Shown here in pieces: positions 1 to 31,227 of a stretch of DNA of 31,227 nt. A model generated the notes under the pieces. That model saw only the letters and a list, made by a program, of their open reading frames with translations, searched no databases and was not told the DNA's origin. Location of the stretch: the IMG/VR virus record IMGVR_UViG_3300047550_000903, positions 1 to 31,227 of that record. One strand, given 5' to 3'. A program made the position numbers and the translations under genes. Numbering within the stretch: position 1 is the stretch's first letter; each line of letters opens with the position of its first letter. The DNA is from a virus.

Positions 1-2700
1 GCAAAGACCATAGATGTTGTTAGCGAAGGCAATAGCGCAACTGAATATAATATCGTATTCACAAATACATTGAGCAATAGCACATTGTATGTTGATGATT
101 ATGGCAATACCATAACTGTAGTACCAAGCACAGGTACCATAAAAGCGCAGTATGCCGATGTTGATTATGTCATCAATGGTGGTGGCGAAGAGATGAAACT
201 TGATTTCGCTACAGACACTATACAGTTCAATGTGACTGGTCAAAGCAATGCATTAGTCATAAGCAACACAGTCACTACAGGCGTCAATATAACTGCTACA
301 GGAAATCTAAGAACAAATGCAAATGGTATCGCATTGGGTGCTAACGCAGGTAATGGCGGACTTAATACTGCTGCCTTTCCTGTATTGATAGGTTTCAATG
401 CTGGTGCTAATATCGCAAGTGCAGGTAATGTCATCAAAATAGGTGGTAATGCAGGTTTCAATAGCGGTGGTGGTAATGGTATTGCTATAGGTTTCAATGC
501 AGGATATGATCTTGCACAGGCCGCTACAGTCGCTATCGGTAACAACGCAGGTTATTCTAACCTAGGCGCAGGTGCTATAGCGATAGGTCGTAATGCCGCA
601 TGGAATAGTAATGTCACAGGTAGTAGTAATAATATCGCTATCGGTAGTTTTGCGCAACATGTAACAGTAGCAAATACCACTGGTGTCATTGCTATAGGTC
701 GTCATGCAGGTAATAACGCAAGCAACAATAGCATCATTATTGGTACTTATGCTGGTAATACATTAGGTAATGCTATAGGTGCAAACAGCATAGCCATTGG
801 TAGTAACGCAGTAGCAAATAGCGCGGCTGCAAACAGTATCACATTGAATGCTACAGGATTAAGTTTAGCAAGTGCTACAACAAACGCATTCTATGTCAAT
901 CCAATAAGACAAGCAACTAGCGCCAATATATTGTTTTATGATTTCACTACAAAAGAAGTAAGCCATCAGACAAGTTATAATCTAAGCAATATCAATGCCG
1001 CTAATGTCACAGGTACATTCAGTAATATCAGTAGCAATGGTAATATACAGATAACAGGAAATGGTAATATACAGATAACAGGAAATGGCAACATATCAAC
1101 TACTAATGGTGGTATGAGCGTTGTCAATCAAGATGTTGCCAATGTTACACAAAGTTTGTTCGTTCAAAATTATAATAATGCTAATGCTTTTACCGGCGCA
1201 TGGACATCATTCAGAGCAAGAGGTACATTAGCAAGCCCATTACCTGTACAGGCAGGTGATAATGTCATGGTATTCACTAGTGCAGTTCGTGCTGATAGTA
1301 GCAATACATTCGTCAAGATCGCAGATATCATAGCCAATGTCAGCGACAATGATGGATTAGGTAATGTCAGCGGTGCTATCGCATTCGAAGCAAAAGGTAG
1401 CAATAGCCAAGTAAGATTCGTCACACCACAGATCGTCTTTAACCAAGCAAACTATGCAAGTAGCGCAATATTGAGTGGTAATGGTAATCTGCAACTGAAT
1501 GGTACATTAACTGCTCAAGTTGCAAATATCGGCGGCAATATCAATCTATATGCTAATGGTGAGATTAATACTACTGGATTGATCACTACCACAGGAAACA
1601 TCAATGCCAATAACGCAAACATCGGCAGTGGCAATATCATATTGCATAGCAATGGTTATGCTAACGCTAATACTATAACTGCATTTGATGTTGTCGCCAA
1701 TACTGTCACAAGCGCATGTGTAGCCAATGTCAAGATGACTTTCTTTGGTAATGGAATATTCTTTACTGATCAAAATCTAAATTCAGCATTCCAAATATCA
1801 AATAGTGGATCTTTCACTAATCAAACATATAGTGTCACTAAGCAAGTCGAGACTGCTGTATTACCGCAAGCATTCTATAGCACAGCATACAATAATGCTA
1901 ATATACAGACTGCGCAGATCAGTTGCTGGCGTGCTAGAGGTAACAGCACTAGTCCATTAAGGACGCAAGCAGGTGACTATGTTGGACATTTCCCATATGT
2001 CATGTATGCTGATAGCGGTAACACTTTTGCTAAGTTGGCAGATGTCACATACCGTGTAAAAGATAATGATGGTGCGGGCAATTTCAGTGGTGCGGTATAC
2101 AACGATATACGCGGTGCTAATAGCCAGATCATCAATATCGCAAAAGAAAACATATTCACATTAGATAATACGACAGCAGTACCAAACGCAACGATCTATG
2201 GTAATGGTTATATCAATACTAACAATCGCATAGAATACTTGCGTACATATGGTGGATTCTACAATCCAAATGATATAGCGACAACTGCTAATACAGTAGC
2301 AAATCTTGATCTACCAAACACTTATGACGCAAATGGTATAAGCATAGTCAGTAATAATCAAATCACTATACAAAGAACTGGAACTTATAACATACAGTTT
2401 AGCCTACAAGTCAAGAATACTGACAATGCTAGCGATCATGATATAGATGTTTGGTTCGCAAAGAATGGAACTGATGTAGCAAATAGCGCAAGTCAATGGA
2501 CTGTGGTAAAGAATGATGGTAAGAATATCTGCGTTGTGAATTTCGTAGATACAGTCACAAGTGCTAATGATTATTATCAGATACGCTATGCGGTAAGTAG
2601 CGCAAATGTCTCATTAGAAGCATTTGGTAACATCACGACACCATATACTAGACCAGCGATACCAAGTGCTATCGTAACAGTAGTACCAGTAGGTGCATAA
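1..2700 (+). CDS. Large tail fibre / receptor-binding protein, 5' end outside window
   Basis: The frame is open from base 1, so this is the C-terminal 899 residues of a longer protein; a TTG at 70 is only an internal codon. About 325-830 holds some ten copies of an AIGxNAG-type motif (for example at 481, 574, 688 and 790), like the YadA/Hep_Hag head repeats of trimeric adhesins, which form a left-handed beta roll. A domain of about 105 residues occurs twice (about 1126-1440 and 1825-2160), sharing RARG, SPL, QAGD, ADS-NTF and DNDG-GN-SGA. The last 150 residues (GTYNIQFSLQ ... DIDVWFAKNGTDVANS ... RPAIPSAIVTV) look like the jelly-roll C-terminal domain of phage fibres that binds the host surface. 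Its beginning (SEGNSATEYNIVFTNT-LSNSTLYVDD) resembles residues near the end of the fibre at 27295-30276, so the two are related. Role as a virion fibre is well supported; the receptor is unknown. Confidence 0.85.
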   Translation, partial: AKTIDVVSEGNSATEYNIVFTNTLSNSTLYVDDYGNTITVVPSTGTIKAQYADVDYVINGGGEEMKLDFATDTIQFNVTGQSNALVISNTVTTGVNITATGNLRTNANGIALGANAGNGGLNTAAFPVLIGFNAGANIASAGNVIKIGGNAGFNSGGGNGIAIGFNAGYDLAQAATVAIGNNAGYSNLGAGAIAIGRNAAWNSNVTGSSNNIAIGSFAQHVTVANTTGVIAIGRHAGNNASNNSIIIGTYAGNTLGNAIGANSIAIGSNAVANSAAANSITLNATGLSLASATTNAFYVNPIRQATSANILFYDFTTKEVSHQTSYNLSNINAANVTGTFSNISSNGNIQITGNGNIQITGNGNISTTNGGMSVVNQDVANVTQSLFVQNYNNANAFTGAWTSFRARGTLASPLPVQAGDNVMVFTSAVRADSSNTFVKIADIIANVSDNDGLGNVSGAIAFEAKGSNSQVRFVTPQIVFNQANYASSAILSGNGNLQLNGTLTAQVANIGGNINLYANGEINTTGLITTTGNINANNANIGSGNIILHSNGYANANTITAFDVVANTVTSACVANVKMTFFGNGIFFTDQNLNSAFQISNSGSFTNQTYSVTKQVETAVLPQAFYSTAYNNANIQTAQISCWRARGNSTSPLRTQAGDYVGHFPYVMYADSGNTFAKLADVTYRVKDNDGAGNFSGAVYNDIRGANSQIINIAKENIFTLDNTTAVPNATIYGNGYINTNNRIEYLRTYGGFYNPNDIATTANTVANLDLPNTYDANGISIVSNNQITIQRTGTYNIQFSLQVKNTDNASDHDIDVWFAKNGTDVANSASQWTVVKNDGKNICVVNFVDTVTSANDYYQIRYAVSSANVSLEAFGNITTPYTRPAIPSAIVTVVPVGA
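1036..1088 (+). repeat. Tandem 24-bp repeat in fibre gene
   Basis: Two exact 24-base units (1036-1059 and 1060-1083) followed by the first five bases of a third. They encode the repeated octapeptide NGNIQITG. The unit length is a multiple of three, so copy number can change without breaking the frame. Confidence 0.9.
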
Positions 2701-2711
2701 AGGAAATGTCA

Positions 2712-2957
2712 ATGCTAGAAACAATAATGGCTTTTATCAAATCATTGCCCACATGGTTGGGCGCAGTAGCAGAAGTATTGATCGTTGCTATCATATTCAT
2801 GACTGCCATGACATTCCTCGCAGGAATATGGTGTGGCTTGCGTATTATTGGAAAGAGGGCAAACAGTATAGCAGAGATACAGTTCTTTCCACCCAAGATC
2901 ATTTTTAAAGAATCTGATACTGTTACAGTAGACTTTATCGATCACAAGACTAAATAA
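2712..2957 (+). CDS. Small single-TM membrane protein (holin-like?)
   Basis: A protein of 81 residues directly downstream of the fibre gene. An ATG at 2706 is also in frame but lies 1 base after the AGGA at 2701-2704; the ATG at 2712 is at normal Shine-Dalgarno distance, so it is preferred. There is one strong hydrophobic segment (about residues 16-41, AEVLIVAIIF...GIWCGLRII) followed by a polar tail with KIIFKESDTVTVDFIDHK. Size and a single TM helix next to the end of a late operon would suit a holin or other lysis protein, but no endolysin lies beside it. The function is therefore open. Confidence 0.6.
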   Translation: MLETIMAFIKSLPTWLGAVAEVLIVAIIFMTAMTFLAGIWCGLRIIGKRANSIAEIQFFPPKIIFKESDTVTVDFIDHKTK

Positions 2958-3275
2958 GTTTGTAGGGTGTGCGCTTTTCCAATATGTTGAGTGCTAAATC
3001 CGTTCTATCAATTAGACTAAGCCATAGTCTATATCCGTATAGCACACCCTACTCATAGATATGGAAATGCCCACTTTGTGCGATCTGTGGGCTGAGATCA
3101 AATAGCCTTGCAACATCTTTGAGAGATTCTCCTTAAAGGAAAAGTCTTGGGGCTACAATGCACGACTGAATTAGTTGCCCGATTTGTGCGCCTTCGGGTC
3201 CGAGATTACAAATGATCAGCATTATATGGAAAAGACTGAGGTACTGATCAGATACACGAATTAATTATATAGCAT
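2958..3275 (+). ncRNA. Gene-free region rich in inverted repeats; candidate structured RNA
   Basis: 318 bases without a convincing ORF, between convergent genes. Perfect inverted repeats are visible: GTAGGGTGTGC (2962-2972) with GCACACCCTAC (3042-3052), 11 bp, enclosing TAGACTA (3013-3019)/TAGTCTA (3025-3031) with loop AGCCA; GCCCAC (3069-3074)/GTGGGC (3087-3092); TAGCC (3103-3107)/GGCTA (3151-3155) enclosing TCCT/AGGA; CCCGA (3178-3182)/TCGGG (3194-3198), or a UUCG tetraloop at 3193-3196; and TGATCAG (3213-3219)/CTGATCA (3244-3250). None is followed by a U-run, so a simple terminator is a poor explanation. It could be a regulatory or packaging RNA, or a 3' UTR structure shared by the two converging operons. 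Strand is a guess, since inverted repeats fold on either. Confidence 0.5.
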
Positions 3276-3524
3276 TCAAGGACAAGTGTAAACATTTCCG
3301 GTAACATTGTCACGCCAAAAACTTGCACGGTTATTGGCACACTTACTTTTTTGATTGGCACGACCAACTGCACCTGCAATGACACCAACTACCACTATGG
3401 TGCCAACTGTAGACAATAATTTTTTATTGTCTACATTACTGGTGTCAACACCATTGACATTACCTATAGTCGCACAACCTGACAGATACAGGACACTTGA
3501 CAGTATTGCGATATTGCGAATCAT
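3276..3524 (-). CDS. Small outer-membrane-type lipoprotein
   Basis: 82 residues with a clear lipoprotein signal: charged start (MIRN), hydrophobic stretch, then lipobox LSGC with the lipidated cysteine at residue 17. A second hydrophobic stretch (VGTIVVVGVIAGAVG, about 42-56) and a C-terminal part with Cys residues follow. The ATG overlaps the stop of the upstream minus-strand gene (ATGA, 3521-3524), so the two are translationally coupled. A lipoprotein expressed with early-type genes suggests superinfection exclusion (as for the T5 Llp type) by analogy; an o-spanin is the alternative, but the protein is not proline-rich and no i-spanin is adjacent. Confidence 0.75.
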   Translation of the reverse strand: MIRNIAILSSVLYLSGCATIGNVNGVDTSNVDNKKLLSTVGTIVVVGVIAGAVGRANQKSKCANNRASFWRDNVTGNVYTCP

Positions 3525-4036
3525 TTTACTAACTCCAAATAAGTGTAAACGCCCTGATCTTTAAGTGCTTGATACTTTGCTTGCCAGATTTTAACTTGCT
3601 TGCGAGTACCTGCGACATAATTTTCAGTTTTTGCGATAGCATGAATCATAGTCTGTGTCATGTCAACATAACCCGGACCTGCATGTACATAGTTAGCAAG
3701 AGCAAGTTTGCGTTGTTTGAGGTCCAAAACTTCTTGTCTAAGCATTGCTTTTAATTTACGGACCATTGCTCTAGTCAAATTTGCTTCAGTAGCAGGTTCG
3801 TTACGGCCTAGAAAATCTTTATTACCTGTGTAATCAGATTTTGTATTGCGAAAGAAATCACGCACACGATGTTTGTAGCCGGGATGTAGACGAGTGCCGA
3901 AATATTTTGGAGCCTTGTTAGCGAAAATATATTCAGCATTAGTAGTGTCAAATGTCTTCCAACCTGTTTCAGGACACTTTTCTAAGTCAAACAAAACGAA
4001 CTTGTATTCTTTAGTAACAATCTTATGATCAAACAT
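3521..4036 (-). CDS. Early-region protein of unknown function, 171 aa
   Basis: Not recognised. The start is set by GAGGTGATTT directly before the ATG, a match to the extended 16S anti-Shine-Dalgarno. The N-terminal part (residues 1-70) is mixed alpha/beta with many aromatic residues (KYFGTRLHPGYKHRVRDFF). The second half is basic and helical (AMVRKLKAMLRQEVLDLKQRKLALANYVHAG). It is driven by its own sigma-70 promoter at 4069-4097 and followed by the coupled lipoprotein gene. The basic helical half may bind nucleic acid, but there is no motif to prove it. Confidence 0.75.
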   Translation of the reverse strand: MFDHKIVTKEYKFVLFDLEKCPETGWKTFDTTNAEYIFANKAPKYFGTRLHPGYKHRVRDFFRNTKSDYTGNKDFLGRNEPATEANLTRAMVRKLKAMLRQEVLDLKQRKLALANYVHAGPGYVDMTQTMIHAIAKTENYVAGTRKQVKIWQAKYQALKDQGVYTYLELVK

Positions 4037-4068
4037 AAATCACCTCAGTCAAGTTAAACAATAATGAT

Positions 4069-4122
4069 AGTATAGCAAACAACAGATCAGATGTCAACAC
4101 CTGATCTGTTGTATTTTTGCTA
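4069..4122 (-). promoter_or_regulatory. Fused terminator-promoter hairpin, copy A
   Basis: On the minus strand a long imperfect stem is formed by TAGCAAA plus CAACAGATCAG pairing with CTGATCTGTTG plus TTTGCTA (plus-strand arms 4073-4090 and 4101-4122, with a 4-base bulge at 4112-4115). The loop holds TTGACA (4092-4097 complement) and TATACT (4069-4074 complement) follows after 17 bases, an ideal sigma-70 promoter for the gene at 3521-4036. The upstream gene stops at 4126, so the same hairpin is placed to end its transcript. Confidence 0.85.
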
Positions 4123-4125
4123 CAT

Positions 4126-4314
4126 TTATTGATTACGCTCACGCCACATTTTAGCACGAATCGTGATCAAGTCACTTAAAATGTCTACGCCGTTTTCTTG
4201 AGCAGTAGAACGATCATAGTGTTCGTCAATATACTTTTGACCTTCATCACTACGAATCCAATCAAGCAATTCTTGTTGAAACTCAAGCACTTTTTGTGAA
4301 TCAGACTTTTTCAT
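4126..4314 (-). CDS. Early-region small protein, 62 aa
   Basis: Not recognised. The protein is largely helical and charged (KVLEFQQELLDWIRSDEGQKYIDEHYD ... LITIRAKMWRERNQ). Its start follows the same GACTGAGGTGATTT leader as its neighbours. It sits alone between two terminator-promoter hairpins, so it is probably a single-gene transcript. Genes of this size and place in phages often encode host-takeover inhibitors, but nothing in the sequence tests that here. Confidence 0.7.
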   Translation of the reverse strand: MKKSDSQKVLEFQQELLDWIRSDEGQKYIDEHYDRSTAQENGVDILSDLITIRAKMWRERNQ

Positions 4315-4346
4315 AAATCACCTCAGTCAAGTTAAACAATAATGAT

Positions 4347-4401
4347 AGTATAGCGTACAACACACACAAAGTCAAGCCTCATGTGTGTTGTATTTTTGCT
4401 A
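4347..4401 (-). promoter_or_regulatory. Fused terminator-promoter hairpin, copy B (different stem)
   Basis: Same layout as copy A but the stem sequence differs: plus-strand TACAACACACA (4356-4366) pairs with TGTGTGTTGTA (4382-4392), and TAGC (4351-4354) with GCTA (4398-4401). The -35 TTGACT (complement of 4370-4375) is in the loop and the -10 TATACT (complement of 4347-4352) is 17 bases away. It lies between the stop at 4404 and the gene starting at 4314. Both arms changed together relative to copies A and C, which is compensatory change. Confidence 0.85.
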
Positions 4402-4403
4402 CA

Positions 4404-4622
4404 TTATTGCATAGCAGCCGGCATTTCTTCGTCCCAAGCATCAAGATCAATAAAACTTAGTGAACTTGGCGAGTCATAAGTCTTAATTACATCATCTAAA
4501 AAAGCCTGAAACTGTTCTTCAGATTGATCCGTAACATAAGTCTTAAGCAATTCACTTTGTTCATTATAAAGTTTAATGATCGTAGTCGTTGCAGTATCTT
4601 CAGCAGTAAACATCAAATTCAT
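4404..4622 (-). CDS. Early-region acidic small protein, 72 aa
   Basis: Not recognised. It is strongly acidic, especially in the second half (DQSEEQFQAFLDDVIKTYDSPSSLSFIDLDAWDEEM). The start follows GACTGAGGTGATTT. It is the first gene of the minus-strand early group, with its own promoter and a hairpin leader upstream. Small acidic early phage proteins are sometimes DNA mimics that inhibit host enzymes; that is only a possibility here. Confidence 0.7.
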   Translation of the reverse strand: MNLMFTAEDTATTTIIKLYNEQSELLKTYVTDQSEEQFQAFLDDVIKTYDSPSSLSFIDLDAWDEEMPAAMQ

Positions 4623-4646
4623 AAATCACCTCAGTCGTTTTAGTTC

Positions 4647-4699
4647 GTAGTCAATATCGACTACAGATACAATTATACAGATATACAGGCCTAAGTCAA
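4647..4699 (-). promoter_or_regulatory. Sigma-70 promoter with 5' UTR hairpin, first minus-strand gene
   Basis: Reading the minus strand: TTGACT (complement of 4694-4699), 16 bases, TATAAT (complement of 4672-4677). Just downstream is a 6-bp hairpin, GTAGTC (4647-4652)/GACTAC (4659-4664), near the expected 5' end of the mRNA. It resembles the GTAGC/GCTAC hairpins in two plus-strand leaders and may stabilise the message. Confidence 0.8.
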
Positions 4700-4720
4700 C
4701 CTCTAAAAATCGTTAAAAAT

Positions 4721-4882
4721 CAACAACTTACAATGCCGGCGTCGTAAGTCATTGATTTATATAGGCTTTTTTTCCGTATTTTTTTACATTTTTTCTGTTG
4801 TATTTTAACAACATCGTAAGTTGTTGATTTATATAGGGTTTTTCCTGAGGCATCGTAAGTTGTTGATTTATATAGGGTTTTT
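4721..4882 (+). repeat. Iteron-like repeats in the divergent control region
   Basis: Two identical 32-bp direct repeats (4812-4843 and 4851-4882, 7-base gap), and a third at 4740-4771 with four mismatches. The core GTAAGTTGTTGATTT is followed by ATATAGGGTTTTT. An inverted partial copy CAACAACTTAC lies at 4721-4731. The surroundings are very AT-rich, with a TGTTGT/ACAACA hairpin at 4796-4813. Placement between divergent early promoters fits a replication origin with iterons, or operator sites for a phage regulator such as the protein at 5326-5526. The TATAGGG end also recalls single-subunit RNA polymerase promoters, but no such polymerase is seen. Confidence 0.75.
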
Positions 4883-4922
4883 ATTGTTGCGAAAATACAA
4901 CGAAAAAAAGTTGAAAAAACGC

Positions 4923-4974
4923 TTGACATTGCCCCTGTCTTTTAGTAATATAGTCAATGTAGCAAGTTCGCTAC
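4923..4974 (+). promoter_or_regulatory. Sigma-70 promoter with 5' UTR hairpin, first plus-strand gene
   Basis: TTGACA (4923-4928), 17 bases, TAATAT (4946-4951), then the hairpin GTAGC (4959-4963)/GCTAC (4970-4974). It drives the gene starting at 4997. The same arrangement recurs at 5523-5574. Confidence 0.85.
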
Positions 4975-4996
4975 GACATTTGACTGAGAGACAATT

Positions 4997-5230
4997 ATGA
5001 ACTATGTTTATTACGGCATGACTTTTGCGGGCAACAAACAGTTTCGTGACAACATCATGCAACAAGATGAATTTGTTGCAAAATATGGCAAGCCCAATGC
5101 TAACGGTTGGGTCAAAATCAATGACGAACTGTACAATGTATATTTGATGAATTTTTCATTACATGAAACTATGAAGTTTGCTGTACAGTATCGTGAATTG
5201 TTCATCAGTAATGGATTTACTGAAATCTAA
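4997..5230 (+). CDS. Early-region small protein, 77 aa
   Basis: Not recognised. It starts after GACTGAGAGACAATT and lies alone between a promoter and a terminator-promoter hairpin. The protein is rich in aromatic residues and Asn (MNYVYYGMTF, GKPNANGWVKINDELYNVYLMNF) with no TM segment or known motif. Its separate strong promoter suggests high early expression. Confidence 0.7.
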   Translation: MNYVYYGMTFAGNKQFRDNIMQQDEFVAKYGKPNANGWVKINDELYNVYLMNFSLHETMKFAVQYRELFISNGFTEI

Positions 5231-5232
5231 TG

Positions 5233-5286
5233 TAGCAAAAATACAACAGATCAGGTATTGACATCTGATCTGTTGTTTGCTATACT
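5233..5286 (+). promoter_or_regulatory. Fused terminator-promoter hairpin, copy C
   Basis: Plus-strand twin of copy A. TAGCAAA (5233-5239) and CAACAGATCAG (5244-5254) pair with CTGATCTGTTG (5265-5275) and TTTGCTA (5276-5282). TTGACA (5258-5263) is in the loop and TATACT (5281-5286) follows after 17 bases. It starts one base after the stop codon region of the gene ending at 5230 and drives the gene at 5326. Confidence 0.88.
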
Positions 5287-5325
5287 ATCTATGTTGAGTT
5301 GATAAACAAACTGACTGAGGTAATT

Positions 5326-5526
5326 ATGTCAAAATATGTGAAAAAAAATGCATATGTAAGTCATAAAGACAAACTAGAAGGCCAAACTGTTATATATTGG
5401 GCCAAACATTACAAAGTGTCCAAACAGCGCATCTATCAACGATTAGAACAATGGGGCACGGTCCATTATTCTGAAAGGCCCCCGGGTCGTCCCAAAAAAA
5501 TTATTATAGAGCATACAAAGGCTTGA
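5326..5526 (+). CDS. Small HTH DNA-binding protein with AT-hook-like tail
   Basis: 66 residues from the ATG at 5326, which follows GACTGAGGTAATT; a TTG at 5299 is in frame but lacks a ribosome site. Residues about 27-47 (VIYWAKHYKVSKQRIYQRLEQWG) fit a helix-turn-helix of the MerR/excisionase or DNA-invertase kind. The basic tail has PPGRPKKI, an AT-hook-like GRP core. The protein is basic overall. It is a good candidate to regulate the early promoters or bind the iterons at 4740-4882. Its stop codon TGA lies inside the -35 box of the next promoter. Confidence 0.75.
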   Translation: MSKYVKKNAYVSHKDKLEGQTVIYWAKHYKVSKQRIYQRLEQWGTVHYSERPPGRPKKIIIEHTKA

Positions 5527-5574
5527 CATCTGATCTGTTTTTTGTTAATATATGTACTGTAGCAATGTCGCTAC
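5523..5574 (+). promoter_or_regulatory. Sigma-70 promoter with 5' UTR hairpin, third plus-strand gene
   Basis: TTGACA (5523-5528), 17 bases, TAATAT (5546-5551), then GTAGC (5559-5563)/GCTAC (5570-5574). The spacer keeps the CTGATCTGTT arm of copies A and C but has lost the other arm, so no terminator hairpin forms here. Confidence 0.85.
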
Positions 5575-5597
5575 GAATTTGATGACTGAGGTGATTT

Positions 5598-5795
5598 ATG
5601 TTTGCTAATCGTTCTATGTATATCGATCTTGATAATGACGAGTTGATTGATCGCATGAGCATGTTACATGCTGAACTTGACGGCGATCTTGATGACACTA
5701 ACGACAATGTTAGTTATGTGCTTGACAACATCGAATGCATCGTTGACATTTTGCGTGAGCGTGTCAACGAAGCAAATAGTGAAGATATAGAATAA
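5598..5795 (+). CDS. Early-region very acidic small protein, 65 aa
   Basis: Not recognised. It starts after GACTGAGGTGATTT, identical to the leaders of the minus-strand early genes. It is very acidic (DLDNDELID ... ELDGDLDDTNDN ... VNEANSEDIE) and predicted helical. A DNA-mimic or inhibitor role is possible by composition only. Confidence 0.7.
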   Translation: MFANRSMYIDLDNDELIDRMSMLHAELDGDLDDTNDNVSYVLDNIECIVDILRERVNEANSEDIE

Positions 5796-5804
5796 GTATC
5801 TCCT

Positions 5805-5858
5805 GCGCAATTAACAATCAACAACACTCTTGGTCCGTAGTGTGCGCTCAAACGGACC
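5805..5858 (+). terminator. Hairpin(s) after early genes; possible terminator or attenuator
   Basis: GGTCCGT (5832-5838) pairs with ACGGACC (5852-5858), 7 bp, followed by a T-rich stretch (GTCTTATTCATTTT). A competing fold pairs ACACT (5824-5828) with AGTGT (5839-5843), and GCGCA (5805-5809) can pair with TGCGC (5843-5847). The alternatives are mutually exclusive, as in attenuators, but this is not proof of one. Confidence 0.45.
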
Positions 5859-5885
5859 GTCTTATTCATTTTGGTAAATAAGTGT

Positions 5886-7070
5886 ATGAACACATTTAAC
5901 GATTTATTTACAACTGAGGACACTTACTGGTCCAGCATGGACCATGGTCCAAAATATGAGATCGCATTTCTGATCAGCGATCAGCATATGATATCTACAG
6001 GTGGTATTGGGCAATTCGCAAAGTATTTCTACGAGACTTGTCTAGACTTGCGTGTTCGTGTGCATTTCATATTAGACAAAGAGCCCACAAAAGACTTTCA
6101 CAAAGTTTTTGACAAAGCAGTATTTCATTTTCCGGATAATCCAATACCATATACTGTACATCAGAATGAGTATGTTTTTAATGACACGCTCAATATGTAC
6201 AAACAAGCCAATTTTCATACTGCATTAGTCAAAGCAAAAAAATCACTACAGAAAGACTACGATCTATACATTTGCAATACAAATGAGAGCATTTTACCAG
6301 CATATAGCGCAGGTTGTAGCCCTCTCGTAATTTATACACATTTATACAAACATATACACAAGACTAGTCATCCCGGCAAGTTTAGTCATTATTTTCACAA
6401 TATCGTAGATACATTGAGCAATCTACCAAATGTGCATGTCGCTACGCAATCACATTACAATAAAGAATTATTGGAACAACATCATAAGAATGTGTTCGTA
6501 TTGCCTATAGGTCTTCCAGATATTAATTTTCTAGATCACTATGACAGATCAAACACTAATGGCGTATTGTTTGTAGGTCGTCATGAAGATGGTAAAAGGC
6601 CAGAAAAATTTTTAGAGTTTTGTGCAGAAGCACAAGTGCCCGTAAAAATCATGACTAGCCCAAAAAGCGCAATTAAATTTAAAAAGAAATGCACAGAAAT
6701 GGGTTTGGTACATGATGTCAGACATAGTTTGATCGGGCAAGAAAAACTTGACTTCATGTTGTCGAGCAGTATATTATTGAATGTAAGCAAACATGAGAGT
6801 TTGAGCATGGCTACATTAGAATGTATTGGGCATATGCCTGTGTTGACATTAGATGATCAGCCCTGGACCAACTATTTCGATCAACGATATCTGATAACAT
6901 GCAACAAGAAAAACATTGTTCAACAAGTGAAACAATACCATGATAGACCTTGGACCAACGACTTTTTTCCCAAGACATGGTATCAGAATGGTAGTCTTGA
7001 ATATTTGAATAGTTTGGAATATCAAGCAAGAGATGATTTTGAATTTATGTTAGATAGATTGTGCAAATGA
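5886..7070 (+). CDS. Glycosyltransferase, GT4-like
   Basis: 394 residues from the ATG at 5886; an upstream in-frame TTG at 5871 is less likely and neither has a good ribosome site. The N-terminal domain has a GGIG loop (about residues 39-42) typical of nucleotide-sugar transferases of GT-B fold. The C-terminal domain has a GVLFVGRHEDGKRPEKFLEF strand-helix and an EX7E motif (Glu304 and Glu312 in HESLSMATLE), the signature of family GT4. It should transfer a sugar from a nucleotide sugar to an acceptor: phage DNA, a virion protein or host envelope glycan. It is a single gene unit with its own leader and a hairpin after it. Acceptor unknown. Confidence 0.8.
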   Translation: MNTFNDLFTTEDTYWSSMDHGPKYEIAFLISDQHMISTGGIGQFAKYFYETCLDLRVRVHFILDKEPTKDFHKVFDKAVFHFPDNPIPYTVHQNEYVFNDTLNMYKQANFHTALVKAKKSLQKDYDLYICNTNESILPAYSAGCSPLVIYTHLYKHIHKTSHPGKFSHYFHNIVDTLSNLPNVHVATQSHYNKELLEQHHKNVFVLPIGLPDINFLDHYDRSNTNGVLFVGRHEDGKRPEKFLEFCAEAQVPVKIMTSPKSAIKFKKKCTEMGLVHDVRHSLIGQEKLDFMLSSSILLNVSKHESLSMATLECIGHMPVLTLDDQPWTNYFDQRYLITCNKKNIVQQVKQYHDRPWTNDFFPKTWYQNGSLEYLNSLEYQARDDFEFMLDRLCK

Positions 7071-7076
7071 TAAATA
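7069..7076 (+). promoter_or_regulatory. NATAAATA box (late-promoter-like)
   Basis: GATAAATA overlapping the stop of the glycosyltransferase gene and preceding the 7260-8084 operon. It matches the T4-type late promoter core TATAAATA at 7 of 8 positions. Confidence 0.4.
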
Positions 7077-7080
7077 AATG

Positions 7081-7102
7081 TGTAGACGAAATGGTGTCTA
7101 CA
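7081..7102 (+). terminator. Probable intrinsic terminator after glycosyltransferase
   Basis: TGTAGAC (7081-7087) pairs with GTCTACA (7096-7102), followed by AGATTTTCTCTTATT. The stem is 7 bp and the T tract is interrupted, so strength is uncertain. Confidence 0.5.
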
Positions 7103-7109
7103 AGATTTT

Positions 7110-7196
7110 CTCTTATTGACATTTGAGAACATCTCCTAATGTACCAACAGACTGCCCATTTTTAGCGAGTGGGCAGTCATCTTACGCTAATAAGAG
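7110..7196 (+). ncRNA. Candidate three-way-junction RNA in leader of 7260 operon
   Basis: CTCTTATT (7110-7117) pairs with AATAAGAG (7189-7196) and closes two inner hairpins: ACATT (7119-7123)/AATGT (7138-7142) with a nested GAGA/TCTC, and the 9-bp GACTGCCCA (7150-7158)/TGGGCAGTC (7170-7178). All three helices are perfect and nest without conflict. It may be a cis-regulatory leader or a separate RNA. It does not resemble a riboswitch I recognise. Confidence 0.5.
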
Positions 7197-7259
7197 TTGT
7201 TATGTTAGAACCTAATTAGGAGTGTTTAAGTTAAGTGTTCAATCATATAGGAGAAACAA

Positions 7260-8084
7260 ATGAACAAATACAACGATGGTCTCAACAACGAGACTGAAGT
7301 CCAGGTCATATCTACATATCGTAGACCATTATCTCAAAAGACGCAAGACATCATTCAAGATTTAGGTGTGCTTATTGGCGAAAAAAACGCTAATTCGAAT
7401 TTGAATTCGAACTTGAATCTTAATAAGAACTTGAATAAGAATACATTTCACCCCGAGGGAGAAAATGATTTTGCGCCAGAGGCGCAATTATTTCCTGAAA
7501 ACCGGGGAGTGGCAGAGCCAGAGAGAAATAATGTTTTGGGCTTTGAGAGTGTAATGGCAGCACAGCCCAAACCTGCGAAACATGGCTTTCGCAGACTGAG
7601 TTATAACGACAAATACACAGAGATCAATGTGCAGATCGGTAATGTCAGAGATGAAGGTCGTGACATGCGTTGCCGTGTCTATGTGTCATTGAAAGAAGAG
7701 AACGACAAGAAATATGGTATATTCTTGAGCGGTGCCGCTACAAGTAGCAAGAAAGAACTGATACGCGGTGCAAAGCAAAACAAGCATGTGTTAGATGTCA
7801 TAGAGCATTTCAAGACTAGATTTCCAGAAAGCATGATAGCGAGATTGCATTATAAGCCAGTCAATGGATATAGCACAGATTTTCATAAAAAGAACCTCAA
7901 GTCAGCCATATTGTGTGTGCATGAGAAAGATGGTATATTGTGCGCTACATTCTATCTGTTAGGTGAATTGATAGAGATAGAACTCAATCAAGAATTATCT
8001 AAAAAGCAAAAAGAATATTATAGCGCCGCAGGCATCTATAGAAATGACTTTGATCAATTCATAGATGACGAGGAACTAGAATGA
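7260..8084 (+). CDS. Unknown protein with Asn/Leu repeat linker, 274 aa
   Basis: Not recognised. The start follows a good AGGAG (TATAGGAGAAACAA). Residues 1-40 are mixed, then a low-complexity NSNLNSNLNLNKNLNKN stretch (about 46-62), then a disordered Pro/Glu-rich part, and from about 105 a folded basic domain (GFRRLSYNDKY ... RCRVYVSLKEENDKKYGIFLSGA ... KNLKSAILCVHEKDGILCATFYL) ending in an acidic tail. It is first in the 7260-11249 operon. The long leader with structured RNA upstream suggests it is specially controlled. Confidence 0.75.
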   Translation: MNKYNDGLNNETEVQVISTYRRPLSQKTQDIIQDLGVLIGEKNANSNLNSNLNLNKNLNKNTFHPEGENDFAPEAQLFPENRGVAEPERNNVLGFESVMAAQPKPAKHGFRRLSYNDKYTEINVQIGNVRDEGRDMRCRVYVSLKEENDKKYGIFLSGAATSSKKELIRGAKQNKHVLDVIEHFKTRFPESMIARLHYKPVNGYSTDFHKKNLKSAILCVHEKDGILCATFYLLGELIEIELNQELSKKQKEYYSAAGIYRNDFDQFIDDEELE

Positions 8085-8260
8085 AACGCTATAATGAATA
8101 TATGTACACCAAACTGAATTTTGGCAAGTACAAAGGTTATTTCGTCAAAGACATACCTGAGACATATCTAGTATGGGCTATACAGAACATCAATGATGTT
8201 GGTATAGCCACTATGTTGAGCATAGAATATCAGAGGCGTCATAAGGAGAGCCGCAAATGA
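8081..8260 (+). CDS. DUF3820-like small protein, 59 aa
   Basis: The start codon overlaps the previous stop (ATGA at 8081-8084) and its own stop overlaps the next start (8257-8260). The LNFGKYKGYFVKDIPETYLVWAI segment (residues 12-34) matches the pattern of DUF3820, FGKYKG-x-DIP-x-YL-W, found in small phage and bacterial proteins and beside exonuclease domains. The DUF3820 role is not established; a nucleic-acid-related role is suspected from its fusions. Confidence 0.75.
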   Translation: MKRYNEYMYTKLNFGKYKGYFVKDIPETYLVWAIQNINDVGIATMLSIEYQRRHKESRK

Positions 8261-8685
8261 ACAAATTAAAGATTGGTTATAACCATAAATCAACAAAAAG
8301 CAATAACACATATATCAGTATCAATAAACAAGACAATGATACCTTTTATAAAAATGTCTTGGCTATCAATGCATATATGCAGGAACTTGCATTAAGCAAT
8401 GATCCGGACATCAAAGACTTCATAAAATGGTGGCGTGGTACTGACAAGAAATATCCATATAACAAACGACTAGGCAAATACAACACGCCTGAGACTATGA
8501 TGGCAGGACTGATAAACAATGTGTTATATGGCAATCAGCGTGACTTATCAGTAGAGCAATTACCATTCTATGAAGAGATCACTAACATATGCGCAGAAGT
8601 CATAGAAGAATTGATAACAGTCAAGAAACTAGACTTGCAACCAGATTATGATATCATTGGTGTGCAGTTTGGGCTAGAGTTTTGA
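8257..8685 (+). CDS. Unknown protein, 142 aa
   Basis: Not recognised. The start overlaps the previous stop (ATGA), with AAGGAG at 8243-8248. The protein is soluble and mixed, with KWWRGTDKKYPYNKRLGKYNTPETMM in the middle and an acidic helical C-terminal half. No catalytic motif is visible. It belongs to the accessory operon. Confidence 0.7.
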   Translation: MNKLKIGYNHKSTKSNNTYISINKQDNDTFYKNVLAINAYMQELALSNDPDIKDFIKWWRGTDKKYPYNKRLGKYNTPETMMAGLINNVLYGNQRDLSVEQLPFYEEITNICAEVIEELITVKKLDLQPDYDIIGVQFGLEF

Positions 8686-8693
8686 CCAAATTC

Positions 8694-8701
8694 TATAAAT
8701 A
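8694..8701 (+). promoter_or_regulatory. TATAAATA box (exact T4-late-type)
   Basis: Exact TATAAATA in a 21-base gap between genes. It is only 5 bases before the GTG at 8707, so if it is a promoter the next gene is either leaderless or starts at the ATG at 8749. Confidence 0.45.
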
Positions 8702-8706
8702 TCTAT

Positions 8707-8994
8707 GTGAAGAATGGTAAAGACCCAATACAGAGAAAAAGCGGTAGCATGACAGGTGGGGTCAATCATGCAGATAAAAGCCAACTCAAAAAAATAAACA
8801 ATCTAACATATAAGCCCGATGTACCAATCACGCCTAAAGGCAAGTTATACATGCGTGTCAAAGGCGTTTGGGTGTTCAAGGGCACATTTTGCATGTCATG
8901 CCATACTACCATGGTTAATCAAATAGTGATCGATAACCATCATTATATCTGTAATCATAACAAACAAAAACACACAGGTACTGACATAGACTAA
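8707..8994 (+). CDS. Zinc-ribbon-like small protein, 95 aa
   Basis: Start GTG at 8707 (no ribosome site), or ATG at 8749 giving 81 residues. Near the C terminus are two Cys/His pairs, FCMSCH and HHYICNH (CxxC ... CxxH spacing about 20), which could bind zinc. The middle, YKPDVPITPKGKLYMRVKGVWVFKGTF, is beta-rich. A nucleic-acid-binding zinc ribbon is plausible; the exact role is unknown. Confidence 0.65.
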   Translation: MKNGKDPIQRKSGSMTGGVNHADKSQLKKINNLTYKPDVPITPKGKLYMRVKGVWVFKGTFCMSCHTTMVNQIVIDNHHYICNHNKQKHTGTDID

Positions 8995-9002
8995 ATAATT
9001 GC

Positions 9003-9701
9003 ATGAACAATTTACTTGATGCAAACAAAACCATTGACACACTCAAACTTAGATTCTATAACGAATGGCTATATGCCAATCACATATATGATGAGGGTGA
9101 GAGTGGATATCACAAAGAACTCACAGCCAAGGTCGTTACTGATCACATAGACCCACTCAAACTAAAACTAGACAGCAAGATACTTGATCTAGGTTGTGGT
9201 CCAGGATATTTCCTAGATGAGATGAAGGTTCGTGGTTACACAGATGTTGTGGGAGTCACATTGAGCCCAGGTGATATAGCATTATGTGAGAGCAAGGGTC
9301 ATAAGATCAAGCAATATGATCTAAGTTTCTTACCACAGGTAGATGGATACTATGATGAGAGCGTAGACTTCATATTCCTACGACATGCATTGGAACATAG
9401 CCCATATCCCATATTCAGTCTCATGGAGTATAATCGTGTACTCAAGCAGAATGCTAAGATATACATAGAAGTACCTGCGCCAGGCTGTGAACGCAAACAT
9501 GAGTTCAATCCCAACCATTATAGCATATTGACTAATGATATGTTGGTAGCGTTACTATATCGCACAGGATTCACTATAGACACATTCAATGATCTAGAAT
9601 TCACATTGAATCTACCTAGCGAAAACAACACATATAAGCCAGTCAAAGAGAAATTCTATTGCATAGTCGCTACAAAGGCAAAACCATTAGATGTCAAATA
9701 A
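9003..9701 (+). CDS. SAM-dependent class I methyltransferase
   Basis: 232 residues. Motif I, ILDLGCGPG at residues 60-68, binds S-adenosylmethionine; VVGVTLS (82-88) is the next strand; and VDFIFLRHALEH (121-132) is the post-motif strand typical of Methyltransf_11/23 families. It lacks a DPPY or PC motif, so it is not a standard adenine- or cytosine-DNA methylase. Small-molecule or sugar methylation fits better, perhaps acting with the glycosyltransferase at 5886-7070 on a glycan. Substrate unknown. Confidence 0.85.
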   Translation: MNNLLDANKTIDTLKLRFYNEWLYANHIYDEGESGYHKELTAKVVTDHIDPLKLKLDSKILDLGCGPGYFLDEMKVRGYTDVVGVTLSPGDIALCESKGHKIKQYDLSFLPQVDGYYDESVDFIFLRHALEHSPYPIFSLMEYNRVLKQNAKIYIEVPAPGCERKHEFNPNHYSILTNDMLVALLYRTGFTIDTFNDLEFTLNLPSENNTYKPVKEKFYCIVATKAKPLDVK

Positions 9702-9704
9702 ATA
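9697..9704 (+). promoter_or_regulatory. NATAAATA box in an 18-bp repeated element
   Basis: AATAAATA overlaps the stop of the methyltransferase. The 18 bases 9697-9714 (AATAAATAATATATAGGA) recur exactly at 26766-26783, each time just before a gene start; their end supplies the Shine-Dalgarno. Confidence 0.5.
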
Positions 9705-9722
9705 ATATATAGGAGTCATATT

Positions 9723-9872
9723 ATGCCCGTACATGAAGTCAGAAATAACAGCGGCAAGATTATAGGATATAAATGGGGACAAAGTGGCAAAGTCTATCGC
9801 AAGAAAGAAGATGCCATGAAACAAGCCCGTGCTATCTATGCCAGCGGATATAAAGAGAAAACAAACAAATGA
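9723..9872 (+). CDS. Short basic phage protein, 49 aa
   Basis: The start follows TATAGGAGTCATATT. Sequence MPVHEVRNNSGKIIGYKWGQ then KVYRKKEDAMKQARAIYASG. This is a compact, basic fold of a type common in aquatic phage genomes next to packaging genes. It overlaps the next start by ATGA (9869-9872). No function is assigned. Confidence 0.75.
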   Translation: MPVHEVRNNSGKIIGYKWGQSGKVYRKKEDAMKQARAIYASGYKEKTNK

Positions 9873-10192
9873 ACACAACATATGAATTGAAAAAAGACGA
9901 AGATGGTAGACTATGGGTATCAGTCAATGAACTCATGGTTGATATCAAACAAGCATTAGAAAAGATGAGTAGTCTAGACGATCCAAGATTGATAGAAGTA
10001 GATAAGAAAGAACTAGACACCAAGATCATAGGATTACATGCTATCTATACATTCTTGGGCGCATTGCAGACAGAACAAACATTGATTGATAAAAAGAAAG
10101 AATTAGAACGACAGCCATTGATGGGTGATGTCAATATCAAGACAGTACAATTTGATGTACCTGTAGAAGTCACTAAGGAGACATTACATTGA
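9869..10192 (+). CDS. Unknown protein, 107 aa
   Basis: Not recognised. It is translationally coupled to the gene before (ATGA). Charged, largely helical (VSVNELMVDIKQALEKM ... LIDKKKELERQPLMG), with a beta-type end. It resembles small helical chaperone-like phage proteins in composition only. Confidence 0.7.
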   Translation: MNTTYELKKDEDGRLWVSVNELMVDIKQALEKMSSLDDPRLIEVDKKELDTKIIGLHAIYTFLGALQTEQTLIDKKKELERQPLMGDVNIKTVQFDVPVEVTKETLH

Positions 10193-10551
10193 TACTAACA
10201 AGTCATAATCGCATCATTCACACATTGGGATTCAAGCAATTTGAGAAGATGTATACAGAACTAAGCACATACATGGTCGAGGCAGAACAAAACAAATGCC
10301 TAGACTATATGATTACTATTGAGAATAGCAAATACGATATCAATCCAACTATTGATGATTGTAAGACTCAGATGCGATTGATATTGGGTGGCGACCGTTA
10401 TGATGAAATAGTGACTAAATGGAAGCAAGACAATCAAAAGGTATTGAGCATATATGGTCGCCTCAAGTATCGCTATCGCAAAGATGGTACTATGTGGGAT
10501 GGACTAGATCCAGAAGATAATGTAGACGATTACGAGAAGGTATATGTATGA
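10189..10551 (+). CDS. Unknown protein, 120 aa, TTG start
   Basis: Not recognised. The start appears to be TTG at 10189, overlapping the previous stop (TTGA), with AAGGAG at 10175-10180 at good distance. The protein is charged and helical with a basic KYRYRKDGTMWDGLDPEDN near the end. It is followed by an ATGA overlap. Confidence 0.65.
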   Translation: MILTSHNRIIHTLGFKQFEKMYTELSTYMVEAEQNKCLDYMITIENSKYDINPTIDDCKTQMRLILGGDRYDEIVTKWKQDNQKVLSIYGRLKYRYRKDGTMWDGLDPEDNVDDYEKVYV

Positions 10552-10691
10552 AACAAAGCAAACCCGTTAAATTACCACAGACTAATCAGCAAGGCAAGAA
10601 AGTCGGAGCAGACGCAAAGGCATGCTGGAGTGGATACAAATATCAGGGAACACAGAATGGTAAAGACATCTGTGTGAAGGTCAAGAAATGA
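10548..10691 (+). CDS. Short basic protein, 47 aa
   Basis: Overlaps the gene before (ATGA at 10548-10551) and the gene after (10688-10691). Lys-rich with two Cys (CWSGYKYQG, DICVKVKK). Not recognised. Conserved coupling on both sides supports that it is expressed. Confidence 0.65.
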   Translation: MKQSKPVKLPQTNQQGKKVGADAKACWSGYKYQGTQNGKDICVKVKK

Positions 10692-10990
10692 ATTACAAGC
10701 CAACCGAAGCCATGGCAAACAATGCCAAGCGTGGACTAAAAATGCGTGATGAAAGCACACCCAGCAATCAAGGTGGCACACAAGTTGGCTTACAACGAGC
10801 GAATCAGTTCGCTAAAAGAGAAGGTGTCAGTTTAGAGACTGTCATGCGCACATATCAGTTCTTGAGCCGTGCTAGAGTCTATTACAAGCCAGGTCAAAAT
10901 ACTAAGGGTACACAAGCATATCTTATGTGGGGCGGACCTGCTGGCTTGACATGGGCGCATAAGATACTAAAAGACGAAGGAGTCATATGA
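10688..10990 (+). CDS. Conserved phage protein, 100 aa
   Basis: The pattern (AMANNAKRGLKMRDES, SNQGGTQVGLQRANQF, SLETVMRTYQFLSRARVYY, MWGGPAGLTWAHKIL) matches a family of short proteins seen in many phages beside capsid or packaging genes, with a conserved GG-VG-RA and WGG--G--WA end. Its function is not established to my knowledge. It overlaps neighbours by ATGA on both sides. Confidence 0.75.
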   Translation: MNYKPTEAMANNAKRGLKMRDESTPSNQGGTQVGLQRANQFAKREGVSLETVMRTYQFLSRARVYYKPGQNTKGTQAYLMWGGPAGLTWAHKILKDEGVI

Positions 10991-11040
10991 TGTATAACAA
11001 TAAACCAAAGAAACCAAAGCCAAGACCAGGTAAAAAATGA
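10987..11040 (+). CDS. Coupled 17-residue Lys/Pro micro-ORF
   Basis: MMYNNKPKKPKPRPGKK. The start overlaps the upstream stop (ATGA at 10987-10990) and the stop overlaps the downstream start (11037-11040), exactly like the larger genes of the operon. It is basic and proline-rich. It may be a real micropeptide or a translation-coupling device. Confidence 0.45.
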   Translation: MMYNNKPKKPKPRPGKK

Positions 11041-11249
11041 CAACTGATCATATCAATCGTTGGAATCAGTTGACTGACGATGACTTTTTAGCGATCATAA
11101 AAATCTATAGAAAGTTCAAGGGTATGGCGCCACTTGAACATAGCATCAATATAGATTATATCACTAAACGATGCTTACAATTAGGCTACGACTTCAGCGT
11201 GGGTTGTTGCGGTAGAAACTACATAACAAAAAATGATTTACAAAAGTAA
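11037..11249 (+). CDS. Unknown protein, 70 aa
   Basis: Not recognised. It contains KRCLQLGYDFSVGCCGRNYIT with three cysteines. It is coupled to the micro-ORF upstream. A hairpin (11254-11270) separates it from the terminase genes, so it ends the accessory run. Confidence 0.65.
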   Translation: MTTDHINRWNQLTDDDFLAIIKIYRKFKGMAPLEHSINIDYITKRCLQLGYDFSVGCCGRNYITKNDLQK

Positions 11250-11253
11250 TGGT

Positions 11254-11270
11254 ACTATCGTCAAGATAGT
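11254..11270 (+). other. Small hairpin before terminase
   Basis: ACTATC (11254-11259) pairs with GATAGT (11265-11270), loop of 5 bases. No T-run follows, so it is more likely an mRNA structure or processing site than a terminator. Confidence 0.4.
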
Positions 11271-11285
11271 CAAAGGAAACGACCA

Positions 11286-11648
11286 ATGTTTGAAAAACAA
11301 TCAAAAAAACCAAAAACAGGACGAGGTGGCCCTAGAGAAAACAGTGGCAGACCCAAAGGTTCCACCAACAAGATAAGTCCACAGACATTGTTGCATGACT
11401 TCCGTCGTGAACAAGGCATGACATTCAGCCAGTTCATAAACAAGAAGATCAAAGATGCAGAAGTCAATAACGATCATGAACTAGTCAGCAAGTATATACT
11501 TGGACTAGCAAAATACATCATACAAGATGTACAGCAAGTTGACCATACTACACAAGGTCAGAGTTTGCGTCCAATCTATAACTTTCCTAAAGCAGAGTTA
11601 AACGATTGGTCGCCAGTCTATACACTAGAAGATGCAAAGAAAGATTGA
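11286..11648 (+). CDS. terS: Terminase small subunit
   Basis: 120 residues. The N terminus, TGRGGPRENSGRPKGSTNK, is the basic flexible start common in small-terminase and related packaging proteins; the rest is helical (FRREQGMTFSQFINKKIKDAEVNNDHELVSKYILGLAKYI), fitting oligomeric DNA-recognition subunits. It lies directly upstream of the large subunit and overlaps it by 17 bases. The position is the strongest evidence. It would recognise the viral DNA and regulate the motor. Start after AAAGGAAACGACCA. Confidence 0.75.
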   Translation: MFEKQSKKPKTGRGGPRENSGRPKGSTNKISPQTLLHDFRREQGMTFSQFINKKIKDAEVNNDHELVSKYILGLAKYIIQDVQQVDHTTQGQSLRPIYNFPKAELNDWSPVYTLEDAKKD

Positions 11649-13074
11649 CATCAAACTGTTTGGCGAACAGCAGACTATATTGCGTGATTGGCTTGAGAGC
11701 AGTAAACATTGCATCAATATAGTTCCTGTTGGTTCAGGCAAGACATTCTTAGCAAGCATAGCGTTGCCTATATTTGCCAATGATGAACGCTATCACCATG
11801 GCAAAGATGTAGTGTATAGCGCACCTACAGGTCAGATGATCAAGAGTTTGATTTGGGAACCATTGAAGCGTAGTTGCATAGAATATTATAATCTAGTAGA
11901 TGGTGTGGACATCAACAATACAGACATGACCATAAAGTTTCCCAATGGCGTCTTTATACGCTGTAAAAGTGCAGAGATGCGTGAGAATCTAAGAGGTCTT
12001 AATGTAGGCGTATGGGTCGCAGACGAGGCTGCATTGTATACACAAGATACATTACAAGAAATAACCAATCGATTGCGCCCTAAAGTAGGTCAACCTGACA
12101 CGGGCGGTAGATTGATTGTGATAAGCACCCCTAATGGTACAGGACCATTGTATGACTTATTTAAATTAGCATTAGAGAATAGTGATCGTTATATCGTCAG
12201 GCATTTTAACTATGAGCAGATGCGTAGTGGTAATCGCAAGTTCATCGATGAGCAAAAGAAATTACTAAGTCCACTCAAGTTTGCGCAAGATTATCTATGC
12301 AGTTGGGAGAGTAGTGCTGACCAGTTTTTCTATTCGTTTAATAAACATCAACATACTGTGGATGAGATCGTTGACAGAGGCGGTGATCTATACACATTCC
12401 ATGACTTTAACAAGCGTGTGATGTGCGCTATAGTTGCACAAGTTAGCAATGAAGGTAAGATCAATGGTAAGATGGAGATATTGAAGAGTTATGCTGTAAG
12501 AGATTGTAGCACAGAAGGTATTGCGCAAGCGATAAGAAATGACTTTCCAAGACGCAGATTGAACAGCATCATAGACATGTCAGGTACGCAAGTGAACCGC
12601 GACACTACAAGTCCCTTTGGTATCACAGATAAGATTATATTAGAGAAATATGGTTTCACTATCGTCAACAGTCGCAAGAGCAATCCATTGATCACAGACA
12701 CAGATAACACAGTCAATGCGTTCATCACACGAAATGGATTGGTAGTCAATAAAGATGATCAATTGTTGTTAGAAGCATTGACCACATATCACTTTGAAGA
12801 TGGTAGCAGAAAGAAATTAGTCAAATATACTGAACAGAAATACGCACACATAGACGGATTAGGTGACGCATTACGCTATGGTATACATCACTTGTTCCCA
12901 ATATTGCACGATGACATGGGCTTGCATGAATATGTAGGCATGGATCCACGCTATGCACGAATGAACATGCCAGGCAAAGAGTACATGCCTGAGAGTCCAT
13001 TATATCCTGGCGGTCCTACATGGGAAGAGATCGTCAAAGGTGCTGAAATAAATGAAGACTATCAAACATACTAA
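11632..13074 (+). CDS. terL: Terminase large subunit (packaging ATPase-nuclease)
   Basis: 480 residues. ATPase: Walker A PVGSGKT (32-38) and Walker B VWVADE with Asp131 and Glu132. Nuclease: RNase H-like acidic residues at Asp258 (FHDFN), Asp315 (IIDMSG) and Asp408/Asp412 (DGLGDALRYG). This is the full two-domain layout of a functional TerL, of normal length. It moves DNA into the prohead and cuts concatemers. It is followed at 10 bases by an HNH gene, a common partnership. Confidence 0.95.
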   Translation: MQRKIDIKLFGEQQTILRDWLESSKHCINIVPVGSGKTFLASIALPIFANDERYHHGKDVVYSAPTGQMIKSLIWEPLKRSCIEYYNLVDGVDINNTDMTIKFPNGVFIRCKSAEMRENLRGLNVGVWVADEAALYTQDTLQEITNRLRPKVGQPDTGGRLIVISTPNGTGPLYDLFKLALENSDRYIVRHFNYEQMRSGNRKFIDEQKKLLSPLKFAQDYLCSWESSADQFFYSFNKHQHTVDEIVDRGGDLYTFHDFNKRVMCAIVAQVSNEGKINGKMEILKSYAVRDCSTEGIAQAIRNDFPRRRLNSIIDMSGTQVNRDTTSPFGITDKIILEKYGFTIVNSRKSNPLITDTDNTVNAFITRNGLVVNKDDQLLLEALTTYHFEDGSRKKLVKYTEQKYAHIDGLGDALRYGIHHLFPILHDDMGLHEYVGMDPRYARMNMPGKEYMPESPLYPGGPTWEEIVKGAEINEDYQTY

Positions 13075-13083
13075 ATACATGAT

Positions 13084-13518
13084 ATGTTTAAGAAATACAA
13101 AATACAATCAGCATATGATCGTGTGATGAAACGCACAGAGATACCAGAAGATAAAAGTCAATGCTGGCTATGGACTGGGCCAGTGAATAATGCAGGTTAC
13201 GGTATGATTCGTGGCAACGACGGCGTACCAAAGATGACAACAGTTCATAGAGTCGTTGGGATACATAAAGGCCTCAATGCGAAATATCGTGAGATACAAC
13301 ATACATGTTTGACGAAACATTGCGTCAATCCTGACCATTTAGTAGAAGGCACTAGCAAGACGAGACATGCTCGCATAGTTGAGAAACATGGTAAGAATTT
13401 TCAAAGAGCAAAGAATCCATATAAGACATGTAAGCATTGCAAAGGTACAGATCATGTGACATGGTTCAGTCGCAAGCATAGTGAATGCTACACATATATT
13501 CCTAAAAAGAAAGCATAA
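13084..13518 (+). CDS. HNH endonuclease with C-terminal zinc finger
   Basis: 144 residues. CWLWTG (Cys27), VHRVV (His55), HTC (His73, Cys75), CVNPDHL (Cys80, Asn82, His85) and GTSKTR match the HNH_3 family. After it, Cys116/Cys119 and His132/Cys135 form a further zinc-finger-like pattern that could bind DNA. It lies between TerL and the portal. HNH proteins next to terminase assist DNA cutting in HK97-like phages; alternatively this is a free-standing homing nuclease. No ribosome site is clear at ATG 13084. Confidence 0.9.
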   Translation: MFKKYKIQSAYDRVMKRTEIPEDKSQCWLWTGPVNNAGYGMIRGNDGVPKMTTVHRVVGIHKGLNAKYREIQHTCLTKHCVNPDHLVEGTSKTRHARIVEKHGKNFQRAKNPYKTCKHCKGTDHVTWFSRKHSECYTYIPKKKA

Positions 13519-13521
13519 ATA
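13514..13521 (+). promoter_or_regulatory. NATAAATA box
   Basis: CATAAATA overlaps the stop of the HNH gene and precedes the next gene by 27 bases. Confidence 0.4.
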
Positions 13522-13547
13522 AATTATACATAACACGAGGTATAGCC

Positions 13548-13859
13548 ATGGACTTTGAAATGATGGTCGAGATGTATACAATCTCTAAATTTTATATCCC
13601 ACAAGACGATCATTATGATCTCGCCAAAGATGTCGTTAGATATCTCACAGATATGGGCCATAGCAGTCAAGAGATTGATCGTGCATTCGGTGAGTTTCCA
13701 GAAGTCATGAAGGCATTAGATGAGTACAATATGTACGATCAAGAGACAGAAGATGTCATGGACATGGATCCAGAAGAATATGCTAGCATGGAACAAGAAG
13801 AATACCTCGACGAGAAGTTCGGTGGTGATTATTACGAATATCTAGACGATGGCGAATAA
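13548..13859 (+). CDS. Acidic protein between HNH and portal, 103 aa
   Basis: Not recognised. The start follows GAGG at 13537-13540. It is strongly acidic, with a C-terminal half of repeated Asp/Glu and Tyr (DVMDMDPEEYASMEQEEYLDE). Acidic head-region proteins may act in assembly, but no direct evidence exists. Confidence 0.7.
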   Translation: MDFEMMVEMYTISKFYIPQDDHYDLAKDVVRYLTDMGHSSQEIDRAFGEFPEVMKALDEYNMYDQETEDVMDMDPEEYASMEQEEYLDEKFGGDYYEYLDDGE

Positions 13860-13877
13860 TCGTCAACGGAAACAAAT

Positions 13878-15485
13878 ATGAATTCACAAGAGTTAATAAA
13901 AAAGAATCCTATATACAATGCGACCTACGAGCAAATGCTTGCGTATCAGTATGGATATTTAGGTGGTTACATCTTCAAGACTTATGTTCGCAAGAAAAGA
14001 CCTAGTGAAGACAGCAACCTTTATCTTGACTTAGTTCAAAACACTATAGCACAACCTATCTGTCGTTATGTCGTTGACACTATCAACGATGTATTGTTTG
14101 AGCCAGGTATCAAGCGTGATCTAAAGTTTTGCACACCTGATGGCACATACTTAGATCCTAGCAACATCGAATGGTCACAATTATTTTTATTAGATGCTGA
14201 CTTACAGAATCGCAGTTTAAATGCGTTCATGGAAAGCGTTGGCGATCTAACTAGCATTTTCGGCCATTGCTGGGTCTTCGTTGACATGGCACAGCGTGGC
14301 GATGCAAACTTTGGTAGACCTTATGTTGTCGCTATAAATCCTATACAAGTATGGGATTGGGAATGGGAATGGTTCGGCGGCAAACCAATGGTAAAGTATG
14401 TCAAAGTATTAGAGACAGAAGACAAAGATGATTGGTATGTGAAATGCTATCATCTAGGCACACCTGAGAGTCCAAGTTATTGGGTGAGTTATAAGGTAGG
14501 CAAGAATCTAAGCAAGAATGAAGTCACAGAGACAGGTCGTGGTGAGTACCCACCTGGCATGGCATTGCCTGCATTCATAGCATATGGTCGCAGAGACCCA
14601 CGCAGTATCGATTTTGGTATCAGCGATATCGATGCCGCAGTAGACGCACAAAGAGAACATTATAAATTAGAGTGTGAGGCATATACTGCAATACAGTTTG
14701 CGCACACTATCATCCGTGCTGATAAAGGCGTCAGCATTCCTGTACACGCAGGTTCAATCGTCCGTGCCACACAAGGACAAGTGGAAACTATATCTGTAGA
14801 CACAGGTGATGTCGATAAGATCATCAAGAAGCAAGCAGATATATTAGAACAAGTAGAGGCATTGACAGGTTTAGGCGGCTTACGCAATAGCAAGAATCAA
14901 CTAGCAAGTGGTATCGCCATCATAGAGGAACGAAAACAATTACATAGACTCGCAAAGAGCAAAGCCCGCTTGATGGAAATCACAGAAGAGTTGATCTTTA
15001 CATTTGCCGCCCGTTTTATGAACATGCGTTGGGCAGGTGAAGTACATTACAATACAGATTATGAAGCACACGATACAAACTATAGGCTTGCACTTTTCCA
15101 ACAAGCGAAAACGCTTGTACAAAATAATCCAATCATTGATAGCCTCATTGCTAAGGATATCATTGCGATGCTGGCCCCGAGCGAATCAATCGCACAATAC
15201 GAGCAAGCCTACATCGAAACAGTAACTGACCCAATGGTCAAAGATTTAATGACGCAAGAAAATGAGCAAGTATTGAGCCGTGATCTTGGCGATCAGATAC
15301 CAACACCAGAAGACTTCGGTGAGAATGAAGAGATATATGGTGATGCGACAGAATTTGATAGCGGCATCGATGGTGCCGGTGTTGATGATGCTGGTATAGG
15401 TACACCTGTGACTTATACTGGACAAAGTTTTTATACACAACAGGCTGTGTCAGCACAACTTGTTGGTATGAACACAGGTAGATAA
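13878..15485 (+). CDS. Portal protein
   Basis: 535 residues, normal for portal proteins. It follows terminase and precedes scaffold and capsid. The N-terminal part describes a wing/stem fold (RYVVDTINDVLFEPG, FGHCWVFVDMA, PYVVAINPIQVWDWEWEWFGG), with a helical segment (KIIKKQADILEQVEALTGLGGLRNSKNQLASGIAIIEERKQLHRLAKSK) that looks like the portal stem and crown helices. It forms the twelve-fold ring at the head vertex. No key residues can be given without alignment; context and fold style give the call. Confidence 0.9.
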   Translation: MNSQELIKKNPIYNATYEQMLAYQYGYLGGYIFKTYVRKKRPSEDSNLYLDLVQNTIAQPICRYVVDTINDVLFEPGIKRDLKFCTPDGTYLDPSNIEWSQLFLLDADLQNRSLNAFMESVGDLTSIFGHCWVFVDMAQRGDANFGRPYVVAINPIQVWDWEWEWFGGKPMVKYVKVLETEDKDDWYVKCYHLGTPESPSYWVSYKVGKNLSKNEVTETGRGEYPPGMALPAFIAYGRRDPRSIDFGISDIDAAVDAQREHYKLECEAYTAIQFAHTIIRADKGVSIPVHAGSIVRATQGQVETISVDTGDVDKIIKKQADILEQVEALTGLGGLRNSKNQLASGIAIIEERKQLHRLAKSKARLMEITEELIFTFAARFMNMRWAGEVHYNTDYEAHDTNYRLALFQQAKTLVQNNPIIDSLIAKDIIAMLAPSESIAQYEQAYIETVTDPMVKDLMTQENEQVLSRDLGDQIPTPEDFGENEEIYGDATEFDSGIDGAGVDDAGIGTPVTYTGQSFYTQQAVSAQLVGMNTGR

Positions 15486-15520
15486 CTTACGGTAGTTACG
15501 CATAACTAAAAAGAGGAATT

Positions 15521-16297
15521 ATGACAGAAAACGAATTCGCTGGCAACGATACAGCCCCTGATGCAGAACAGGTTACAAATGATGCTGATACTAATGTTAA
15601 GGCAGGTGCTATTCGCAAGAGCACCACTAGTTCAATATTGAACGCATTGTCACAAGCAAGCGGTCAACAATTTGAATCAGTCGAGGCAGCGTTAGCCTAT
15701 GTCGCACGCACTAGTAGTCAACGCGGTGGCAACGCACAGCCAGTGGAGGTAGACGAATCAGACTCACGCATGGGGCGTGAAGATCGTGCTACTGACAATA
15801 CTGATCTAAGAGATCAATTCATGAAGTTGCAACGAGACCTCGCGAGTAAAGAGCGAGCATTACGCACGAAAGAATTGGACTCAGAGATTCTTCGTAACAT
15901 GGGCGAAAAATTTGATCCTGATCTACAAGAATACGCATTGCAGAAGATTAAAAGTAACATCAAAATGAATCGTGATGGTTCTTTCACAATCGTAAATCAG
16001 AAGGGACAAGAACGCTATGGTATGGACGGTAATCCACTCACATTAAATGGTCTAGTGAATGAGATCGCTCAAGGTAACCCTAAGTTACTGAAAGGCTCAA
16101 GTTCTCAGACCGGTTCTGGACTGCGCATGGGACAAACACAGTTTGCTGGTGCTCAACCTGACGCTATTCCTGACTATGCTAAAGACCCTGCCGCATTCAA
16201 TGCGTGGGCCGCTAGAAATGGTCTAGGTAAAGGCATCGGATTGAAGAATGCTAAAGTAGGCGTGAGTGTTAGTGCAATGTCTAAGAAAGTCCTATAA
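15521..16297 (+). CDS. Capsid scaffolding protein
   Basis: 258 residues starting after AAGAGGAATT. Acidic N terminus, coiled-coil-like helix (LRDQFMKLQRDLASKERALRTKELDSEILRNM, about 102-133) and a Gly/Ser-rich, basic C-terminal end (GIGLKNAKVGVSVSAMSKKVL), the layout of scaffold proteins that bind the capsid with their C terminus. It lies directly before the capsid gene. No protease motif is visible, so scaffold removal may need another protein. Confidence 0.8.
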   Translation: MTENEFAGNDTAPDAEQVTNDADTNVKAGAIRKSTTSSILNALSQASGQQFESVEAALAYVARTSSQRGGNAQPVEVDESDSRMGREDRATDNTDLRDQFMKLQRDLASKERALRTKELDSEILRNMGEKFDPDLQEYALQKIKSNIKMNRDGSFTIVNQKGQERYGMDGNPLTLNGLVNEIAQGNPKLLKGSSSQTGSGLRMGQTQFAGAQPDAIPDYAKDPAAFNAWAARNGLGKGIGLKNAKVGVSVSAMSKKVL

Positions 16298-16319
16298 GCC
16301 AGATTAGAGGAGAATTAAA

Positions 16320-17390
16320 ATGGCATATGTACTAGGTGGTGGCAATAATGAAGCCGATGGCTTTACTACTGCAATCGCAAACTTCGCTCTTCGTGCCATG
16401 CACGAAAGCACAGGTCTAGTGGACTATACTACTGTTGTTGCGCCAAATCAAGGTAACCAGTACTTAGTACCACAGTTCGCACCAATAACCTACCAGGATT
16501 ACAATCCTAACACAGGTGCGGCTAACGCAGGTTTCGGAAATGCTCCAGCGGCATTTGAACAGAATCCTTCATTAGGTCAAGGTAGCATCACAGCAACTCC
16601 AGCAGTAGCAGCCACAGCGTTTGATATTTTCTACGCATGGACTACTAGTTTCGAACTTGCTGCCACATTGGGTGCTGAACTCGGTGAGTCATATGGTGAA
16701 AAGGTTGACATTCGTGTATGTGAAGCCTTCTTATCATTCAAGGCAACACCAACTAACAGCCTCTATTCACCAACACCAGCAGACGGCTTTGCTCGTCCAA
16801 CTGAACTAGGTGCTATGGAATTGTTATACGCAGGTCTACCAAGCAACACAGCAGGTTGGACTACTGGTTTCACATCAGCAAGCGTACTTGAGTTGATCCG
16901 TAATGTCAAGCAGAACTATAAAGTCGCTCGCTTGCCAGGCACTCCAATCATCGTATTGGACAGCAATGGTGACACACAAGGCGGTAATGTCGCAGGACAA
17001 GATGGTTCAACAATGAATCGCTTGCTTGCAGAATTGACTGGCGGTGCTGTTAACAACCCAACATACGGCGGTGGATCACAAGTCAGCAATCTAGGTAACG
17101 AATTGCTAGCAACTGGTCGTTTAGATAATGTTTACGGCTGTAAAGTCGCATTCACTACTTTCCTACCAAGCGCAACTCGTCCTGTATTAGGTCAAGGTTC
17201 AAACTCAAATGTTCTAGTAGGCGCATACTTCCACGAGACAGCATTGATTACTGTTCTCAAAGAAGGTCTACAGATCAAGATGGGCGAGAAGCCAGGCGGA
17301 TTGCAGATGTGGTTGACTGGCGTCGCTTACATGGGCGCAGGTGTTGCCGATCCAAGACGCGGTGGAGCGATCAACATTTACCAGTCTTAA
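16320..17390 (+). CDS. Major capsid protein
   Basis: 356 residues. Strong ribosome site AGAGGAGAATTAAA. The N terminus, MAYVLGGGNNEADGFTTAIANFALRAMHESTGLVDYTTVV, resembles major capsid proteins of aquatic siphoviruses. The position after scaffold and the rich small-residue content fit a HK97-fold capsid; typical A-domain loops (Gly/Asn rich, 210-260) are present. It would be the most abundant virion protein. Confidence 0.88.
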   Translation: MAYVLGGGNNEADGFTTAIANFALRAMHESTGLVDYTTVVAPNQGNQYLVPQFAPITYQDYNPNTGAANAGFGNAPAAFEQNPSLGQGSITATPAVAATAFDIFYAWTTSFELAATLGAELGESYGEKVDIRVCEAFLSFKATPTNSLYSPTPADGFARPTELGAMELLYAGLPSNTAGWTTGFTSASVLELIRNVKQNYKVARLPGTPIIVLDSNGDTQGGNVAGQDGSTMNRLLAELTGGAVNNPTYGGGSQVSNLGNELLATGRLDNVYGCKVAFTTFLPSATRPVLGQGSNSNVLVGAYFHETALITVLKEGLQIKMGEKPGGLQMWLTGVAYMGAGVADPRRGGAINIYQS

Positions 17391-17417
17391 TGTTAGATAA
17401 TATAGGAATGTAAACAT

Positions 17418-17945
17418 ATGTCAGTCCCCTATCAACGAATCAGTAATGCAACAGTACAGGACATAATCTTTTATGATCCTGCCGCTGAACGCCGCGCCGC
17501 TCAGATGCAAGTCAATTGGGATGACTACTTCAAAGTAGGCAGTCAAGAGATATTGTATCAGATGGAGTTTGGATGGTGGCCCAAGTATTGCGATACGGTG
17601 TTAGGGGCAACATATTACACTAACTTACCGAACGGTGCCTTGATATCTTCATTCAATCCTAGTTTGCTCATCAAAAATGATCAGACATTGATACGCCTTG
17701 ATACATTCATGGCTGTAAAGATATTCTACGAATCAATCGTATCAGATGTAAGCAATGTCAACGATGTTGACAAAGTAAACTTTGATCATGCATTGCGTAG
17801 ATATCAGATTGAGTGGGAGAAGGCACTACAATTAATGAATTGGTACGATCTGAACCAAGATGCTCCTAACGGACCGACAACTAAGTTAGAAGAAAATTGG
17901 ACAGCAGATGTGGACTATTTCAATAATGATCGCAGGTACTTTTAA
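17418..17945 (+). CDS. Head-completion / head-tail connector protein
   Basis: 175 residues after TATAGGAATG. Its location, directly after the capsid gene and before a terminator-type and tail tube protein, marks the connector position. Contains ILYQMEFGWWPKYCDTVLGATYYTN and IRLDTFMAVKIFYESIVSD, a helical pattern like gp6/gp15 adaptor proteins. Overlap TAATG with the next gene. Assignment rests on order and shape. Confidence 0.65.
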   Translation: MSVPYQRISNATVQDIIFYDPAAERRAAQMQVNWDDYFKVGSQEILYQMEFGWWPKYCDTVLGATYYTNLPNGALISSFNPSLLIKNDQTLIRLDTFMAVKIFYESIVSDVSNVNDVDKVNFDHALRRYQIEWEKALQLMNWYDLNQDAPNGPTTKLEENWTADVDYFNNDRRYF

Positions 17946-18361
17946 TGAGTAATGTTCCATTAATCGTAAAGCAGAATATCATCGACTACATCAAGGTAGT
18001 GGCAGATACACTTGTCCCTATCGTTGAAGTGAGTGGTGTATATCCTGCTGCCGATGATGTCGTGCCATATGGTATCTATGTCGATGATGTTTCTACTATC
18101 AGTAGAGAAGTAAATCAATTAGGTATCACAAGGTGCGGTAGCATTTATACGATGACTGATCAGTTCAATGTTTTGTTCGTCAGTATTCAAGATGATCCTA
18201 AATGGATCTATATTGAAGAACGCATACAAGGCATGGCCGCTGACGCAGCCTTCTTCAATGGATATTATGAAGTCACATTTACTCAAGATATCGTTATCGG
18301 TAACCGTAGTGAAAAACGCACCTATGTTTTTAATTTAAAAAGATTGAATTTCAATGATTGA
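17945..18361 (+). CDS. Tail terminator / tail completion protein
   Basis: 138 residues. Overlaps the connector gene by one base (TAATG). Pattern IIDYIKVVADTLVPIVEVSGVYPAADDVVPYGIYVDD then FNVLFVSIQDDPKWIYIEERIQGMAADAAFFNGYYEVTF fits tail-terminator proteins (gpU-like, alpha/beta), and the place before the tail tube gene agrees. It would stop tail growth and join the head. Confidence 0.65.
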   Translation: MSNVPLIVKQNIIDYIKVVADTLVPIVEVSGVYPAADDVVPYGIYVDDVSTISREVNQLGITRCGSIYTMTDQFNVLFVSIQDDPKWIYIEERIQGMAADAAFFNGYYEVTFTQDIVIGNRSEKRTYVFNLKRLNFND

Positions 18362-18387
18362 CGCCACTAACTTAAGGAGATTATAAA

Positions 18388-18930
18388 ATGGCATACATTA
18401 CAGTAAACGAGACAGGTACTTTCCCTGCGCTTATACTGTCAACTGATATTGCTAATCTTGCAAACAACTTCACTAGCACCGGTAATCTACCAGCAAGTGC
18501 TAACGCAGGTTCACTATTAAATGTGACTTGCTTGCAAGATGTGACTGTGACTAACAGTACTGGTATCTTTAGTTGGACAGATTTCTGTTCAGCAAGTATC
18601 AACAAGGTCACTACGCCAAGCGACAACGAGATTAGCACTAACATTGTAATTGACGATGAAGGATTCTTTGGAGATTCAGCGGCAGCAAACACTTCAGCCA
18701 ATTATCAAGGTGTTTCTGGATTGAGTCAGAATCGCATCGAAGTCGCATTTAGACTACAGTTGAACAACAGCGCCAATGTCGGAGCAAATACTCCTGCTAA
18801 CACTTTCTTCTATTGCGGAAAAGGTTACTTGAGTTCAGTTGCACCAACAGCGTCACCCGACAGCCCTGTGTGGGTCTCACCACTCACAATCGCTGTCAAT
18901 GGCGACATGGGTTCTGGACCTAAGGTCTAA
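18388..18930 (+). CDS. Major tail tube protein
   Basis: 180 residues with a very good ribosome site (AAGGAGATTATAAA). All beta in character, Ser/Asn/Ala/Gly rich, with Ig-like strand spacing. It is followed by a strong terminator (18938-18969), as often seen after highly expressed tail tube genes. It should polymerise around the tape measure to form the tail tube. Confidence 0.8.
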   Translation: MAYITVNETGTFPALILSTDIANLANNFTSTGNLPASANAGSLLNVTCLQDVTVTNSTGIFSWTDFCSASINKVTTPSDNEISTNIVIDDEGFFGDSAAANTSANYQGVSGLSQNRIEVAFRLQLNNSANVGANTPANTFFYCGKGYLSSVAPTASPDSPVWVSPLTIAVNGDMGSGPKV

Positions 18931-18937
18931 TGACCAA

Positions 18938-18969
18938 AGAAAGAGGGCAGAGCGATCTGCTCTCTTTTT
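18938..18969 (+). terminator. Strong intrinsic terminator after tail tube gene
   Basis: AAAGAGGGCAGA pairs with TCTGCTCTCTTT through a GCGA tetraloop (18952-18955); the stem runs to about 14 bp with two G-U pairs, and is followed by TTTCTTT. GNRA loop, long stem and T-rich end make a typical terminator, placed 8 bases after the stop codon. Confidence 0.85.
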
Positions 18970-18973
18970 CTTT

Positions 18974-19183
18974 ATGGATGAACAAATGAATACTAACAAC
19001 AACGCATTCCTCATCACGACCGAGGAAAAATTACGCAGCCTCATAGCAGACGAAGCAAAGTTACTTCCAATGTTAAACAACATGGAACAGACAATCAGAC
19101 AGATGAAGGCTAAACAAGCATTTCGTATAGCATTACTCAATCAACTATTGGAAGAGCATTACGATAAATATAGTGGTAACTAA
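18974..19183 (+). CDS. Small helical protein between tail tube and chaperone, 69 aa
   Basis: The ATG at 18974 lies within the T-tract of the terminator and has no ribosome site; a second ATG at 18986 is possible. The protein is helical and charged (EEKLRSLIADEAKLLPMLNNMEQTIRQMKAKQAFRIALLNQLLEEH), a likely coiled coil. A tail assembly role is inferred from place only. Expression must depend on read-through or on a site inside the hairpin region. Confidence 0.65.
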   Translation: MDEQMNTNNNAFLITTEEKLRSLIADEAKLLPMLNNMEQTIRQMKAKQAFRIALLNQLLEEHYDKYSGN

Positions 19184-19201
19184 TTAACTAGGAGATAACA
19201 A

Positions 19202-19546
19202 GTGAACATCAAAGATTACGCAAGCAAACCAGAATTAGTAGAAGTAGTACTCGACGGCAAAGAACTTGTCGAGCGTTATGGTGAACCTATCACATTCTAC
19301 ACATATAACATCGTGCGCATGTCAACATATTTTGATTTTTTCAATGCGCGAAGCAACAACGAATTTACTAACCTTGATAAGATGATGAAAGCCATGATCT
19401 TAGACAAGGATGGCAAGCAAGTACTTGCAGATGATGAGGATCTACCCATCGATATCGCTGCCGCGGCGATCAACAAGATTGGAGAAATCTTGGGAAAACC
19501 ACAGAGCAAGGCATCGACCCAAACAGTTGGGGAAGCGCAAAAATGA
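19202..19546 (+). CDS. Tail assembly chaperone (gpG-like)
   Basis: 114 residues, GTG start after TAGGAGATAACAA. Fits the gpG-like tail chaperone that precedes gpT and the tape measure in siphoviruses: small, acidic, helical C-terminal half. It is followed with an ATGA overlap by a short gpT-like ORF. It would bind the tape measure during tail assembly. A -1 frameshift to make a fused G-T form is possible at CAAAAATGA but the slip site is not canonical. Confidence 0.75.
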   Translation: MNIKDYASKPELVEVVLDGKELVERYGEPITFYTYNIVRMSTYFDFFNARSNNEFTNLDKMMKAMILDKDGKQVLADDEDLPIDIAAAAINKIGEILGKPQSKASTQTVGEAQK

Positions 19547-19767
19547 TCACGATAGGTCGTATGGCTGAAAAATATGGTGTTTTGCCACATGTCGTGGAAC
19601 AGAACGCCACCACATACGACTTCATGATCACAGATGTCCTTGCTGCCTACGATAGTTATCAGATGGAAAAACAAAGAGCGAAAGGCACAGCACCTAGACC
19701 TGACGCTTATAAACTTAGCCAAGATCAATTGCAAACTATATTACAAAAAGGCAAGCAGAAGAAATGA
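19543..19767 (+). CDS. Second tail assembly chaperone (gpT-like)
   Basis: 74 residues. It overlaps the gpG-like ORF by 4 bases in the -1 frame. MAEKYGVLPHVVEQNATTYDFMITDVLAAYDSYQME is the pattern of short gpT-like domains, which are usually made as the extension of gpG by frameshifting. Here it has its own ATG. It then overlaps the next gene by ATGA. Confidence 0.7.
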   Translation: MITIGRMAEKYGVLPHVVEQNATTYDFMITDVLAAYDSYQMEKQRAKGTAPRPDAYKLSQDQLQTILQKGKQKK

Positions 19768-20090
19768 GCAAAAATTGCGTGAATCGCCTTAATAAAATAT
19801 TGCAAACTTTAGATAATAAAAATATATCTACAGTTGCTTATAATGCTTATAAGGATAATACACCTATAGGAGATCCTAATAGATGGAAATCACGCCGTGC
19901 GCCTAAAAATTATAAACCTGGTAATGCAAGACGCAAAACAAAATTGCAAGGTAATGAGATACAAGCAGATTACCCATATGCAAAACGATTAGAAGAAGGT
20001 TGGTCAACACAAGCACCTGATGGTATGACTAAACCAACTATAGAAGAAATTCGTGCATATGTATATAATACATTGGGGATTAAAATATAA
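19764..20090 (+). CDS. HK97 gp10-like head-tail joining protein
   Basis: 108 residues, basic. YPYAKRLEEGWSTQAPDGMTKPTIEEI matches the C-terminal pattern of HK97 gp10-like/tail completion proteins (YA-RLE-G-S-QAP-GM). It is unusual that it sits between the chaperones and the tape measure, since this family is normally encoded before the tail tube gene. Its codons are visibly more AT-rich than those of the genes on either side, which suggests separate acquisition. Confidence 0.65.
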   Translation: MSKNCVNRLNKILQTLDNKNISTVAYNAYKDNTPIGDPNRWKSRRAPKNYKPGNARRKTKLQGNEIQADYPYAKRLEEGWSTQAPDGMTKPTIEEIRAYVYNTLGIKI

Positions 20091-22312
20091 TGGCCACAAT
20101 AGACAAATATAAAATACAAGTAACAGTAGATGGTCAAGATCAGGTCATTGATTTAAAAGATAAATTAGACGATCTTCAAACTACTTTAAATAGAACCGCG
20201 ACTGCAGGTGTAGCGGCATTCACAGCATTAGCCGTTAGTGCTGTTCGAATGGCAGATAGTTTAGTTGATCTTGCAGATGCCACTGGTTTAAGTGTAAATC
20301 AATTATATCAATTAAGCACAGCATTAGAACAAAGTGGTGGACAATTTGACGATAGCGGTAGAATGCTCATGGCATTCAGCAGAAGTTTGGGAGATGTCGA
20401 AAAAGGCAGCGAACAAACTATCGATGCCTTAACTAAATTAGGTTTAAGTCGTAGTGAATTAGAAAATCTTACTGACGAACAATTATTCAAGCGAGTAGTT
20501 GATGGTTTGGCAGGCATGGAAAACGGTTTTGCCAAAACAGATATTGCAATGCAGATATTTGGCAAATCAGCGGCAGGCGTAGACTTTAAAAAATTAGCAG
20601 AAGGTCTTAACAAAGCAGTAGATCCAGAAGTTGAACGCAATCTAAGATTGGCAGCCGATGCTGTTGATCAAATACAATCAGCGTTCCGTGAATTGCAATT
20701 GGCTGCGTTGCAAGCAATATCACCTATATTAGAACAATTATCACAATTTGAATTTAGTGCTGAAGATGCTAGAAAAGCGATGCAAGTATTAGGTGCATTG
20801 ATAGCAGGAGCATTTGCCGCAAGTACTGTTATACAACTTAAAAAGATTATTGATTTGATGATTGGTTTAGGTGCTGCCATAAGAAAAGCAGGTGGATTCG
20901 CGGCATTCTTAACAGGATTAACAGGTGTAGGATTAGCCGCAGTAGCCGCAAGTGCGGTAGCAGCCACAGCCGCTTATGTAGCATTAGGCGAGGCAATGGG
21001 CGATGCCGCCGATAAAAAAGAAAAATTAGAAGGAGTAACACCCGCCGCTCCAGGTACAGCCACTAGTGCATCAGGCAAACCACAAAGAGAAGTAGGTAAA
21101 ACACCTGCTGAAAAAGCATTACTTGCCGCGCAAGCAACAACAGAAGAAATGCGCAAGCAGAATGCCGCGGCGTTGCAATATGAGCGCACTATTAATGGCA
21201 CTATCGGCATGAGTCAAGAACTCGCTGATATCAAAAAGGTAGATGCTCAATTAGAACAAGATAGAGCAAAAAATGTTGCATCATATGAAAAACAAATTGC
21301 CGCATTAAAATTAGACACTAGCGGTAAAAATCAAGCACAGATTGCCGAATTGCAAAAGCAACAAACACTTGCTGATGAACAATTAGTAGCCATGGCTAAC
21401 TTAAAGAAAGAGGCTATTGAAAGAACTTTAGCCGAAAGACAATCAGCAGTTGAGATGCAAAAACAGTTGACTTTGATACAACAACAGACTCAACAAAATG
21501 TTGCTAATGCAGAAGCAGAAACTATGCGTAGAGTGATCGCAGGTGAGATTACTCAACAAGAAGCCAATAATATTAATGCTATCAATAAGATTAGAGAAGA
21601 AGGATTAAGCAGACAAAAACAATTAGAAGAACAGATAGCAGGCGAAAAAGATACTATCAGGAAAAAAGAATTACAAAATCAATTAGATGCTGTCAAACAG
21701 GCTACAGATTTTGCAATCAATGAAAAACGCCGTGAGATCGAAGAAAAAGCCGCGCTTGAAGAAAGTTATAGTGCAGGCGTAGTAAAAGGATTAGAACAGA
21801 TCGCTGAACAATTCAAGCCTATCAACATGGCGCAAAAAGCCGTGCAAGATACATGGGGTAGCATCAATAATGCTATTGATACATTCGTCAATACAGGTAA
21901 GTTCAAGTTCAGCGATTTCGCTAGAAGCATCGTTGCTGATCTTGCTAAGATGATAGCAAAAGCATTGATCTTCCGTGCTATCAGTGGATTCTTAGGTAGT
22001 GTTGGCATACCATTGCCAGGATTAGCAGAAGGTGGTCCTGCTGAAAAGGGCAAGCCGTACATGGTCGGTGAGAAAGGCCCAGAACTATTCGTACCAAAAG
22101 CGGCAGGTACAGTTATACCTAATGATAAGTTAGCGGCAGCACCTATGAGTGCGCCACAACAACAACCTGTAGTAAACAACTATAACTACAATAATAACAT
22201 CAATGCTGTAGATGCTAAATCTGTAGCGACATTGTTCTATGAGAATAGAAAAGCATTATTTGGTGCTACAAATCAGGCAAGACGAGAATTGCCATATGGC
22301 GCGGCAGCATAA
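20090..22312 (+). CDS. Tail tape measure protein
   Basis: 740 residues. N-terminal coiled coil (MATIDKYKIQVTVDGQDQVI ...) with TMP-like segments (LADATGLSVNQLYQLSTALEQSGGQFDD), a hydrophobic region about 233-303, a long charged coiled-coil centre (about 350-560), a second hydrophobic patch about 609-648, and a C-terminal GGPAEKGKPYMVGEKGPELFVP motif (about 650-672) typical of tape measures. It sets tail length; at about 1.5 angstrom per residue the tail would be near 110 nm. Overlap TAATG with the gene before. Confidence 0.92.
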   Translation: MATIDKYKIQVTVDGQDQVIDLKDKLDDLQTTLNRTATAGVAAFTALAVSAVRMADSLVDLADATGLSVNQLYQLSTALEQSGGQFDDSGRMLMAFSRSLGDVEKGSEQTIDALTKLGLSRSELENLTDEQLFKRVVDGLAGMENGFAKTDIAMQIFGKSAAGVDFKKLAEGLNKAVDPEVERNLRLAADAVDQIQSAFRELQLAALQAISPILEQLSQFEFSAEDARKAMQVLGALIAGAFAASTVIQLKKIIDLMIGLGAAIRKAGGFAAFLTGLTGVGLAAVAASAVAATAAYVALGEAMGDAADKKEKLEGVTPAAPGTATSASGKPQREVGKTPAEKALLAAQATTEEMRKQNAAALQYERTINGTIGMSQELADIKKVDAQLEQDRAKNVASYEKQIAALKLDTSGKNQAQIAELQKQQTLADEQLVAMANLKKEAIERTLAERQSAVEMQKQLTLIQQQTQQNVANAEAETMRRVIAGEITQQEANNINAINKIREEGLSRQKQLEEQIAGEKDTIRKKELQNQLDAVKQATDFAINEKRREIEEKAALEESYSAGVVKGLEQIAEQFKPINMAQKAVQDTWGSINNAIDTFVNTGKFKFSDFARSIVADLAKMIAKALIFRAISGFLGSVGIPLPGLAEGGPAEKGKPYMVGEKGPELFVPKAAGTVIPNDKLAAAPMSAPQQQPVVNNYNYNNNINAVDAKSVATLFYENRKALFGATNQARRELPYGAAA

Positions 22313-22324
22313 TAGGAAAAAGTC

Positions 22325-23011
22325 ATGGCAGGATTACAAACAATCTTAAACAAATGTAATGCGATCAGCATAGATCGTAGAAAGGTCGCTGGCATACAGT
22401 TCACAAGAAACGAGATACCAAGAGTCAGTCTCACGCCAACTAAGAATCCATGGCGTTTCACATTGAAGATGCCTGCAAGCCTACAATATTATCAGAATCG
22501 TGATCTGTTAGAAGCATTAGATACTATGGATGTCGTCAGTCCAGAGATCGTGACATTCAGCGACAATGCATGTTTGAGTTGGATATTCAGATATCAAGGA
22601 TCATTGACGCAGAATCAGATCAATGGTATGACTGTGCAAAGTTTCGTTGGTAATCAATTAGTATTGACTAATCTACCTGTGATACCAAGCACTCGCGTGA
22701 TATTCGAACCAAATGATTTGATACAGTTAGGTAACTATCCATACCCATTCACTAGCACTACAAGAGTGACTAGAGGTAATACTGGAACTATAACTGTGAC
22801 GACAAACAGACCAAACATATTGACTGCTAGTGTAGCAGGTTTAGGAATAACAGTAGGTAATGCATGTGAATGGAACATGTTCTGTCCAAACATGCCTACA
22901 TACACACTAGTACCTGGTGCGTATGTCAGACCAAATGGCACAGTAGTCAACAACGCATTGATAGAATTTAGCGAAGACTTTCAACTTTACGAATATGTAG
23001 GTACAGCATGA
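22325..23011 (+). CDS. Distal tail / tail-tip protein 1
   Basis: 228 residues directly after the tape measure, as for the lambda gpM or distal tail protein position. Beta-rich (TPTKNPWRFTLKMPASLQYYQ, TVQSFVGNQLVLTNLPVIPSTRVIFEPND). Overlaps the next gene by ATGA. Family not certain; it belongs to the tail-tip set. Confidence 0.65.
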   Translation: MAGLQTILNKCNAISIDRRKVAGIQFTRNEIPRVSLTPTKNPWRFTLKMPASLQYYQNRDLLEALDTMDVVSPEIVTFSDNACLSWIFRYQGSLTQNQINGMTVQSFVGNQLVLTNLPVIPSTRVIFEPNDLIQLGNYPYPFTSTTRVTRGNTGTITVTTNRPNILTASVAGLGITVGNACEWNMFCPNMPTYTLVPGAYVRPNGTVVNNALIEFSEDFQLYEYVGTA

Positions 23012-23832
23012 CTAGTATTCCAGCAGTTGCTAATAATAAAGCAAATGTCACTAGCGCAGAGTTTGTGCAATTAGTGATATACAACAATTATCTGCCTACA
23101 GATGCAGGTAACTTGACTGTTGGTCAAGAATATATCATTAAAACTAGTGGCAACACAGCATGGACTACATTAGGTGCTACTAGCAATGTCAGTGGTACAA
23201 TATTCACAGCAAATGCCAATGTTGCAAATACTTCAGGCACAGCAGATGAGATAGAATTCTTGACATTCAGTAGCGCATATCAAGCAGAAAGCATAGATGG
23301 TAATGTCTATACACCACTAGGTGGATTGTTAAGCGTGGGCGCACAACAGCGTAGCATCCGTGTCACAGCAGGCGATACAAGCATTGCGATAAGTGGTGTG
23401 AGTGGTAACAACATCTATGAATTTCTAGAAAGCCAAGGACAAGTGCGTGGTGGATTAGTCAAGATATATCGTGGCTTCTACAACAATACCTATAACTTAA
23501 GCAATGCATATCTACGATTCACAGGCATCGTGACTAATTATGGCATCAGCGAAGAGCGTGAAGAACGCCTTGATAATTACACGATAACATTTGATTGTAG
23601 CAGTTATAAGACTGTGTTAGAAAACAGAATTGCAGGAAGAAAAACAAACAAGGAAAGTTGGCAGTTCTTTAATAGCGCAGATAGTAGCATGAACAATGTC
23701 ACAAGTTTAGCAGGATTCACATTCGATTTCGGTGTCGATCCTAAATCTAGACAAGTCGTACCAAATCCTACAGGTGGTAGCGCGGCAGGTAGTAGCGGTG
23801 TAGTAGGACCTAGAGGAATACAAAGAGATTAA
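23008..23832 (+). CDS. Tail-tip protein 2 (gpL / DUF2163-like)
   Basis: 274 residues. Order after the first tip protein and before the J-like gene matches lambda M-L-J type order. The pattern FLTFSSAYQAESIDGNVYTP, VRGGLVKIYRGFY and ITFDCSSYKTVLENRIAGRKT resembles DUF2163/gpL-like tip proteins; an insertion with ANVANTSGTADE is present near residue 70. It links tube and receptor-binding hub. C-terminal end is Gly/Ser rich. Confidence 0.7.
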   Translation: MTSIPAVANNKANVTSAEFVQLVIYNNYLPTDAGNLTVGQEYIIKTSGNTAWTTLGATSNVSGTIFTANANVANTSGTADEIEFLTFSSAYQAESIDGNVYTPLGGLLSVGAQQRSIRVTAGDTSIAISGVSGNNIYEFLESQGQVRGGLVKIYRGFYNNTYNLSNAYLRFTGIVTNYGISEEREERLDNYTITFDCSSYKTVLENRIAGRKTNKESWQFFNSADSSMNNVTSLAGFTFDFGVDPKSRQVVPNPTGGSAAGSSGVVGPRGIQRD

Positions 23833-23834
23833 TT

Positions 23835-24245
23835 ATGAGTATCTTTAGTAAAATAGGTAAAGCACTTAAGAAAGTCATAGGCGTAGTCGCCGCTGTCGCT
23901 GCCGCTGTGTTCATACCAGGCGCAGGTGCTTTCATAGGTAAAGCATTATTAGGTGCGGCTATAAGCATAGGTGCTAGCAAACTGTTAGCAAAGCGTGGTG
24001 CAGATGCCCCTGCAGGTGGTGATGCTGGTGGTCGTGTGCAAGTACCGCCTGCTACAGAAAACAAACTTCCTGTAGTATATGGTCAAGCATGGATAGGTGG
24101 TCCTATCATCGATGCTAAGATCAGCCAAGATCAGAAATACATGTGGTACTGTATCGCCTTTGCAGAAAAGACAGATACAGGAACTTATAGGTGTAGTCAA
24201 TGCATTGATCACAAACAATGGTGGTTTAGGTACTGCACAAAGTGA
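23835..24245 (+). CDS. J-like tail-tip protein, N-terminal part (frame broken at about 24189)
   Basis: 136 residues. It starts with a hydrophobic segment (VIGVVAAVAAAVFIPGAGAFIGKALLGAA, about 14-42), then VPPATENKLPVVYGQAWIGGPIIDAKISQDQKYMWYCIAFAEKTDTGTY, the hallmark start of lambda J-like tip proteins. After TDTGTY the sequence loses sense (RCSQCIDHKQWWFRYCTK) and stops at 24245. The sense reading resumes in the +1 frame at about 24190 (GVVNALITNNGG). So the true product is most likely one protein with 23835-26556. Read as a single-base indel, deletion scar or programmed shift. Confidence 0.7.
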   Translation: MSIFSKIGKALKKVIGVVAAVAAAVFIPGAGAFIGKALLGAAISIGASKLLAKRGADAPAGGDAGGRVQVPPATENKLPVVYGQAWIGGPIIDAKISQDQKYMWYCIAFAEKTDTGTYRCSQCIDHKQWWFRYCTK

Positions 24246-26556
24246 TACACGCATGGCAGGCAAGATTTATATCTGGTTGTTTACCGATGGTTCAAGTTCA
24301 GGCGTCAACACAGGTGGTCAGACTGCTATACAGATCATGAGTGATAGCAGTACAGGTGGTGGTATATTCCCTAGCGATCTGCGTTGGAATGGTTCATTGT
24401 ACACTAGCAATGGACAGAGCGCAGACATGACTGACACAGCGTTCGCAATCGTGCGTGTAGAATACAATCCAGACGCAGGTACTACAGGACTAGGATCATT
24501 GCAAGTCAAGTTGACAAATAACATGGGCGCAAGTTATGGCGCAAGGCCTGGCGATGTCATACTTGATTATCTACAGAATGACAGATATGGTTGCGCCATT
24601 CCATTAAGTCAGATCGACACAGCAAGTTTAACTGCATTGAACACATACAGTAATCAAACTATAGGTTACATCGATGTCAATGGCAATCCACAGACACAAC
24701 CTTATCGTTATCGCATTAATGGTGTAGTGAACACAGCGGCAACATGCTTGACTAATTTACAAACTATGGTCGATAGTTGCGATAGTTGGCTACAGTATAG
24801 CGAAGCGACAGGTAAATGGCGTGTAGTGATGAACGCACCATACGCAGGACTAGAATCAAGTCTGTTCTTAGTAGATAGCAATAATCTAATAGGTGGTATA
24901 CAGATCAATCCTGTAGACTTGAATGAGACATACAACCAAGTAGAAGTCGCATACCCAAATAACAATGTCAAAGATCAGACAGATTATCAAGTAATCGATC
25001 TGACAAATCCTTCGAATTGGAGCAGTCAAGTCTATGATGATATATTGAGTCCTAATGAAGCAGTCAATAGATTGAACATCAGTTTACCATTGGTCAATGG
25101 TGCTGTGCAAGCGAAATATCTAGCGGCAAGAAGACTGTTACAGAGCCGCGAGGATCTAGTGATAAGTTGCCAACTTGACTATTCAGGTATACAGATAGAA
25201 GCAGGTGATGTTATTCGTGTAGGACAACCTGACTATGGTTGGGGACCTATCAGCACCAATCCTGCAAATCCATACAAATTGTTCCGTGTCAGCAATGTAA
25301 GCGAACAGACCACTGATGACAATAGTTTAGTCGCTAACATAGAAGCATTCGAATACAATGCCACAGTCTATGCTGACAATGCTATCACAGATTTCATACC
25401 TGCTGATAATACAGGGTTGACTGATCCTAATGTGATCAGCCAACCATGTCCACCGACTATAATTAATTTTACAGATGCTAATGCTATCGTCACAGGTTTC
25501 GAAGTCACTTCATGCGTGCCTGATACTGGTACTGTATTGTATATGGACTTCAACTATGGTAACAATAGCAATGTCCAACAACATCAATTATATCGCACAG
25601 TACAAAGCGCAGGTGGCATACCATTCACGAATAGTGACAGCGCAAATGCTGTTTATAACAATGTAACTATAACAGTAAATGATTTGCCTAGCGCAAACTA
25701 TTATTGGAGTGCTACAGCAAGAAACGATACATCAGGTCGTTATAGCAATGTCAGCAATGTGATAGCATGGGGCGGTGCTAACATACAACCATATAATCCT
25801 ATCAGCAATACAGGTGGTATAGCAGGTGGACAAGTAAAAGCCAACACGATCACTGGTAACAATATACAGACGAATACTATTGTCAATAATAATATCTCTA
25901 ATTATGCGATACAAGGTGATAAAATTGCTAACAATACCCTAACTTTCTTAAGCATGGGTAATAGCATTTTAACAAAATCTACATTGGGTATTAATGGATT
26001 TACTGTAAGTGCAAATAATTTACCGGTCAATGTCACAAGTCGCACATCATATATGGAACCTGTATATTTGATCGGAACTAATCCCGGCTCAAATTACTTA
26101 TATCCATATTATCAAGCAACTAGCACTACAGCAAATGGTTATGATGCTTCCAGTACTGGTGCATTTACACCGGATGATGCCTCATCATGGACTAGACAAG
26201 ATGGTGATTGGAATTGGTATGTCGCAATATGGGAATATATAAATGCTCCTATAGCCGCGGGAGAAAAAATAGAAACTAGTATAATATCACAATTTGTATC
26301 AGATGTCGATGCTACATTGCAGTATACAGGGGTATTTACCAGTGTCGGTGCAAATAACGATTTCGAAGGTAATGATACATTTTTACATAGCATAAGTTTA
26401 AAAGCAAATGAACCTGTATATACAACTTATCAAGAAATAGCAACTTTTTCAGGCACAGTAGGTGGCGTAGGTCTGATGTTTAGAAATTGTACTACAGGTG
26501 CGAACATTATATGTACTTCATCAACAATTTTATCAACGAAAGCAAAGGGTCTATAA
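24097..26556 (+). CDS. J-like tail-tip / receptor-binding hub, main part
   Basis: Open from a GTG at 24097, but its first 31 codons lie out of frame over the N-terminal part, so the start is probably false; sense begins near 24190. Contains YGCAIPLSQIDTASL, NQVEVAYPNNNVKDQTDYQVIDL and RREDL-like region (LLQSREDLVISCQLDYSGIQIEAGDVIRVGQPDYG), typical of J-like hub proteins (putative phage tail protein family), then fibronectin-like beta domains and a C-terminal beta domain. From about 25860 codon use becomes more AT-rich, hinting that the C-terminal quarter was exchanged. It joins tube and fibres and binds the host. Confidence 0.8.
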   Translation: MVLSSMLRSAKIRNTCGTVSPLQKRQIQELIGVVNALITNNGGLGTAQSDTRMAGKIYIWLFTDGSSSGVNTGGQTAIQIMSDSSTGGGIFPSDLRWNGSLYTSNGQSADMTDTAFAIVRVEYNPDAGTTGLGSLQVKLTNNMGASYGARPGDVILDYLQNDRYGCAIPLSQIDTASLTALNTYSNQTIGYIDVNGNPQTQPYRYRINGVVNTAATCLTNLQTMVDSCDSWLQYSEATGKWRVVMNAPYAGLESSLFLVDSNNLIGGIQINPVDLNETYNQVEVAYPNNNVKDQTDYQVIDLTNPSNWSSQVYDDILSPNEAVNRLNISLPLVNGAVQAKYLAARRLLQSREDLVISCQLDYSGIQIEAGDVIRVGQPDYGWGPISTNPANPYKLFRVSNVSEQTTDDNSLVANIEAFEYNATVYADNAITDFIPADNTGLTDPNVISQPCPPTIINFTDANAIVTGFEVTSCVPDTGTVLYMDFNYGNNSNVQQHQLYRTVQSAGGIPFTNSDSANAVYNNVTITVNDLPSANYYWSATARNDTSGRYSNVSNVIAWGGANIQPYNPISNTGGIAGGQVKANTITGNNIQTNTIVNNNISNYAIQGDKIANNTLTFLSMGNSILTKSTLGINGFTVSANNLPVNVTSRTSYMEPVYLIGTNPGSNYLYPYYQATSTTANGYDASSTGAFTPDDASSWTRQDGDWNWYVAIWEYINAPIAAGEKIETSIISQFVSDVDATLQYTGVFTSVGANNDFEGNDTFLHSISLKANEPVYTTYQEIATFSGTVGGVGLMFRNCTTGANIICTSSTILSTKAKGL

Positions 26557-26557
26557 T

Positions 26558-26770
26558 ATGATTCATTATAGAACACTCACGCTAGGTAAGAAACAACAAA
26601 AAATAGATATTATAGATAATGGTTCTATGGATGATTTCATTCATTTTGCTAAAAATTATAATATTTTTCAACCAGAACCTCATAGTAAAATTTATGAAGA
26701 GGTATGCGACAAGATAAAAGCACGACTTGATCGTGAGGGTCTCAGTCATGAAACTGTCAGACCAGAATAA
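26558..26770 (+). CDS. Small protein, 70 aa
   Basis: Start at ATG 26558, after AAAGGGTCTATA. Not recognised. Alpha/beta with DDFIHFAKNYNIFQPE and a charged helix KIYEEVCDKIKARLDREG. It is part of the AT-rich block that begins in the preceding gene, so it may have been acquired together with it. Confidence 0.65.
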   Translation: MIHYRTLTLGKKQQKIDIIDNGSMDDFIHFAKNYNIFQPEPHSKIYEEVCDKIKARLDREGLSHETVRPE

Positions 26771-26773
26771 ATA
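26766..26773 (+). promoter_or_regulatory. NATAAATA box, second copy of 18-bp element
   Basis: AATAAATA overlaps the stop of the previous gene. 26766-26783 is identical to 9697-9714. It precedes the gene starting at 26793. Confidence 0.5.
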
Positions 26774-26792
26774 ATATATAGGAACTACGAAC

Positions 26793-27293
26793 ATGAGTCT
26801 ATTACTAAACGGCGCGAAAACGATGACCATAGCAGGCACAGAGATGCAATGCTTGGAAATCTACACAGGGGAAGCATATACTTTCCCATTGACATTTACA
26901 GATAGCAATGGTAATGCTGTCAACTGTAATGGTTGGACATTAGCGGCAGGTGCTAAATTTTATACTGTAGATAATGTCACATACGGTGTCAATAACAATA
27001 CTGATGCAGTCGATCTTGGCAACATCAATCTAAATGTCACGCAACCAAACAGTAACGCATATACATTAGTCACAGCATTCACTAATGCTAACGCAGGTAC
27101 AGGTTATCTATATCTAGGTAACAATATCACAGGATCAGGTAACACAGGTATACCCAATGTGGCACTAGCGAATAGCGCGGCTAACAGCACACTAGTCATC
27201 GTGACATTGACTGTGAGCAGAACAAGCAATAGCAATGTGAGTTTGACAGACATCAATCGTGAGCCATTAGGATTCATCGTAAGGTATCAATAA
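26793..27293 (+). CDS. Putative virion structural protein, 166 aa
   Basis: Beta-rich protein with EIYTGEAYTFPLTFTDSNGN near the N terminus, then Asn/Ala/Gly-rich strands. This pattern is like baseplate or fibre-attachment proteins that precede large fibres. Starts after TATAGGAACTACGAAC; two bases separate its stop from the fibre start. Function by place. Confidence 0.65.
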   Translation: MSLLLNGAKTMTIAGTEMQCLEIYTGEAYTFPLTFTDSNGNAVNCNGWTLAAGAKFYTVDNVTYGVNNNTDAVDLGNINLNVTQPNSNAYTLVTAFTNANAGTGYLYLGNNITGSGNTGIPNVALANSAANSTLVIVTLTVSRTSNSNVSLTDINREPLGFIVRYQ

Positions 27294-27294
27294 C

Positions 27295-30276
27295 ATGAGT
27301 GAAATCAATGCCAATTTCGTAGTTCAACCGTTTGGCATAACAGTCGCGCCAGAAGCACCTGGTATTACTGTCAGCCCAACTACAACCAATCTAAATGTCT
27401 TCTCATTAGGTTTCGCGCAACCAGAAGGCAATGTAGGTGAGTTACAGTTCAATCTAAATGGACAAGTGTTGGGCGGTGCGGCAAATACATTGGTAAGCAA
27501 TGGCAATGTAAGATTCACTAATATAAGCAACCTAAAAATCAATGGTGGAGCCAATGCGTATTTCTTGCAGACAGATGGCACAGGCAATCTGACATGGGCA
27601 CAAGGTACTGCTAATGTAAGCGGTAACGGTACGGCAGCAGGCGCTAATACACAGATACAGATCAGCGATGGTACAGGTAATTTCACTAGTGGTGCAGGTT
27701 TCACATTTGATAACGCTACCAATCTATTCAGCACTCCTGGCAATGTCTTTATAGCAGGTAATGCTAATGTTACGGGTAATGTTTCTGCAAATTATTTTAT
27801 AGGTAATGGTAGCCAACTTACTGGTATTGATAGTAGTTTGATACAAAATGGTACTTCAAATGTAAGAACATTTTTAAACAGCAATGTCACGATAAGTGCA
27901 GCCGGTAATGCTAATGTCGTTGTAGTGCAAGGCAACGGAATTACCATTAATGGTGAACAAAACTTTAATGGCAATGCCGCATGGGGCGCACAAAATTTAC
28001 AAGCAAATCGAGTAAATGCTAATATTTTAATTGGAAATTTACAAACATCAAATCAAGCCAATATAACACAAGTTGGTAATTTAATTAATTTAGATGTGCA
28101 AGGTCTAATAATAACAAATGGAAATATTCAAACAAGTAATGGATATTTTATAGGTGATGGTGGATTTTTAGCCAATGTTAATGGCGGCGCATTTATTGCT
28201 AATGGTAATAGTAATGTTAGAATAGCCACTAGTAATAGCAATGTCACAGTTAGTGTAGCCGGTAATGCCAATGTAATGACTGTTACTGGTACAGGCATAG
28301 TAGTTTCTGGTACTGCTAATATATCAGGTAATACACTTGTAGGTAATTTATATGCTAATAGCGGTACTGTAAAAGGATTCGCATTAGAAGGCAATACAGG
28401 AAATATCACAGGCAATCTTGTGAGTGGTAACGCCAATTTAGGTAATGCCGCAAGAGCAAATTATTTTATTGGTAATTTATTTGGTACTGCTAATTTAGCG
28501 AATGATGTAGTAAATCCTGCGCAACCAAATATAACAAGCGTAGGAAATTTGACCAATTTAGTTATAGCAACTAATGGCAATATAACATTAAGCGGCATAC
28601 AAAGTTTTATCAGTGGTGCTAATTCTATATTTGCAAATATAATGAATGCAAATATACTAGTAGGTAATTATGTTGATAGCGCAAATATAACCACACAAAA
28701 TGTTGGTTATTTTGGAACACAGATTGTTTTATCAAATGCTAATTTAAAGTTTAGAACCGCGGCAACAGATCGTGTAGATATCAGCAATACTCAAATAACA
28801 TTGAGTTTGCCATTAAGTTCAAACAGCAATATCACAACATCGACTGATATCATCGCTAATAATATTACGGCTAATAGTAATATACAAGCAAATGGTAATG
28901 TTTCTGCAAATTATTTTATAGGTAATGGTAGTCAATTGACTGGATTGCCTGACTCAAGTTTAATCAGCAATGGTAGTGCTAATGTAAGGACTTTTGCTAA
29001 TGCTAATGTGACTATTAGCGCAGGTGGTGTAGCAAATACGGTAGTTGCCGAAAGTAATGTAATCACATTTTGGACTGATCTTAATTTTAATGGCAATGGT
29101 GCTTTTGGTGCAAAGAACCTGCAACTCAATTATTTAAATGCAAATTACATCATAGGTACATTAGTAGCAGCCTCAGCAAATCAACCTAATATTACAAGTC
29201 TTGGTACATTGACAGGCTTAAATGTCAATGGTAATGTTAGTGCTAATTTTTATCTAGGTGATGGTGGATTCTTATCTAATATACCAGGTGCGGCAAATGG
29301 AACATCATTGATATCTATTCCTGTCGCTAATGGAAATGTCAATATCATAGCAGGCGGTGCGAACTCTCTAGTAGTAACGAACACAGGTGTAAATGTCGCC
29401 GGAACTATCAATGCATCAGGTAATGCTAACTTTACAAATATCGGTGCATCAGGACTCATAACTGCTACAGGAAATGTTACCGGTGGAAATCTAGTTACAG
29501 CAGGACGATTGAGTGTCACTGGTAATGCTAATGTAGGAAATTTAGGCGTAGGATTCATAACTGCTACTGGAAATATAAATGCAAATAATTTTGTTGGAGC
29601 AAATGCAAATCTTACTGGTACTGCAAATATTACAGGCAATGCTAATGTAGGCAATCTAGGTACAAATAGAGTTATTGCAACAGGTAATATTTCTGGTACG
29701 CAATTGATATCAAACATAGCAACAGGTACTGCTCCATTAGTTGTTACATCAACAACTCAAGTAGCCAATCTTAATGTTGCAACAGCAGGTACTGCTAATA
29801 GCGCAAATACAGTCAATGTAACAAGTGAACAAACCAGCGCAAATATTTTCTATATTGCTTTTACTAATACAGCAGGCAACAGTAGAACATTATATGTAGA
29901 TGATAGTTCAAATGTCAATGGATTATATTATTATCCTGATCAGGGCGACTTGCGCGGTGGTTTCTTGACATTTAGGACATTTAGATATGGTGGTCAAGTA
30001 GTTGAGTGTAATCCTAACAATGAAAATAAGATAACATTTTGGGCGAATTCTGTCGCCAATATAATGGTGATTGAAAGTACATTAGTAAGTACTAGCAGAC
30101 CATTAAAATTACCAACATATACTGTAGCAAATTTACCTAATGCAACTACATTAGGACAAGGTAGCAAAGCATTTGTAAGTGATGCAAACGCTACAACATT
30201 CCATGCTGTGGTAGGTGGTAGTGGTAGCAATTATGTTCCGGTATTCAGCGATGGTACCGATTGGCGAATAGGTTGA
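27295..30276 (+). CDS. Large tail fibre protein, 993 aa
   Basis: Asn/Gly/Ala-rich beta fibre. N-terminal anchor (MSEINANFVVQPFGITVAPE), then repeated motifs such as YFIGNGSQLTG, NVRTF-NANVTIS and QPNITS-GTLTGL, found widely in trimeric phage fibres. The C-terminal part has NIFYIAFTNTAGNSRTLYVDDSS, matching the start of the left fibre, and ends with FVSDANATTFHAVVGGSGSNYVPVFSDGTDWRIG, a common fibre-tip end. No peptidase-type chaperone domain is seen. Large parts (27770-29160 and 29580-30250) are more AT-rich than the N terminus. Confidence 0.88.
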   Translation: MSEINANFVVQPFGITVAPEAPGITVSPTTTNLNVFSLGFAQPEGNVGELQFNLNGQVLGGAANTLVSNGNVRFTNISNLKINGGANAYFLQTDGTGNLTWAQGTANVSGNGTAAGANTQIQISDGTGNFTSGAGFTFDNATNLFSTPGNVFIAGNANVTGNVSANYFIGNGSQLTGIDSSLIQNGTSNVRTFLNSNVTISAAGNANVVVVQGNGITINGEQNFNGNAAWGAQNLQANRVNANILIGNLQTSNQANITQVGNLINLDVQGLIITNGNIQTSNGYFIGDGGFLANVNGGAFIANGNSNVRIATSNSNVTVSVAGNANVMTVTGTGIVVSGTANISGNTLVGNLYANSGTVKGFALEGNTGNITGNLVSGNANLGNAARANYFIGNLFGTANLANDVVNPAQPNITSVGNLTNLVIATNGNITLSGIQSFISGANSIFANIMNANILVGNYVDSANITTQNVGYFGTQIVLSNANLKFRTAATDRVDISNTQITLSLPLSSNSNITTSTDIIANNITANSNIQANGNVSANYFIGNGSQLTGLPDSSLISNGSANVRTFANANVTISAGGVANTVVAESNVITFWTDLNFNGNGAFGAKNLQLNYLNANYIIGTLVAASANQPNITSLGTLTGLNVNGNVSANFYLGDGGFLSNIPGAANGTSLISIPVANGNVNIIAGGANSLVVTNTGVNVAGTINASGNANFTNIGASGLITATGNVTGGNLVTAGRLSVTGNANVGNLGVGFITATGNINANNFVGANANLTGTANITGNANVGNLGTNRVIATGNISGTQLISNIATGTAPLVVTSTTQVANLNVATAGTANSANTVNVTSEQTSANIFYIAFTNTAGNSRTLYVDDSSNVNGLYYYPDQGDLRGGFLTFRTFRYGGQVVECNPNNENKITFWANSVANIMVIESTLVSTSRPLKLPTYTVANLPNATTLGQGSKAFVSDANATTFHAVVGGSGSNYVPVFSDGTDWRIG
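27775..28931 (+). repeat. 38-bp direct repeat pair in fibre gene
   Basis: 27775-27812 and 28894-28931 are identical over 38 bases, encoding GNVSANYFIGNGS. The distance, 1119 bases, is a multiple of three, so recombination between copies would delete or double 373 residues without a frameshift. Confidence 0.85.
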
Positions 30277-30324
30277 TATAAATATAACATAACACCCTAG
30301 ACTTGCGAGGTAGCACACTAGGGT
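30277..30324 (+). promoter_or_regulatory. TATAAATA box and hairpin before 30346 gene
   Basis: Exact TATAAATA at 30277-30284 directly after the fibre stop, followed by ACCCTAG (30294-30300)/CTAGGGT (30318-30324). No T-run follows, so the hairpin is more likely in the leader than a terminator. Confidence 0.45.
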
Positions 30325-30345
30325 CAACAATGCGAGGAAGCAGAG

Positions 30346-31161
30346 ATGGCAAAATTCAGTCAAAACACGCTCAATCAAGTCGGTGGATTTGATGGGCAAG
30401 TACTAGCACAAGAACTAGTATATGGTCAAAAAGATTTCTGGAATCTAGTATGGAGCAACATCACTAGTTATCCAAGTGGTTGGCAGACAGGTACAACGGC
30501 AATCGATTTGACTGGAGCAACGATAGATGCAACTATCATACGCAGAGCCATCACAAACTTCCGTGATAGTCGTAGTGGATATGATTTCACGATCACAGAC
30601 TATCCATTAGTCAGTCAGATCACTACAATCACAGCGACAACTACAAGCACAAATGTATTGACTTGTACAAGTACAGCAGAACTATTCATTGGTATGCCTG
30701 TGCAGTTCAAAGGTGTTGTGTTCGGTGGCGTAGCGATCAACACGACATACTATGTCAAAGAAGTCATAGACGCAACAAGTTTCACGATATCAGCAAGTCG
30801 CGGTGCAAGCCCAACATATACGCCAGGCGCAGTATTTGCATTATCAACTGCTACAGGCACTATGACTATGAATCGTATAGAAGCATTACCCATAAGTCTA
30901 TCAATCACTAATCGTGTGAATGCTACAGGCAGTTTCACTATGGTCATTGATGAAGAGACATGGGCAACTATAGGTCGTGATAGTCTACAAGTCACATACT
31001 CAGGATTGCCAGGTGATCCAGACTTAGGCATCAATGCTACTGATCCTGCTTGTTTCACAGGTCGAATAAAAATAAGTTTCCCTGCTAGTGGTAGCACACC
31101 CGCATATGACGAAAGCATTTTCTTATTGTTCTTGGTAGCGTCTGACGGCGTATATAATTAA
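30346..31161 (+). CDS. Virion structural protein with FCCH-like beta domain, 271 aa
   Basis: Starts after GAGGAAGCAGAG. N-terminal and C-terminal parts form a T4-style structural domain (FWNLVWSNITSYPSGWQTGTTAIDLTG, ... FTGRIKISFPASGSTPAYDESI). An insertion at about residues 85-165 (LTCTSTAELFIGMPVQFKG, TTYYVKEVIDATSFTISAS) is the FCCH-like phage beta domain frequent in fibres and structural proteins, inserted inside the host domain. Likely a fibre or baseplate component. Confidence 0.72.
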   Translation: MAKFSQNTLNQVGGFDGQVLAQELVYGQKDFWNLVWSNITSYPSGWQTGTTAIDLTGATIDATIIRRAITNFRDSRSGYDFTITDYPLVSQITTITATTTSTNVLTCTSTAELFIGMPVQFKGVVFGGVAINTTYYVKEVIDATSFTISASRGASPTYTPGAVFALSTATGTMTMNRIEALPISLSITNRVNATGSFTMVIDEETWATIGRDSLQVTYSGLPGDPDLGINATDPACFTGRIKISFPASGSTPAYDESIFLLFLVASDGVYN

Positions 31162-31173
31162 GGAGACATTGAC

Positions 31174-31227
31174 ATGGCAAATCAAGTAAGTGTTAATGGC
31201 TCAGGCGTAGTACAAGTAAACATAGAA
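31174..31227 (+). CDS. Start of another structural gene, truncated by window end
   Basis: ATG at 31174 after TTAAGGAGACATTGAC, a strong ribosome site. Only 18 codons are present (MANQVSVNGSGVVQVNIE). The reading frame reaches the last base. If the molecule is circular, it would continue without a shift into the fibre frame at base 1. Confidence 0.7.
   Translation, partial: MANQVSVNGSGVVQVNIE

Follow-up and report, generated by a model that had tools for sequence, protein, structure and literature searches.

Hairpin-enclosed promoters at the borders of small genes in a group of tailed phages

Predicted promoters lying in the gaps between co-directional genes of one phage group were mostly enclosed by a stem, whereas promoters located elsewhere were not. 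Promoters were gathered by their hexamers alone and then classed by upstream context, a stem being counted when at least 7 bp enclosed the −35 box. An enclosing stem was present at 30 of the 35 promoters located 7–60 bases downstream of a co-directional gene and at none (0 of 35) of the rest (Fisher 1.2e-14, a value uncorrected for relatedness); the ORFs came from a home-made caller, and individual placement assignments may be wrong. Of these 35 others, 18 stand at the opening of a divergent cluster, 11 have a −35 box that overlaps or touches the preceding stop codon, and 6 are far from genes. One of the five exceptions among the gap promoters, at 4699 (−) of the window, is a first promoter misfiled through a spurious ORF (4720–4929). 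This placement rule is the main new result, and it supports the dual role proposed by a first-pass annotation of the DNA, in which the hairpin serves the 3' end of the preceding gene as well as the next promoter. With moderate confidence, we consider each element to be a host-type sigma-70 promoter of the next gene combined with an RNA hairpin acting at the 3' end of the message before it.

The window, that is, the whole stretch of DNA analysed, is 31,227 bases long and constitutes a complete IMG/VR record. It comes from a tailed phage that encodes a tape measure protein of lambda type and a terminase assigned to Terminase_6N, and its isolate relatives are only distant (terminase identity of ca. 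27%). A near-identity search of GenBank phages gave no match to the window, no host or prophage emerged when bacterial and archaeal genomes were searched with the terminase, and the Rfam and tRNA searches of the window returned nothing. Two divergent clusters of small genes at 3.2–5.8 kb point away from a non-coding centre, the leftward cluster having four genes (3276–4622) and the rightward cluster three (4997–5795). The region is presumed to be early, as judged only from its host-type promoters and its small, variable genes. The pattern TGTAGCAAAAATACAACA-N6..30-TGTTGTNNGCTATACT matched the window at exactly three sites, all in these clusters, and no match was expected from shuffles. The three elements (A, B, and C), the neighbouring genes, and the promoters without a full hairpin are as follows.

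3521–4036, − strand: gene of 171 aa with element A as its predicted promoter; member of family F19, which L162 and L344 carry next to different genes.
4069–4124, − strand: element A, between genes 4126–4314 (−) and 3521–4036 (−); arms 4112–4101 and 4090–4079; −35 box TTGACA at 4097–4092 in the loop; −10 box TATACT at 4074–4069.
4126–4314, − strand: gene of 62 aa with element B as its predicted promoter; member of family F27, which L173 carries too.
4347–4403, − strand: element B, between genes 4404–4622 (−) and 4126–4314 (−); arms 4392–4382 and 4366–4356; −35 box TTGACT at 4375–4370 in the loop; −10 box at 4352–4347.
4404–4622, − strand: gene of 72 aa, first of the leftward cluster.
4672–4699, − strand: first promoter of the leftward cluster, hairpinless.
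4923–4951, + strand: first promoter of the rightward cluster, hairpinless; AAAATACAAC upstream motif at 4892–4901.
4997–5230, + strand: gene of 77 aa, first of the rightward cluster.
5231–5286, + strand: element C, between genes 4997–5230 (+) and 5326–5526 (+); arms 5243–5254 and 5265–5276; −35 box TTGACA at 5258–5263 in the loop; −10 box TATACT at 5281–5286.
5326–5526, + strand: gene of 66 aa, predicted to be read from element C; short helix-turn-helix (HTH) look by eye; no family hit.
5523–5551, + strand: half element, TTGACA-17-TAATAT, with the same 3' arm/spacer (ATCTGATCTGTT) and no 5' arm.
5598–5795, + strand: gene of 65 aa with the half element at 5523 as its predicted promoter; member of family F45, which L325, L327, L328, and L339 carry next to different genes.

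Each element starts 0–1 bases past the TAA of the preceding co-directional gene (5228–5230, +; 4126–4128, −; 4404–4406, −), and elements are present on both arms of the divergent region. Toward the next gene, the stop codon is followed by TGTAGCAAAAAT, the left arm, a loop with TTGAC[A/T], the right arm filling the 17-bp spacer, the −10 box TATACT at the 3' base of the stem, a leader of 30–40 bases, a ribosome site, and ATG. The hexamer pairs are TTGACA-17-TATACT in two elements and TTGACT-17-TATACT in one. The stem of 11–12 bp is ACAACAGATCAG/CTGATCTGTTGT in two copies and TACAACACACA/TGTGTGTTGTA in element B. The three hairpins were thus as first described, behind stop codons with the −35 box in the loop and 17-base spacing. 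The outer TAGCAAA/TTTGCTA pairing, which brings the −10 box into the helix, is much weaker: in relatives, 72% of its cells were paired vs 98% for the inner helix. This outer stem was dropped as a conserved part, since it is poorly kept in relatives, and it is mostly a by-product of the extended −10 box and the upstream A-tract.

Since both arms lie upstream of the predicted start site, it follows directly, given a normal start 6–8 bases after the −10 box, that the message of the embedded promoter would never contain the hairpin, which only read-through RNA from upstream would carry. Under the promoter-plus-hairpin model, a polymerase exiting the upstream gene would transcribe both arms, and the hairpin would form in this read-through RNA only. 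It would then end the upstream transcript, or define or protect its 3' end, while the embedded promoter, starting downstream of both arms, would give a hairpin-free and unaffected message. The outcome would be a chain of single-gene units whose stop-to-start borders are near-identical DNA and could be shuffled by recombination.

The sample of relatives consisted of eighty terminase-relative loci, the pattern hits, and the missing stretches of long records; most relatives are fragments. These sequences were scanned for promoters whose −35 box is enclosed by a stem. With reversed hexamers as a control, the scan gave 41 hits vs 64 real ones, and the raw scan alone is therefore weak evidence. The loose pattern ATACAACA..TTGAC..TGTTGT gave many chance matches among the matches listed. 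The same architecture was found in at least 12 records of one terminase-related phage group, in two families of stem sequence. In family I (the window, L031, L050, L104, L146, L174, and L344), the outer arms are ATACAACA/TGTTGTAT and the inner pairs vary; L344 and L130 come from one record, and the L130 terminase is 96% identical to that of the window. Family II has AGCACAGRR/YYCTGTGCT with the spacer AATAAATCA (L173, L325, L326/L339, L327, L328, and L330, with a variant in L340). The window carries 3 copies and L173 about 7.

Covariation was evident in both families. Of the cells of family I (12 sequences), 95% were paired, five pairs had changed on both sides, and double-change cells numbered 20 against 7.3 expected (0 of 500 shuffles), while slid controls were only 21–60% paired. 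In family II (25 sequences), 93% were paired, and double changes were present in 13 cells where 3.5 were expected (0 of 500 shuffles); in both sets the sequences are mutually related, so that the double changes are not independent events. Since several distinct stem types occur (GATCAG, CACACA, CATACAG, CATATA, and CACATG), paired change must have happened repeatedly. These observations support the earlier suggestion that the stem pairing is under selection. Where one strand can form a G·U pair, its complement has an A·C mismatch, and the non-Watson–Crick cells on the promoter strand were divided G·T:A·C as 13:2 in family I and 8:5 in family II. The G·T share was above that of column-preserving shuffles (P of 0.002 and 0.0004 in families I and II, from small samples and with kinship ignored). 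The same ratio for the first inner mismatch alone was uninformative against its column composition, and the alignment-wide version was used. The bias, which we take as supportive only, points to folding of RNA transcribed in the gene direction.

The inverted repeat might instead be a DNA operator, as the first-pass annotation had offered in the alternative, with a phage or host regulator binding both arms and covering the promoter. The outer arms of family I (ACAACA/TGTTGT) are almost invariant, the gene immediately downstream of element C encodes the small HTH-like protein, and a similar inverted-repeat promoter of ca. 47 bp in cluster K mycobacteriophages, the extended start-associated sequence (ESAS), is read as a DNA-binding site (PMC3203893, PMC11373665). 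Since a repressor site would be expected at cluster-opening promoters too and a 3'-end device would not, the placement rule favours the 3'-end role; the cluster-opening and stop-overlapping promoters of the same clusters lack the dyad, and no one binding sequence recurs at all co-regulated promoters. Besides, the inner arms differ among copies of one genome with pairing kept, and the HTH-like protein had no homologue in the 29 other loci of the group. In line with a role in RNA, the mean z of RNA folding was about −4.7 for in-gap sites, −0.1 for first promoters, and −0.5 for stop-overlapping promoters. We regard the operator as unlikely, and a hairpin in the read-through message, taking part in 3'-end formation of the upstream gene, would fit better than a repressor dyad. 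Taken together, placement, covariation, and strand-specific wobble make up a comparative test that tells an operator from an RNA function without experimental work.

The elements share with an intrinsic terminator a stable predicted RNA hairpin right after the upstream stop codon, but they have no convincing co-directional U-tract, and the bases downstream serve as the −10 box. Canonical intrinsic termination requires a U-tract after the 3' arm. Here this tract was weak (mean tail score of 1.98), the T-run on the opposite strand being better (2.61); tail scores were 2.2–3.1 in family I copies and about 1.3–1.8 in family II, where the bases after the 3' arm read AUACUAUC or ACAAUGAU. The combination of a GC-rich hairpin and an immediate U-tract was not seen in the elements, and a standard terminator scan of the window did not call their sites. 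Such a weak U-tract in the gene direction makes canonical intrinsic termination doubtful and raises the concrete question of how transcripts end at the elements. Strong intergenic hairpins with poor U-tracts also occur in the window at 7150–7178 and 5831–5859 (GACTGCCCATTT/GAGTGGGCAGTC; TGGTCCGT/ACGGACCG), and given these, the host may be tolerant of such hairpins.

A processing or 3'-stabilising structure in the read-through RNA, rather than a terminator, would agree with the strong fold, the site right after the stop codon, and the poor U-tract. Loops of 8–17 bases and short AU-rich stems, as present in the elements, are however atypical of double-strand RNase substrates, and we give this reading a low probability. 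Little confidence is also placed in a U-tract-free self-insulation, in which the nascent hairpin would stall the incoming polymerase over the next promoter and release would need both the hairpin and a bound polymerase. If true, such stalling at an occupied promoter would mean that the active downstream promoter itself terminates the upstream message, a distinct termination mode common to this group and perhaps to the U-tract-less hairpin promoters of phage RB49.

The better T-run raises a further reading, that the element is an opposite-strand or bidirectional terminator shielding the genes from convergent transcription. Family I reads as a stem followed by TGTTGTATTTTTGCTA on that strand, and in the window the structural genes point toward the leftward cluster. 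However, the T-run is poorer in family II copies, the non-Watson–Crick bias favours the other strand, and elements also stand where convergent genes are absent (5231–5286). The A-tract behind the T-run is, moreover, kept at hairpinless first promoters (e.g. 4892–4901; L344 and L174), which argues for a promoter-side function, probably as an UP-like element. We consider the opposite-strand terminator very improbable.

Composite promoter-terminator motifs of this general kind, which mediate modular shuffling, are described for T4-like phages as PeSL (promoter-early stem-loop) in the titles of the papers concerned (Arbiol et al. 2010; Comeau et al.; both cited in PMC4503421). Here too, a repeated sigma-70-type promoter is fused to a stem-loop in one short intergenic motif, with several copies between small, variable genes of unknown function, and gene shuffling occurs around the repeats in both systems. 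According to Arbiol et al. (2010), PeSL stem-loops reportedly terminate effectively. Our scan of RB49 gave several hairpin-promoter overlaps, and the copy at 18532 (−) has the same geometry, with the stem ATAGGGG/CCCCTAT, the −35 box in the loop, and the −10 box at the 3' base. Other RB49 copies have a strong terminator with a T-run upstream of the −35 box, a spacer hairpin, or the −10 box in the loop, whereas one geometry dominates in the present elements and their U-tract is weak. RB49 (L356) early promoters at 36985, 38220, 39130, 42355, 43031, and 3201 have the −10 box in a hairpin loop or a spacer hairpin, and no U-tract. The present group, with its lambda-type tape measure, Terminase_6N, and no near isolate, is distant from T4-like myoviruses, and neither membership in these nor common descent with the RB49 motifs was found. 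The element would therefore resemble PeSL in function, by analogy and with no descent from the RB49 motifs implied. No PeSL-like element was reported for this phage group in the literature searched. Fused promoter-hairpin borders like those of T4-like phages thus also occur in a distant group, and the first-pass statement that the arrangement is not a named element is only partly right, the PeSL motifs being known.

The ESAS of cluster K, a repeated intergenic element of ca. 47 bp next to a conserved start-codon leader, have inverted repeats around a SigA promoter with 17–18 spacing (PMC11373665). They resemble the present elements as repeated intergenic inverted-repeat promoters. In Adephagia, however, TTGACA is inside the left arm, as opposed to the loop here, and the ESAS authors found no support for RNA pairing in the departures within the arms (PMC3203893), unlike the covarying pairing of our elements. 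Neither hexamers within arms nor arms at odds with RNA pairing were found here.

When neighbouring small proteins were clustered into families, the same families (F19, F27, F45, F02, and F14) recurred beside elements in differing orders. F45 comes after F66 in the window, F50 in L327, F02 in L328, and F14 in L339; F19 comes after F27 in the window and F53 in L344, and opens the cluster in L162; F27 comes after F67 in the window and F02 in L173. Cassettes bordered by shared sequence would permit such orders. A protein search with the 171-aa gene gave no viral relative at the sensitivity used. Gene shuffling between elements, together with the perfect arms, would also suit a hairpin that is a by-product, either of duplicated promoter cassettes kept as recombination sites or of a DNA cruciform switch. 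Recombination alone explains neither the covariation with sense-strand wobble nor the placement rule, and G·T pairs would weaken a cruciform; we give this reading hardly any weight. If the promoter-plus-hairpin model is confirmed, it would explain how small accessory genes are swapped singly with correct expression kept, and the elements would be short parts for single-gene insulation.

The layout and the recurring gene families support the proposed single-gene units, but the promoters at 5523, 4699, and 4923 lack the full hairpin. The TGA stop of gene 5326–5526 shares bases with the −35 box of the half element at 5523 (+), and since such overlapping promoters have no hairpin, insulation would not be obligatory. 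Stop-overlapping promoters (window 5523, L031 1004, and L174 3605) keep the 3' arm sequence and lack the 5' arm, and the promoter itself therefore probably does not need the hairpin.

The AAAATACAAC motif lies ca. 10 or 20–21 bases upstream of the −35 box at hairpin and hairpinless promoters alike, often inside a GTTG-N8-CAAC dyad (4892–4901 and 5236–5247; relatives L344, L174, L162, and L173), and is possibly an UP-like element. Viral contigs scanned with TAGCAAAAATACAACA alone were mostly unrelated sequences, several with promoters behind the motif, and TAGCAAAAATACAACA also precedes sigma-70-like promoters in contigs of no known relatedness (e.g. L008, L025, L027, and L089). A TACAACA/TGTTGTA stem around a −35 box before a gene was seen in other viral contigs (L226 8530, L274 605, L281 840, L234 4668, and L298 1002).

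The hairpinless promoters at 4923 and 5523 have a small 5' leader hairpin, GTAGC-N6-GCTAC (4959–4974 and 5559–5574), which the leaders CTGTAGCAATG and AATGTAGCGATG in L344, L174, and L146 resemble. A common leader, GACTGAGGTGATTTATG with the single variant GACTGAGGTAATTATG, accompanies the start codons of the small genes at 4034–4051, 4312–4329, 4620–4636, 5313–5328, and 5583–5600; it extends beyond a ribosome site and recalls the start-associated sequences in mycobacteriophages of cluster K. The long non-coding convergent region at 2958–3275, which had no match in Rfam, contains an inverted repeat GTAGGGTGTGC/GCACACCCTAC spanning ca. 90 bases. Three direct repeats of ca. 32 bases (CATCGTAAGTTGTTGATTTATATAGGGTTTTT), two of them identical, occupy the divergent non-coding centre (4740–4882) and are a possible origin or regulator site; TAAGTTGTTGATTT stretches resembling them precede the first promoters in L146, L031, and L050.
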